Shown here piece by piece: positions 1 through 64,000 of a stretch of 64,000 nt of DNA. Both the position numbers and the translations under genes were made by a program. The stretch comes from Cryoendolithus antarcticus (Eukaryota > Ascomycota > Dothideomycetes > Cladosporiales > Cladosporiaceae): contig NAJO01000001.1 of NCBI GenBank assembly GCA_002077065.1, positions 1,426,001-1,490,000 on the forward strand, read 5' to 3'. Each line of letters opens with the position of its first letter. Within the stretch, counting starts at the first letter, position 1. The notes below the pieces were generated by a model, which was not told where the DNA came from, searched no databases, and saw nothing but the letters and a program-made list of their open reading frames with translations.

Positions 1-858
1 GAGCTAGGCTCCACGGGCAAATCCTCAGATGGCAGTCTCAAGGAAGGCCTCCGGCCAGCGAGCTACAAGACTATCCAGCCGCCCGGGAAGGACGCGAATT
101 TCCGATCGATTTGTGCTAATACTGAGACGAGAGTGCTGATGGCGCATATCCGTGCCGCCTCTGGCACGGCCATCACGCCCGTGAACAACCATCCCTTTCT
201 CTTCGGCCGGCACAGTTTCATGCACAATGGCGTCGTCTCAGATTTCGCAGCCATCAAGATCCACCTCTGTCAGAAACTTTCTCGCGCATCCTACGCTGCT
301 GTGCAGGGAGGGACGGATAGCGAGCACATGGCTGCGCTGTACATGTCCTTACTAACAAACTTCTCCGAGGACGAGGGTGCTTTCGATCGAGAATTCAGTG
401 TCGAGGAGATGGTAGGCGCTATGCACGCCATGGTTGCTGCCGTCGTGGAATTGCAAATTGCGCTGCTGGGGCCAAGGGCGAAGCCAAACAGCTTGAATCT
501 CTGTACGACCGACGGCGTGAAGATGCTCGCTTACCGATTCCGCAACCACGCCACACAAGAACCTCCGTCCCTGTACTACAGCACGACAGCGGGCACGACG
601 CTGAACCGGAAGTATCCAGGCCACCCAGATGGGAACGAGAGGCCGGATGGGAGTGTAAGGGTGGAGAGGGTAGGCTTGAGGGCTGTGGAGGACCACGGCA
701 AGCACATCATCATCGCCAGTGAGCCGAGCACTTATAAGGAAAGGGAGTGGACCTTGATCCCGAAGAACTCGTATGTAGTGGCGAGTCAGGCGGATGGGGT
801 GGTGGTAAAGGCGATTCCTTACAAGGACGAGTGGAATACTGAGGATCCAATGGCTTGA
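1..858 (+). CDS. DUG3: DUG3-like class II glutamine amidotransferase, 3' part
   Basis: The reading frame is open from base 1, so the start lies outside the window and the N-terminal nucleophile cannot be seen. About 285 residues are present. Visible hallmarks of a class II (Ntn-type) glutamine amidotransferase are HIRAASGT, the NNHPF and FMHNG motifs around residues 60-75, and GTDSEH near residue 105. In yeast this family supplies Dug3, which with Dug2 forms a cytosolic complex that degrades glutathione by removing its gamma-glutamyl group. The C terminus (YKDEWNTEDPMA) looks natural. It converges on the CTK1 gene with a gap of about 245 bases. The DUG3 name is an inference; a related YafJ-type amidotransferase is the alternative. 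Confidence 0.75.
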   Translation, partial: ELGSTGKSSDGSLKEGLRPASYKTIQPPGKDANFRSICANTETRVLMAHIRAASGTAITPVNNHPFLFGRHSFMHNGVVSDFAAIKIHLCQKLSRASYAAVQGGTDSEHMAALYMSLLTNFSEDEGAFDREFSVEEMVGAMHAMVAAVVELQIALLGPRAKPNSLNLCTTDGVKMLAYRFRNHATQEPPSLYYSTTAGTTLNRKYPGHPDGNERPDGSVRVERVGLRAVEDHGKHIIIASEPSTYKEREWTLIPKNSYVVASQADGVVVKAIPYKDEWNTEDPMA

Positions 859-1102
859 GGAGGGATGGATGACGAGTATGAGTGATGAGTAACGACTGCA
901 TAGCGTGACAGAATGGAAGCTGAGCAATCGACGAAGTAGGAAGGATTGAATACTTGCTTCTAGATAGAATCGAAAGACTCACCTCAACTTGCCGCACGTG
1001 GGGTGTTCTTGCTCACAGTGCTCAGTAGGGCCAAAGTCTTTGGCGGATGACATCTTGTACAATCGGTCAAGTCCACAGGGTATACACATCCACCGCTCTT
1101 CC

Positions 1103-4100
1103 CTACGCGACCGCCGCCGTGGCAGCAGGCGCACCACCTTCGACCTTGACCTTCTTACTCTCCCCGCCCGCCTCAACCTCAGCCTTCCTCTTCTCCCCCT
1201 CCTTCTCCCTCTCCCTCCGCCTAGCCTCCCGCTCATTCCTCTCTTTCTCCTTCCTCAGCGCCTTACTCTCAAACTCATGCCAATCGCCCTCCAGACCTTC
1301 CAGTTCCACGACCTGCTGTGCACCAGGCTCCTCAGTAGTAAAGTAAGGATGCTCCAGTACATCGGAAGCCGTAGGTCGGTTGGTGGAGTCATATTGGAAC
1401 ATAACTTGCAGCAGCTCGAACGCCTCAGGAGAGACGCGCTCGCGGTACTTCTCCTCGAAAGTCGAGGCGATTCGGTGGCTCGGGCGGAGGAGCTCATACC
1501 ATTGCAGTTCTGCGATGCCGGGCCATTCAGATCGCGAAGGCGTGCCAAGGACATTGTAGATCTTGTCGAGCTGGTTGATCTCGCTTCCATCGCCGGGAAA
1601 GATAGCGTGGCGGGTGAAGATCTCCACTAGCACGCAGGCTGCGCTCCAAATGTCCACCGCTGCGCCGTACTGAGTTTCGCCTAGCAGCAGCTCAGGACTT
1701 CGATACCAGATTGTGATGACGCGGTTGGTGTAGTCTTGTTTCTGCCGCTTCTGATAGAAGCGTGCGAGACCGAAATCTGCTAATTTGAGCTCGCCGGTTT
1801 TGGAAACGAGGATATTGGCGGCTTTGATGTCGCGGTGCAGAACGCCACGGTGATGAAGGTAGTCGAGACCTTCGAAGAGTTGTTTGGCAAGATGCTTCTT
1901 GTGTGCTGTCGTGAGGGTGAAGGAGGGATGGTTGAGAAGGCCAGTGAGATCGTGTTCGAGGTATTCAAAGACCATGAAGCAGTCGTTGCGCTCGACCATG
2001 ACTTCTTGTAAGGTTACCACGTTAACATGGTTGAGCGATTGTAGAAGCTTGATCTCGCGAATAGCTGTGACGGGGAACTGTAGCATGTCAGTAGTGACCC
2101 TTGAAGCTGGGAAATGGGCGACTTACACCATCGCGTTCGCCTTCCATGCGGATCTTTTTCAGTGCCACCATCTTGCCGGTGTACACATGAATGCCCTTGT
2201 AGACCTTGCCGTACGTACCACTCCCCACGACGGAGTCATTGCCGGTCTTGCGATAGTACACGCTCTCGGACTGCGCAAATTCCTCACTCAGCTGTGGCTT
2301 GGCCATTATACGCTTCTTTCTCACTTTCTCCTTCCTCGTGAGCTGAGTGGATTGCTTCGGCGTAGCAGCACTGACGCGAGTATTACCCACGAAGTTTCTG
2401 CTCTTCGGTACGGTCGCCTTTGACGCCGATGAAGAAATGAGTACAGGGAGCTTTCGATCAAGTAATGGGGACGTTTCCGCTTTCGATGGAGTCGTCCGAT
2501 CTTGCGCAGATTGTGTCGCACGTCCCTTGATCGAGAAGCTGATCTTACTCTTCTCTGCCTCTTTCTCCGCTAGCTTACTATTGGCGTCTGTAGCTGTCGA
2601 GTTCAACACCTCTGTGCTGGCATTGGGTTGTGCAGAGAGCTTACGCTTTTTGGGTGCGCTCTCGTCGTCAGCTCGAAGATCAGCTGGTGGTCTGAAAGGA
2701 TTATCATCATCTTCAGGATCACCAGCAGGTGGCGGTGGAGTAGGTGAAGCAGATCCGCCATCGTCGCGCGAGTTTGGCTTTTCTCCAGCTTGCACCAAGT
2801 GTCCACCCTTAGTGCCTTCATTCGGTGTCCACGACATGTTCGCGAAGTGACCTCTTCCACCTCGACTTGGTTGACTACCTCGAGATGAACCTCGTGCCGA
2901 CAGATCGCGAGGCGGTGGTGGAGGCCGGTTAGGAGTACCACCGTATGTCAGACCAGGCTGGGGCTGGTACTGGCCCACTCCGCTGTGCGGCTGCTGCTGA
3001 CCGTGGTATGGGTATGGCGCATGTTGAGGTGGGTAGCCACCATGCGATCCGTATGGTGGCTGATTGTACCCAGGATGCCCGTACGGAGGTTGACCGTAGT
3101 AGCCTTGGCCATAGTGACCTCCGCGGTTATACATCTCGTCTTCTTCCCTGTCTCGTGACCGTTTATGTTCTCGACCCCGCTCAACGCTTACAGGCCTTGC
3201 CTTCGATGTCTTCGCGCGATCTCGCGACCTGGACCTTTCACGCCCTTGCTTTCGATCCGCTTCTTCGTTGCGTCGTTTTGAACGCGGACGCTGAGAGCGT
3301 GATCGAGGGCCGTGTGACTTCTCGTCCCGATCCTCACGTATCCGCGGTGATGTACGACGATCGCTGTGACGATGCGCACTTTCGTGATCTCGGTGTTTGC
3401 TGGGTCGAGGTGAATCTCGAGTGCGCCTTGATATCTGTGGGCGAGTTGCCGAGCCTGCCCGACGGTGCCGATCGTACGGAGAGCGATCCCGGTGATGGCG
3501 GTGGTCGTTCAACTCTCCACTAGTGCGCAATCTGTCGTCGCGTGAACGGCGCCTTGCTGGTGCGCGATCCGGGCTATGATGTGTATGTCGTGAGTGCGAT
3601 CGATGGAGATGCCGAGAATGCTGTGGGCCAGGTGATGGACGCCGATTAGCCACACTGTCAGTATCGTGCGCCGGTCTTGGCGACCTTGCGCGAGTGTGCT
3701 TGCTAATGCGAGCCTCTGGTGACGTGATCCGGCTTGATGCGCTGTGGCTTCGGCGACGCTTGCGCGTGCGAGTCGCTGATGGTGATTGCGAGGGTCTGCG
3801 GGGATGCTGATCACGCCGAACGTCGGGATGCCGGTCAGACTGCTGAGGACGGGATGCTTGCTCCCCTCGGTCCTCTACAGCTGGAATTGCACGCACACGT
3901 CCTTCGTCTATCTGACCAGATACTGTAGAGACACGCTGTGGCTGCTGATCGGGCCGTGAGTGTGTATGGTGTGTTGAGATGGGTCGTTGATGAGTGTGAG
4001 ATGATTTGCTCTGTGACGGACGACGTGCAGAAGTGCCTGAGTCCAGCGCGCTATCAGCGATACCTCGCTTCCGTCCCGAATACTCCGCTTCACCGCGTCC

Positions 4101-4193
4101 TTCACTGTCGCCGCAAGACCGACTCTGCTGACGTCTAGTACTGCTCCGATCAATAGCCTCAGGTCGTGTCGTGCGGTCGTCTTGACCGGCCAT
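1103..4193 (-). CDS. CTK1: CTD kinase catalytic subunit CTK1 (CDK12-like)
   Basis: Model: complement(join(1103..2077,2127..4193)), 1013 residues. The 49-base intron at 2078-2126 has a GTAAGT donor and CTACAG acceptor. The glycine-rich loop GSGTYGKV lies near residues 658-665, the ATP-binding lysine in VALKK near 679, the cyclin-binding helix PVTAIRE at 691-697, HRDIKAANIL at 770-779, DFG at 790-792 and the T-loop threonine in YTNRV near 806. PITAIRE-type helices mark the CTK1/CDK12 group, which phosphorylates Ser2 of the RNA polymerase II C-terminal domain in the nucleus. About 450 N-terminal residues are rich in RS, RSR and HR dipeptides, followed by a Gly/Tyr/Pro-rich stretch (near residues 355-420). 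The intron falls exactly between the kinase N-lobe strands and the PVTAIRE helix. The subfamily could be questioned in favour of BUR1, but the helix favours CTK1. Confidence 0.9.
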
Positions 4194-5762
4194 GTGGCAA
4201 GCGATTCCTGCTTAATGATGAACGTAGTTGATGATCCCGAAGTTCACCACGGGAAAACTCCGGCCGAACGCTTGCCCTGACCAATGCCTCTCACACAATG
4301 CAAAATCGCCAAACTCACCATGAAGTAGCCTCCGTGCGACCTCTATGCGAATGACAGACGGGTAACTCGCCTGCCAGATGTAACACCTGCAGAGGCTTGA
4401 TCGCTGGTGCCGGCCTCGCAGCAATCAGTATCGGTTCGGTCACGGCCCGCACATGCGCCCCCACTCCGAAGAAGGCTTCAGCTTGGCATCCTCGCCGCAG
4501 CTGAGATCTTCACGAAAAGCTGCGGGATGCCAGGCAGCGCACTGATATGTACGACTAGGCTGTGTGGACGGCTAGAAGGCGGGCAATCGCCGAGGGGGAC
4601 CGCCGCACAGGGTAGAGGCACCGACGTTCACCTCCTCAGACTGGTCCTTTCGTCGAGGCGGCTAGAGTCGCGAAACGCGAGCATCGGCGTCTGAGATCGC
4701 ATGGTATCTTCATAGCCGCTCTCGTGCCTGTCATGCTAAGCACACCATCAGGTCGCACACGCGACTGCCCAAGACAAAGCCAGCAGCATGCTATCACCGC
4801 CCACAGCAAGCGCCTGCGCGTCAACTCCCTCCGCATCATGATACAGAGGCTTTGTAGATCAATAGCTGTTTCGTCCACTCGGCTTCGAACCGCCACACGT
4901 TTTACGCATGACCTGCAAAGCCGTGTCGGACAGCTTTAAAGGTCTGATGACATCGTCCCAGCTAGAGGCTGCTGCCGTGAACCTCGTAGCTTTCTGCGGC
5001 GGCCGCGCATCTCCGTTACAGAGCAGGAGACGCCCATACATCGGTCACTTCACACAACTAAAACTATATACGGAGGAGGGCAGCGTCCAGGCTCCAGTGC
5101 CAGCGGCCAGTAGGTGCTAGATCACCGCGGCCGCGTATGTCTCGTACGCGTGATCTCAGAGAAAGTCGCGGAGTGCGCGCAAAGCAGAATACTAGCCACG
5201 CAGCAGGCTGGTCATCAGTAATGGTCCAGGTGATAAAATTGACATTGGAGTCTGCGAAGGATGCCACGATAGAATTGCCCCATCACGGTGGCCTTATGAG
5301 GATGATGCGCCGGCGGCACCGCATTGATGCAGTCGTGACACGTGTAACTGATGTCCATCAAGCGATTAGAACGTTGTCTAGATGGATGCCGATGGGATGA
5401 TGCACGAGGTGGTATTGGTGATAGGAAGATCCTTCGATGGACGCTCGCTGAACTGAAGTCCCGCCTCAGACTTGATGCCTTGTAGCCTGAGATTCGGACT
5501 TCACCTCGAGATCGCTCGACAATGTGGGAGAGATTCACAGAGACGAGCGTTGAACATTCCTATGTAGTGCTCACTTCCAGGACTTTGCACCATGAGCTTC
5601 TTGTTCTACTATATAGAGTCAGCATACTCAAATCACTACATCTAGTTTTGCGAACTATTGGCTGAAGTCGAAGCAAAACTCTCCGCAAAGTGATAGACAC
5701 ATACTTCGCAAAGCCGTCTTACTTTCTAGCATATATCTCTTCCCTGAAGCTCGGCACTCGAC
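4194..5762. other. Long divergent intergenic region
   Basis: A 1.57 kb gap separates the divergent CTK1 and GTP cyclohydrolase I genes. It holds only short open frames on both strands with no domain-like composition, and I do not support any as a gene. The last 200 bases are AT-richer and presumably hold the FOL2 promoter. A GGTTCGAA-like box near 4884-4893 on the minus strand does not fold into a tRNA. Confidence 0.5.
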
Positions 5763-6845
5763 ATGGCCTTCGATTCGCCGCTGAGCTTGCCAAAGCCCAA
5801 GGCAATACCTGCGCATCTACCCAACGGCCATTCTCCACTGAACCCGTCCTACTCCGTCGACATCGATCGCAATGAAAGAGAAAATGCCTTCGTCTCGATA
5901 CAGTCTTCAATGGGACCTCACAGAGAGCCCATAGACTTGAACGACCTAGGTTCGGGGGATGCGCAGGTCGAGACGAGGATCAGTAATGGGCACAACGCTG
6001 CAAACCCGGCGCAACAGTACGAAGAAGTAGAAGATAGTGATATAGACGCACTAGAGCTAAGGTCAGCGGCAAGGCACGAGAGAGATCAAGCGCCACCTAC
6101 ACCACAGCCTGCTGGACGATCGTCAAGTCCCTTCACATCAAATCCTACCATCGACTTCGACGGACTTTCGTGGCCGAGTGCGGGGACACTGGAGCGCTTG
6201 AGGGAGCGTGACAGTCCTGAAGACGCTGCTGCACGGCTGGCAAAACTCTCGGGCGCTGTCAGGACGATACTCGAGTGTATTGGGGAGGATCCGGAGCGAG
6301 AAGGATTGCATGGTACGCCAGAGCGGTATGCTAAAGCGATGATGTTCTTCACCAAGGGATACGAGGAGAACTTGAGGGACATTGTCAACGGAGCTGTTTT
6401 TCACGAAGACCATGACGAGCTGGTGATCGTCAAGGACATTGAAGTGTATAGTCTTTGCGAGCACCACCTCGTGCCGTTCACCGGAAAGGTATGCCTTCGC
6501 TACCACTGACCCTCCCAATACGCTACTAACACTGTCATATAGATGCACATCGGCTACATCCCCTCCCGCCGAGTCATTGGTCTCTCAAAGCTCGCCCGCA
6601 TAGCCGACATGTTCAGCAGACGTCTCCAAGTGCAAGAGCGCCTCACGAAGCAGGTCGCGCTCGCGCTGAGCGATGTGCTCAAGCCGCAAGGCGTCGCCGT
6701 CGTCATGGAGTCCACGCATATGTGCATGGTCATGCGTGGCGTGCAGAAGGCTGGCGCTGTGACGACTACCAGCTGCATGCTGGGCGCCATGCGCAAGCGG
6801 GCGAAGACGAGGGATGAGTTTCTTACGCTGCTGAACAGGAAGTGA
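5763..6845 (+). CDS. FOL2: GTP cyclohydrolase I
   Basis: Model: join(5763..6488,6543..6845), 342 residues. The 54-base intron (GTATGC...TATAG) splits the catalytic core just after VPFTGK. This enzyme converts GTP to 7,8-dihydroneopterin triphosphate, the first step towards folate and biopterin. The core begins near residue 145 and carries [14 protein letters not shown], the zinc-site segment [10 protein letters not shown], then [13 protein letters not shown], and MVMRGVQK with TTSCMLG near the end. The first 140 residues are a low-complexity extension typical of filamentous fungal FOL2. The initiating ATG at 5763 follows the sequence CTCGAC. It is the only gene of folate synthesis here; a folate-using reductase lies at the far end of the window but is not clustered with it. 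Confidence 0.95.
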
Positions 6846-7287
6846 ACCATCGGGAGACTGGCTGGAGCGGTTTGGTTAGTGTTGGATACTGATTTCGTGC
6901 GGTCGAGATAATGGCGCTGCTGGCGTGGGCCGCTTCAACAGGCTATGGTTAGGGGACTGGAATGATACCACGACGCTCAACGCAGCGTAAGTACTTTTGC
7001 ATTGGGCCTTCATAATCTGATATTGAAGAATCGGAAACTGTCTCCATCACTTACTTCGGACTGAGAGTTTGCTCACACTTCCTTTCCCGTCTTCTTGCCT
7101 CTACACTCCTCATCTATCACATGCGCTCGGCGCTCTGACCTGCAAGATCGCCGCCGCCACCTACGCGTTGCTCCGCGCTACCGCGCCCACAATCACATCT
7201 TCACTTCGTATTGTTCTCGTTCGCCACACGGACCCACTCCAAAGGTCGTTCAGTCATACCACTAAACAGTCCACTTCGACTACAAAT
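6846..7287. other. Intergenic region between FOL2 and the F-box-like gene
   Basis: This 440-base tandem gap presumably holds the FOL2 3' end and the promoter of the next gene. An open frame runs upstream of 7288 from 7069, but it has a pyrimidine-rich, leader-like composition. I see no RNA gene. Confidence 0.4.
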
Positions 7288-9627
7288 ATGGCCATAGGTC
7301 GTCTCTACTACTACACACTTGCCTTCATTACCAGTGCATTCTGTTGCCTCACTCACTACCGCATGTGGCCGCCGGACCACGGCTGGGCACCGCACAAGAA
7401 CGCTGGCAACATCTGGCGCCGCCAGAAGGAAGAATCTGCTTACAAGGAGGAAAAGCACAAGAAGGCTCGCGATCGTGAAGCCAAGCGACGCGCCTATGGT
7501 GGAGGTCAACATGACCTGCATGGAAGAGTCGAAAGACGCGAGCGAAGTGAAGTCGCCCGCAAGCATGGAAGGAGTGAGCGGGCGGAGTCTCAAGAGGAGT
7601 GGGTCGCCGACTTCGCTCAACGAAACGATGAACTCCAGAAACTCCGAGCGCAACAGGGTCGGGAAGCAGCAGCACGCGAGAAACACGTCTATGGACCGGA
7701 CTTCTCTTCCAACAAGTCACGCAGAAGCGACACCCCTCACCCACGTAAAGATACCCCGCTCAACAATCTTCCCTCACGATCCATCTCCAGCAAACACAGT
7801 GACCAGCCGTCCCGCTCGCACCACATTTCTAGCCCACCAGAGCAGTAAGACAGTCCCGAGCGCTTCGACGTACCGCATTCCAGGCAAGCGGCAGGACCAA
7901 GAGGGAATGCGCCACCTTCCAGCAGCAACAGCATTCGCACCCACGGGCGTAGTAGCAGCTCCTCAGGCGGGATCGTCAGATCACCCAATGGGACTTTTTA
8001 TGGCAGGGACCATGCACAGCGGCGGACAGGGTCTCGGTCTGGGTCTGGGACTCAGCAGCGAGGTGACGGGAGACACTAGTACCAACACACCCAAGATCTC
8101 CAACCGAACGCAAGATGATTCAGATGACGAACCGCAATGGGGCAGCCTCCGTAAGCGCCGCCAGAAGGCTTCACCAGAGAAATTCAATGGTGGACAATTC
8201 GAGCCACTGCCTATGCGCAAGGACCAGGAGACCTCGCAACATGCCGAAAAGCGCCTTCGAGCCAGCGATGGCACACGGGTTCCTATCATTACCCCCGATA
8301 CCTCGTTAACATCTACACTGAACCGCTTCGGCGTCGCTACACCGCAGCACAACTCCTCCCAGCTCACCGGCTCTCTCGCCGGTCTCGGCTTCGACAATCC
8401 TATCGCCTACACTGTTCCCATGGACATGCTCTTCGCGAAATCCCGCAAGTCTGCCCCAACGCCCAAACCAGTCCTCTTCAATCTTCTCGACGCCCTCTGC
8501 CAACACAACGACCTCATGCTTCTCCTGACTAGCTATCTCAACATTCCCGCTCTCATACACCTCTACGCCATGCACAAGCCCTTCCACCATACCTTCAACT
8601 GCCATCACACAGCTTACATCCTCGCCATCATGCGCACCTGGGCGCCGAATGCGGATCGTATATTCCCGTGGCGGACGTATCAGAGACTGTGTGTGAAGGA
8701 TCCGAGGCAGAGGCAGAAGAGCAGGCTGCTGGGAAAGGAGGGAAGGGTGAGGTATCAGCATGAGGATCTGAGGGATGTGCCGAGTCTGAGGTGGTTGCAA
8801 ATGGTGATCTACCGCGAAGGAGTGTGCAGGGATATCATCATCACCCTCGCGCAAAAGGGACTGAGATGTCCTTACAGCACCTCTGTGTCTCTCAAGGTAA
8901 GCTGTCCGCAGCCCTTTCCCCATCTGACCGCTTCTAACATATCATCAAGCGCACCTGGCACCTCCTCGACGTCCCCCTGAACGCCCACCGCATCGCCCTC
9001 ATACGCTCCCCAACTTACTTCCCCGCGCCTCACCTCCGCCTCCTAACACACTTCTTTCTCAAGCTGGACATGCACCTCACCGACCCCATAGGCGGCACCA
9101 TGCCCGCCAATCACCCAGACCAACTCCGCTTTCCAAACCGCTTCGCTCGACAGGCGTTTACGGGCAAACAGCTGCGCGAGACGCTATTAGCGGAGAAGAG
9201 TCTCACGCCGCTGTGGCGCGTGGTGAGGGGCTGGAGCCCCGATCCAGGACAGCCGAGGGTAGTGATGGATCGGCTGGATATGCTGAAGTTGTGGGTGAGG
9301 TTTTACTATAATCGTCCTGAGGGGCAGAATGGAGCTATGAAGGATCAGAAGATCATGGGCGTACCGTGGTGGGAGTGTGGCACTGGTGGGCTGGAGAGGG
9401 TGGGGCAGCCGTATGTAAAGGGTGAGGGGACGGAGGAGAAGCCGTGGGTAGTGGTTAAGCCTGGGGAGGTGCATAGGCGGCCAGATCCATTGTTGAGGCC
9501 GGATCAGCTTGTTATGAGGGAGGGGGTTAGGCGGGAGATGGGATTGCATCGTTTGTGGGTTAGGATGATGACTTGGGGGTTCTATGATGCGAGGGGACGG
9601 AAGATTGTTGTCAGGAAGGAGAAGTAG
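7288..9627 (+). CDS. Uncharacterised fungal protein with F-box-like region
   Basis: Model: join(7288..7744,7791..8896,8950..9627), 746 residues. The second intron (8897-8949) is clear: GTAAGC donor, CTAAC branch and AAG acceptor. The first (7745-7790, GTAAAG...CTCCAG, 46 bases) is inferred because it moves the frame exactly from the N-terminal exon into the long second exon. The N terminus has a hydrophobic stretch (YYYTLAFITSAFCCL) followed by a basic, Arg/Glu-rich coil, then about 250 disordered residues including a GLGLGLGL run. From about residue 390 comes a leucine-rich segment (VLFNLLDALCQHNDLMLLLTS) resembling fungal F-box-like proteins, then a Trp- and Arg-rich C-terminal domain. Function unknown. 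Alternatively 7288-7848 is a separate small gene and the F-box-like gene starts near 7496. Confidence 0.6.
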
Positions 9628-9791
9628 GAGGAAACCTGCTCTAGTTTTAGAAAATATGATACGACAGCCTCAAGATTCGTGATCAGAGCTGGTGAAGCCC
9701 ATAGAATTCAGCGACTGTATATCTGGTACCCGGCTGCACGATCGTGCTCGGGGTTGAACGGATGTATGCCTTGACGGGTATCGTCAAGGTG

Positions 9792-10913
9792 CTAGACCAC
9801 ACACGAAACGTCCTCGGATCCCTCGTTGGTCTGCACTCGAGCAGAAGCCTTGCAGTGTCTTTTTCTGTCCAGACTCAATTGCCCGGACTCACTAGCGCAA
9901 CAGCTGTGAGTGGCAGATCGTGACCGCTTCCGCGACTTGTTCAAGCCCTGCGACGATCTCTCCCACCGCAACGAGTGCAGTTCCAAAGCATACGCAGTCA
10001 GCAGCTCCCCTCCCCATTCCAGGACTGCCATTGGAACCGACGAACGCTCAAAGTATTCGATCCCGGACTCGATGACCAGACTCCTCAGTACACAATCCGG
10101 AGGCGTCCTCTCCCAAATCTCCCGCACGGCTCGTGCGCAAGGTCTGATGCCGTTGTAGTAACGTCGTCGACTGTAGAGTTCTACCATCATCTTTCAAAGT
10201 TTGTCTTCTCCCATTTAGCTGCCCGCTAGATACAGGTCGATGATGGGTTGGCATCTGCACCAATCGTCGCCGTCGCCGTCAATGTAGCAGCGCCATGTGA
10301 GCAACGGCTCGAGTGTACCTTGGTAGAGCCATTGCTGATACATGTGCCAGGTACTGCGTGAGATGCGCATGAAGGTCATTGCTTTGGGATCTTGGCAGGT
10401 ATCGACAGCTTCGCAGAGCAAGTCTTCGACAGCCTTGGATCGGACATCGATGGAGACCAAATCAAACGAAGTTGATGTCCTGTCAATGTCAACGACTGTG
10501 ACGGTGTTGGAGAATGATACTGTTCTTCTCGTCTTCGGCAGGGCATTGGGATCTAATACAACAGTCGGTGGGGTGTTCGCTTTCTCAGTGACACCGCACC
10601 ACGGGTACCCGGAGATCGTGGCCTTGGTGCGAAGCCATTCGAGGGTCTTGCGGGCGTGTGCTCTACAGGAGCATCTGCTGAGCTGTCACAGGCATGGCTG
10701 ATATCCACAACTCACTTCCGCTTGTCAAACCTATCAGGATTCTTCTCTCTGGTGAATGCGCGGGCCCGAGCTCTGCCTGTGCTATTGGTGTGTAGCCCAT
10801 GCGGTCTGTCTCGTAGTCAGTGGCTCTGATGGGTTCATTCTCGACAACGAGGGCGAGTAGGACTGACCCTCGATACTTAGCCCATCGCCGGCCGTACTCC
10901 CTGTTTCCTCCAT
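9792..10913 (-). pseudogene. BTB-like fungal protein, structure uncertain or eroded
   Basis: On the minus strand, segments read like the C-terminal half of fungal BTB/POZ-type proteins. A piece with MYQQWLYQGTLE and PIIDLYLAG is followed by ARAVREIWERTPPDC and LRSLVIE, the pattern of the helical region after a BTB core. Upstream pieces (REKNPDRFDKR and ARKTLEWLR) join with a plausible short intron near 10680-10720. Between LYLAGS (stop near 10215) and the next block (about 10190) the frame breaks. Either an intron with a GTATCT donor and a CTACAG acceptor removes the break at the cost of LYLAG, or the gene has a frameshift. The start near 10913 is a guess. No function can be assigned. It converges on the F-box-like gene. 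Confidence 0.4.
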
Positions 10914-11521
10914 GACTACTTTATGATCGGAGATCGGCATCCATGTCATCAATTCAAGAGCGAGAGGGTCGCGAGTGTTGCTAGAGTGAGGGAAGAATTG
11001 TAACGTTGCGGCAGGATACATGCTTCACTTCGCTCGATTTGATGCTTGTGAAGTGGCTTCCTGATTCCGCTGCTGATTATCACAGAGCCTGTAAGTAATG
11101 CGTCAAGGAGAACTGAAGTGCAGCTTGCGCAGAGACGGAACCCGCCAGCCGCGATAGATCGAGTCAAAAGATACTGGTGGTGCTGTATGAGGAGGGGATA
11201 AAAGGTATGGACGATGTAGAACCATGGAAGCCACGTCCACTTCTTACTGATCAGAGGAAGGGACCGCCGTGACTTACCTTCTCGACACACATCATCCATG
11301 CTATGGCTTTGTAATCCAATTATGTAGCGACCGGGTGGTCGATGCACGGATAGTACTGTCTACATACAGTCGCTGTCAATGAATACTCTAAGGTTTCTCG
11401 TAGGGCCATGAGTAGGCACACCAATAACACAGTAACACCTCAACTCCTCGCTATGCACTCATATCATGTCCATGAATGTGACCGCCCTGAATGCCTCATC
11501 ATCGTACTCGTGTTTGCGATC
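10914..11521. other. Intergenic region upstream of the BTB-like gene
   Basis: Short minus-strand open frames occur here, one running into the BTB-like gene, but nothing has a recognisable composition. It presumably contains the 3' end of the AP-1 mu transcript and the promoter of the BTB-like gene. Confidence 0.4.
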
Positions 11522-12921
11522 TTATTGCACGTCCGGTAACCTGACCGCAATATCTCCACTCTGTGTAATGTATCGCACCCATGGCAGTGATTGGTATTGC
11601 AGCTGAAAAGCAATGTTAGTCTCTGAGAGATTAAACCAGGTTTGAGAGGATGGCCTACCTTCGGCTCAATGATCTTCAGATACCTCACTTGTATCCCACT
11701 CGTCGTGAAATACGGGATCTCGAATTTGACCTGTATTGGTCGTTTCGCCTTTGCGTTTCCTCCAGCGCCACCCATACTCCCACCGAACCCGCCCATCATC
11801 CCGCCACCTTTCTCATCATCGCCGCGTACACTGGGCAAGCCCAGCTCAGCTCGCATCAAGAACTCCTTGCTACCGCCAAATTGCTTGATCTTCCAGACGA
11901 TACTCGATGTCTCCGGGGCATAGTGCACTGAGCCGATGTTCGTCCGAAACTTAGGCGTGTCCGCATCCTCAGGCACAGGTATCGTTATCTGCACATTGTT
12001 GGCTGTACTTCGTCGTTTGAACTGTGCCCGCGCCTTGAGCATGTACTCTATCCGGCTGCCTGAATGCGACTCGACTATGCACTCGACCCAGATGAGAGGC
12101 TTGACTTGCGTGTTCAGTCGGTATGACATCAACTCGAATTCACCGTCTGGTGGGATGAAGGATATCGTCCGATCGCTCTCGAATCTGCCTAATCGTACGC
12201 ACTGGTGGAACTTCACGTCCTCCATCTCGATTGCCTTGCCTCTCGTATTCCTCCCTGTGGCCTCGAACATGACTTTGTCGTTCAGTCCTAGCCTCAGCTC
12301 CGGCATGCCAGACAGATAGCACTTCATCTTGATCGCTCCCAGGATCTCGCTCCTCAGCACGTTGCCTGTCGAGCTGACCAGCAGGTTTAAGCTCTCCACA
12401 ACATCCAAGAATACCTCATTTTTCCTGTACCGGATGCCCTCGCTTCTCCATGACACCGCATTCGTGACAGCGATCGGCGGTCGCGCTGGTGCCTGCAGCT
12501 GATGTGACTCCTGCGTAATGTACTCCTGCAATATCTTCGTCTCAGTCGTCTGCGGGTGACCAAAGTCCATCATCTCGTCTAGCAACTCATAGATTACCAC
12601 AAAGTTGTCTCGGATGCTCTCCTCTTCTAGCTCCTTGAAGTACTCTGTGAACACCTCCACAATCTTGTGCAGGAACAGCAGGATCTCTGCGGCATTTGTA
12701 TTCCGTTTCGTCAATGCCAAGAGATATAGGTTGTTGTGTTGGATGTACAGGTAGTTTATGCCCTCGTTGCTGAAGCATGGCGGGACTGAGGAGGACTCGT
12801 CCTCGGCTTCTGAGAGGAGGATGGGGAACTTCTCGACTGCTGACATTGGTATGTCGCCGCGATAATTGCGAGCTAGGAGGGTCTTGCCCTTCAGGTCGAG
12901 GAAGAAGACTGCGGAGGCCAT
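11522..12921 (-). CDS. APM1: AP-1 clathrin adaptor complex mu subunit
   Basis: Model: complement(join(11522..11602,11659..12921)), 447 residues, the normal size for mu-1. The 56-base intron (GTAGGC donor, TTTTCAG acceptor) precedes a short last exon that encodes the conserved mu C terminus (LQYQSLPWVRYIT, then GDIAVRLPDVQ). The N-terminal longin-like part begins ASAVFFLDLKGKTLLARNYRG. The C-terminal mu homology domain starts near residue 160 (AVSWRSEGIRYRKNEVFLDV). This medium chain recognises tyrosine-based sorting signals on cargo at the trans-Golgi and endosomes. A Gly/Met-rich insert (GGGMMGGFGGSMGG) sits near residue 380 in the second half of the domain. The start codon lies 184 bases from the divergent bL27m start, so the two probably share a promoter region. 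Confidence 0.95.
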
Positions 12922-13105
12922 GGTGGGTGGTTGTGTGTGACCCGGGGGTCAAATTCCAAGTTAAAGTGGACAGATATGGGCGGGTTTAATGGGTGATGTT
13001 TGCGCGGGCCATGTTGCCAAGACTTCGTGAGTGAGCTTGAGATGGTCACCCCCGAAGCAGACAAGTCAGACAGAACATCGCACTTAACACCACTACATCG
13101 CCGCA
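12922..13105. promoter_or_regulatory. Shared divergent promoter region of APM1 and bL27m
   Basis: Only 184 bases separate two divergent ATG codons, so promoter elements for both genes must lie here or inside the flanking transcripts. No TATA box is evident. Confidence 0.5.
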
Positions 13106-14008
13106 ATGCTACTGACATCTCGGGGCAGTGTGAGAGCGCCGTCGCTGGCGACGCTGGCGGTACTCGAATCCGTGCTGTCTTCGTTGCGGATAGGAAACGC
13201 CGCACCGGCTATAGACATTGGACGAAGACATGCGTCTCATCAAGCGCAAGGACGAGCCAACAAAGCAAAGCAGGGGCCGGGCAAGCGACTGGGAGCGAAG
13301 AGAACGGGCGGCGAATATGTCGTGCCAGGGAACATCCTATTCAAGCAAAGAGGAACGCATTGGTTTCCTGGAGACAACTGCATGATGGTATGTCGAATGC
13401 TACCTTTGATCGAGATGCATTACTCACACCTATGACAGGGCCGAGACCACACAATACACGCTGCTCAACCAGGCTACGTGCGCTACTACCGCGATCCAGA
13501 TCGTCACCCTAAGCGAAAGTACATCGGCATAGTCTTCGAGAAGGAGCAGCAGTTGCCCGCGCCCATGAACGCTGTCCGAAGGCGAAAGCTGGGCATGCTC
13601 GCGTACCAGATACCTGCTACGTCTGTCGAGGAAGATGTCGTCAACTCCACGACTACATACACACCCAGCAACGCTGAAAAGCGATCGCCTCGATCACCCC
13701 CGAGCACGACTACCGTACGCACGTCGACCAGCGAGCCACGAGGCACAGTAGCCGTACAAGATGCGCTCAGCGGTACGCCAACAGAGCGAAAGGCGACACT
13801 CCGACCCGGCTACCAGTACCGACAAGCCAACTGGGAGATTGGTCGGGCAGCTGAGCGAAGCAAAGCAGCTATGGCAGTACGGACTTTCACCCCTGGTGAT
13901 CGCTTCGCGGCTTGGAGGAAGTCTGCTATGAGGATTGCGAAGAATGCTGAGAGGAGACAGATGGGTAGAGGTGGAAAGAAGGGCGCAAAGGCCAAAGCAA
14001 AGAACTGA
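13106..14008 (+). CDS. MRPL2: Mitochondrial ribosomal protein bL27m
   Basis: Model: join(13106..13387,13439..14008), 283 residues. The 51-base intron has a GTATGT donor and TGACAG acceptor. The N terminus is presequence-like and ends in RRHASHQAQGRANK. The bL27 core follows: GKRLGAKRTGGEYVVPGNIL, FKQRGTHWFPG and then GRDHTIHAAQPGYVRYY. bL27 is a large-subunit protein near the peptidyl transferase centre. A 170-residue extension after the core is rich in Ser/Thr and basic residues and ends in a lysine-rich tail (GRGGKKGAKAKAKN). Long C-terminal extensions are usual for fungal bL27m. Confidence 0.92.
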
Positions 14009-14848
14009 GGTCTGGGACCACACGTTCTCTGATGTGCGACCAGCTTCGGCGCTGCAATGTGGCTACTACCTTCGAGCGAGATCATGTCCCGCCGGCACCT
14101 TCGCTGCACTGTGTATCGCATACTTGTACATGTAGTCTCTATCATACTACAGCTGCTCATTGAGTTCGCCGTTGCACAAAAAACCGGATTCCCGAACACC
14201 CGTTTCCGGTTCGCGTTCGCATGATCTGTCGCACGATGACAGCAACATTCCGCGGCTGCCTGCATGGCCGTTACTAGGCCTTCTATAACATGTATGTAAT
14301 CCTCTTATATTACCATCTCTTCGTTTTCACGGACCTCTCGCCGCGATCATGCCTCGTATCTCCCCCTCACTTGTCGCCGAGCCTCGACAAGAGCATGTGG
14401 CAGACACGCGGCGGTGCTTGGCGTGGAGATGCTCATCTAAAGTTACGCCACGATTCAACAGGTAGGCGATCAATGCTCATTGCTGCTGTGCCGCACCGTC
14501 ACATTCATTTCTGATCTTGTTACCTTCAGTTTCGGTGGCGTGTCCTGTTCATCGCGTTGCTGATTCCATTTAACTTCTTCGTCGACGGTGACTTGTGGAG
14601 GCTTTGTACGAGCATCGCAACTCAATTGCAGCGCCCCTTGGATCCTCCACATGGCAGCCGAACTCTAACCGAAGAGGCACCAGTATTCTGAACTTCATAT
14701 TGGAGCTCTTTTCGCGTGCCATCTGTCGCAGTAATACTGCTGCTGGTGTACCTGGGTCTGGTCGACATTTCTCGCCAAACGTTGCTGAGGTGTTCCTGTT
14801 ACCCACCAGCTTCACACGGACTTTCGAACACCACACGAATGCAGTGAC
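14009..14848. other. Intergenic region before the GT90 gene
   Basis: An 840-base tandem gap with no convincing gene. It could contain an unrecognised upstream exon of the GT90 gene, whose N terminus is short for the family. Confidence 0.4.
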
Positions 14849-16297
14849 ATGCTTGCAAATGCAGGCTCCTGTCTCTCTGGCAAGGGCGGGGGGGTCTTAG
14901 GGCTGATCAGTCTCTGCTTCCCGGCTGCTCTGATCTGGATCTTGTGGTACGCTGTTAACTCGGATCGCGACGATGTCCATCCTATCTTGAACCAGCTCAT
15001 ACCTGCTGGGCACTGCGCCTGCCATGCCGCGACGATCTTCGAGTGCTCGTCATGCTTGGAGCCGGCGCCTGAGTTCGTGGCCAACGCGACGGAAGTCGAG
15101 CCCTGGAAGTACGAGTATGGTCGAGATGATCGCAATGCTGGGCTCCCCGAGCAGCAGTGCTGGACTTCCTTTCCTGGTCTGTTCGAGGACATCTCACGAG
15201 GGGCGCGGTACTGGAGAGAGAATGGTGGGATCTCGAGGCAAGCCTTGGACTCCGTCAAGCTGGTCGCCGGCATGACTCGGGCGATGATCTTCGATGGTGA
15301 CCTGTACGTGGTGTCTACGAAGTCTAAGGGCGAGGATCACCGGCGAAAGATCCTCGCGACTTTAAGTGCCATGCATCGCGCACTTGCGGCAGCGCCAGAC
15401 CGTCGTTCCATGCCTAACGTCGAGTTCATATATTCAGTCGAAGACAAAGCCTCAGACGTTACTGGCATCGGTGACCCGATGTGGGTCTTCGCACGCCGCG
15501 CAAGCGAAGCGTCACTCTTCCTCATGCCTGACTTTGGCTACTGGGCGTGGCACAACGTCATCGACGGCAAGAACAACGAGATCGGTGCCTACGAGGACGT
15601 TGTGGAGAAGGTCAGGGATCTGGAATCCGAGCTCGACTTCTCTCAGAAGGAAGACAAGCTCGTTTGGCGTGGCAAACTCAGCTTTGCTCCGAAGTTGCGA
15701 AGAGCGTTGCTTAACGTTGCAAGAGCACACGACTGGAGCGCTGTGAAAGAGCTCAACTGGCGCGTGAAGCGCAACTTCCTGACTCTCGAAGACCACTGCA
15801 GATTCCGATACATCGCTCATGTCGAAGGTATGATATCCCATCTCTGCATGAGTTATATCGAAATACTAACAATCGCAGGTCGCTCCTACTCCGCCTCGCT
15901 AAAGTATCGCCAAGCCTGTCGCTCTGTTATCATAGCTCATAAGCTCCAATACATCCAACACCACCACTACTTACTTTCCTCCCACGGCTCGACTCAGAAC
16001 TACGTCGAAGTCGAGCGCGACTTCGAAGACTTGCCAGCGAAGATGGAGCACCTCCTCGCCAACCCCGCCGAAGCAGAACGCATCGCCGATAATTCCGTCA
16101 AGACGTTTAGGGAGCGTTACTTGACACTCGCAGCAGAGGCTTGCTACTGGCGAAACCTTTGGGGTGGCTACGCTAGTATTGCCGAGAAGCCGGAGTTGTG
16201 GACGGAGGCTGAAGGGAAGAGGGTAAAGAGGGGACTGAGGTATGAGACGTTTTTGTTGCTAAGTAGCAAGGAGATGTTGGAATTTGGGTATAGCTAA
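14849..16297 (+). CDS. GT90 (CAP10-like) glycosyltransferase
   Basis: Model: join(14849..15827,15879..16297), 465 residues. A membrane anchor (about residues 16-37, VLGLISLCFPAALIWILWYAV) is followed by a short stem and an HPI motif. The GT90 core shows WVFARRASEASLFLMPDFGYWAW, KLVWRGKL, LEDHCRFRYIAHVEG, SYSASLKYRQACRSV and QNYVEVERDFEDL, the pattern of Golgi type II transferases related to Cryptococcus Cap10 (xylosyltransferase-like). Its sugar and acceptor are unknown. The 51-base intron at 15828-15878 (GTATGA, ACTAAC branch, CGCAG) has no in-frame stop and a length divisible by three, so retention would insert 17 residues. The N terminus upstream of 14849 is not certain. Confidence 0.8.
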   Translation: MLANAGSCLSGKGGGVLGLISLCFPAALIWILWYAVNSDRDDVHPILNQLIPAGHCACHAATIFECSSCLEPAPEFVANATEVEPWKYEYGRDDRNAGLPEQQCWTSFPGLFEDISRGARYWRENGGISRQALDSVKLVAGMTRAMIFDGDLYVVSTKSKGEDHRRKILATLSAMHRALAAAPDRRSMPNVEFIYSVEDKASDVTGIGDPMWVFARRASEASLFLMPDFGYWAWHNVIDGKNNEIGAYEDVVEKVRDLESELDFSQKEDKLVWRGKLSFAPKLRRALLNVARAHDWSAVKELNWRVKRNFLTLEDHCRFRYIAHVEGMISHLCMSYIEILTIAGRSYSASLKYRQACRSVIIAHKLQYIQHHHYLLSSHGSTQNYVEVERDFEDLPAKMEHLLANPAEAERIADNSVKTFRERYLTLAAEACYWRNLWGGYASIAEKPELWTEAEGKRVKRGLRYETFLLLSSKEMLEFGYS

Positions 16298-16675
16298 GGA
16301 ACTGCAGGGACCTGAAAACAAATCGAGCAGCACCTCTCATACAGTGCACAACATCTCATGCTTGCTAGATCCTGACTCACTGAGTTGCGCGGAACGCCAA
16401 CAGAATGCTTAGAGGTCCTTGGTCAAGGCAATACGTGATCCCGCAGAGGAAGTCCTCAATCACCCCCTTTTCTTCACTTTCTTCACTGCTCTGCTCCGCC
16501 ATTTCTTTGCGAGGAGCTTTCTTTCACTGCTGGTCTCTCTCGACTATCTCAAACCCTCGACTCAAGATTCCTGACCTTTCACGACGATCTCTGCTTCTCC
16601 ATCAATACTACTTCAATTTTCTCCAGACGCTCGCTCAGCCTACCAGAGCACAAGCATTCTTCCTAACCCACCGAG
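16298..16675. other. Promoter region of secreted protein A
   Basis: This 378-base tandem gap is pyrimidine-rich towards the downstream ATG, as in many fungal leaders. No gene is seen. Confidence 0.4.
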
Positions 16676-17428
16676 ATGCCACGCCTTCCCAGCTTAACAC
16701 TTACAGTAATCGCCTTCCTCCTGATATTCACCACCTCAGCCAAGGGGTGCAACTACCCACACGCAAGCAGTACGAACGTAGTAACCGTACGTAACCCTCT
16801 GAAATCCAACACATCCTCATACCCTCATGTTCTGCTCCGCGCTAACTCCTTCCTTCAAGATGCCCCGCCAGTGCGTATACTACAACAAATACTACGGCGT
16901 CGACCGCAAATATCTCATGGACGCTATCGCCGGCGCCTGCGCCTTCTTCTCGACTCTCACTTTTGGTCCCGCAGAGAGTAAATATACGCACTTCGCCCAG
17001 TATCCGCATACGTACGCCACGGGTATCTTCGTCGTGATGAAACCTCAGGGCGAAGAGGGTAAGGTCTCCGTGCAGCTGGAGTGGATGGGTGGCAAGGACG
17101 GGAATCCGAATACTTGCGTGCCAGGGATGATCATTCCTGAGGAGTTCCGTGCCTTGAATTCTCGATGGCCGTTTGATCTCTGGTACGTATTGCGCCAGGC
17201 TTGGAGCTGTCTGTGTTTTGTCTACTTGTATGCTGACTCGGACTGTCGTAGCAACACGGGCGGAGAGAACGGAAGGCAGGGCGGCTATGGTAATGACTTT
17301 TGTCTCCGGTGGACTGTGGATCCTAATCCCGCAGTAAGTATCGAATTGGAATACAATACAATTCAAACTGACACTATTGATAGCACAACGAGCCGGACCT
17401 GGTACTGCTGCCGCAACATGCCGAGTGA
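16676..17428 (+). CDS. Secreted cysteine-containing protein A (orphan family)
   Basis: Model: join(16676..16786,16860..17182,17252..17333,17384..17428), 186 residues. A clear signal peptide (LTLTVIAFLLIFTTSAKG) is followed by a mature chain of about 160 residues with six cysteines, probably three disulfides. Motifs include ACAFFSTLTFGP, VSVQLEWMGG, NTCVPGMIIP and GNDFCLRWTVDPNP. Introns are 73, 69 and 50 bases (GTACGT, GTACGT and GTAAGT donors). I do not recognise a known domain. The minus-strand gene at 18085-18989 is a paralogue: its last introns sit at the same positions and in the same phases, the penultimate exon is also 82 bases, and GND(F/T)C(L/V)(R/E)WTVD is shared. A secreted effector or cell-surface role is possible but unproven. 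Confidence 0.75.
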
Positions 17429-18084
17429 GCGGGCTTTGCCGGGAATGGAGATGGCCACGGACAGCCTTTCACTCAGGGCTGACTTGGCGAAGTCATTTGT
17501 AGATATCTCCTACCAGCTCTGGGTACGAGCTCTGGGTAGGAGATGGTGGCATCGGAGCAGTATAGCTTCCCGTAGATCTTGCAAAAGTATGTCGAGGACT
17601 TGGGGTGGTACGCGAGTATCAAAGCATTCAGCTCATTTATTTTGTCATGGAACTACTGAATGTTAGCGCCTGCGGGTTCACAGACCACGCTTGTACAGCA
17701 TGCATTAGTCTGTTCATGTCTATCAATGAGGGAATACTCCACGAACTGTCGAAGGCGGACGTGCATGACTGGATACGACCGTTCTAGTCCCATCGAGTCG
17801 CTCTGTGAGTCAACGCGGAGCCAGCCTAAACTGCAGCTGTCATGGTCTCTGGGTATTTGAGGAACAGCAATGTCTTGGGTCATTATTCTAGCCAATGCCT
17901 CCGTCACGGAGGGAGTTTTATTTCTCGGTCTTTGCAAGTTCGCAGACACGCACAAGTCCGCGAGTGAGAAACCTGAACAGAGGCCTTGAGAACCATAGTC
18001 TGCACCCTGTGCAGGACCGCTAAGAGATCGAATGAAATACCGTTCATAGACCCCTACGTATCTGCTGCCTCAAGTTCACATTGA
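17429..18084. other. Spacer between convergent paralogues
   Basis: A 656-base gap between two convergent secreted-protein genes. A local duplication around CAGCTCTGGGTACGAGCTCTGG near 17515-17545 is visible. No gene is supported. Confidence 0.4.
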
Positions 18085-18989
18085 CTACAACGGGGACCAG
18101 ATCTTGTCCCACCTAACCCTCCGACTCGTCAGATCCCATTCAGGGTAATGATACTGTTCGTGCGTCAGCACAGCCGCGCAATCGCAGAAACGAAGCAGCC
18201 TGTCCTGGCCGACTTACGATCGGACCTAAATCGACGGTCCACTCAACACAAGTGTCATTACCTTTGTCTCCCCACTTGTGGTTAGCAGTCTCTGTAGCGC
18301 TAGGATAGGTTAGAGGACCGCCCAATAAAGTTTAATTCGAACTTCAGGCGTCCAGGGACTCACCAGCCATCGATGAGCATGTGCATGCCGATCATACAAA
18401 CATCATATGGTATGTATACACTCCCCAGACAATTCGGTGCCCCGCCGCCAGCTCCATCATTCCACCAGAGTTGTACAGCGATAAGACTCTCTTCTTTCTC
18501 GCCATGATAATTGGCGGTAGAAACATAATGCCAGGTGTTCAGAGCGTATTGATAGTTGCCGGTGCCATTGGGGCCAAAGACGACGTAAGCCATGCTTTTG
18601 CAACCGGCGCCGATGGCATTGATCATGGGCTTGCGCTCGATGCCGAGGCCATCGCCGTCTTGGTAGCAGTGGCAGATCTGTTTTACAGTTAGTCAGGTGG
18701 TGTGTGAGAGAGACTAGATAGGTTTGTGTCTGCCGTAGGATGGCCGACTCCGGCCGCGATGTCAATATTACAGTCCGCGTGGGCTTGAACAGTGGAGGAG
18801 GCCATGAGAAGCGCTGCCAGCAACACGATCAAGCGCAAGTTCGTCAGCACGATGAACCTTGGCGAACTGGGAGGTTCGATATGGTCTTCTTATCTCTGCT
18901 GTCTAATTTAGTGATTGATAGTGTGTTGGGTGGAAGTGAGGTGGAGAGTAATGAATGATTCCGAGTATGCAGATGTCTTACGGATCCAT
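18085..18989 (-). CDS. Secreted cysteine-containing protein B, paralogue of protein A
   Basis: Proposed model: complement(join(18085..18153,18218..18299,18364..18677,18749..18866,18982..18989)), 196 residues. It has a hydrophobic signal core (LRLIVLLAALLMASSTVQA) and CHCYQDGDG, YVVFGPNG, LIAVQLWWNDG, NCLGSVYIP and GNDTCVEWTVD. The exon 2-3 and 3-4 junctions match protein A in position and phase. Two points are uncertain. The signal core lies upstream of the first in-frame ATG in its own exon (18805), so a start needs an 8-base first exon at 18982-18989 (ATGGATCC, GTAAGA donor, 115-base intron), or the start is lost. The donor at 18748 is GTCGGC, which is weak. The gene may be functional or decaying. 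Confidence 0.6.
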
Positions 18990-18997
18990 GATCGTAC

Positions 18998-19003
18998 TTT
19001 ATA
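18998..19003 (-). promoter_or_regulatory. TATA-like element upstream of secreted protein B
   Basis: Read on the minus strand this is TATAAA within CGAGTATAAAGTACG, about 145 bases before the signal-peptide region. If it is a true TATA box, the transcript would start after the proposed first ATG at 18989, which argues against that start. Confidence 0.25.
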
Positions 19004-19009
19004 CTCGCA

Positions 19010-19441
19010 CGTGCGCCGTATCTGCCGTGGCTAAGGCGGTAGTCTTTGAGGGATCATGGCTGAGGTGCCTGGTGTGATGAGGTAGTACGGAGAGACAGGG
19101 TACGGTGGCCCATACTATTGACGCAGCAGATCGATATGGATCCAATTGAGAGGCATTGCCTGAAGCTTGCCAGTGACAGTGAACTTGAGTGGAGGCTCGG
19201 GCGAACGCTGCAAAGGCCGTGACATTACCGATTTGTCCAAGACGGCGCCGCTCAAGGTATCCAGAACTACCAGTACGTCTTCCATCTCGTACTCTACCGC
19301 TTCATCTCTTTTCACCGGTCAGCATACAGGGCGCACGCACTTACTTTGGTCAATCACAGCTTGCAGTAGCATCAGTCGCAGGTAAAAGCGCTGAGTGGCA
19401 TACCTACATCCTACCCAAACGGGACCGCCCCATTGCCAATA
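19010..19441. other. Spacer between secreted protein B and GID7
   Basis: Only short overlapping open frames are present. No gene or RNA is supported. Confidence 0.35.
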
Positions 19442-21940
19442 CTACCTAGCATAAGGATATCCCTCTGCCTGCCCCATGCCCACATTCCCCTCAGCAGCAG
19501 CCTGCTGCTGGCGGAAGTAATTCGCCGAACACCATCTGTGCGACATCAGCTCGTACTCCCCATCTGGTCTTGAGTGTAAGGAAAGGTAAAGGGGGACTCA
19601 CATATGCACCCTCCGATCATCCCCAGCACTAGCAAGGATCCCCGGATTCGTCGGATGCCACACCACAGCATTGACTGTGCCCTTGCCGTGTCCTTCGAGA
19701 GCGGCGACTTGCATGCCGGTTTGGCGTCGCCAGATGTAGACGCGTGAATCTAATCATCAATCAGTACCACGCTATCCCCAAGTCAGAGTGTAAATCTTCG
19801 AGACGACATACCTTCACTCCCACTCGCCACGAAATTCTCCCCGGCCCCCCCAAAGCAACTTCTTATGACAAACTCCCGTTGCCCAGCGCCTTCATACCGC
19901 ATAACCTCCTCTCCAGTCACGGAGTCCAGCGCCCAGACTCGACCTTCATTCATGTTGACCAGGAGTAGATCGCCTTCAGCCGAGAAATTGATGCTGGTGA
20001 GCTTCTCCTCCATCACCCACTCGCTGAGCCGTTGCTTCGACAGCAGATCGTACACGAGGACGCGTTTATCGAGTGTCGTTGCAGCCATGCGCGTGCCATC
20101 TTTGGAGACGGCGACGTCGGTGATGCGGAAGGAGTTGTTGCTGCTATTCGCCCTTGCGCTGCGGTCCCAAGGCGGGTCTCGGAAGGAGTGGATCTCGTTG
20201 TTCAATAGCACCGGCATAACGCCACTCGTCGTACTGAACTGACTTGAGCGCATGCTGTACAGTCCCAACGGCCGCTCCGAGCTCTGTGTCCCGACGACGA
20301 AGGTCAGCGAGTCTGGCAGCCAAGCAGCAGCGGTAACGCAGTAATCGAAATGGTCTGCTCTCGCTGCCATGCGACCGGTCCGGAGGTCGAATACAGTGAG
20401 CTCGTTGTTCTGGCTGCAGGTCACGAGGTATCTGTCATCTGGGCTGAAAGCTAGGTAGCAGACTCCTCGTGCATCAGGTCCAGCCTCATTCCGCTCGTGC
20501 TCACGGAACTCGTGCACGAGCTTCCAACGCGTTGTGTCGTAGACCATCACCACGCCGTCTTTGCCTGCTGACGCTAGCAAGCTACCCGAGGAGTTGAAGT
20601 CTAACGTCCAGACTTCATCGCTGTGGGTCCGCAGCTCGGTAAGAGTTTGCAGGGGAAAGTCGTCAGGACTGCACTCGTGGTCTGTGTACAAACTTGGAGG
20701 CGTGATGGTGTTGTGATAGAGGCAATCGTGTTCCCTTTGCGTCTGAACCGAGGTGAAGAGTTCGGCGAGGCGATGCTCGGGGATCATGACCGACGGAGAG
20801 ATGGATCTCGAGATCGTCGAGAGCAGGTCACTGCGGGATGAGCCTTGGGCACCGTCCCAGGAGGCGAGGGCGCGGAGTTCAGCGGGGGAGGAGCACATCA
20901 TTAGACTGTGAGATGTTAGCACGTTACTGTCGTCAAAACATGGCCTAAACTCACGCAGATATGGTGTGTATCCGCCCAATGTCCCTCTTCAGTGGCGTGA
21001 GCTCATTTCGCAGCACACCCAACGCAGCCTCTACGTCTCGCCGCTCCAACAGCTCCAGATACTTCTGCTGTCGTAGTAAAAACTTCAGCATCACCACGTC
21101 CGCTCCTTCGGCTAAAGGCAATCCACCGTGTATTCGCCCATTTGCGTGTCCGTTCTTACTTCTCCGCCACAGTGGTGTCCCGGTATGCCCGTTGCCTAAT
21201 GACACTCCTCCATCGCCATCCTCAGCCACATCCGACTCAGCTCCCAGCAATATCAGCTCTGCCTCACTCCAATCCCCATCCTGCACCGCACTCCTGAAAG
21301 CCGCTACACTTGGGATCTCCAACTGATACCCACTTTCCCTTGACAGCTGATCCGCCGCTCCTTTGTATCCCAGATCCGACAATGACTGCAGCAAAATCCT
21401 CGTCACCTCTTCTCTGTCATGGCCATAGAAGGGTGTTGTATCAGGCACCACCGCTGCATCTCCATGAAAGCCATTCGTGCCTGTGCTAGCTGTCGAGCCG
21501 TTGGTGTGAGGCGACGATCCATTCTGTGAAGAGCCATTCGTGGATCGTCGGCCGTTGGATTCGAGAGAGCGTTGGTCCAGCCTCATCTCTTGACCTATGG
21601 TGGGATTGGTTGGTCCGGAAGCGCCAACCCGCTTCCGGCGTTGCTTTGAAGTGTTGTTGGCCTCTGGGCTCGACTTCTCGATATCGTACACTGGTGTCAA
21701 CGAACGGCGTCGCTTTCGCGGCCGAGTGGGAGGGTCGATAGCGTCAATCTCGTAATATGGAGGTGGATGGGGTTGATCGAGATCGGGTTGTTCGGGTGCT
21801 GTAGGGTCTGATGCCGGAAGAGTGTTGGGACTGGAGAGGGCGTATGGATGGTCGGTGGTGGATGGGGAAGTGGTGTCGGGGTTGCCCGTGGTCTCCAGGG
21901 CGGAGACGAGGGGGAGGTGTACTCTCGGCGGACTTGGCAC
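19442..21940 (-). CDS. GID7: GID/CTLH E3 ligase subunit GID7 (WDR26 homologue)
   Basis: Model: complement(join(19442..19535,19602..19749,19812..20905,20955..21940)), up to 773 residues. A disordered N terminus with KRRR and RRKR basic clusters precedes a LisH/CTLH region (EVTRILLQSLSDLGYKGAAD, ESGYQLEIPSVAAFRSAV), then a WD40 propeller (SDEVWTLDFNSSGSLLASAG, GVCYLAFSPDDRYLVTCSQN, TVNAVVWHPTNPGILASAG). It ends AEGYPYAR. LisH-CTLH-WD40 order is that of GID7/WDR26, a scaffold that assembles higher-order GID ubiquitin ligases. The three introns are 62, 66 and 49 bases. The 5' end is uncertain: codon 21940 is GTG and the first in-frame ATG is at 21586 (655-residue product). A small upstream exon is possible. 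Confidence 0.88.
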
Positions 21941-22948
21941 TAGTCTGGAGGCATCTGCTTCGCCTTGGCCGGGATAGTTGGATTATGAGTACACAAACTG
22001 CCTAATCGAAGGTCGTCGCTGCCCTTATTAGATCCAGCAGACTGATTGGTCCAAGATCGGGTTGAGATGTTGGGCTACTTGGCCGAGGGAGGGCGGTGGC
22101 TTAGGCGGCTAAGTTGATCGATGTGAGTGGTGTGAGCATTGGACGTGGACGATAGCAGTTGGGGGGAATCACAGGTAGATATGACTGCACTGGGCTGCAC
22201 GCTGGCAAACACTCCTGTGGGCACAAGCAAGAACGAGCGTGTACGAAGGGTAGGTAGCTGCTTGCTGATCACACCAAGGTACGAGGTCCGTGGCCCAGGA
22301 TGACGTGAAACACCTCCGCATAACGCGCCGTGACCGAGAGCTCCAACTTCCTGCTTATCACAACCATTCGCATGTCAAACAAGAAGCCTACATAGATCGT
22401 AACGTGAGTCGATCGCTAGCCAGGTTGATTTCTGTGACTGCTCAAGCATACAGCTCCTGCGTCTCTTCTGCCCGACTGCTGACCTTGATGGCGAACCGTC
22501 GGTATCGGGGCAATGCGACCTGGTGGGGTTGAGCGCGATAAGGACGCCCGCATGACTTCCACGACGACCATGTCGGGTGATCAAGGAGCAATGTAGATAG
22601 CCGAAGCTAGAGTTGCGAATCTATGTGGCTTTGACTCAGCACCCTCACAGCAATCAAGTCTTACCCGTCCATGTCATCAAATGCCTCTTGAGTCTCGAGC
22701 GACCCATGTGACAGATGCAGGCAGACGAGTGCTCCTGCCGCAGCACCTGTCAGCTTTCATATGGAGATGCGAGGATCGGAGTATCAAGGTACGTTCGAAA
22801 TTGATTGATTATGCTACCTAGCTCCATCAATTTACAGCTCATGTCCATCAATTCCATTACCGTCATCGACTCCGCGCTAGTCTATCAAGGTGCCCATGCT
22901 ATTGTTTGATGGCAGCTTGCAAACACCTTACTTCACATCACACCTCCT
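21941..22948. other. Divergent intergenic region, GID7 to M16 protease
   Basis: About 1 kb between divergent genes. It may hold an unrecognised first exon of GID7 on the minus strand. A tiny ATG frame of four codons (near 21951) precedes the GID7 frame. No other gene is supported. Confidence 0.4.
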
Positions 22949-25900
22949 ATGCCCGCAGGACGGAATGCGGTCGGTGCTCCAGGCCTTTGTCGCACTTCTG
23001 CCTTGGGCCAAACGAGAGTAAGAGTCACTCCATCTCTGTCTCCTCCGCCCTTTGCTACACTTTCGTCATCTCAGAGGCAACTTTGGCAACGTCAGCCCTC
23101 ACTGCGCTCGAGTGCTGCCTCACGTGCCCATCTACACCGGTCTCCTGCAGTATTTCATAGACCCAGCATCTCTAGTCTACAGAATTCTCGCCATTTCTCT
23201 ACATCTCGCATGCCGCGCAACATGGCTGAATCGATCAGCAGTCGCCCCGCGGTCGAGCTCGCCGCGAACCTCGAGAAAGGTCTGCTCGATGATCGCCAAT
23301 ACCGAGTGATCAAATTGCCAAACCAACTAGAGGCGCTCCTCATCCATGATGCCGACACCGACAAGGCTTCGGCCGCCATGGACGTCAATGTCGGCAGCTT
23401 CTCGGATAGCGCAGACATGCCTGGTATTGCACACGCGGTCGAGCATGCGCTGTTCATGGGCACTAAGAAGGTATGTTGGAGAAGTCCTGCGCGATGAAGA
23501 AGGAACAGGACTGACGATCGTTGGACAGTACCCAGGCGAGAATGAGTACGCCTCCTACCTGACCAAATACGGCGGCAGCTCAAACGCATACACAGCCGAG
23601 ACTTCGACGAATTATTACTTCGAGGTCTCCGCTTCCTCCACATCGAATAGCCCAGGTACCTCAGCGAACAGCAGTCTTTCAGTATTGCCAGTCTCGAAAG
23701 AGAACTCACCTCTGTACGGAGCCCTCGATCGGTTCTCCCAATTCTTCGTTAACCCGCTCTTCGATGCCGACACACTTGACCGGGAGTTGCGAGCCGTAGA
23801 CTCAGAGAACAAAAAGAACTTGCAGAGTGACAACTGGCGGATGCTTCAGCTTGGCAGGAGCATGGCGAGTAAGACACATCCATACAACAGATTTGCGACT
23901 GGGAATTACGATACACTGCATGACAAGCCTCTGGCACGGGGCGTGAAGATAAGAGACGAGTTCATCGGCTTCTACAAGAGGAATTATTCCGCGAATCGCA
24001 TGAAGCTTGTTTTACTTGGAAGAGAGAGTCTGGATGATCTCGAGAAATGGGTCTGTGAACTGTTCTCAGACGTGGAAGATCAGAACCTACCGCAGAACAG
24101 ATGGGACGGAATACCAATCTACGAGGACAAGATGCTCGGCTCGGAAGTGTTCGTAAAGCCTGTGATGGACAAGCGAAGTCTGGAGCTGGTCTTCCCATAC
24201 CCGGACGAGGACAAACTGTATGCATCAAAGCCAGGACACTACATCAGTCATTTACTAGGACATGAGGGACCGGGCAGCATCCTCGCATACATCAAAGCTA
24301 AGGGCTGGGCGAACAGTCTCAGTTCTGGCGCTCATGGCATGTGCCCCGGTAGCGCGCTGTTCTATGTGACCGTCAATCTGACAGAGGAGGGACTAAAGAG
24401 CTATCGAGAGGTAGTGAAGGTGTTCTTTCAGTACGTCGCGCTACTGAAAGAGGGCAAACCGCAAGAGTGGATCGTGGATGAGATGAAGAAGCTGAATGAG
24501 GTGAAGTTCAAGTATCAGCAAAAGGCGCCTGCCAGTAGGACGACAAGCTACCTGAGTGCAGTCATGCAGCAGCCTTTTCCGAGAGATCAGCTGCTGAGCG
24601 CGCAAATACTAATTCGGGAGTTCAACCCGCGGGCTATCGAGACGGGTCTGAAGGCGATCGATCCGGACAATTTCATGCTGACTGTCGTGAGCAAGGAGTA
24701 CCCTGGTGACTGGCCGCTGAAGGAGCAGTGGTACGGCACTGAGTACAAGACTGCTGATTTGCCAGCAGAGTACAGAGAGGAGCTGCGAGCGATCGCAGCC
24801 GGCAAAGGCGGCTCGAAGATTTCAGAGCTGCACCTACCAGGCAAGAACGAGTTTGTGCCTCAACGTCTCGACGTCGAGAAGAAGGAAGTTCTCAAACCCA
24901 GCACAACACCCAAGCTCATCCGTAACGACGCCAACGTTCGCACCTGGTGGAAGAAAGATGACCAGTTCTGGGTGCCCAAAGCAAATATACATCTATGCCT
25001 CCGAAATCCAATCACTAATGTCTCGCCCTTTACGACATTGATGACAACCTTCTTCAAAGAGCTCGTAGACGACAGTCTAGCCGAGTACACCTACGACGCT
25101 GATCTGGCAGGCCTCTCCTACGGTCTCGGCGCCCCAACGGTAGGACTAGACGTCCACATCGGCGGCTACAACGACAAAGCCGCCGTGCTCCTCGAGAAAG
25201 TCCTAATCTCGATGCGCGATCTGGAAGTCAAAGATGACCGGTTCGCAATCATCAAGGAGCGCATGACGCGCAATCTCCGTAATTTTGAGTGGTCTGAGCC
25301 CTTCAGGCAAGCAGGCGCGTATAGTCGCTGGTTGTCGCAAGCAAGAGGCTGGACGATGTTCGAGCTTCTCGAGGAGCTGCCTTCGATCACGGCTGCGGAT
25401 GTGCGGGCGTGGTACCCGCAGATCTTGAGGCAGATGCACATCGAGATGCTTGTGCAGGGAAATCTGTACAAGGAGGATGCGCTACAGCTTACGAATCTGG
25501 TGGAGAAGACGCTCAACCCGAGACGACTACCGCCGAGCCAGTGGCAGCCAAAACGCGCGGTTGTGTTGCCGAAGGGCGCAGACTACAGGTGGTCGAGAAC
25601 GTTGGCGAACCCAGAGAACATCAATCACTGCATCGACTATATCCTCCACGTTGGCCTGACATCCGATCGTGAGCAGCGCGCCAAGCTACTCCTACTATCG
25701 CAAATTCTTGACGAACCCGTCTTCGATACTCTACGCACGAAGCAGCAACTCGGCTACGTCGTCGGAAGCCACGCAGTGACATACAACACCGTGCAAGGCT
25801 TCCGCGTCATCATCCAGAGTGAGCGGGATTGCGAGTACCTGGAAGGTCGCATCGAAGCCTTCTTGACGGAGTTTGAGGCAACGCTGGCGAACATGGCGCA

Positions 25901-26704
25901 AGATGAGTTCGAGAAACATCGCGTGGGCTTGATCAATAAGCGCTTGGAGAAGTTGAAGAATTTGGAGCAAGAGGCTGATCGGTTGTGGTTCCACATCTCG
26001 GGCGAGACGTTCGATTTCGATTTAGGTACGTCCACTTCAGTACTCTCCCCCTTCCAATCATTTCGCTTGCTAACTTTCATCTTCCAGTCTCCCGCGACGT
26101 TGAGCACATCGAACCCCTAACCCACGCCGACATCCTCGCCTTCTTCCGCGAGTACTTCCTCCTCACCTCCCCCTCGCGCGCAAAAGCAACAGTCTACCTC
26201 GTCGCGCAAGCCTCCTCTCCTGCCGCCGCCATCACCGCCTCTACCTCGACAACCGACGAGAAGCGCGAGAAACTCACCTCCACGCTCAGCCAACTACTCA
26301 CACAACTTGGCGTTGCCGTAGACGACAAAGCACTTGCGGAGCAATTCTCGAGACTCAAGCTAGATGATGGGAACGCCCTGCCGGAAATCGTGAAGAGCGT
26401 TACAACGTATCTGAGGGATGGGGCGAAGATACCTGAGGAGCAGATTAGCGCTATCACGACGCAGGGCCAGGCGGCGCTGGGGCAGATCTTGCCGAGTCTG
26501 GGGATTAATGCAACGGCTGAGACGAATGGCGATGAGAAGACGCAGCAGGTTGTGGCTAATGGTGAGGGTAAGATGGAGGAGAAGAAGAGTAAGACGGTGA
26601 TAATTGAGGATGTCAGAGCTTGGAAAGCGAGTCTGCCTGTTAGTCAGGGCGCTACGGCTGTGAGGGAGCTGAGCGAGTTTGAAGAGCTTGGGTCGAAATT
26701 GTAG
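22949..26704 (+). CDS. STE23: Insulin-degrading-enzyme-type M16 metalloprotease (STE23-like)
   Basis: Model: join(22949..23470,23529..26025,26088..26704), 1211 residues, or 1124 from the second ATG at 23210. The inverted zinc motif HAVEH lies at residues 162-166 (counted from 22949), followed by ALFMGTKKYPGENEY, and the distal glutamate region reads AVDSENKKNL. The middle and C-terminal M16 domains are complete, including RTKQQLGYVV. This family degrades short peptides in a closed chamber; yeast Ste23 also processes a-factor. Residues 1-87 are Arg/Ser-rich with almost no acidic residues and end in RHFSTSR just before the second methionine, which looks like a mitochondrial presequence. The C terminus carries an extra Ala/Thr-rich and Lys/Glu-rich tail. 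Introns are 58 and 62 bases. Confidence 0.93.
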
Positions 26705-26971
26705 GATCATCGATCGTGATTAGTGATACAAGTGGGTAATATAGACGATACTCTACACACCGCATCGCAAGAGAAAGCTGAAACAGCACTCACACGCGGA
26801 TGGCGGGCTAAATCCGTAATGCCTCTACCTTGCAATCGTCATTAGTCCCACTTTGTTAGATTTCTAAATACTCGAGACTATGCATCCGCACATCTCGCGT
26901 GTGTCAAGGCTAGACGAAGACAGTGGGTTATGCGGAGGGTGTAGGCCCTTCACTCTCGATCGCAAGTAATC

Positions 26972-28333
26972 TCATACCTCCCCTCTCCCTTCCTTCATCG
27001 CTCTCCGTTCACATTCCTTGACTTCCGCCAACCCACCACTGGCAATCCACTCCCTCACTTTCGCCTCGTCTCTCAGCCTCACTGCCACAGCCTCCCCATC
27101 ACCCACTACCTCCTCAGCAAAACTTCCAAGCTCTGTCTCCGCATCCCCAACCCTCTGCTCTAGCACCACCACCTCCCCGTCGCGAAACGCGCAGTGCCTC
27201 CGCATCGCCCGTAGGAGCTCGGTGAGGCAGGATCCGGATTTTCCGGTCGCTGAAGCGAGAAGGGATCGGAGGAGGTGGGTTGCTGAGGCTATGCGACGGG
27301 TGTGTAGGAAAGCTGAGTGAAGGACTGTGTATTCGGGAGTCTTGTTGAAGTGCTGTAGGGCTTGTGTTAGGAGAGTGGTGCGGTGGGCCCGGATCAGGGA
27401 GGTATGATCGGGAGCTGGTGGTGGGGTGGCTGGTGAGGGAGCAGATGGTGCGGGAGCTGGTGATGCAGCGACGGCAGGAAGATGCCTGGGCAGGTATGTC
27501 TCGAAGAAGTCCAGGAACATGCTGCGATTGGCTTTGAGTTTGTTGATCTTTGCCTCCTTACGCCAGAGCTCGCCTAGTGGACCGGAAACCATGCGGCAGT
27601 CTTTTGCCCACTTAAAGACTTGTTCTATTGTCGTGAAACCTTCGTGATACTTTTTGGCTGAGAGACCAAGAAAGCCAAGGATCTGGTCAACGTCACTGCA
27701 TAGCAGCATCCGGCCCTCGTCGATCACGGGCCTAAAGTGCGCCCATTCGGGCTTACTCGCGTCGTCGAATTCTTGCAATCGTAGACGTAGCCCTTTGTCA
27801 CAGATTGAGAACCCGAGCTTCGTCGTCATGTAGCCTATGATACCGGATAGATCGCCGTAGGCATCGTAGAAGCTGCGCCACTTCTCCAGTTCGGGTGGAA
27901 CAGTCTCAACGTCGATCTGAGCGTAATCGCCTTCAGTCAAATCTGTAGCTTGTGGATGTCGGCGTGCCTTGCTAGCGTGATAGAGCGTGTATTGCACAGG
28001 AAGATCGGACGAGCGATTGCCATCAAGCTTGACAGCGAATGAGCACTTCTGTGTTGCAGTGCTACCACGATCTAGGAACGCTGCCGCACCTATTGCCGAT
28101 GCCACAGCTGCCCAGTCGGTATGTTGCGTGGTGATCAGATGAAAGTCGATATCGCCGTAGTCTAGCTTCTCAGGGGCGTCTATGAGAGGCTTCACATACG
28201 CGGGAGCGAAGTATGCGTTCAGACGTTCTGTGTATGCTTGCCGAAGGTGACCGTACTGCTCAGGTGACATGCGTGGCATATGAAAGAGGACGGCGTTCGG
28301 CGCCTCTGCCTGTGCGAAAGCGCATCCGCCCAT
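26972..28333 (-). CDS. Uncharacterised fungal protein, nucleotidyltransferase-like motif
   Basis: A single-exon gene of 453 residues. I start it at the ATG at 28333; the frame stays open a little upstream but with no ATG. An acidic pair in YGDIDFHL (residues 59-66) resembles the G-D-x-D signature of nucleotidyltransferase folds. About 300 well-structured residues follow (GDLSGIIGYMTTKLGFSICD, LLCSDVDQILGFLGLS, FKWAKDCRMVSG, MFLDFFETYLPRHL). The last 150 residues are an Ala/Pro-rich linker and a helical tail. Proteins of this type recur in filamentous ascomycetes without a known role. A nucleotidyl transfer function is only suggested by the motif. Confidence 0.7.
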   Translation of the reverse strand: MGGCAFAQAEAPNAVLFHMPRMSPEQYGHLRQAYTERLNAYFAPAYVKPLIDAPEKLDYGDIDFHLITTQHTDWAAVASAIGAAAFLDRGSTATQKCSFAVKLDGNRSSDLPVQYTLYHASKARRHPQATDLTEGDYAQIDVETVPPELEKWRSFYDAYGDLSGIIGYMTTKLGFSICDKGLRLRLQEFDDASKPEWAHFRPVIDEGRMLLCSDVDQILGFLGLSAKKYHEGFTTIEQVFKWAKDCRMVSGPLGELWRKEAKINKLKANRSMFLDFFETYLPRHLPAVAASPAPAPSAPSPATPPPAPDHTSLIRAHRTTLLTQALQHFNKTPEYTVLHSAFLHTRRIASATHLLRSLLASATGKSGSCLTELLRAMRRHCAFRDGEVVVLEQRVGDAETELGSFAEEVVGDGEAVAVRLRDEAKVREWIASGGLAEVKECERRAMKEGRGEV

Positions 28334-28952
28334 GGTCTCAGTCAGGTAAGGTAGTAAGGATGCCAAAGGGTATCAGGGGCGCAGCGGTGTGACATTGTAC
28401 TAACACGCGCACCTAAGTGAAGGATATAGTGAACGGCAGAGAAGAAGCTGTCTTTCGCAACAATTTCCATAATAAGATGTGGAATCAGGAAGAGAAAGGA
28501 AGTGAAGTTTGATCATGCAAGATCTTGAAGGTCCTACCTGCAGCACGCATCGATAGCTCCAGCATCATATGGACACTTCCAGATTGTTCGTGCTCCTGAG
28601 CGATTCCGTGAGTGTGCAAACCCAAAGATTCAGATATCACCTGATGACAGAATATTGGACCATAATTCCAGGAAGCAATACAGTGTGAGGGAAGTATTCC
28701 ATACGGAGGACAGGATTCTTGAGCTGTGAGGGTATGCAGATCGGATGGCTGAGTCAAGTAGCGGGAGCTGCGGCGGGCCACGCGCCGCTGCTAGGTCTTA
28801 TACTAGAGTGACGTAGCGTGTTTTGTTGCTGTCCGCGATAGTTTCATTTGGCAACGAGCTTCGGCGACTTGCGACAGATCAAGTACCAGTTTTACCCCAC
28901 CACATCACAACATTGTTATCATATAACTGGGTAGAGACAGCCCTGCAGCATC
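28334..28952. other. Divergent intergenic region before the histone chaperone gene
   Basis: A 619-base gap between divergent genes. No further gene is supported. Confidence 0.4.
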
Positions 28953-30036
28953 ATGACAGACCAAGAGCCACCGTCTGCGACTTATGAAGAGCTCGCTGCA
29001 ATCGAGGATGCATTCGAGGAAATCGACACGGAAATGAGTGAGCTATTGATCACCCTTCATCCGCGAAGGCAGCAGCTAAAGTCATGTAGTCCGCAGACAG
29101 TACGCTCTATCTGCGTCTGTGTACACAAAACGCGCTGCGGTGATCGCGAAGATCCCGGCATTCTGGCCACTCGTGATCGAACAAGCGCCCCAAGAAATAA
29201 ATCAATTCATCCAGCCGAAGGACTCCAGAATCTTGGTCGAAAACCTCACGAGCTTCGAACTTACGCGACCTGGGATTGCTGCTGAATCCGCCCCCGATAA
29301 TTCAGGACCTGGGGAGAACCCACGCAGCTTCAAGCTTACGTTCGAGTTCACGGCAAATGACGACTTTGAGGACACGGTGCTAGAGAAGTCATTCTGGCAT
29401 CGACGAGCGAAGGATGGCTGGTCTGGCTTAGTCTCAGAGCCGGTCGATATCCGCTGGAAGAAAGGCAAGGATTTGACCGAGGGTCTGACAGGCATGGCTT
29501 CACGATTGTTCGAAGCACGGAAAAGAACCGGCGACTTTGAGAATCGTGGACTCCAGGAATACACTGCACTGAAGAAGAAGGTCGAGCATGCTAACGGCAT
29601 GAACACATCTTTCTTCACGTGGTTCGGCTGGGTCAGCTCGAGAAGGTATGTTAGTGCCGAGGAGTCTGCCGAGGCAGAGGCAAAGCGCGCTGAGGCGAAG
29701 GGAAAGGATAAGTCAGATGGTGCGGATCCTGAGGCTCCCGACCTGGAGGATGAAGAACTGGCCGATGATGATCAGGAAGTCGAAGTGCACGAGGGTGGCG
29801 AAGACATTGCAGTCTCGTTCGCCGAAGATATCTGGCCAGGCGCGATCAAGTACTTCACCCAAGCGCAGGAGCAGGAGGACATGAGCGATGTCGACTTCGA
29901 GGAGATGGACGATGAAGACGACAGTGCCGACGACGATGCGCCAGTCGACATTCGTGGTCTTGTTGGGGCCAGTAAACCCAACGGGAGCAGATCCGCCAGC
30001 GGAGGCGCGCCACCGAGTAAGAAGCGGAAGACGTGA
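28953..30036 (+). CDS. VPS75: NAP-family histone chaperone (VPS75-like)
   Basis: Model: join(28953..29037,29090..30036), 343 residues. The 52-base intron has a GTGAGC donor and a TGTAG acceptor. After a helical dimerisation region (YEELAAIEDAFEEIDTEM) come the NAP-fold signatures YTKRAAVIAKIPAFWPLV, SFKLTFEF and NTSFFTWFGWVS. A long acidic tail (DLEDEELADDDQEVEVHE, EEMDDEDDSADDDAP) precedes a final basic PPSKKRKT that looks like a nuclear localisation signal. NAP/SET proteins carry histone H3-H4; VPS75 also activates the acetyltransferase Rtt109. VPS75 is preferred over NAP1 because of the short length and the FWPLVIEQAP segment, but SET-like naming is also possible. Confidence 0.85.
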
Positions 30037-31564
30037 GCCAACAAGCTCCATCGATAATATAGCAGTCGCCACGCTCGGCATTGCTCCAGCCACGAACTAG
30101 ACTTTCGGCACGCGCCGATTGTTTGCGGAGAGAATCCGGAGCACACACTCAAGCTTGTGAATCGTCAAAATGATCGACATGAGCTGCAGCATTGTCGGGG
30201 TTGACTGCGTGTCCTCCATGTGCATCGCATGGAGATGTACGGAGATGCATAGAGCGCGAGGAGGGGCCTCTGCGGTATAGAATGGCAACGTCCCAACTCT
30301 GTCGTGCTTGGCGAGCGGAGTGGGTGTGCGTGACTGTATTCAGAGTGCCCGGTTGGTGGGCCTTGGAAATGCTGACACATTGGTCCCACCTCACGACATA
30401 GAGGCAGAATCTTGCGTGAGCTTGCAGTGACCAGACCAAGGTCAAGCTGTTGGCGGGTTACATGCAAGCATCGCACGCTACCGCTTGCTCTCGATCTTCG
30501 CGCATCAATTAGGGTATGTCTCCATCGTCATTATGGCCGGAGAAAATGCTTTGAATCTCCCCGCATTTTCGTGTTGTGCGTCAACGGTCCTGCTCCCGCT
30601 GCGAGGGCAGGTCGATGCGGTAAGCGACGGCCTGAGGGGCTTCGCATTTCGTTTCGTGAGGCACCATCATTGATAAGCTGCGCACTCTGATCACATATAT
30701 CATATTGTACTGTCCGCGAGATATCACACGAGGCATGTTGGACCTCGTGTCTCGTGGGCACCAGGATGAAGCAAGGAGGTCGAATTGGAAGCCGAATAAC
30801 CACCGAAGCCGGCAAGTGGACATGCCATCGAGGTCATACCGCTTGTCAACCGCCAGATTCAACCGCGTGTCCCGTCGAGAGCTTACGAGCGTAGGAGTCG
30901 ACGGCACAGCGTGTACCCTTCAGCAGTATCTGCACGCCACCAGCCATTACGTACAAACACCGAACAACGAGCGTTCAGCGTTGTGCAACGTGCCCCTACC
31001 AAGCATCATCAACCTTGGACTCCGCCTTTAGCCCAAAGCGCCTTCCCAACCCCATAGCGAAAACTCGTCCCAAGCAATCCTGCTATCGTCAGAGATGCTA
31101 TCAGCTGCCCTCGTGCACCCGCCTCGAGCACGCAACAACCTTGCCTAGTAGATTGCGACCACGCATATACTGCCTTTCTGCTTCCCCTCTTCCGCCTCCG
31201 CGTCCGTCTTACCGAGAGACTGTCTCTGAGCTTCTGCACGCAGCCAAGTCAAAGCCAATCAATTGTGAGTGTGCGGTATACTCTTATCGGTGGACATGGT
31301 CTTACATCTTGCAGCAGATAGCCTTTGTTGCAGCCTCAACACACACGACATCTGGCGCCGACTTCCCTGCATATCATTGCAATCGACCGAAGTTCTACAT
31401 ACCTACTCGCGACTCTACCGGAGTGCCCTCCGCCGCCGCACAAAAGTCGACATACCGAACCAGAGTCAGACATTCCGGTCTAGACGTCGAACAACACCTG
31501 CGTCTGCCAGGGCCTTGTAATTATTTCAAAACCTTCGACTGTCACTACCGATGCGATACATGTA
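30037..31564. other. Long intergenic region before the NmrA-like gene
   Basis: A 1.5 kb tandem gap. Several open frames of 60-220 codons overlap on both strands, but none shows a domain, signal peptide or consistent coding bias. A frame from 31015 overlaps the NmrA start and is probably the leader of that transcript. Confidence 0.4.
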
Positions 31565-32768
31565 ATGCCAACAAAACTCATTGCGACTATCAACTCGACA
31601 GGAAGACAGACTGCTTCCTTCATTCGGGTCGCCAGCGCTGTCGGGTGGCACGTTCGGGCTCAAGTCCGGGCAAATGAGGGCATCGTCGCAGAGGAATTGG
31701 CATCGTTGCCAAATGTCGAGCTGATCGAAGGCGACCTTACTGGACCCGGCTTGAAGCCACTGTTGTCGCGGCTCTTCGCTGGCGCGCGCATAGCCTTCAT
31801 CAACACTACTCACTGGGGCGATGAGGTCGCCATCGGCAAGGCCTGCGCCGACGCGGCGAAGAAAGCAGGAGTAGCGCACTATGTCTACTCCAGCATGCCA
31901 GATCACTCAGTCTTCGGACAGGACTGGAGGGCGCTGCCACTCTGGTCATCGAAGTTCGCGATAGAGAACTATGTACGGCAACTTGGTATCCCGGCTACGT
32001 TCATCTACACTGGCATCTACAACAATAATTTTACGTCATTGCCTTACCCGCTCTTCCAGATGGAGCTCCAGCATGACGGCAGCTTCGTGTGGCAAGCACC
32101 GTTCCATCCAAATGATCCGCTCCCATGGCTTGACGCTGAGCACGATGTTGGGCCGGCCTTGCTACAGATTTTCAAAATGGGTCCCTCGCATTGGAAGGGT
32201 CAAAGGTTAGTCACAGCTCCACAAGTGTTCTATCAATCGCACACTAGCTAACATCGCATACAGAGTGACGATGGCTTTTGAACGACTCACGCCACTTCAA
32301 GCCTGTGCCCGCTTCTCACGTGGTGTCGGTCGACCAGTCCGTTACGTACATGGCGAAATCGACATCAAAGTATCACTTCCATCCGGCTACCGCGAGCAAC
32401 TCGCCATCTTACAGGAGACCCTAGGAGACAAGCGAGCACCTTACTTTGGCCCAGAACTCGAGTACCCGCGCGAAGCTCGAGGAATCTGGGAAGGCTACCG
32501 AGGATTAGAAGAATATGCTCGTGAAATTTTTCCGGACGAAGAGTACGCTAACGGGCTGAGATGGATGGAAGATGGCCGGAACGGCTTCGAGGGCGGCGAT
32601 GCTGATGGTGATGGCGTCGAGAGCGTGGGCATGGCAAGCGTGCCTGGCAGTCGTCCGATCACGCCTGGAGGCATTAGCCAGGCGAACGGTCTACAGATCA
32701 CGAGCGCATACACACCAAAGTCGCACCCAGAAGGTATGGGGTCCGACTTCTTCGTTGGAAGTGTGTAA
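31565..32768 (+). CDS. NmrA-like NAD(P)-binding regulator
   Basis: Model: join(31565..32205,32264..32768), 381 residues. The 58-base intron has a GTTAGT donor and an ATACAG acceptor. The start shows the modified Rossmann motif of this family (TINSTGRQTASFIRVASAVG), then a hydrophobic NTTHWGDE segment and VAHYVYSSMPD. NmrA in Aspergillus binds NAD+ and represses the GATA factor AreA during nitrogen metabolite repression. The ordered part ends near residue 310 and the last 60 residues are Gly/Asp-rich and disordered. The N-terminal start at 31565 begins directly at the first beta strand. Many fungal NmrA-like proteins are not AreA regulators, so no nitrogen role is claimed. Confidence 0.85.
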
Positions 32769-33336
32769 GACGTTGTCTTGGGTGCACTCGGAAGGGATCA
32801 TCTCCTCTGGGCGGCAGGAGACTCTCTCAGTTGTAATGATCCGGTGAACGGTTGCACGAGGTTGTCAAAAGCATTGTTTCGATGGGAGTAGTGATACAAG
32901 TAATTCGAGGTCCCCAAATATGGCTGAGACCGAAGTCAGCGACTCGAAACCCCATCACGTGTGTGTCAATAATAGGCTAGACTCTCTTATTAGTCCTTCA
33001 GTCGGATTGGCGGAAATGATTAGCACCTTACTTGCTGCATATACTCATGGGTTCATGTGCATCCCAAGTGCAAGTAGAGAATCGTGAGAGCGCAGCAAGG
33101 AGATCTCGGAAGGACGGACCGAGCTCCGACGCGTCCCTTCGCGTCAACAAAGACCAGCCCACATCACTTCGATATTCACTTCCATCCCATCATAGATCGA
33201 TTTCACTGGTATACAGCACGTGCATCTTATACAGCATTCTATACTACAGCTTCTCGTCACCGACTATGAGCTTGTCACGAGAGCCTTACCGCGCGGTAAA
33301 GCCGTCGCGCATTCTTCCTGGATCGATACATCCAAT
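32769..33336. other. Intergenic region before the DNA ligase gene
   Basis: A 568-base tandem gap. The ligase frame is open upstream from a GTG at 33220, but the sequence there is leader-like. A CACGTG site lies near 32957 and another near 33217; their use is unknown. Confidence 0.4.
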
Positions 33337-36300
33337 ATGCCTTTTCCCTTCGCGAACATCTGCACCCTCCTCACGAGACTGGAGAACATAGATGCACATG
33401 GACCACTTCATCTACCCGGTGCGCGCAAAGCCAAGGTCAAGGAAGTCACTGAGTCGTGGTTCAAGTCGCACCTGTCAGCGATTGCCAAGCTTGATGTGAA
33501 TGGCGCTGCAGCGCTGCTCTCTGCCCTACTGCCAGAACGACGGACGGATCGAGTCTATGGCATCCAGGCATCTGGTCTCTGCCGGATCCTGTGCCGCGGT
33601 TTGCACTTGCAAGCCGGACGCGTGAAGGACTTGCGAGCCTACGCGCAGCCTGGACACGGAGACCTTGGACTATGTCTCGAGCGAGTGCTGAGGCATGGAG
33701 GTGGACCGCCAGCGCACCCGATTGTCACGCTGGAGGAGGTCGATGATTTCCTTATCACCCTGGCTGGAGGTTGCCGCTTTTCTGATCCAAATATTCAGCA
33801 GGTGCCGGCAGGTTCTTCGGAGGCGAGGGATCAGCTACTCGCACGTCTAGTTCTCCGACTGGAGCCAGTCCACGCGAAGTGGCTGGTGAGACTGGTCATG
33901 AAGGACTTGTCACCTGTCAAGGTAGACGAAGGTCTAGTGCTACGTTCGTTTCACTTCTTACTTCCAGATTTGCTCCGCTTCCAGCATAATTTCAATTCAG
34001 CAATTTCTTTGCTTCGCGGACCGCTGGTGGAGTATCCAGAGCGGCCGGATCCAAGGTCTCAGCGACTGCTACGGCAGCAGGCGACATCGCTGATCAGGCC
34101 GTGTGTGGGCGTCAAGGTTGGACGACCGAACTTCCACAAGGCGCGTAGCATGCAGCACTGCATCAATCTTCTGGGTCAGCAACAGTGGGTCCTCGAGCGT
34201 AAGTACGATGGTGAGTACTGCGAGATTCACATCGACATGTCACTGTCCCGGGACCCTACTCGATGCATCAAAATATTCTCGAAGAGCGGCAAAGACTCGA
34301 CTGCGGATCGCAAAGGTATTCACGGCACTCTTGTCAAATGCCTTGGCCTCGGTCAAGCTTATTGCAAGATCAAGCGGCAGGCAATCCTGCTCGGCGAGCT
34401 CGTCGTCTGGGCAGATAGCGAGAAGCGAGCGATGACATTTGAGAAGATACGAAAGCACGTCACGCGATCCGGCGTCTCTCTCGGTACGAATCTTGACTCT
34501 CAAAAGCATGAGGACGAGCATTTGGCGATTGTATTCTTTGATCTCTTGCTTCTGGACGGTGAGGTCGTGATGACGAAGCCCATAGATGAGCGGAGATCGT
34601 GGCTTCGCGAGGTCTATAAGAAAATCAAAGGCAGAGCTTTCAGCGTAGAGTGGAAGAAGGTCGATTTTAGCAAAGCTGAGCCTGCTCAGAGACACCTGCT
34701 ACACCAATTCGCCGCGTCTATCGCCGAGCGCTGCGAAGGACTGGTCCTGAAACCTTGCGGTGTGCCGTACTTCTCGCTCAATCGCGATGATGAGGGCTTC
34801 ACTGGGGGGTTCGTGAAGCTGAAGAAGGACTACATTGCAGATCTTGGAGACGAAGCGGACTTTGCTGTTATTGGTGCTACTTACAATGCCCAGCATGCAC
34901 TGAAAAGCGGACTGCAGCAGATCAAGTGGAGTGACTTCCATCTTGGAGCACTGCTGAACAAGGCCGATGTGCTACGCTACGAAGCCAAACCGAAGTTCAA
35001 GATCATTGGCACAGTCAACAGTGATGGCTGGATCCCGAAGCCGGTTCTGCAGAGCGCAAACACTGTTGCTAAATGTTGTGCCATCGAGTATGGTCCTCAA
35101 ACATCAGCATCTCACTTCGATCTCGAGACGCCACCATCATGCAAGATCGATCACATCTTTACAAATCCGCTTGTTTTCGAAGTCCTCGGTTCAGGTTTCG
35201 AGAAACCCTCGAACGCCGATTACTTGATGCTGAGGCACGCCCGGGTCAAGAAGTTACACCAAGACCGGTCGTGGAAGGACTGTGTCTCGTTCCGAGAACT
35301 GCAAGACCAAGCGCAAGCTACACGTGATGCTCCAGCTGACTCGGAGAGTCAAGAGACACGGCGATGGATCGAGAAGCTGGAGCGAAAGTGTCGGAAGAAG
35401 TTCGAACGTGAGAAGAACGCAACACCGAGATCGCGCACGACTGGGACGCCGTCGACGAGTCGATCGGTGTGCACTGCCAAGTCGGTCATTAGTGTGACAA
35501 AGGCCACTGCGAAGGTACTCGGAGAACAGCCTGCTCGGCGGCCTATGTCGGACGTTAGTGGCAATCGACAGCAGGCACTCGTGCTCGTAGCCGCAGATAT
35601 CGCAGAAGAAGCACCAGATGGCTCGACACTGGTTGCGCAATCGCCATCTCCGGACAAGAAGCGACGGCACGAAGATGCTAGGCACACGCCGTGTCCACCA
35701 GCCAAGCGACCTTGCAGGAGTCCTAAGATCCGCCGATCGGTACATTCACGCGAGACCTTTGCAGGGCCGGCACTTACTTATGCTCCCAAGGAGAGTGCAA
35801 CTCAGATGAAGACGGCTGAGGCCACTCAGAAATCGATTCTTGCGGCTTTGCCGGGCAGGCTTTCAAGCCTGTTCAGACAGCCTGTCCAGGACGTGGCCAC
35901 TCAAGCCCAGCCATCTGCCGGACGCGGTCCTACCAACTGCGAAACCGCTTCGTGCCACTTCTCGGAAGCAGTGGTCTACCTGGCGCCTTGCATCGCGAAG
36001 ACACCATACATCACATCCACTCTCCTGAGCCAGCACTCGGCTGTCCTGACCTGCGCACCGAGCCACTGGGCACGCCATATACACGCCCACGCCTCGTTGA
36101 CCGATACTGTCTCCGAGAGCCAATCTTACCCTGGCTGCCGCAAGATCGTGCTTGTCGAAGCGAGACGAGTTGACGCCATGCATGAGGTCGTTTCGGACAT
36201 AGAAGCGCTGGGCCTGAAGGAGAGAGTCGAAGTCTGGGATTGGAGAGTGTTGGAGCGCATGAAGCGGCATGGCAAGTTGGACGAGCAATGTTGGTGGGCT

Positions 36301-36375
36301 CACTTTGTGGGCGCGTTGATATGGGATGGGGAGAGCGATGGTGTTGAATTTGTGTGGAGCAAGAGGGGTGGATGA
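33337..36375 (+). CDS. Fungal ATP-dependent DNA ligase (LIG4-like, atypical)
   Basis: A single-exon gene of 1012 residues starting at MPFPFANICTLL (ATG 33337). It contains an N-terminal helical region, then the nucleotidyltransferase core: KYDGE with the adenylated lysine near residue 289, FFDLLLLDGE near 400, CEGLVLKP near 465-472 and FVKLKKDY near 492-499. An OB-fold-like region follows (IGTVNSDGWIPKP, IFTNPLVFEVLG). The arrangement resembles DNA ligase IV, but I see no tandem BRCT repeats. Instead residues 690-870 are disordered and basic (KKRRHEDA, KRPCRSPKIRR). A final ordered domain of about 130 residues begins CHFSEAVVYLAPCIAKTPYI and ends WDGESDGVEFVWSKRGG. Ascomycetes often carry such a third ligase-like protein of unknown role. 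A DNA-repair function is inferred. Confidence 0.85.
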   Translation: MPFPFANICTLLTRLENIDAHGPLHLPGARKAKVKEVTESWFKSHLSAIAKLDVNGAAALLSALLPERRTDRVYGIQASGLCRILCRGLHLQAGRVKDLRAYAQPGHGDLGLCLERVLRHGGGPPAHPIVTLEEVDDFLITLAGGCRFSDPNIQQVPAGSSEARDQLLARLVLRLEPVHAKWLVRLVMKDLSPVKVDEGLVLRSFHFLLPDLLRFQHNFNSAISLLRGPLVEYPERPDPRSQRLLRQQATSLIRPCVGVKVGRPNFHKARSMQHCINLLGQQQWVLERKYDGEYCEIHIDMSLSRDPTRCIKIFSKSGKDSTADRKGIHGTLVKCLGLGQAYCKIKRQAILLGELVVWADSEKRAMTFEKIRKHVTRSGVSLGTNLDSQKHEDEHLAIVFFDLLLLDGEVVMTKPIDERRSWLREVYKKIKGRAFSVEWKKVDFSKAEPAQRHLLHQFAASIAERCEGLVLKPCGVPYFSLNRDDEGFTGGFVKLKKDYIADLGDEADFAVIGATYNAQHALKSGLQQIKWSDFHLGALLNKADVLRYEAKPKFKIIGTVNSDGWIPKPVLQSANTVAKCCAIEYGPQTSASHFDLETPPSCKIDHIFTNPLVFEVLGSGFEKPSNADYLMLRHARVKKLHQDRSWKDCVSFRELQDQAQATRDAPADSESQETRRWIEKLERKCRKKFEREKNATPRSRTTGTPSTSRSVCTAKSVISVTKATAKVLGEQPARRPMSDVSGNRQQALVLVAADIAEEAPDGSTLVAQSPSPDKKRRHEDARHTPCPPAKRPCRSPKIRRSVHSRETFAGPALTYAPKESATQMKTAEATQKSILAALPGRLSSLFRQPVQDVATQAQPSAGRGPTNCETASCHFSEAVVYLAPCIAKTPYITSTLLSQHSAVLTCAPSHWARHIHAHASLTDTVSESQSYPGCRKIVLVEARRVDAMHEVVSDIEALGLKERVEVWDWRVLERMKRHGKLDEQCWWAHFVGALIWDGESDGVEFVWSKRGG

Positions 36376-36668
36376 TTGTGATATCCCTGTGAGCGTTTTG
36401 TGTACGAGCTGTGATCATATTGATCTGACACAGCTGCTGCTCCTTCCACCGGAGTTTGCCCTGTCCTGATCTTCCTTCGAGTGCTTCATGCTGTGGGGGC
36501 TGGCCTGTCTTCACCGCTGAGCGACGGCTGACCTATGCGACCTGGACGCGGAGACGGCGTCAGGAGGCCCGATCATTCCTGCGGTGCATGTCATCAGCCT
36601 GTAGCTTCATTAACCTTGCCGGAAACGGTGTGAACCATTTCAGGTCTCGATGTTCGCCGGTCAATCTT

Positions 36669-37862
36669 TCACCCTGGTCTCCAGCCCAGCGGATCCACGC
36701 CCGGCGTCCTCTCTCCACTACCTTCAGCATCATCCTCAGCACTCCTCTTTCCCTTTCCCTTTCCCTTTCCCCTCAATTCCTCAGCCTGCGCGAACATCTT
36801 CATAGTGTGCTCCCACACCATCGGTCCCAGATTCTCATCCCGATACCGCTTGAGCACCTTCTCGTCGCCCGTGGACTTACTGTTCCAGTCGAGCAAGTAC
36901 GCCCCGCTGCCCTCCGTGCCATCGGAGCCCTTCATGATCCCGAATTCCTTCTGTGCCGGAACCCCAGGCCGAAGTTTTGTCGATGGATTCTCCCGCCATT
37001 CGGCAGGCGGGAAGGACTGCGAGGTCAGTTGATAGAAGTGTCGTTCGCCACTCTCCTGCACATTGAGGATCCAGGGTGACATCACGGAGTACATGACCTT
37101 CACTGCCAGTCTCGCTGGCCCAGTAAGCTCGTTCGCAATGCCTGTCTTGACGGTGCCGGGGTAAGAGTGCATGAAGGTCGTGCCCGGATACCGCTTAGCG
37201 AGCTCCTCGACCATGAAGTCGGACATCACAGTGCAATGTGCAAGTGCAGCGTACAAGCCAAAGTTCTTCTTCAAGTCCAGATCTTGCACGTTGACCTTGC
37301 CTTCGCTGCCGGCTGCCAAAATGGTGTTGACGCGACTTAGCTCTCCTGCTTCCGCGGCTGCGGTCAAGCAGGGCATGAGGTTCAGGGTAAACCGAGCACG
37401 CGAGTAGTAGTTTGTGCACATCTTACGATCCAGGCCTTCGTCCGTTTCGGTACGACCGGAGAGTGTCATGTGGCCGGCTGTGAGGAAGAGGGCGTTGATC
37501 TTGGGTTCCTTCTCACGGAGCTCAGCGCAGACTGTGTCGACGTTCTCGAGGCGGGAGACATCACGGGCAATGAAGAAGCATTGGCCGGAGGGATTGATCT
37601 CGGACAGCTTCGAGATGATCTCATCTGCCTTGTCTTTACTCCTAGTCTTCTCAGTCAGCACCAGGTCCCTGTCACGTAGTCCGAGCTAGATTGATCAGCC
37701 TTACCTGCCAATGATGTAGGCTCGTGGTCGGACTGTCCGCTGGAACACTTCCTTCAGCGTTGCCTCGCCGATACCTCCCGTGGCCCCGACATAGACACCA
37801 ACGAAGTCCCGTATCAGCTCGCCCTGTGCATTGCTCGCGCGAACGGCTTCGAGGTTGACCAT
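36669..37862 (-). CDS. Short-chain dehydrogenase/reductase, atypical
   Basis: Model: complement(join(36669..37641,37705..37862)), 376 residues. The 63-base intron has a GTAAGG donor and a GACTAG acceptor. The cofactor motif is GATGGIGEA near residue 29, with YIIGRSKDKADE after the second strand and ALFLTAGHM in the NAG-like position. The usual catalytic YxxxK is not visible: the matching helix reads NFGLYAALAHCTVMSDFM. The substrate-side PGTVKTGI motif is present. This subgroup of fungal SDRs occurs in many ascomycetes without known substrates. The last 40 residues contain a run of GK repeats encoded by a CCCTTT hexamer repeat. Function unknown; a reduced catalytic role is possible. Confidence 0.85.
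36747..36772. repeat. CCCTTT hexamer microsatellite in the SDR coding region
   Basis: About four TTTCCC units encode the GKGKGKGK run near the SDR C terminus. Slippage here would change the length in steps of two residues without a frameshift. Confidence 0.8.
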
Positions 37863-38295
37863 TGATTTCAGCAGAGTAAAAATGGCCGTGACGAATTACC
37901 TAGCATCAAAGCCTCAAAGGCAGACCCGAATGTATCGGGCTGCCAGATCTACCGTGAGTGAGACAAAGTTCCAAATCCTTGATGGAACATGAAGGGTATT
38001 CAGCGAGAGATGCATCTTACAGCAAGCCAAAGTGACAAGGTCCAGATATGTGGCTCAAACCTTAGATTCCATCACCCTTCGACGAGCTTCGACAGCGAGA
38101 AGCCAGGCATAATAGTGACCCGACGCAACGGCGATGAGAAGACAGATCACATCAACCATCCATCGACCACGCTCGTCTGCCTCGACAACGCCTCCCCATT
38201 GCCGGTGTCGAACAGAGCAAATGCCATGGTCCGGAAGCCACCCTCGGAGCCAACTCCACGATCCATGTTGCCCGCCTCCGCGTGCATGAGGCCGC
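37863..38295. other. Intergenic region upstream of the SDR gene
   Basis: No gene is supported. A plus-strand frame of 144 codons (37989-38423) overlaps the small secreted-protein candidate on the other strand and lacks domain-like features. Confidence 0.35.
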
Positions 38296-38514
38296 CTAGC
38301 AAGTGTGCGTGTCTAGCGGCATCGGTGCTGTACGATCACAGCTGCAATTTGAGCGCTTCACAAGATCTTCGGAGGTGCATGAGACGTGTAGCGCGTTGGG
38401 CGCAGATCGAAGGGACGTTGTGATCAACGCCACGATCGACGCCGCAGCTTCGGATACGCATAAGAAAGACGACAGTAAAAGGAGGATTTCCAATAGCCAA
38501 AAGATTGCCTGCAT
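38296..38514 (-). CDS. Small secreted cysteine-containing peptide candidate
   Basis: An ATG-started frame of 72 codons. It opens with a strong signal peptide (MQAIFWLLEILLLLSSFLCV, then SEAAA). The mature part of about 48 residues has four cysteines (HVSC, NCSC and THTC) and a KR dibasic site. No domain is recognised. The call rests only on the N terminus and cysteines and could be chance. Confidence 0.3.
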   Translation of the reverse strand: MQAIFWLLEILLLLSSFLCVSEAAASIVALITTSLRSAPNALHVSCTSEDLVKRSNCSCDRTAPMPLDTHTC

Positions 38515-38619
38515 CTACACAGGCTATACTTTTAGTCTTGGACAATGACATCCTCCGCCCAACTTCATCCCACCCAACCCCAATACCTATGCAATGCCGT
38601 CCACACCCCCTTTCCCTAT

Positions 38620-39189
38620 CTAAGCGCTGAACCCCTCCCTCTTCCCCGGCATCATAGCCCCATCCGACGCAGGACACCCAGGCAACAATTTCCCAATGTC
38701 CGCCAACCAAGCCGCCGAATTGAACTCAGCGTAAATCTTTTTGATAAGCCATCCATACTTGCTATCCTTGCACTTCCTCGTCTCAAGAATACTCACACCC
38801 CCAACAACCTGCGGCTTCAAACCCACACTCCACCTAACAGTAATAACATCGCAAGTAAACCACACATTTTCGAGCTTGAACGGCACACTTGGCTGGCCAG
38901 CGGACTCAATCTGGAATTGCTGCTTCGTGGCGAAGGCTGGGGCGGTGAGGTTGAAGGGTGCCAAGCAGCCGCCGTTCTTGAGGGACTGGATGGAGCCGCT
39001 GTAGTCGGTGAAGTCCTCCGCGAACAGCGTGTTGGCGATGTCGTTATTGTAGGTTTGAATGATGCCGCCGAAGGTCTGGGCGATTTCGTTGGCTTTGGAG
39101 GAGGTGAGGCAGTGCTTGTTGTGGTGATCGGACCAGGAGACGACGCCGCTGAGAGCCGTGGTGGCGTTGGCGAGGGTTGGGAAGTGCAT
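38620..39189 (-). CDS. NTF2-like fungal secreted-type protein
   Basis: A single-exon gene of 189 residues from the ATG at 39189. The sequence matches the fungal NTF2-like group: CLTSSKANEIAQTFGGIIQTY, LFAEDFTDYSGSIQSL, VPFKLENVWFTCDVITVRW and YAEFNSAAWLADIGK. These proteins adopt a cone-shaped NTF2 fold and are often secreted; several are induced in plant or host contact, but no activity is established. The N terminus (MHFPTLANATTALSGVVS) is only weakly signal-like. The frame is open for 64 codons upstream, so a missed first exon with a better signal peptide is possible. Three or four cysteines are present. Confidence 0.78.
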   Translation of the reverse strand: MHFPTLANATTALSGVVSWSDHHNKHCLTSSKANEIAQTFGGIIQTYNNDIANTLFAEDFTDYSGSIQSLKNGGCLAPFNLTAPAFATKQQFQIESAGQPSVPFKLENVWFTCDVITVRWSVGLKPQVVGGVSILETRKCKDSKYGWLIKKIYAEFNSAAWLADIGKLLPGCPASDGAMMPGKREGFSA

Positions 39190-39740
39190 GCTTGCGGTTT
39201 TGACCTTGTAATTGGGCTGAGGGAAGGCTGTGAAGTTCGGGCGCGGTCTTCTTGGTGGTTTGAGCGAGGAAGAAGGAAGAAAAGAGACTTGTTGCGGAGG
39301 CAGAGAAGCTGGGTATTGTAGTCGCTTGACATTCGTTTCATGATCTTTGTGTTGCTTCCAATGGCTGTCTTGGCAAGCCATTGGAGACTTGCGATATGTG
39401 CTGACCGTATGATTTGGCCAATAGGTACGCTGCGCAGCTTTGAGGGGTTACAAAGTCTCTCCTCACCACAGATTCGGTTTCCGATGAGAGCCGGCAAACC
39501 TATGCGGATTCGATTGGAGTTTCCGGACTCGTCTTGGCTATGAAGTGGCCGGGACAGTGCGGCGAGTGTCGTTTTCGGTCAATGGTACAGATTTTTGGGT
39601 TTTCCGCATGCCGATAGGCGACGCATCGGAAATGTGCAGACCCATGATTTGTCGGTGAAAGATGCGACGTTGCAAACACTGCCGTGATGCTATGTTTGGA
39701 ACCCGACATTCCGTTTAGGTTATTTCATTTACTCTTCATC
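39190..39740. other. Intergenic region between the NTF2-like gene and the uS3 N-terminal gene
   Basis: No gene is supported. It presumably holds the NTF2-like promoter and the 3' end of the uS3 N-half transcript. Confidence 0.4.
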
Positions 39741-40763
39741 CTAATCTTCCAGTGACCCAGGTCCAATAGACGGCGCGCCTCCACCAGATCGTTCCGTGTT
39801 TGGACCCGCCTCTGGCTTTGCAGGTGTCGTCTTCGTCGTTGTCTCGCCCGGCGGCTTCAGCGTAGATGTCGTTGGCCGGCTCGGCCTATCGAAAGGGTAC
39901 GAGCCATTGTCATCTCGTCTAGGAGCTTGACCCGGTCGAGCGGCATTCGGCCGTGGCGCGAATGGAGTCGAACCAGGACTCGGTCTCGACGCAGCAGCGA
40001 ATCTTGAGCCACCACCAGTCCCAGCACTAGACCTCGCAGCTCCGTAAGGGCGAGCCCCAGGCGTCGCCCTGGCTTCAAACGCCGGCCGCGCTCCAGTACT
40101 CGGCCCTCGAGCTCCTCCAGTCCTTCCACCCGCAGCACCACCCGCAGCACCTGCCGGCCCACCAGGTCTCCTCCCCTGCCCCGCCGTCCGTGTCGTCCTC
40201 GCCTCCGCCCTCTTCGCCGCCTCCCTCTGCACAGCCATCCCTTCATCATAGATAAACGCACTAATCTCCACTCGTCCACCAAAGTCCTTCACAGTGCCTC
40301 CACTAACATACATCTTCTCGGTACCCTTCTTCCTCGCCTGAATCGCTGTCCGTGAGCTTGGCTTCTCACCTGCTCTTTGTAATGCCACGTAAGCGGTGAG
40401 AAGTTTGTCCGTGGCTTGTGAGGCTGTGGGAAGGTTTCGAGTGGCAGCGCGGTTGAAGGTGTAGGTAGAAGTCCGCCATTCTTGGGCTCCGAGGGGAGTT
40501 GCGGCGAACTTGATTCCGAGACGACGGGTGATGTTGGCGTGGGAGAGGTTCAGCTCGCGGGGAGGAGCGCCATTGAGGCGGGCGAGGGAGCCGTGAGAGA
40601 TCTTGAGGCGAGCGCTATGGGGGAGTTCGGAGGAGGTGCCTGGGGGTGGACCGGAGGGGGTGGTGGGGGTGACGTTCATTGAAAGGTGGCGGCGTGCGAC
40701 TCGCGAGGGGTGAACAGGTAGCATTGTGCGTGAGCGCACACAAGTGCAGGTCGGAGTAGCCAT
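39741..40763 (-). CDS. Mitochondrial uS3, N-terminal half (split, nuclear-encoded)
   Basis: A single-exon gene of 340 residues. Residues 1-30 look like a mitochondrial presequence (Arg-rich, no acidic residues, ending VARRHLSMN). Residues 95-185 match the N-terminal region of fungal mitochondrial rps3/S5/Var1: EWRTSTYTFNRAATRNLP corresponds to the EW..S.Y.FN....LP block, TDKLLTAYVAL to the N.LI.SYF.L block, and KMYVSGGTVKDFGGRVEISAFIYD truncated here to MYVSGGTVK and VEISAFIYD, to the VS.AE.KHT...I.I.VYN block. The S3 C-terminal part is absent from this gene and lies in the divergent neighbour. Instead a Gly/Ala/Arg/Pro-rich tail of about 150 residues follows. The match was made from memory of the family, not by search. 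Confidence 0.75.
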   Translation of the reverse strand: MATPTCTCVRSRTMLPVHPSRVARRHLSMNVTPTTPSGPPPGTSSELPHSARLKISHGSLARLNGAPPRELNLSHANITRRLGIKFAATPLGAQEWRTSTYTFNRAATRNLPTASQATDKLLTAYVALQRAGEKPSSRTAIQARKKGTEKMYVSGGTVKDFGGRVEISAFIYDEGMAVQREAAKRAEARTTRTAGQGRRPGGPAGAAGGAAGGRTGGARGPSTGARPAFEARATPGARPYGAARSSAGTGGGSRFAAASRPSPGSTPFAPRPNAARPGQAPRRDDNGSYPFDRPSRPTTSTLKPPGETTTKTTPAKPEAGPNTERSGGGAPSIGPGSLED

Positions 40764-40989
40764 TGTATCGCTACTTGCAACTCAATCGCGTGCATATTAT
40801 GTATGTTGTAACCGTCTGAAGTATCGAGATGATCGCCGCGGAGGAGAGCTCGACCCTGCGTCGATCAATCAATATATTGATTGACACCCATCGATTTCAC
40901 AATCACCACCGCACCTCTATCTACACACCATCTCTCCTCCCCTCCCCTCCCTCTTCTCATCGCCTCACCCCCCATCCGTCCCACCCATC
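40764..40989. promoter_or_regulatory. Bidirectional promoter of the two uS3 halves
   Basis: Only 226 bases separate the two divergent ATG codons. The side next to the plus-strand gene holds a C/T-rich tract at about 40929-40985, typical of strongly expressed fungal genes. An AT-rich palindromic stretch with TCAATCAATATATTGATTGA lies near 40864-40883. One shared promoter would keep the two halves co-expressed. Confidence 0.55.
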
Positions 40990-41607
40990 ATGGCCGCCGC
41001 CGCCGCCCCAGCAACATATACTCGCACCGCCCGCCGTCTTGCCACCGACCTCCTCTCCCCCACCATAAAAGCACCCATCGAATCCCTCCTCTCCCGCCTC
41101 TACGCCAAACCCGTAACTCTACACCTCACAAAACTCGCCCGCCCGCAACTAGACGCCGAGATCCTCGCAAACCTCGTAACGCAAAAACTCCGCGACAGAC
41201 GAAACACGCCGCGGAAAGTCATCCGAGATGCCGTCTGGCGCGCACAACTGCCAGTGAGTCAGAGCCAGGTGCCGAGTCTGGCGTCGCATGCAAAGGCAGC
41301 TGAGGTAGCGCTGGCAAGGGATCCGAGTCGAGCTACGCTGGGACGGCAGAGGGCTAGTCTGAGCAGTGTAGTGGCGGGGTTGCGGTTGAAGCAGGTTAGC
41401 AGTGTGTATGTCAGTGCTGCGGGTCGATTGGGAAAGCGTATGACTGCCAATCGGGCGCAGGAGAAGGTTGCTAGGAAGGGCTTGACGAGTAAGGGGCCGG
41501 GGTTTATGGTTAGGGGAGTTGGCAAAGCGCATACGAGGGTGGCGTTGAAGGCTGGGAAGAGGAGAGTTGGCGCTTTTGGGATCAGGGTTGCGGTTGGGCA
41601 TTCGTGA
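40990..41607 (+). CDS. Mitochondrial uS3, C-terminal half (split, nuclear-encoded)
   Basis: A single-exon gene of 205 residues. The N terminus (MAAAAAPATYTRTARRLATD) is presequence-like. From residue 38 it follows the C-terminal region of fungal mitochondrial rps3: LYAKPVTLHLTKL, DAEILANLVTQKLRDRRN and VIRDAVWRAQLP, then the uS3 signature AAGRLGKRMTANRA near 143-156. RVGAFGIRVAV near 192-202 corresponds to the GAFG.K.W terminus. Bacterial uS3 has the same order (IA..L..R, GRLGGAEIAR, GVIGVKVW). The N-terminal S3 region is missing and is found in the divergent gene at 39741-40763. It would act in the mitochondrial small subunit. The composition is GC-rich and nuclear-like, so transfer is not recent. 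Confidence 0.85.
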   Translation: MAAAAAPATYTRTARRLATDLLSPTIKAPIESLLSRLYAKPVTLHLTKLARPQLDAEILANLVTQKLRDRRNTPRKVIRDAVWRAQLPVSQSQVPSLASHAKAAEVALARDPSRATLGRQRASLSSVVAGLRLKQVSSVYVSAAGRLGKRMTANRAQEKVARKGLTSKGPGFMVRGVGKAHTRVALKAGKRRVGAFGIRVAVGHS

Positions 41608-42067
41608 GGGTGTGTTGATGGGACATTGATGACAATTGCGGCGATGGATCTGGTAGGCAGCGTCGCGAGCGTGCGATAGGTTGGACATCTCACTTCGACG
41701 ACGAAGCTCGGCCTGTGGGAAGCGAATGGAAACGCCTGCTCAACGGCCAACATGTCGCGTCGACGACTGTGCACAGAGCTGGCGATGATGCAACGCAAGA
41801 TTGGCTCATAGACCGACTCTGAGCTTGCCACGTAACGTACGCCGCAGTGAGCGGCGGGAGAGATACAGGACAAGATGAGCTACGCTTCAATCGAAGCATA
41901 TGATGTATGCATCGAGCCGCGATTCTGGACAGTCAGCCCGTCACGAAGCAGCGGAGAACAATGCAAGGTGATAGAGCAACGGATGTAAACAGTGTCCAAC
42001 ACTAGGTAGCAATGGTACCCTGAAGCATCAAAGGTCTACAGAATTTGAGACTCAAAGTCCGTTCTAG
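41608..42067. other. Intergenic region between the uS3 C-half and a coiled-coil orphan
   Basis: A 460-base convergent gap. Short open frames only; no gene is supported. Confidence 0.4.
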
Positions 42068-43423
42068 CTACCTGTGCATGTGCCGACTTCCCGAGCAGCG
42101 CTCCCAGCAATTAACCGAAGGCTGGACTTGTGACTTGTGGCTCCGTCCACACCCCTTCATCAAATCTAGCCACCTGTCCTTCTCCGCAAGAGGACTAAGC
42201 GGACGCGTAGCCGTGCGAGCCCGCATTGCGGGCTCTCGTATGAAACTCACTGGGGCCGCTATCGTTGGCGGCAGCGGTAGCGTGTCTAGTCCCGGTATCG
42301 AAGTCCAAGGCTCTTCCATCCCTGTAGACTGCTCAGAGCGATCCGTGGGCAGGGCTGGGAAATCAACATCTTCGACTACAAGTGCGCGGCCTGGGGCGAC
42401 GTACTGGTGGCGAAAGGACTTCGGCCCAGTGAATGGCTTCCGCTCACCACCAGCGGCAGACTCCGCGCTCTTCGGACTAGGATGGTGTGGGCGCCAGAAT
42501 GTCCAGTCCGGCCCAGCGAACTGTGCCATAGTGCTGGGCTTACGGCGCTCCTCGTGGCCGTCACCCGTCATGAAGTCATCCTCAGCCCACTCAGGCCAGC
42601 ACTCGCCCTTCTCGGCATCATCAATCGCATTAGGTGCAGTAACAGCATCCTTCCGCTGCGGATCCCACGACCCCGGCCTGCGCCTGGTACTCAGACTCCT
42701 CTTCTGCACTGCCTCGACGGAATCTTCGCTGTCTTGGCGCTGCGGTCTCGAAGCAGCACTTGCGCGTGCTAGAGCGGTGGACACGCCGACATCTTCAATT
42801 GATTGCTGAGGGGTCTTGGACGCAGACGTCCAGTCCCATGTTCTCGGCTTGCGGCTTGTGCCAGAGAGACTCGAGCGAGCTGCCTCGAAGAAATCTTCGC
42901 TGTCTTGACGTTGTGGACGAGTGGCGTTGATACTCTTAATGAGGGAGGTGAAATAATCGGGCTCCTCCACTGCACGCTGGGGGACATTGGGCTGAGATGA
43001 ACGGGATGGTTTGGTGGTAGATAGGCGGGATGGGCCCGTGCGGGCTGCTTCGAAGAAGTTCTCGCTATCTTGCCGCTGCGGTCGCTTGACGTTGCTCGTG
43101 GCATTGCCGACATCCTCCTCAGTTGCGATTTGGGACACGCTGCGCTCGGCCCCGTGGGAGTCTTCGAGGCTACCAAGACGAAGGCTGAGTGTCAGGATGG
43201 CGGCTTCGAGCTTCTTCACTCGGATCGCAAGCTCGGCCTCAGAAGGTGAGTGGTCGATGGGTGGAACGCTGTCGGAGTCAGAGGAGGTGGCACGAGACCC
43301 TGTGGAGGTGGAGCTGGAAGGGAGATCCCAGCTCGAGATCGATGGGCGAAGTGTCGCGATGATTTCGTCATCATCGACGTCTATCATCTGCAGAGTGTTT
43401 TGGTCGACGGTAGAGTGTGCCAT
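42068..43423 (-). CDS. Low-complexity coiled-coil orphan with three RPQRQDSE repeats
   Basis: A 451-residue frame from the ATG at 43423. An acidic N terminus and a Ser/Thr-rich stretch precede a predicted coiled coil (AELAIRVKKLEAAILTLSLR, about residues 63-88). Then come three copies of RPQRQDSE followed by (F/S)(F/V)EA at about residues 114-128, 169-184 and 226-241, spaced about 56 residues. The C-terminal part has Trp-rich patches (WPEWAEDD, WTFWRP) and a TLPLPP motif. The TLPLPP motif and the Ser-rich plus coil layout recur in the orphan at 47385-48545. No known domain; function unknown. The open frame continues upstream of the chosen ATG with hydrophobic, unlikely sequence. Confidence 0.55.
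   Translation of the reverse strand: MAHSTVDQNTLQMIDVDDDEIIATLRPSISSWDLPSSSTSTGSRATSSDSDSVPPIDHSPSEAELAIRVKKLEAAILTLSLRLGSLEDSHGAERSVSQIATEEDVGNATSNVKRPQRQDSENFFEAARTGPSRLSTTKPSRSSQPNVPQRAVEEPDYFTSLIKSINATRPQRQDSEDFFEAARSSLSGTSRKPRTWDWTSASKTPQQSIEDVGVSTALARASAASRPQRQDSEDSVEAVQKRSLSTRRRPGSWDPQRKDAVTAPNAIDDAEKGECWPEWAEDDFMTGDGHEERRKPSTMAQFAGPDWTFWRPHHPSPKSAESAAGGERKPFTGPKSFRHQYVAPGRALVVEDVDFPALPTDRSEQSTGMEEPWTSIPGLDTLPLPPTIAAPVSFIREPAMRARTATRPLSPLAEKDRWLDLMKGCGRSHKSQVQPSVNCWERCSGSRHMHR
42701..43087 (-). repeat. Three coding repeats of the RPQRQDSE motif
   Basis: Copies lie at about 43040-43087, 42872-42919 and 42701-42748. The first two are nearly identical (RPQRQDSENFFEAAR and RPQRQDSEDFFEAAR); the third has drifted (RPQRQDSEDSVEAVQ). 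Confidence 0.8.
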
Positions 43424-43811
43424 AGTGTCGTTCGCTATGTCCGCAACGCAGAGGAAGGGTAACGAGATGGCTTCGATGATGAGCAAAGAGAGGGAGATGT
43501 GGAGGTGGAAGGTTGTGACAAGTAGGAGACAGGAGAAATGACTTAGACCTGGTCGCAGCGGTGCATGGGCTGATGTGGCGATCACCGCCATCGCGATACT
43601 AGGTTTGCTGTCGGAGATGCAGATATTGACGGACGATCTCCTCGATGCATGAAGGAGTTGCCCGTCGACCGGGTACCATCTACTGCGTAGCAGGTACAAT
43701 GGAACGTCCGTGTTGGATTTCATTGTCGGTCGCGCAGTGTGGTCCGGATATCTGGGTTACTCGTACAACGTTCCTAGAGCACAGAAGGGTATCATATGCA
43801 GCAACTCACGC

Positions 43812-44946
43812 TCATGTAATCGTACCTGCGCTTCCGAAAACACTTCCCGTGCCCCATCCACTGCCAGTAGGGCTTGCCTTGCCACTTGTCATGCCAGCAG
43901 GACTTCCTCTGCCTTTCTGGTACAGCCACTTGCTGTTCAGCCCTACACTCGCTCGGCCACTCTTGCCCAGCCCGCTCGGACTACCACTCCCTCGCTCGTA
44001 GGCCTCTGTCTCTCTTCGTGGCGAGTCAAAGCCAAAGCTGCTTCGGCGCAGTAGGTCATTGGCGCTGGAGCTGGACTGTATCCGGTCGGGGAGAGTGGAG
44101 TATGGGCTACCGCTACCACTGCGCTGTCTTTGGAGACCAGATGGGCTGGCGCTGAAGGACTGTGAGGGTAGGGAGCTTTCTAGTGGACTGCCATACCCGC
44201 TGCTATGTCTTCGTAGACTGCTGTCTAGTGGACTGCCGCGCCCACTCAAGGGACTACCTCGTGCTTGTGCGCGCATCGAGTCGTTGAGCGACGGGCTGTT
44301 ACTGCGACTGTAGCGTGGCGGCGTGACGTACTGTGCCTCTTCCTGCGGTGTCGCCGGACGCGAGAGCGGAGGCAGACCGAGGGCGTGTCTTTGAGGGGCC
44401 GAGAGGGGGATGTCTTCGCAGGTGTCTGGGGCGCGCCACAGAGGCCGGGCGCTGAAGGCTAGTGCAGCAATCAACAGAACGCGGAGAGCAAGGAGGGTGT
44501 AGCTTGTAGTAGACGATCTGACAACTGCAGGGGACGAAACGCTGGGACACGGTCAGCGATCCTGCCTCACATGAGAATGGTGTGTGAACGTACAGATTGA
44601 GTGCTGGCTTCACCGCCACTGTCAACACCAACCCTGCCACGGTGACAAGTATCGCCCTCACATTATCAGCATCGAAGTGATTTGCATGCTGTCTCTTCAC
44701 AACCTCGTCCATGCGCGGGTGCTGCCATTTGCCAGGTGTTGATTGAGCGGGCGTGAGCTGCGCCGCGGGGGATGAAGCTGGTATCGCAGTGACTTGGGAC
44801 GTCTTTGGTGTGAGGAGGATGGAGGGGAGACGCGTGCTGGGTGTCGATACTGGCGTGCGAGCTGCTGGCGATTGGGATGTCTGACGGGCTACTGTGTTTG
44901 GCGTACTGGGTTGCGCCGCTGGGCGTATGAGCGCTGTGGAGGACAT
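43812..44946 (-). CDS. POM34: Nuclear pore membrane protein POM34
   Basis: Model: complement(join(43812..44541,44594..44946)), 360 residues. The 52-base intron has a GTACGT donor and a TCCCAG acceptor. A Pro/Thr/Ser-rich N terminus precedes KWQHPRMDEVVKRQ, then two membrane segments (AILVTVAGLVLTVAVKPAL near residues 97-115 and LLALRVLLIAALAFSARPL near 133-151). The long C terminus is Ser/Gly-rich with GSP-type repeats and a conserved SKWLYQKGRGSP. The HPR(M/F)DE motif plus two adjacent membrane spans is the pattern of filamentous-fungal Pom34, which with Pom152 and Ndc1 anchors the nuclear pore. It shares a 246-base divergent promoter region with the adenylate-forming-like gene. Confidence 0.8.
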
Positions 44947-45192
44947 GTCGGAGGAAATGCGCTTGCTGTGAGGTTAGTAGTGTTGGTCTGCACCCTTCTG
45001 TTGACCTAGTATCACTCCATAGTCCGGTTGGATTGCAGGAAGTAGCTGCCCTCCGTGAAGTTCATCTGTTGATTCCCAGAACTCTAATCAATTTAAGCTC
45101 ACCTCGGCTGACTCAGCCTTCGAGGACCCCCCACCACCGCTCCCAATCTCACCTCCGCTGTGTTGGCGAATCGTGACTATCATACTGTGACA
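44947..45192. promoter_or_regulatory. Divergent promoter region, POM34 and adenylate-forming-like gene
   Basis: 246 bases between two divergent ATG codons, with a C-rich stretch (ccccccaccaccgc) near 45127-45140. No TATA box is evident. Confidence 0.45.
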
Positions 45193-46974
45193 ATGCCTCT
45201 GATACTGGAACGCTTGGACCAACAGATCTCCGAGGCCTTTTCGCAGTGGAACCTCCTCACCACTCTCCTTGCCTTAGCTATTGCGGGCTTCATCGCCTAC
45301 CCCTTCCTCTTCTCGGAAGAGCCAGATACCCACCCACTACTATTGGCTCGACAATCGGTCGCTTCCCCAGTACGAAGGAAGAAAGAAAGTGCCGTCTATC
45401 GTGCTCCGGAGATCCCACATGGCTACCCGCTCAAGTCTGGGCTGAATGTGCGGGACGAGGGCGAGCCGAAGTGGAAGAGTGGCCGGGATGGAGATCTACG
45501 TGACATCTGGAGGGAGGTGATGAGGGGAGGAAGGACTGATGCTGATGGGAAGGAGGTACCTGCTGGACTTATCATGAGTGTGTTTGGCAAGGATGAGCCT
45601 GAGGAACATGATTTGGAGCAGCTGACCTGGCAGATTGATGTCATGGGTCGATGGCTGAGTGGAAGGAATGGAGCTTGTAAGAGGGTTGCGATATATCTGC
45701 CAAATAGTGTGGAGTATTTGATTGCAATCTTTGGTGCGTCCCCTTCATCGAGCTAGGTCTCACGGCTACACTGACAGCTTCTTCCAGCGTGCGCGTTCTG
45801 GGGTGACGAGACGACGCCGATCCTACTACCCTTCAACTTGCCTCACGCTCAGGTCTACAAGCTACTCCGCGAGACCAAAGCTGATACTGTCATTGCTGCT
45901 GCTGGGTCTCTACCGCTTGAGGAGCTGTCTACGCAACTAACAGGCAGCGTTCGCACAGTCATCGAGGTCGTCGAAGCAACTAGTCAGCACATGGACTGGG
46001 GAGGCACGCCCAAAGCTGTGCAGGGCAAGCTGACAGTCGAAGCCTGGCACGTCATTCTCCGCGATCAAGGCGAATGGGAGAAGGTGGAGCTGCCAAAGTA
46101 CTCGAAGTCTGACCCCAAAAAGAGCGTTGTCGCGGTGTACCAACCCAGCGATGTGACGAAAGATTCCACGATCACGACCTTCACGAGTGCCAACATCATT
46201 GCTGGCGTCGCTGGTCTTCTGAACTCTCTCCCTCTCCGCCAACGCCTCAGCCCTGCCGACCTCGTTCTCCCCGCTGACAGCTTCACCTCGAGCTATACTC
46301 TCTGCTGGACTCTCGCTGCTCTGTATACCCACACGTCTCTCGCGATCACCTCGGTCGCAAGTGCAGGCATAGATTTCGTGTCCGTATCCCGATCTGTCAG
46401 TCCGACCATAGTCATCGCCAGCGCAGCCACGCTCGCGGGCCTGCATGAGAAGGAGACATCTGGCATCACTTCGAAGGTGCAAAAGTTCGGGTTGTTCTCG
46501 CAGGAGCAGACGTTAGCCGCTGGACGTATGCCAGTCGACACCTACTTGTGGAAATTCCTGGCTCCTTCAGCGTCCAACATCGCACCCGGGAAGTTGCGGC
46601 TTATACTGACATCTAGCTTACTGGCTGACGACAGAAAGCTAGAAGCTCCCGTCCTGACATCCACGATGCTATCAGATCTGAGGATCTTCACGCGCTCGAG
46701 GATCGTGTACGCTTTGACTTCGCCGAAGGTAGCGGGCATGATCGCCGCTAGCAATGTCTTCGATTACCGGAGAACCGATGGCGAGGGTGTTGCGAAGATG
46801 GGATCGCCGGTAGGGTGTCTAGAGATCAAGCTCGCGGGTTCTTCGGACACTGAAGTCGGCCAGGCTGAGCCCACTGGCGAGCTGGTGGTTACTGGACCCA
46901 GTGTTGTGGGCGGCGAGGTAAGGACGGGCGGTCGATGTACGATAGGGAGTGATGGGTGTTTGAGCGTTGTGTAA
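45193..46974 (+). CDS. Membrane-anchored degenerate adenylate-forming protein
   Basis: Model: join(45193..45733,45788..46974), 575 residues. The 54-base intron has a GTGCGT donor and a TTCCAG acceptor. Residues 15-35 (QWNLLTTLLALAIAGFIAYPF) are a membrane anchor. The protein then follows the N-terminal domain of AMP-binding enzymes: GACKRVAIYLPNSVEYLIAI, ACAFWGDETTPILLPF and a later GCLEIKL...TGELVVTGPSV. The phosphate-binding loop that normally reads SGTTGxPK is replaced by TTFTSANIIAGVAGL, without lysine. The C-terminal lid domain with its catalytic lysine is absent. It is therefore unlikely to activate acids. A fungal family of such proteins exists, role unknown; it may be a structural or regulatory relative. 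Confidence 0.75.
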
Positions 46975-47281
46975 ACGATGCACGCACAGATGCTGGTGCA
47001 AAACGGCGTCTACGACCATCTCCCGCAGCCACTGCACGAATCCACGGTTCATGAGCATCGGAAGGCAGACTGTGACTGACATGCCCCATGACTGCGTTGA
47101 TCGCGGGCAGCAAACCTCGCGCGGTACATGGCGCTCAGCGAAGAACCATAGGGACTGCAGCGGTCCAGCGTAAGTCCTTCTTCTGGGTTTTGATCAGTAT
47201 ACTACACCACTACATCTCCACAACCCCTACCCTACTATCGACACTCCTCCGATTCCATCAAAACTCCCCTACCGAATCACC
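46975..47281. other. Intergenic region before the coiled-coil orphan cluster
   Basis: About 300 bases with no gene. A CT-rich segment near 47200-47270 looks like a leader for the next gene. Confidence 0.35.
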
Positions 47282-47347
47282 ATGTCATCATCCACTCCCA
47301 CGCCATCTGCGGCTAGCACTCTTTCGCGCACAAGCACTCACAAAGAC

Positions 47348-47373
47348 AAACTCGTCAAGCAAACTCGTCAAGC
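47348..47373. repeat. 13-base tandem duplication (AAACTCGTCAAGC twice)
   Basis: Two exact adjacent copies, 47348-47360 and 47361-47373. Because 13 is not a multiple of three, the copy shifts the frame that begins at the ATG 47282, which then stops at 47378-47380. With a single copy, that frame would run into the downstream orphan gene. Confidence 0.9.
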
Positions 47374-47384
47374 CCGCTAGGACC

Positions 47385-48545
47385 ATGGTGCACCAGGCCG
47401 CCTCTACTTTGGACCTGCCATCGGCCGGCTCAATGCCCATCAAGTCTCCAGCTGAGACATCGAATACTCCCATCGTATCTGTCATCGAGACATTAATCAG
47501 CGATCTCATGACTCGCCTCAAGGCACTCGAAACCTCAATCGAGAACGTCGAGATCGCTGCCCATCAGCGCATTGACAACATACTTGTGAACCTCCACGAG
47601 AGACCTGGGTCTAAGTACGCGCGAGTTCGCAGCATGACTGAGGCCACCAAAGCGACTACGCCATCGACTTGCATTGCAACACCCGCTCAGGCGTCCGACC
47701 AACTTCTTCCCTCGGAGACAGAGACGACCGTCGAACAGCTCACGACTCGCATGAACGCTCTCGAAGTCATGATCGAGAAAGTTGAGATCTCGCTGCATTC
47801 GAGGATCAGTGGGCTTGGCGTGAAGCTCGACACGCCTTTTGGCTTCCGTTATGCACAGAGCGAAGGTAGTTACCCAACGTCGAGGGCTGGCGCGCGAGAG
47901 AATGTGAAGGGCAAGTGGAAGATCCCCGCACCTTGGGATACCGAAGACACGAAAAAGCACGAGGCCATGTGGGACCAAGGCGACGGAGCCGGACTCATCG
48001 ACATGAATGCGGACATGTCGCAATACGAATTGGACCTGGACATCGACTATGATGAGTATATGCACGGACTTGTGGCTTCAGACGAGCAGCAGCGAGGGCT
48101 TGAGCACGTTCTCGCCGACACATCTGGAGTAGATCCCCTGTTATACTTTCCCGCTCAATCTAGCAGCAATGCCGAGCTGTTTGGCCGGCGGTCACCTTCG
48201 CCATTCTTATCTGCGGTCTCCGTTGAGGACGCGTGTGATGCAGCCGGAAACGCGCTCGTACCCGACGACGCGGTCCTGCAATCCCTCAGCGACGGCCTTG
48301 TGGATATACAGCTCCTGGCCAGCATTTCGCATCCTCTGGGCATATCGACGCCACTCGTTGACCTGGGCACGCTGCCGCTGCCGCCATCGACTGCGGAGGC
48401 GCTGCTCTCATTTGCTGATCCGGCTGCGTTGGCGGAGGTTGTGGAGCCATTGAGAGTGAGCGAGACCCCGCATAGGCCCGGGGCGGCGGAAGAGGAGAGG
48501 AGGCTGAACGTATTGGCAGCTGGTGCGTACTTCACTGGGTGCTGA
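47385..48545 (+). CDS. Coiled-coil orphan with an internal duplication
   Basis: 386 residues from the ATG at 47385. Two related segments of about 42 residues lie at residues 43-83 and 120-162. Both follow the pattern TR(L/M).ALE..IE.VEI..H.RI and end near a Y/F-A-(R/Q)-x-x-S sequence. Both are predicted amphipathic helices. The rest is acidic and low-complexity (DMSQYELDLDIDYDEYMHG), with a C-terminal DLGTLPLPPS motif like that of the orphan at 42068. Upstream, an ATG at 47282 opens a 32-codon frame that ends because of a 13-base tandem duplication. Before that event the protein would probably have started there. Function unknown. It may still be translated from 47385. Confidence 0.5.
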   Translation: MVHQAASTLDLPSAGSMPIKSPAETSNTPIVSVIETLISDLMTRLKALETSIENVEIAAHQRIDNILVNLHERPGSKYARVRSMTEATKATTPSTCIATPAQASDQLLPSETETTVEQLTTRMNALEVMIEKVEISLHSRISGLGVKLDTPFGFRYAQSEGSYPTSRAGARENVKGKWKIPAPWDTEDTKKHEAMWDQGDGAGLIDMNADMSQYELDLDIDYDEYMHGLVASDEQQRGLEHVLADTSGVDPLLYFPAQSSSNAELFGRRSPSPFLSAVSVEDACDAAGNALVPDDAVLQSLSDGLVDIQLLASISHPLGISTPLVDLGTLPLPPSTAEALLSFADPAALAEVVEPLRVSETPHRPGAAEEERRLNVLAAGAYFTGC

Positions 48546-48890
48546 TGTCCACACGGATAGCGAGAAGCGACACAAGAAGATGTATGGAATCGGGAAGCCG
48601 AGTGCTTAGGCATCGTTGGCTGATGGGATATGGAGTCTGATTGCACCTTCGCTGGTAGTCTGCTACGCATAGTAGATGTGATTTATCGTCAGCGTTGACC
48701 GTTCTCTCTAGATTCCCCACGACTTGGTCATCGATCAAGGCTAGGTAGGCTTGACTCCTCCGAGCCGGCTTGCTCTTCACTGACATGATCATCGGCAGCA
48801 AGCATTTCACTAAGGATGACAGTATTTACCGTCGATCCCCTCCAGGCACTGTCGCCCCTCTGCCGAGTGTCCTCTCAACATAGTCCCACA
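48546..48890. other. Intergenic region within the orphan cluster
   Basis: No gene is supported in these 345 bases. Confidence 0.35.
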
Positions 48891-49058
48891 ATGTTCTTTT
48901 ACTACATTCCCTCGACCTCTGCACTTCTCTTCTTCCATCTCCTCGAATTCATCAGCCTTATCAACCGCACCGCTCGAGCCGGCAAGCTTATCACTCATAC
49001 CATCGACGGACACCTTACGCCTTTCAGTGATACACCATACATCGAATTACGCAAGTAA
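48891..49058 (+). CDS. Short hydrophobic open frame, possible first exon
   Basis: An ATG frame of 55 codons with a hydrophobic start (MFFYYIPSTSALLFFHLLEF). It ends at GCAAGTAACGA, which contains a GTAACG that could be a donor into the following frame at 49067. It could be a stand-alone small protein, a first exon, or chance. Confidence 0.25.
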   Translation: MFFYYIPSTSALLFFHLLEFISLINRTARAGKLITHTIDGHLTPFSDTPYIELRK

Positions 49059-49066
49059 CGAGACAA

Positions 49067-49726
49067 TTGTTAGTTCAAGCAGCAGCCTCCGTACCACCTT
49101 CTTCGTCTGACGAGGTGTTGGTACACAGCTTCGCCAGCATCGATAACCGACCTCCGCAACCATCTCCCCCAGCAAGCCAGCCAGCGATGCAGTCCGAACA
49201 GGGTCAACCGTCCATCGCAACACCGCTCGATCCTACGATCAGGTTGCGCAGGTCATGCTCGACCGACGAGCTTGTCATCCCAAGCTCAACTCGTAATGAG
49301 ACTATCACTCCGCCCGCTTATGCTGCCGCGACTCCTAGGTCTGATTGAGTCACCGAGCTGAGTGACCAGATCGCAGGTGCGAGATCTGCTATCGAGGGAC
49401 TTCAGACTACGGTGGCAGACTCTTCGCGCCGTGTGGCGGCGCTCGAAGCACCGGCACAGATCCCCAGACTCGCACTGGACATCTCGATCTCCGCAACTCC
49501 CGCCTTCGATGCCCTTGGGACAGATCACGAAGCGGTGGACGACAGTAGACAGGAGACTGCATGGGTTGCAGGACGGGCTCCTGCGCCGGACTTCTGGGGG
49601 CGATTCAATGCGCACTTCAGGGAAGTTCTGGGTGTGGGTCGACGTACGTGGATCGCTGACGAGACAGGCGATGTGAGAAACGTGATTAATCAGCCCAGGA
49701 TCGATGGACTATATGAACACCGGTAA
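49067..49726 (+). pseudogene. Broken coiled-coil orphan with one in-frame TGA
   Basis: One reading frame is open from about 49067 to 49726 except for a TGA at 49346-49348. The part before it is Pro/Ser-rich (VPPSSSDEVLVHS, QPSPPASQPAMQSE). The part after it opens with a coiled coil (VTELSDQIAGARSAIEGL, then TVADSSRRVAALEAPA) and ends with an aromatic patch (DFWGRFNAHFREVLG). The layout, Ser-rich head then coil, resembles the neighbouring orphans. No ATG begins the frame. A short intron across the TGA cannot be excluded but no good donor and acceptor pair of normal size is visible. Confidence 0.4.
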
Positions 49727-50190
49727 CGTTGAAAGTCAAGAAGACATATGACCCGATCTGGCGTGCGACTCGTGTTACGCAGTATTTAGATCAGAAGACT
49801 TAGTAAGCTAGGATGTAGGGCTGGAGCGCAATTGGAGTTTGCTTACAGACATATCCATGATATAGTAATGCGAATCAAGACTGCAAAGTTTCACACTAGG
49901 TGATGGTAGATTGGGACGGTAACCGTGACTCCGTCCATAGGGCCCGTAGCCATCGACACGAATGGCACAGGGCCTGCGACACCCGTCATATAGTCGAATG
50001 CTAGCGGTGACCGTGGCAGGACCGTCGTAATCGGAGACCGCCTCTGTGCACTGCCAGACTCCAACGTAAGTCATCTAGGGTTTCACTAGTAATCCTTTGC
50101 ACTCACACACTCTCCAACTTCGCAAATCTCTCATCGACCTCGACATTATCAACCATCACCGCGACATTACACTTCCTCATACCCACGAGC
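49727..50190. other. Spacer within the orphan cluster
   Basis: About 460 bases with only short overlapping frames. No gene is supported. Confidence 0.35.
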
Positions 50191-50955
50191 ATGACATCGG
50201 CTTCATCGGTAACCTCCAAGTCCAGAGCGCCGGCGCCGAGCAATGCAGATGGCGAAATCACCACTGATGGCACCTCATGTGGATGCATGGTCGCACCAGT
50301 CCATAAACTTCCGCAAGCGGGATCTGCTCGCGTCGGCGCCATCGCCTCAATCGATCAGACTGCCACAGTGATCGAGCACGAACGCCTCATCGCTACGCTA
50401 ACCGAGCGCATTGCGCACTTCGGATACGTGGTACAGGACCTTCACTTGCTGTGAGCGACCTCTGGCGCCGCATGGAAGCTTTTTGAAGCGCCAGCATCGA
50501 GTCACAGTCCCAGCAACCCCTGGGATCGACCACTAGGCTACACAGACTCGAGTGGAAAGGTTTTGTATAGCGCCGCCACTCAGCCCGTTTCTGCCACGGC
50601 CACGGCCAGTCCTGACGCAATACAGACTGAATAGCTCATCATTGCACCAGATCCGGTGTCACGGGATCACATCAGCGAATGGGACGCAGGGATGTACCCC
50701 GTGCGGTCGTTCTTCTTGGGCCCGAATTTCGACGTTGTAGAATACAGACGGAGATCTTTAGCAGCTGATGGGTATGAGCGGGATGCTGCACTTGCGGCGG
50801 GCTTGGATCCGGGACCGGTGCCTGATGAGGGGTGGTGGGGATTTGTTATGGGAGGACCCGTCATCGAGAATCTCCCGGATCAGCGCACTTGGGGACAGCG
50901 GCCTGGGGCTGCGCTAGGGAAGGGGAGGACCTCGGAAGGGATGACTCGAGCGTGA
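50191..50955 (+). pseudogene. Orphan with coil region and one in-frame TAG
   Basis: An ATG frame (MTSASSVTSKSRAPAPSNAD) runs through a helix (ERLIATLTERIAHFGYVVQD) to about 50450. A GTGAGC donor there and a CCCAG acceptor at 50513 define a 63-base intron. The frame then continues (NPWDRPLGYTDSSGKVLY) until a single TAG at 50632-50634. After it the same frame goes on (APDPVSRDHISEWDAGMYPV, PDEGWWGFVMGGPV) to a stop at 50955. The post-stop part looks coding. The TAG could come from CAG by one C-to-T change. Either it is a recent pseudogene, or the start of a second small gene is missed. Confidence 0.4.
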
Positions 50956-51586
50956 TAACCAGATCTTGATGAGATATCCAAGGGGCGGCTTTACGGTGTC
51001 CAGCATGTCGCTGAAGCGTGGCCTATTATCGAAAAGGAAGAGTGACTATGGTATAGAGTTGGTCTGTTACACGTAGTCAATGCATCTCTTGGTGGTTTTC
51101 TTCCGCACGCGAGCGGCTACTATCGTGTCAAGTGCTTATGATTCAGAGCAAGCATTGAATCTCAACGCTGATGCGTGGACGAAGGCGGAACACGCAACGC
51201 TGTTGTGCCTCCGCCTAGCATTCACATTGATGGACCGCATGCTGTCAGGTGTCTGCAAAGCTGGAGGGCGGTACAGCAGGAAGCTGGCCACGTTCTCACG
51301 GGTGAAGCCCGCAAAGAAAAGGTGTGATCGCATCCATCGAGTCGTGTTCCCCGCCACGTGCAGCTTCCCTTGGCTCTTGCGGCTGCTCCTCAGCATGGTA
51401 CCTGCATCACTAACGTCATCTTCCCAATGGCTCGAAAGACGTGCCGATTGACGCGGATGCAACGCTGAAAACTCACTGCTGATCTGAAGGTAGTGTAGAT
51501 ATAGCCTACGATCCCGTCTAAGTATTGCCTCCGTAAGTACCACTCCTTCTTCTCAACCTAAACAAGCCCACTTTCAGCCATCCATC
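50956..51586. other. Intergenic region before the AIM6-like gene
   Basis: A 630-base gap. A plus-strand frame from 51080 and its antisense shadow are present, but neither has a recognisable composition. Confidence 0.4.
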
Positions 51587-52585
51587 ATGCATCTCTCCGC
51601 CCTCCTCTCCCTTCCCTTCGTCTCGTTAGCACTCGCACAAGCGGACATCCCCCTTGGTCCTCGCATCCAATCAGTCCTCTCTCAAGCTTTCACAGGAAAA
51701 TACACCTACCCTACCTCTCTCACCCAGGGAATCATACCGAAGGGCTTCCACTCCCACAACGACTACTGGCGTCCGGTCCCCTTCTACTCCGCCCTCTCAG
51801 TCGGCGCAGTAAGCGTCGAGTCGGACGTCTGGCTCTACAATGGCACACTCCACGTGGGTCATGAACAAGCGGCGCTGACGAAGGAGCGGACGTTCGACTC
51901 GCTCTACGTTCAGCCGATTCTGTCGGTGCTGAGGGCGCAGAATCCCAACTCGAGCTTTCTGACTGCGCCGACGAGGAATGGAGTGTACGATACGAGTGGA
52001 GGACAGACACTCTACCTTTTCGTGGACGTCAAGACGGCCGGCGCCACTACGTGGCCAGTGGTAGTGAAGGCTCTGAAGCCGTTGAGGGATGCGGGCTATT
52101 TGACGGTCTTCAATGGCACGAGTGTGGTTCCAGGACCTGTCACAGTAATTGGCACAGGCAACACCCCACTCAACCAAGTGCAGGGCGTGAGCCCGAGGGA
52201 CTACGTGAGTCGATTTGACCTTGGCCCAATGCCGAGAAATGAGAATGCTGACGTTGATATGTAGTTCTGGGACGGTCCTCTTTACACCCTCAACACCACT
52301 TACTCCAACATCACCGCTTCTGTCTCGCCCATCGCCAGCGCAGACTTCGAGGTTGCTTTCCCCAAAGTCCGCACCGAGAGCTTCAATGCCACGCAGTTGG
52401 CTACGCTGAACGGACTTGTGGCCACTGCGCATGCCAAGGGTATTGCTGTGAGGTTGTGGGACCAGCCGGGCTGGCCTGTGGGAACGCGCAACGCTATTTG
52501 GCGGTCGCTGTGGGATGCTGGAGTTGATCTGCTGAATGTCGATGACTTGGAGGGCGCGGCAGACTTCTGGCAGAACAAGGGCTGA
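51587..52585 (+). CDS. Secreted AIM6-like PLC-type phosphodiesterase
   Basis: Model: join(51587..52204,52265..52585), 312 residues. The 60-base intron has a GTGAGT donor and a TGTAG acceptor. A signal peptide (LSALLSLPFVSLALAQA) is followed by a barrel typical of the PLC-like phosphodiesterase superfamily: GFHSHNDYWR with the putative catalytic histidines and acidic residues, AVSVESDVWLYNG, LHVGHEQ, LYLFVDVK and, near the end, VDLLNVDDLEGAADF. The HxHNDYW and SVESDVW motifs mark the fungal group named after yeast AIM6. The substrate is not known; glycerophosphodiesters are the usual guess. Several N-glycosylation sequons (NGT, NSS, NTT, NIT) fit a secreted protein. Confidence 0.85.
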
Positions 52586-52736
52586 GCATTCGGACTTGCT
52601 TGTGTTTCTAGTCCTGTATTCTCGTTCAGGCGCTCTCCAGTAGCAAGGGCGAGTAGCATGTACACGCCTGCAAACTGGCATGATTCAACTCCACTGCTCC
52701 ACCTCATCGAGCAAGGCGAGGGTAAACTTGACTCCC

Positions 52737-53351
52737 TCAGTCCATCGTCAATCCACCGACACTCTCCACCATCTCATCTTCTACTAGCGTTGTCTCGCCA
52801 CTCCCTTTAGCCTCTCGGTCGTCCCACACCTGCTCGTCTGCGTCCGCCTCCTCCATCGCCATCCTAACCGCATGCTTCTCCTTCGCCTCTCTGATCCTCA
52901 CTCTTGCTCTAGTCAGCTTCTCCTCTGTCGTCAGCCCAATTTCATTTTCGGCCTTGGGATGCATGATATGATAGAACGCCCGGTGCGAGCCCAACGGGAA
53001 TAGCTCACTCTCGTCCGGCTCCTGCACTTTGCTCTCGTCTACCTTCGCCTGCGCACTGCGCATAGGGAATGTGCCAGCATCGACTGCCGAGGCCGCTCGT
53101 TTCATCACGGTCAATAGCTTGTCAAAGGCCGACTGATCATTCTTGCGCTGCGCTTCACGCAATATGAAGTTGAATGTCGACAGCCATGTCTCGATCTGAG
53201 CGACTTTTGAGCGATTTCGAGGGCGGAAATCATCGCAGTAACGGGACTCGGCGAGGCCTTCGTGGAGTCGCTGTGGGCCATTGGAAGGATGAGGTTGGTC
53301 GTAGTGAAGCTCCCAGTAGCCGGGAGGCGGGTCAGAAGGGAAGCCTGGCAT
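52737..53351 (-). CDS. Uncharacterised fungal protein
   Basis: A frame of 204 residues from the ATG at 53351. It starts MPGFPSDPPPGYWELHYDQP, a Trp/Tyr-rich N terminus. A helical stretch (VAQIETWLSTFNFILREAQR), a Ser/Glu-rich centre and a long charged helix (EKLTRARVRIREAKEKHAVR) follow. The frame is open for about 40 codons further upstream without an ATG, so a first exon could be missing. I do not recognise the family. It converges on the AIM6-like gene. Confidence 0.55.
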   Translation of the reverse strand: MPGFPSDPPPGYWELHYDQPHPSNGPQRLHEGLAESRYCDDFRPRNRSKVAQIETWLSTFNFILREAQRKNDQSAFDKLLTVMKRAASAVDAGTFPMRSAQAKVDESKVQEPDESELFPLGSHRAFYHIMHPKAENEIGLTTEEKLTRARVRIREAKEKHAVRMAMEEADADEQVWDDREAKGSGETTLVEDEMVESVGGLTMD

Positions 53352-53651
53352 GCTGTGGAGCTGTCCGGATCTCGGTGACGCGCGGAAATGTAGTGTGTTG
53401 TGGTTCCATGGTGGGTTTTGCGCTTTGTGTGCAAGGGCCGAGAGCCACTGTGCTGGTTGAGGAAGGCACAAGGGGACTGAGTCAAATGTAGGAAAGAGCT
53501 ATGCACGCTTACCTGTGCGATGGACCTTAGCTTTGCATGAATATAGCAGCAACTTCCATTAATTCAGTTGAAGTTCCCAAATGTGACGACTTCCTGGTAT
53601 GAATGCTCCCTAATGTCTCTCGCTTGCAGCACACTTTCCGTGCATCACCGT

Positions 53652-54134
53652 TCATGCTTCCAGCGACGCCCACAGGCCAGTCAATCCTGCGATCAAGAAG
53701 AACGATGCGCGGATGTAGTTCTGTCCAACCCACTTCTTCAACAAGTAGGTGTGCTCTCCACTCCCTCCACACTTATGCTGAGCCGCCTCATCCTCTGAGA
53801 TCGCCAGCAACCTCGAAATCCCCGGCATCATCACCAGCCTCGTCCAAGGAAGCGCAGCCAGCGTCGTCACTGCGACCGTGCCCCAGATCTGCCGTTGTCG
53901 CGGTATGCTGTAGGCTAGGAAGGCACTTGCGGCCACTGAGAGAAGCGTCGAGGGGACTACGAAGTAGGCACCAGTGTGGAAGACGTGGGCGAAGATGGAG
54001 GTCGCGATCTTGGCGGGCTCTTTGTATAGGCGTGGGACCGTGTTCTGAGATGCGTTGATGCCATAGCCGGCTGATGTGAGGGCGAGAGGGATGGCGATCA
54101 TCTTCGCTGTGAGCAACGCGGTGGGAGAGTCCAT
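53652..54134 (-). CDS. DUF1772-type membrane protein
   Basis: A single-exon gene of 160 residues with about four hydrophobic segments: MIAIPLALTSAGYG, YFVVPSTLLSVAASAFLAY, WGTVAVTTLAALPW and SFFLIAGLTGLWASL. The pattern W(T/G).(V/L).M.PG(I)..L followed by a C-terminal span matches the DUF1772 (anthrone-oxygenase-like) family. Some members in polyketide clusters oxidise anthrones. No polyketide synthase is near, so a specialised-metabolism role is not supported. The product is likely in the endoplasmic reticulum or a similar membrane. Confidence 0.7.
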   Translation of the reverse strand: MDSPTALLTAKMIAIPLALTSAGYGINASQNTVPRLYKEPAKIATSIFAHVFHTGAYFVVPSTLLSVAASAFLAYSIPRQRQIWGTVAVTTLAALPWTRLVMMPGISRLLAISEDEAAQHKCGGSGEHTYLLKKWVGQNYIRASFFLIAGLTGLWASLEA

Positions 54135-54833
54135 GGCGCTTAAGATGCGGCGGATTAAGGGCGAAAGTGCTGAGTGTTTCTCGTCGGTTGGAGACAGCGA
54201 TTGCGTTCGTCTATAGCAATCTCGCGTTCTTAGCTCGTGTGGTAATGCAGACGGCCAAAGGGGTAGCCGTGAGAGCTCTCAGGGGATAAGCGTGAGCAAG
54301 ATGTTCGATGAATGGTGGTGAAGATAGAGAGTTACAGCTTATACTTGTACTGTTGAAAAATAGACCACGTCAGTAGTCTCGTGCGAGAGGCTACCTTGAA
54401 ACTCCGCCTTCGTCCGAGGGATAGGAGGTCGACTTCAGCTCCGACTTCAGCTGTATGGTCGGACCCGGGGAATCATACCGCCCGATCTCCCGTTCGAGGC
54501 TTTCTCATCTTCAGGTGGCCTCATCTCATCCACGAGAGCCTGAAGAACGCCACTGCGACAGTGAAAATATCCTCTGGATAAGACTTTGGTCATGAAAGCT
54601 CCAGCGGTCTCCTCGCAGGCGCTTTGATTCTTACATGTCGCGGTGTGCTGGTGTTGAGAGTTGCGCAAGAAGAGTTAGTTTGACGAGAGGGATCCTCAGA
54701 GGCGGAGCGGCGCGCTCCGTGCAGGGATCACACGCCTTGCATGTGTGCATCTGAGTCGCACTGCATTGGATGATTCAAGTGTCCTCAAAGTGAAGTCTCA
54801 TACAGTCATACCAAAAGGGACTCATGAATCTCC
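54135..54833. other. Divergent intergenic region before CysRS
   Basis: A 700-base divergent gap with only short frames. No gene is supported. Confidence 0.4.
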
Positions 54834-57440
54834 ATGCACTGTTCGGTGCATCGACTGAGCATCTCAAATCTTACGACCTCATCATTGCGCTTTCCTGCAA
54901 GAAGCACATTCAGGAAGTCGTTCCTTCCCAGTTCTCCAGACCAGACAAGCAGCCATAAACTTAACTTCACTTCTTCATCTGGTCTACGAGCCACATCACG
55001 TGCAATGGCGCAGCCTAAGTGGCATGCGCCACCTGCAAATGCTGCCTCTCGGAGGGTAGACATCAGCATATACAACTCACTGACATCCGGCAAAGTACCG
55101 TTTGACGCCTTGACGGAGACAGTGAGCTGGTATGCTTGCGGACCGACTGTCTACGACGATGCTCACCTCGGACATGCGAGGAACTATGTTTCTACTGACA
55201 TCATACGCCGGATCCTGCAGGACTACTTTAAGTTCGACGTCAACTTTGTCATGAACATCACTGATGTGGACGACAAGATCATAATTGCTGCCAGAGAGCA
55301 ACACGTGCTAGACCAATGGCTTGCTGGACGGACCTCCGTGGACGACGAAGTGCGGAAAACCACAGCGGCCGCTTTCGCCTGGTTTGTGAAGAAGAGGCTC
55401 CCGGATGTATCTGAGCACCGCGTCTCCACAAACTATGTGGACGGCTTCGAGCAGTCGTATGGTCACGTCTTGCAAGGCAAATCGACCGCAAATGATGGAA
55501 CTCCTCCAGGTGACGATGAAGCAAAGGTCAAGCGCTATCATAAGGAAGCTCTTGCTGCAGTAAACGCTCTAGAAGCCGGCGATCTGGATCTACAAACCTT
55601 CATAGAGGGCGCGTCGAGCGTACTGAAGCCATATCTGGACTCACTGCACGGCAAACTCATCGATGGGAGTGATCATCACATATTCACGAAGCTCACTAAG
55701 AAATACGAACAGCGCTACTTCGAGGACATGGCTTCACTGAATGTCCTCCCTCCGGACAAATTGACCAGAGTCACTGAATACGGCCCTCAGATCGTCGAAT
55801 ACGTGAAGCGAATACAGGATAATGGCTTCGCTTACGAGCACGAGGAGTTGACGAAAAAGGTTCCGATAGACGAGGAATCGGTAAACGAGAATCCGGCAAA
55901 GGCGAAATCGGTATACTACGACACATCCAGATGGGTGGCATCAGGAGGTGAGTACGCTCGACTGAAGCCAGCAAGCAAGACCGACAAGGCGGCGCAAGCG
56001 GACGGTGAGGGCTCGCTGGCTTCGAAAGATTCAACTTTCAAGCGTTCGACGGCAGACTTTGCGCTCTGGAAGGCTTCAAAGGAGGGCGAGCCGTTTTGGG
56101 AATCCTCCTGGGGCAGAGGGAGACCTGGCTGGCATATTGAGTGCTCGGCAATGGCGTCTGATGCGCTGGGTAAGCAGATTGACATACATTCTGGCGGCAT
56201 CGACCTGGCATTTCCACATCACGACAATGAGCTGGCTCAGTCGGAGGCGTACTGGTGCGAGAAGGGCCACGTCGACCCGAAGAATCAGTGGGTGAACTAC
56301 TTCATACACATGGGTCATCTGAGTATAGAGGGACAGAAGATGAGCAAATCACTGAAAAACTTCACCACGATCAGAGAGTCACTGGCGACGAAGGAATTCA
56401 CCTCGCGGAGGCTCCGGATCATCTTCCTGCAAGGAGCGTGGGGAAGCGGACTGGAAATTTCGAAGACTGTAAAGGAGACTGCTGCAAAGTGGGAGGAGTC
56501 GATTGAAAACTTCTTCCTCAACGTGAACGATCTCCCGGAGATGAAGGACTTATCTCTGGCATCGAATGGTACCAACGGAACTGCGTCATCTCTAGATGGA
56601 GCTCTTCAGGAAGCACAGCAGGCATTCAGGAAGGCCTTAAAAGACTCCTTCGACACACCGACAGCGATGCGAAGCATTGCGAACCTCGTCTCGACATACA
56701 ACACAGAGGTGAACTCCGACAGACATGTACCAAATGCCACATCACTTAGCATAGCCAGATGGGTGACGGAGATGGTGCACATTTTCGGGCTGGATGCGAC
56801 GCCACTGCAGCCCGGACAGATCGGCTGGTCTGGAAGCACAATCCCTGAAGAGGGCAACGAGTTCGTCGAGGCACTCGCGTCTTGGCGAGATAAGGTGCGC
56901 GCACAGGCGAATGATGGGGCCTCCGATGCAAAGTGGCCTATACTGGACAACATTACAACCGACGGAAGCCCAGACAACCCCTACGCGACTGCGTACGCTG
57001 CCTTCAGTCAGCGGCTGAGCAAACTGCAGGACGTCAGCGCAACTAAAGCCGCGTGCCTGAAAGAGAGCGACTACCTCCGCGACACAGTCCTCTGGGACCT
57101 AGACATCGGCCTCGAAGATCGCGACGGTCGGCCCTCACTCGTCAGACCGCTGTCCGCAAGAGCTCGGCGAGAGCGTGCAGAGGCTGAAGAGAAAGCTGCT
57201 GCGAAAGTCACTGCGAAAGCAGCCAAGGAGAAGGAGGATCAGGAGAAGCTCGAGAAGGGGAAGCTCAGCCCACTCGAGATGTTCAAGACCGATGAGTACT
57301 CGGAGTGGGACGCTGAGGGCATGCCGACGAAGGACAAGGAGGGTAAGGAGATTGCAAAGAGTGCGAGCAAAAAGCTGAAGAAGCGGTGGGAAGTGCAGAA
57401 GAAGGCTCATGAGGTGTGGTTGAAGAGTCCGGCAGCATAG
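54834..57440 (+). CDS. CRS1: Cysteinyl-tRNA synthetase, probably dual-targeted
   Basis: A single-exon gene of 868 residues from the ATG at 54834, or 811 from the ATG at 55005. It attaches cysteine to tRNA-Cys. Signatures: WYACGPTVYDDAHLGHARNY with the HIGH-type HLGH at 111-114, NITDVDDKII, the zinc-site region WHIECSAMASD and HSGGIDLAFPHHDNELAQSE, and KMSKS at 502-506. The C-terminal 130 residues are a Lys/Glu-rich coil typical of eukaryotic CysRS. Residues 1-57 are rich in Ser, Arg and Leu and almost free of acidic residues, as in a mitochondrial presequence, while M58 begins the cytosolic-type protein. In yeast a single gene serves both compartments. A CACGTG site lies just before the second ATG. 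Confidence 0.95.
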   Translation: MHCSVHRLSISNLTTSSLRFPARSTFRKSFLPSSPDQTSSHKLNFTSSSGLRATSRAMAQPKWHAPPANAASRRVDISIYNSLTSGKVPFDALTETVSWYACGPTVYDDAHLGHARNYVSTDIIRRILQDYFKFDVNFVMNITDVDDKIIIAAREQHVLDQWLAGRTSVDDEVRKTTAAAFAWFVKKRLPDVSEHRVSTNYVDGFEQSYGHVLQGKSTANDGTPPGDDEAKVKRYHKEALAAVNALEAGDLDLQTFIEGASSVLKPYLDSLHGKLIDGSDHHIFTKLTKKYEQRYFEDMASLNVLPPDKLTRVTEYGPQIVEYVKRIQDNGFAYEHEELTKKVPIDEESVNENPAKAKSVYYDTSRWVASGGEYARLKPASKTDKAAQADGEGSLASKDSTFKRSTADFALWKASKEGEPFWESSWGRGRPGWHIECSAMASDALGKQIDIHSGGIDLAFPHHDNELAQSEAYWCEKGHVDPKNQWVNYFIHMGHLSIEGQKMSKSLKNFTTIRESLATKEFTSRRLRIIFLQGAWGSGLEISKTVKETAAKWEESIENFFLNVNDLPEMKDLSLASNGTNGTASSLDGALQEAQQAFRKALKDSFDTPTAMRSIANLVSTYNTEVNSDRHVPNATSLSIARWVTEMVHIFGLDATPLQPGQIGWSGSTIPEEGNEFVEALASWRDKVRAQANDGASDAKWPILDNITTDGSPDNPYATAYAAFSQRLSKLQDVSATKAACLKESDYLRDTVLWDLDIGLEDRDGRPSLVRPLSARARRERAEAEEKAAAKVTAKAAKEKEDQEKLEKGKLSPLEMFKTDEYSEWDAEGMPTKDKEGKEIAKSASKKLKKRWEVQKKAHEVWLKSPAA

Positions 57441-57876
57441 TATAGATGTCGCCGCAGCAGACTGAAGGTAGAGCACGACGCACTTATAGTGTAAGGCCAA
57501 CACCCATGCTCTCCACCTTGTTTCGACGACGAAGTTCGTCCTCGCCATGCGCATCGCAATCCGCGCATTCAGTACTGAGGCACCCACACGGAACGAGATT
57601 CCTCCGCCCTTCAGCAGTCTTGGCGCGTTGGCTTCCCAATTCGATCACTACTGCGACACGCTTCACGGCACGGTTCAGATCAACACTACGCGACGTAACA
57701 TATCGCATGCATATAAGCGTAGCTATATGAGCGCGAGCGCAGTCGATGGAGGTACAAAATGCGTCAAGGCTAAGTACGCCAGCTTTAATAATCTCATATC
57801 TCTCCTCCATGCAGCCTACCGCGAAGACATCCGTACACTTACTCAACCAACATACTACAGCGGCATCAACAGCATA
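57441..57876. other. Intergenic region between CysRS and an SDR gene
   Basis: About 435 bases. A plus-strand frame from 57547 runs into the first SDR exon but has no recognisable features; it is probably leader sequence. Confidence 0.4.
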
Positions 57877-59149
57877 ATGGTCTCGCTCTCCTCCGCCATC
57901 TCGTCGAACAAAGCATTCCTTGCCTCCCGAACTCGGCCTCTCGTCGTCGTGTAAGAAGCTTATACTCATCCTAACACTCGTCGTTCTGATCCCCCCTCCC
58001 ACAGCATCGCAGGCGCCACATCAGGCATCGGCCGCGCAACCCTACTCTCCCTCTGCCGCACCCACGGCCACAACGGACCCGGTTTTCGCGTCTACATTCC
58101 CGCTCGCTCGAAGAGCAAAGCCGAGGAGCTCGTTGAGGAATGTCGCAAGCTCTGTGGCAAAGGCGACTTTCGTTTCGTCGAGGTCAAGGATCTGTCCCTA
58201 CTCCGCGACGTCGACACCGCTTGTCAAACGATCGTGGCATCAGAGCGAGAGCTGGCGGGTGTACAGGCGAAGCTGGATGTTTTGATCATGACGCAAGGGG
58301 TTGTGGATTTCGGGGCCCGGAAAGGTGAATGCTCACCATTCGTTCGCATGCTATCCCTCGCATGGCTGTCGCAAGCAACGCTGACGCTGAGTATGTGCAG
58401 ACACTATAGAAGGTCTCGACGCCTCTCAGTCCCTCCTGCTCTTCTCCCGCCTCCGCTTCATCCACTCGCTCTCGCTGCTCTTCCCACCCGCAGCCACCAC
58501 ATCCATTGACCCAGCAACCCGCATCGTCTCCGTCTACGCAGCTGGCTACGAGTCCGCGTCTGGGATGTTCTACCCCCAAGACCTGAGCCTGCGCCAGCCA
58601 GGCCATTACAGCTTCACCAACAGCCGCGCCTCGGCGGTGCACATGAAGACGCTGCTGTTCGAGCACCTGGCGCAGAAGCAGTATCCAGGCAGAGTAAGCT
58701 GCGTCCATGTAGATCCGGGAATGGTGATAACGTCTTCCTACACTGCAAAGACGAACCGTGAGTCTCTCCTTGCATCTGATAGTAAGTCGTACCGAGAAGT
58801 GTGCTAACGGGAGCTGCCAGCATTGTGGTTCAAAATCATCTACTTCTTCGCTGCGCCGTTTCTCAAACTCTTCATCGCGACCTCCCAGGAGGAGATCGGA
58901 CATCGAATCGTGTATATTGCTACCTCAGGACGGTATGCCGCGAAGCATCAAGGAGATGAAGGAGAAATCGTAATGGGTACGGATGACGTGAAAGGAAGCG
59001 GCGCGTATGCTTCGAGGAGCAATGGAGAGGTGTTTGATGTGAACAAGCACTACGAGAAGTTCCGGCGCGAAGGACTTGGTGAGAAGATCGTGGAGTATAC
59101 TGAAGAAATGTGGAGAGAGATCGGGGAAGGGAGGAAGTTCACTGGATGA
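57877..59149 (+). CDS. Short-chain dehydrogenase/reductase, membrane-associated, atypical
   Basis: Model: join(57877..57950,58005..58324,58401..58757,58821..59149), 359 residues. Introns of 54, 76 and 63 bases have GTAAGA, GTGAAT and GTGAGT donors. The cofactor motif is IAGATSGIGRATL, with ARSKSKAEEL after the second strand and LDVLIMTQGVV in the NAG-like position. The active-site tyrosine region reads GHYSFTNSRASAVHMKTLLF, where the usual YxxxK lysine is replaced (Y-S-F-T-N). PGMVITSSYT is the substrate-side loop, and a hydrophobic helix (LWFKIIYFFAAPFLKLFI) follows. Fungal SDRs of this subgroup are uncharacterised. It lies between two aminoacyl-tRNA synthetase genes without evident functional link. 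Confidence 0.85.
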
Positions 59150-59456
59150 AGTTGGCAGCAAGATAGTGTGACGTTATTCGCAGCTAGTGTGCAGGTGTTC
59201 AACGCCATACTCATGAATAATAGGGTCGGCTGTTTTCACTACTGTGTCAGTGACCTCTACCCCCCGCCTCTCGAAAAGCCTGCACACTCTCCTATGGTCC
59301 TGTCAACCCATCCGCAACAGTGTAGTGGCGATACGACATGCAAGACAGAAGGTCGAGTCGCTCAGACGCTCTCCCAGGTGCAATAGTACATGATACCACT
59401 GTCGCAGGTGCTTGTACCAAACAATTTGCTGGGTCTCAATTATTCGGAGAAAATCG
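59150..59456. other. Convergent spacer between the SDR and GluRS genes
   Basis: About 307 bases. Nothing coding is supported. Confidence 0.4.
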
Positions 59457-61322
59457 TTACTTCCCAACCTTACCAGTAGGTATCTGGAACGCCACAACGC
59501 CGTCCTTCCCTGTCTTGTCGATCCTGAAGTAGCCTTTGCGGTCGAATTGCACGATATCGTCCTCTTTCAGGTTCGCTACATTGCAATCTGCAATCGCTTC
59601 GGTCCTGGTCTCCGTGACATCGTTGAGACAATCTTCAAGCACATCATCCTCTTCCAACTTGTCCTTTGTAATGAGGTAGTCGAAATCGTAGAGCGTGACT
59701 ACGACGAGGTGTTGATCTGTGGAGAGCCATGTGACTTTCTTGGACGTCTTTTTGACGTCGCCGGAGAGATGGAGTTCGAGGTCCAGACTCTCGACCAGAT
59801 CATCTGAGCCCTTCGAAATCTTCCGCACGTACGCGTTTCCCCAGTTCATGAGCGTAATCTCCTCGTCTTGCGCGAAAGACGCCGCGTCAGCTTGGTCGAG
59901 GATCACGCTCTTGGAGAAGACGACTTTCTTCTTGCCTAGCTCAGCGTTCTTGGCATGCACCTCTCGCTGCTCCTCCGTCACGCCCTCAACGCCAGATACA
60001 GTACACGGCACTCTCTTGTCGGCGATAACAGCCGTATACCTCGGCGCCACAGGATCGATGTACTTCTTGTTCGTCGCCCAGAAGCTTGCCCAGTCCTGTA
60101 GCGTGATGTTCTTGCTAGGGCCTTGCTTCAAAATGAACTCCTGCAGCGCTGGCACAGTCATGCCTCGTCGCCTCACGCCACGAACAGTAGGCATGCGCGG
60201 GTCATCCCAGCCCCAGACTTTGCCGGAGTCGACAAGCTTGGTGAGTTTTCGCTTTGAGAGGAACGTCTTGATGAAGTCCATGCGGCTGAAGTTCCAGTTG
60301 TGGACTTTCCTCAACCCCAACGTTTTGAGGAACCACTGGTACTGCTCATTCGCATCATTATACTCCGTAGTCCTTAGCGCGTGCGTGATTCCCTCATGTG
60401 CATCCACGATCGGGCAAGCGAAGTCGTACGTGGGATACATCTTGAACTTCTCCCCTGTCCTGTGATGAGCCGTGGGATTACAGCGGTAGATGACTGGATC
60501 TCGCATTCGTCCATTGTCACTCGCCATGTCGATCTTCGCGCGAACATACCACTTCGTGCCCTCCTCAGTGCCTTTCTCCATCTCCTTGAACTTAGCAAGC
60601 GAAGTCTCAGCATCCGCGTTCCTGTGCTTCGACTCTACTCTGTCCATCCTCTCAGCGCGCAACTGCTCCTGCGAGGTATCGTCCGCGTACGCCTTGCCAG
60701 CTTTGATCAGCTCGATGCACTTGTCCCGCAGCAGGTCGAAGTAATTAGACGTGTATGTCACCTCGTCGGGTTTGATGGCCATCAACTCCAGATCCTTCAC
60801 GATACTGTCCTGAAACTCCTCCTTCTCTTTATCCGGATTCGTGTCGTCGAATCGCAGGATCATCTTGCCGCCGGGGTACTTCTTGTGTGCGAAGTAGTCA
60901 TTCAGTAGCGCGGCTTTCATGTGGCCGACATGGAGGTAGCCCGAAGGCTCTGGAGGGAAGCGTGTAATGATCCTCTGATCTGTGTCGGGTAGATTGATAT
61001 CATAGCTTCCTCCCTCATCCTTCGCAACAGCTCCACTCTCCTTGGACGACTCCTTCCCCCGCACAGGTACATCGAGGCTGGGGTGTGCGGTTTGTTCAAT
61101 AAAAGTGAACCAGCGAGCGAGGTTCGGCACCACTTTGCTCCCTTGTCTTATCAGTCCCACCGCAATTTTGTGCTTCCTCACAGCCTTCCACAGCTCGATG
61201 TCATCCTCTGTCTGCGTGTAGCCCTTGATATAGGTACGCAGGGTAAGGTAAGAGTCCAGATCATGGATTGGTGCGGCTTCAGGCTTGGGAGCCGTGAGGG
61301 CAGGCAGGAACTTCTCGGCCAT
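59457..61322 (-). CDS. GUS1: Cytosolic glutamyl-tRNA synthetase
   Basis: A single-exon gene of 621 residues, a little shorter than yeast Gus1. It attaches glutamate to tRNA-Glu in the cytosol. A short N-terminal GST-like region (about residues 20-80) precedes the catalytic domain with FPPEPSGYLHVGHMKAAL (HIGH-type HVGH at 131-134), RFDDTNPDKE and the KMSKS-type SKRKLTKLV at 356-364. GWDDPRMPTVRGVRRRGMT and the C-terminal anticodon-binding beta barrels follow, ending IPTGKVGK. The eukaryotic/archaeal form of the class Ic motifs separates it from mitochondrial GluRS, and ETRTEAIADCNVANLKEDD is typical of GluRS rather than GlnRS. No presequence is visible. Confidence 0.93.
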   Translation of the reverse strand: MAEKFLPALTAPKPEAAPIHDLDSYLTLRTYIKGYTQTEDDIELWKAVRKHKIAVGLIRQGSKVVPNLARWFTFIEQTAHPSLDVPVRGKESSKESGAVAKDEGGSYDINLPDTDQRIITRFPPEPSGYLHVGHMKAALLNDYFAHKKYPGGKMILRFDDTNPDKEKEEFQDSIVKDLELMAIKPDEVTYTSNYFDLLRDKCIELIKAGKAYADDTSQEQLRAERMDRVESKHRNADAETSLAKFKEMEKGTEEGTKWYVRAKIDMASDNGRMRDPVIYRCNPTAHHRTGEKFKMYPTYDFACPIVDAHEGITHALRTTEYNDANEQYQWFLKTLGLRKVHNWNFSRMDFIKTFLSKRKLTKLVDSGKVWGWDDPRMPTVRGVRRRGMTVPALQEFILKQGPSKNITLQDWASFWATNKKYIDPVAPRYTAVIADKRVPCTVSGVEGVTEEQREVHAKNAELGKKKVVFSKSVILDQADAASFAQDEEITLMNWGNAYVRKISKGSDDLVESLDLELHLSGDVKKTSKKVTWLSTDQHLVVVTLYDFDYLITKDKLEEDDVLEDCLNDVTETRTEAIADCNVANLKEDDIVQFDRKGYFRIDKTGKDGVVAFQIPTGKVGK

Positions 61323-61918
61323 GGTCGAGAATCGCGTGCGCTACTCTATGTCGAGTCGTAGTGGAATAAAGTCAAGAGCTGTGTGCAGGAGAGGGGCAGC
61401 TTCCACTGCACGAGATGTGTGAGTCGTGTTTGACTCGGCCAGAATTTCAGTGGGGTCGCGGACGCCATCAAGGTGCTGCTCCAGATCAACAACCTCCGCC
61501 TCTCTAAGAATCCGAGTGCGCTCCTGTAGTACATTTAACAGTGCACCTGCGGTAGTGATTATATGAAACAGTGTCACTAAGAGAGAGTGCAGATATGCTA
61601 GTAGTGTTCTCCTCCAGACATTCAGTCTCTCATTGATAGTGGTCTCGTGCGTGATTGTGGCAGGTCGGTGTGTAATTGCACAGGCGTGCTCAGGGTTTTG
61701 GAGAGACGGTGCTTCGTTACGCACAATGCCACAGGGGCGGACATTGTGTCGATGCCCCGTGTATTCTCTGGAGCCGATGTGCACTTTGCTCATACGCAGG
61801 CTACGAACGCAGCATACCTGCGAAATCAAAGGGCATAGATGGCCGATACTTTCACCAGCTCAGACGCGCCATCAAATGCTTCCTTCCCCCAACGCCATGC
61901 TTCCCTCAATGCACCCGC
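61323..61918. other. Intergenic region between GluRS and MTHFR
   Basis: A 596-base gap downstream of the MTHFR gene and upstream of GluRS. Overlapping frames occur on both strands, but none is convincing. Confidence 0.4.
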
Positions 61919-63964
61919 CTATGCTTTCACCAATGTCTCCCACAACGCCTCCGGCTCCAAATACCCATGATGTATAATGTTCACCAACCAGTACTCCTTC
62001 CGCACCTGATCCAAGACTTTCGAACTCGGACTCCCCTTCCCATAAACGCCCCTCCACTCGCTCCAAATCCCAAACGCCTCCTCACACCAAGCCCTGAAAC
62101 TGACTCCTTCGATGATGGTAGGCGTGACGATCTCCTTGCCCGTAAAGCAGCCCCATGTGACAGGATTCACGCTCTCCTCGTCGCTCGCAGCAGAGTCTCC
62201 GGCAGCATCGCTAGCGAAGTAAGTAATCCGCGGATCCTCGTCTAGTATCGGTTGCAGCCGCTTCCAGTCCTGAGCAGGCAGAAAGAACTCCACAAACGGT
62301 TTCTGGAAGACGAATCCGTTCCGCGGGCCCCAGCCAAAGATCGGATCTGTCGATCGCACGCCATTGACAGCAGGCTGCGATGCGACAGTCCACCAGCCTT
62401 TCTGCACGAGAGCTAGGAGCTGCGACTGTATCGTCAACGTCTCCGGACTCAGTCCCTCTTCACTCCATGGCACAGCATCGACTTCTCCTTCCAGATGCCG
62501 CCGGAAGATTTCGCTCAAATCCGCCGTCGAGCTCGGGTGGCCCCATAATCGCGTCGCTTCTGCGATACTGACATGCAGACTTACACCGTACCCGTCTATC
62601 TCGCCGTAAGCCGGTGATCTCGCATCACCCCATCGACCGTTCGGGAAGTCATCCCACGTCGCCTCACGACCTAGCGCGCCTTCGCCTTCCGAGATGGCCA
62701 GAGTGTTCGCGCGGGAGTTGATCTTGTCGCGCGGCACGCCAGCTTCGTCTTCCGGTGCTTCGAAAGCGGAAGTGCGCGTTGAGCTTGTACTCGAGGCGCG
62801 GGTACGGGAGACTACAACGCGGTTTCGAGGCGCGGAGTTGGCGGTGGAGGACTCGCGGCGAGTGCGAGTAGCATGTCCGTTTGTTGGAGGCGAAGTGCTT
62901 GACTCATCCTCTGCGATTGCGCCTTCGGGTGACGTGAAGCCATTCTTCTCGATGATTGTGGGTGTATATGGCGGTATGAGACTACTTCGCTCGAGGATAT
63001 GCGCCACTGCTTTCTCCAGGTTGAGTGTGTAGAAGTGAAAGCCTCTGGGTCTCACATCTGGCCGTGCCTTGATCTTGTCCACAAACTCACTTAGTACGTC
63101 CACGCCAACCCTCTTGACTGCCTCATCGTCTGACTTCACCGCCTCGAATCTCTTAAGCACATTCAGTGGTATCTTCGCGTGGCTCAGCTTCGTCGTCCGT
63201 CTTAGGATCTGATAGCTCTGCACAGGCATCAACCCAGGGATGATAGGGATCTCTTTGAAGACCCCGCTCTCATGCTCTCGCAACGTGTTCTCGTACTTTA
63301 AGAAGGCATCCACATCATAGAACAGCTGCGTCATAATGAAGTCCGCTCCAGCACTCGTCTTCTCCACCAAATACGGTAGATCTAGCCCAACGCCTTGATG
63401 CTCAGGATGACTCGTGTCTGCATGTCCCTCAGGATACCCTGCAACCCCGACGCAGAAGTAATCACCATACGTCTTTTTGATGTAGCGAACGAGATCTACC
63501 GCCCACGTGAACTCCAAGTTACTATCGTCCTCATCCTCGCCCACCGCAGCGCCCTCAGCCCGGTACTCATCGCTTCTCGGCGGGTCGCCTCTGAGTGCTA
63601 GTATGTTCCGCACGCCTAAAACCTTCGCTTGCTCTAATGCCTCGTCAATCAGCTTTCTCGACATATTCGTACATGTTAGATGCAGACATGTCGTCAAGCC
63701 CAGTGATCTCTGCGTTAGCTCGGCCAAAGCGAGTGACTTCGCTGATGTGCTCCCTCCAGCACCCCAAGTAACGTTCACAAACAATGGCCGTAGCGAGTGC
63801 GCCATACGCGCCAGTCGGGCATGTAGGTTTGAGAAGCCCTGGGATGTTTTTGGTGGAAAGAACTCGAGGGAGAAGTAGGTTGCGTCGCGGTGGAGTGCAG
63901 CGAGCTTGGTGGTGATGCGGTCGTCAGCCATGTTCGGAGGCACTGTAGGGGCGGGGCGGGACAT
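61919..63964 (-). CDS. Methylenetetrahydrofolate reductase
   Basis: A single-exon gene of 681 residues from the ATG at 63964. It reduces 5,10-methylene-THF to 5-methyl-THF, the methyl donor for methionine synthesis. The N-terminal FAD barrel shows YFSLEFFPPKTSQG, FVNVTWGAGGSTS, LHLTCTNMSRK, ILALRGDPPRSDE, FCVGVAGYPEGH and DFIMTQLFYD. A Ser/Thr/Arg-rich linker of about 100 residues (near 340-440) joins the C-terminal regulatory domain (GWWTVASQPAVNG, FGWGPRNGFVFQKPFVEFFL, YWLVNIIHHGYLEPEALWE). Fungi have two paralogues, MET12 and MET13; I cannot tell which this is, and the linker is long for either. The gene begins 36 bases before the window end; an upstream exon outside cannot be excluded. 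Confidence 0.92.
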   Translation of the reverse strand: MSRPAPTVPPNMADDRITTKLAALHRDATYFSLEFFPPKTSQGFSNLHARLARMAHSLRPLFVNVTWGAGGSTSAKSLALAELTQRSLGLTTCLHLTCTNMSRKLIDEALEQAKVLGVRNILALRGDPPRSDEYRAEGAAVGEDEDDSNLEFTWAVDLVRYIKKTYGDYFCVGVAGYPEGHADTSHPEHQGVGLDLPYLVEKTSAGADFIMTQLFYDVDAFLKYENTLREHESGVFKEIPIIPGLMPVQSYQILRRTTKLSHAKIPLNVLKRFEAVKSDDEAVKRVGVDVLSEFVDKIKARPDVRPRGFHFYTLNLEKAVAHILERSSLIPPYTPTIIEKNGFTSPEGAIAEDESSTSPPTNGHATRTRRESSTANSAPRNRVVVSRTRASSTSSTRTSAFEAPEDEAGVPRDKINSRANTLAISEGEGALGREATWDDFPNGRWGDARSPAYGEIDGYGVSLHVSIAEATRLWGHPSSTADLSEIFRRHLEGEVDAVPWSEEGLSPETLTIQSQLLALVQKGWWTVASQPAVNGVRSTDPIFGWGPRNGFVFQKPFVEFFLPAQDWKRLQPILDEDPRITYFASDAAGDSAASDEESVNPVTWGCFTGKEIVTPTIIEGVSFRAWCEEAFGIWSEWRGVYGKGSPSSKVLDQVRKEYWLVNIIHHGYLEPEALWETLVKA

Positions 63965-64000
63965 CGTGAGAGGTGAGTGACAGCACAATGCTCATAGCCA

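Follow-up and report, generated by a model that had tools for sequence, protein, structure and literature searches.

In most fungi the mitochondrial form of the small-subunit ribosomal protein uS3 (uS3m, also known as rps3, S5 or Var1) is usually produced from one mitochondrial gene. S5 of Neurospora crassa is a single polypeptide of 508 residues. The available part of one paper places its gene in a group I intron of mitochondrial rnl, and describes yeast Var1 as the product of one free-standing gene (PMC5626475). In the Neurospora mitoribosome, uS3m is reported to help form the mRNA entry (PMC7560712, accessible sections). Two other lineages depart from this one-gene form. According to the accessible text on the green alga Polytomella magna, uS3m there consists of two nuclear-encoded fragments, and uS4m, uS7m and the rRNA are fragmented too; that text does not mention a divergent gene pair (PMC9576764). 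In the ciliate Tetrahymena thermophila, the function of uS3 is spread over three separate proteins (uS3m, mS31 and mS92), two of them nuclear and one mitochondrial, and the N-terminal sheet of uS3 is built from several proteins, one strand being contributed by the C-terminal protein (PMC7326499, in the portions available).

The stretch of DNA analysed here (the window, 64 kb) corresponds to bases 1,426,001-1,490,000 of contig C1 in a fungal assembly of 47 Mb and 149 contigs. It contains two uninterrupted open reading frames (ORFs) lying head to head, with 226 bp separating their start codons. This layout had been proposed in an earlier note on the same DNA and is borne out by our reading of the window; the sequence blocks which that note had quoted as typical of uS3m are likewise found in the minus- and plus-strand genes to which it had assigned them. 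In contrast to the usual fungal form, a single polypeptide from a gene in mitochondrial DNA (mtDNA), the locus consists of two ORFs on opposite strands of a 1.8-Mb contig. The features discussed below are the following.

39741..40763, minus strand: gene read as the N-terminal half of uS3m (N-half), 340 aa, single ORF without introns
40686..40763, minus strand: putative presequence for import, roughly N-half residues 1-26, judged from composition
40200..40490, minus strand: conserved core of the N-half matching S5, residues 92-188 (GAQEW...KRAEA)
39744..40199, minus strand: low-complexity C-terminal extension of the N-half, residues 189-340
40764..40989, no strand: common 226-bp spacer between the start codons (223 bp in a second copy on contig C62)
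40824..40849, no strand: 26-bp stretch identical in the C62 spacer (exact match)
40868-40881, no strand: perfect AT-rich palindrome ATCAATATATTGAT, overlapping the 15-bp stretch of the next line
40870-40884, no strand: 15-bp stretch identical in the C62 spacer (exact match), CAATATATTGATTGA
40990..41607, plus strand: gene read as the C-terminal half of uS3m (C-half), 205 aa, single ORF without introns

Both proteins are strongly basic (pI 11.5 and 12.0). By composition count, the first 40 residues of the N-half include five Arg/Lys and no acidic residue, the first one occurring at position 46, and those of the C-half include six basic and two acidic residues, with a maximum helical moment of 0.54. 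The pair is flanked by two minus-strand ORFs at 38620-39381 (253 aa) and 42068-43723 (551 aa), neither of which has a Pfam match above cut-off. Rfam and tRNA scans of the 64-kb window were both empty, and a search for loci in viral, bacterial and archaeal contigs led nowhere.

As a single sequence, the C-half matched the Pfam family of yeast Var1 (VAR1, PF05316.17) at E = 7.1e-6 (26.6 bits, under the curated cut-off of 33) and bacterial rpsC at E = 0.0011, also under its curated cut-off. Against the PDB, the first match of the same sequence was a bacterial uS3 (E = 4.8e-5), followed by Neurospora S5 (E = 3.9e-4, two stretches). A 21-sequence profile placed S5 (PDB 6yw5, chain CC), a structurally proven fungal uS3m, first at E = 8.9e-18 over residues 240-306 and 402-503, and then bacterial uS3 chains from 1.2e-4. 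Alignment A1 comprises the window protein and 20 of the 27 C-half entries in public protein data (outside it are P0009, P0010, P0016, P0022, P0023, P0024 and P0027), and PF05316.18 is listed for 26 of these 27. The match begins near residues 83-89 of bacterial uS3, which we place late in the N-terminal domain, ahead of the C-terminal domain. The AlphaFold model of the C-half was of low confidence (mean pLDDT 54.6); a Foldseek search with this weak model gave 171 matches, of which just 6yw5_CC, ranked first at E = 8.3e-4, reached 0.001 or better. The next rows were other ribosome entries, mostly uS3 judging by chain and title. From these similarities we read the plus-strand gene as encoding the C-terminal domain of fungal uS3m together with the final portion of its N-terminal domain. 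Cytosolic uS3 was rejected as an identity: matches to the S3 C-terminal Pfam family are located elsewhere in the assembly, on contigs C99 and C68.

The N-half is more divergent among relatives, with 31-55% identity versus 51-74% for the C-half (own-genome copies and P0028 excluded). Searched alone it had no match in Pfam or NCBIfam, and the PDB returned only an unrelated entry at E = 6.6. A profile of five sequences brought S5 to first place (E = 0.0093, residues 52-131; next entry unrelated, 0.8), and one of 34 sequences matched residues 53-148 of S5 at E = 2e-6 (about 30 bits) among 177,635 distinct PDB sequences, the next being unrelated at 1.5. A failure of the 340-residue protein to match the N-terminal region of rps3 in profile searches had been named beforehand as one outcome that would count against the split, and the protein passed. 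With a profile restricted to the core (11 of the 34 rows), the sole PDB entry returned was S5 (residues 54-142, E = 4.8e-6), and the same 11 core rows in reverse found no S5 in the PDB (best E = 2.4). Pfam searches with the 34 members gave eight families at E <= 1, each matching one of the 34 (best 0.023). Of the 34 aligned proteins, 31 mostly lack a counterpart to the final ~150 of the 340 residues, and the AlphaFold model of the N-half, built on a five-row alignment, was poor (mean pLDDT 40.5). On these profile matches, the conserved N-terminal block of fungal uS3m resides in the minus-strand gene. Alignment A3 consists of both genome copies and 32 of the 35 N-half entries in public protein data, those outside it (P0054, P0061 and P0062) being two fragments and one chimera. 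P0061, a DUF4394 protein labelled 'Haliea sp. MAG', starts with fungal N-half sequence and probably stems from a chimeric metagenome contig.

The two genes therefore match separate, collinear and non-overlapping parts of S5, as expected of one ancestral protein cut mid-way, with the cut lying in the stretch equivalent to S5 residues 149-239. Neither gene holds the other half: BLASTP of the N-half against the C-half gave a best E of 0.59 over 17 residues. We conclude, with a probability of roughly 0.87, that uS3m is encoded in two halves by this gene pair. At the level of the genes, the locus resembles Polytomella in having two nuclear genes that, by their profile matches, each carry one part of uS3. 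The suggestion in the earlier note that a split, divergently paired nuclear uS3m had never been described needs narrowing: as far as the available text of the cited sources goes, the split itself has precedents, in two pieces in Polytomella and three in Tetrahymena, and what appears new is a split in fungi together with divergent pairing. The literature searched, which mostly lay outside subscription papers, contained no account of a fungal uS3m that is split or divergently paired, and in this respect the arrangement looks new.

A second head-to-head pair is present on contig C62, at 162,703-163,716 (minus strand) and 163,940-164,551 (plus strand), separated by the 223-bp spacer and encoding proteins 89% (N-half) and 99% (C-half) identical to those of the window. 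The genome thus has two convincing loci for each half, side by side both times; further rows for either half at E 0.1-0.8 were not convincing, and a VAR1 search of the genome found no match beyond the two C-halves. An artefact of the assembly of one contig was rejected, the pair recurring on C62 and in relatives. The copies are diverged duplicates (dS 0.41 for the C-half and 0.60 for the N-half), and both genes are under strong purifying selection. Nei-Gojobori estimates of dN/dS between the C1 and C62 copies were 0.035 for the C-half and 0.034 for residues 61-185 of the N-half, rising to 0.092 for the whole N-half and 0.115 for its tail from residue 186 on. The C1 copy of the N-half has 96% identity with its counterpart in Rachicladosporium sp. 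CCFEE 5018, against 89% with the C62 copy; together with the divergence of the copies, this closeness fits a hybrid or duplicated genome. The DNA around the 253-aa flanking ORF, at window positions 38539-39498, is 82% identical to sequence beside the C62 copy, so the duplication extends past the gene pair. Between the start codons, the two spacers share only two exact stretches of at least 10 bp, those of 26 and 15 bp, which are candidate shared promoter elements; the spacer presumably acts as a bidirectional promoter.

Public protein data provide 27 C-half and 35 N-half entries, and five of the 27 C-half entries share a contig with an N-half entry, contig identity being taken by proxy from equal size and source. 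The shared contigs measure 1,782, 5,850, 8,017, 25,041 and 1,947,847 bases, the largest belonging to Cladosporium fusiforme, where the two genes carry adjacent tags (Q7P37_000453 and Q7P37_000454). Some database proteins extend upstream into the spacer. The extension of the C-half P0019 can be read in antisense as the opening 17 residues of N-half proteins, as against at most 7 in shuffles (n = 40), a comparison that is not strictly like for like, the real score being the best over all N-half starts and the shuffles being of one motif. That reading puts the N-half start of P0019 at a distance of 92 codons, or 276 nt, from that of the C-half. The other eight of the nine C-half extensions gave 3-6 residues, none above its own shuffles; at 32-88 codons they are shorter than the spacer of ~90 codons, so that no signal would be expected, although this reading was made after the fact. 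When ten N-half extensions were compared with six C-half extensions, the best eight of the 60 pairs reached 21, 19, 15, 14, 10, 10, 10 and 10 residues, the maximum in shuffles being 8 (n = 60), with the caveat that the sequences are related and the pairs not independent. The antisense-compatible pairs were P0047/P0016 (21 residues), P0031/P0027 (19), P0062/P0027 (15) and P0031/P0008 (14). Antisense overlap plus unread ends would place the starts about 270-282 nt apart in these relatives. N-half extensions compared with the C-half start gave at most 9 residues (10 tested, without shuffles). Relatives with antisense-compatible upstream frames are taken to have the two genes head to head too, so that divergent pairing appears to have been kept in some of them.

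A C-half that stands alone (P0025, 203 aa) occurs in Peltaster fructicola (Dothideomycetes incertae sedis), and suggests a wider reach of the split; no N-half of this species is among the 35 N-half entries. The C-half search covered proteins up to ~359 aa, a range that a fused form would exceed. The N-half searches covered proteins up to 595 aa and scored the 7,998 candidates sharing most words; among these, no row was longer than 327 aa and none had the C-half motif GKRR.

The literature on fungal mtDNA makes a nuclear location of rps3 unsurprising, its loss from mtDNA and transfer to the nucleus being in print, and leaves the split and the divergent pair as the news. According to the available text of PMC11881002, which refers to Korovesi et al. 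2018 for this point, certain fungi have transferred rps3 into the nucleus. In the accessible parts of PMC6221350 and PMC5626475, the mtDNAs of two Mycosphaerellaceae (Capnodiales), Zymoseptoria tritici and Zasmidium cellare, are reported to be without rps3 and Pleosporales to keep a free-standing rps3, which in Stemphylium has 490 codons (PMC5626475). Seven Mycosphaerellaceae mitogenomes are compared in a paper whose main text nowhere contains 'rps' (PMC7999263). Three papers present Cladosporium mitogenomes (PMC7748871, PMC7748603, PMC9879183): in the text available, two of them name 14 core genes, with no rps3 among them, plus two ORFs each, and the third counts 16 protein genes including two free-standing ORFs, without giving names. 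The ORF pairs are ORF214 with ORF240 and ORF199 with ORF138, the sizes of the remaining pair being unstated; ORF138 is given as 957 bp, a size that does not fit its name. In the mtDNA of Bipolaris sorokiniana, the annotation gives separate proteins for two adjacent genes of the same strand, rps3 (399 bp) and rps5 (555 bp) (PMC7225605, part of the text); because fungal S5 is uS3m, the two may be parts of a single uS3m gene. The assembly analysed here seems to lack mtDNA: no mtDNA contig was found with the cox1 or Proton_antipo_M families, the latter giving no match at all. A 51-residue cox1 piece with one TGA lies near the end of contig C58 (973225-973377) and is possibly nuclear-inserted mtDNA.

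These reports bear on the possibility that the mtDNA still has an intact rps3, in which case the nuclear pair would be a transferred copy that is redundant or has been repurposed. The two unnamed free-standing ORFs in each of the three Cladosporium mitogenomes leave room for such a gene, but those of stated size are exceeded by both the free-standing rps3 of Stemphylium and Neurospora S5, rps3 is unnamed in the accessible text of all three papers, and the reported absence from Z. tritici and Z. cellare points the same way. The strong constraint on both nuclear genes also argues against a redundant transfer, and we consider this explanation very improbable. We give still less credit to a chance match of the N-half to S5, with the neighbours being unrelated genes that have a common promoter. 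It is true that the N-half match amounts to about 30 bits against one PDB sequence, with no Pfam family behind it, but all three overlapping profiles ranked the predicted protein first in the PDB, with the match falling in the expected region, clear of that of the C-half, no other row fell below 0.8, and the reversed control did not return S5.

Somewhat less improbable, but still unlikely, is that only the C-half is a working uS3m, and that the N-half, of uS3m N-terminal descent, is now a separate mitochondrial protein or a relocated mitoribosome subunit. The lower conservation of the N-half among relatives and its lineage-specific C-terminal tail would fit this scenario, as would the loss of a uS3m domain elsewhere, Holozoan mitoribosomes being described as lacking the uS3 C-terminal domain (PMC7326499, in the portions available). 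On the other hand, the conserved part of the N-half is precisely its S5-like core, purifying selection acts on this core as strongly as on the C-half, and the N-half stays beside the C-half in relatives. We therefore retain the reading that the two genes encode two halves of one uS3m.

Under this two-halves reading, the uS3 gene would first have been relocated from mtDNA into the nucleus, in an ancestor of the group, and would then have been cut in two. A single inversion of the promoter together with the N-half, with breakpoints mid-gene and just upstream of the promoter, would divide the gene, place its halves head to head and leave them with a shared promoter, all in one step. Both polypeptides would be made in the cytosol from the shared divergent promoter, the common spacer coupling expression of the two halves, and by analogy with Tetrahymena and Polytomella they may be imported separately into mitochondria. 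By the same analogy they would come to lie next to each other in the small-subunit head of the mitoribosome, where mRNA enters, and the C-half would there complete the N-terminal sheet of uS3. The full scenario, in which one inversion split the transferred gene, set its halves head to head and made the old promoter bidirectional, ensuring equal supply, and in which the uS3m of all Cladosporiales, and perhaps of other fungi, has since worked as a pair of imported polypeptides, we regard as an even bet.

The proposed split is of interest for the place of uS3 in the ribosome, where it lines the mRNA entry. If the reading is correct, the pair would be an independent split of uS3 in culturable fungi, beside the ciliate and green-algal cases, and would tell where rps3 went in fungi without an mtDNA copy. 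It would also provide a physically linked example of gene fission following transfer from organelle to nucleus.
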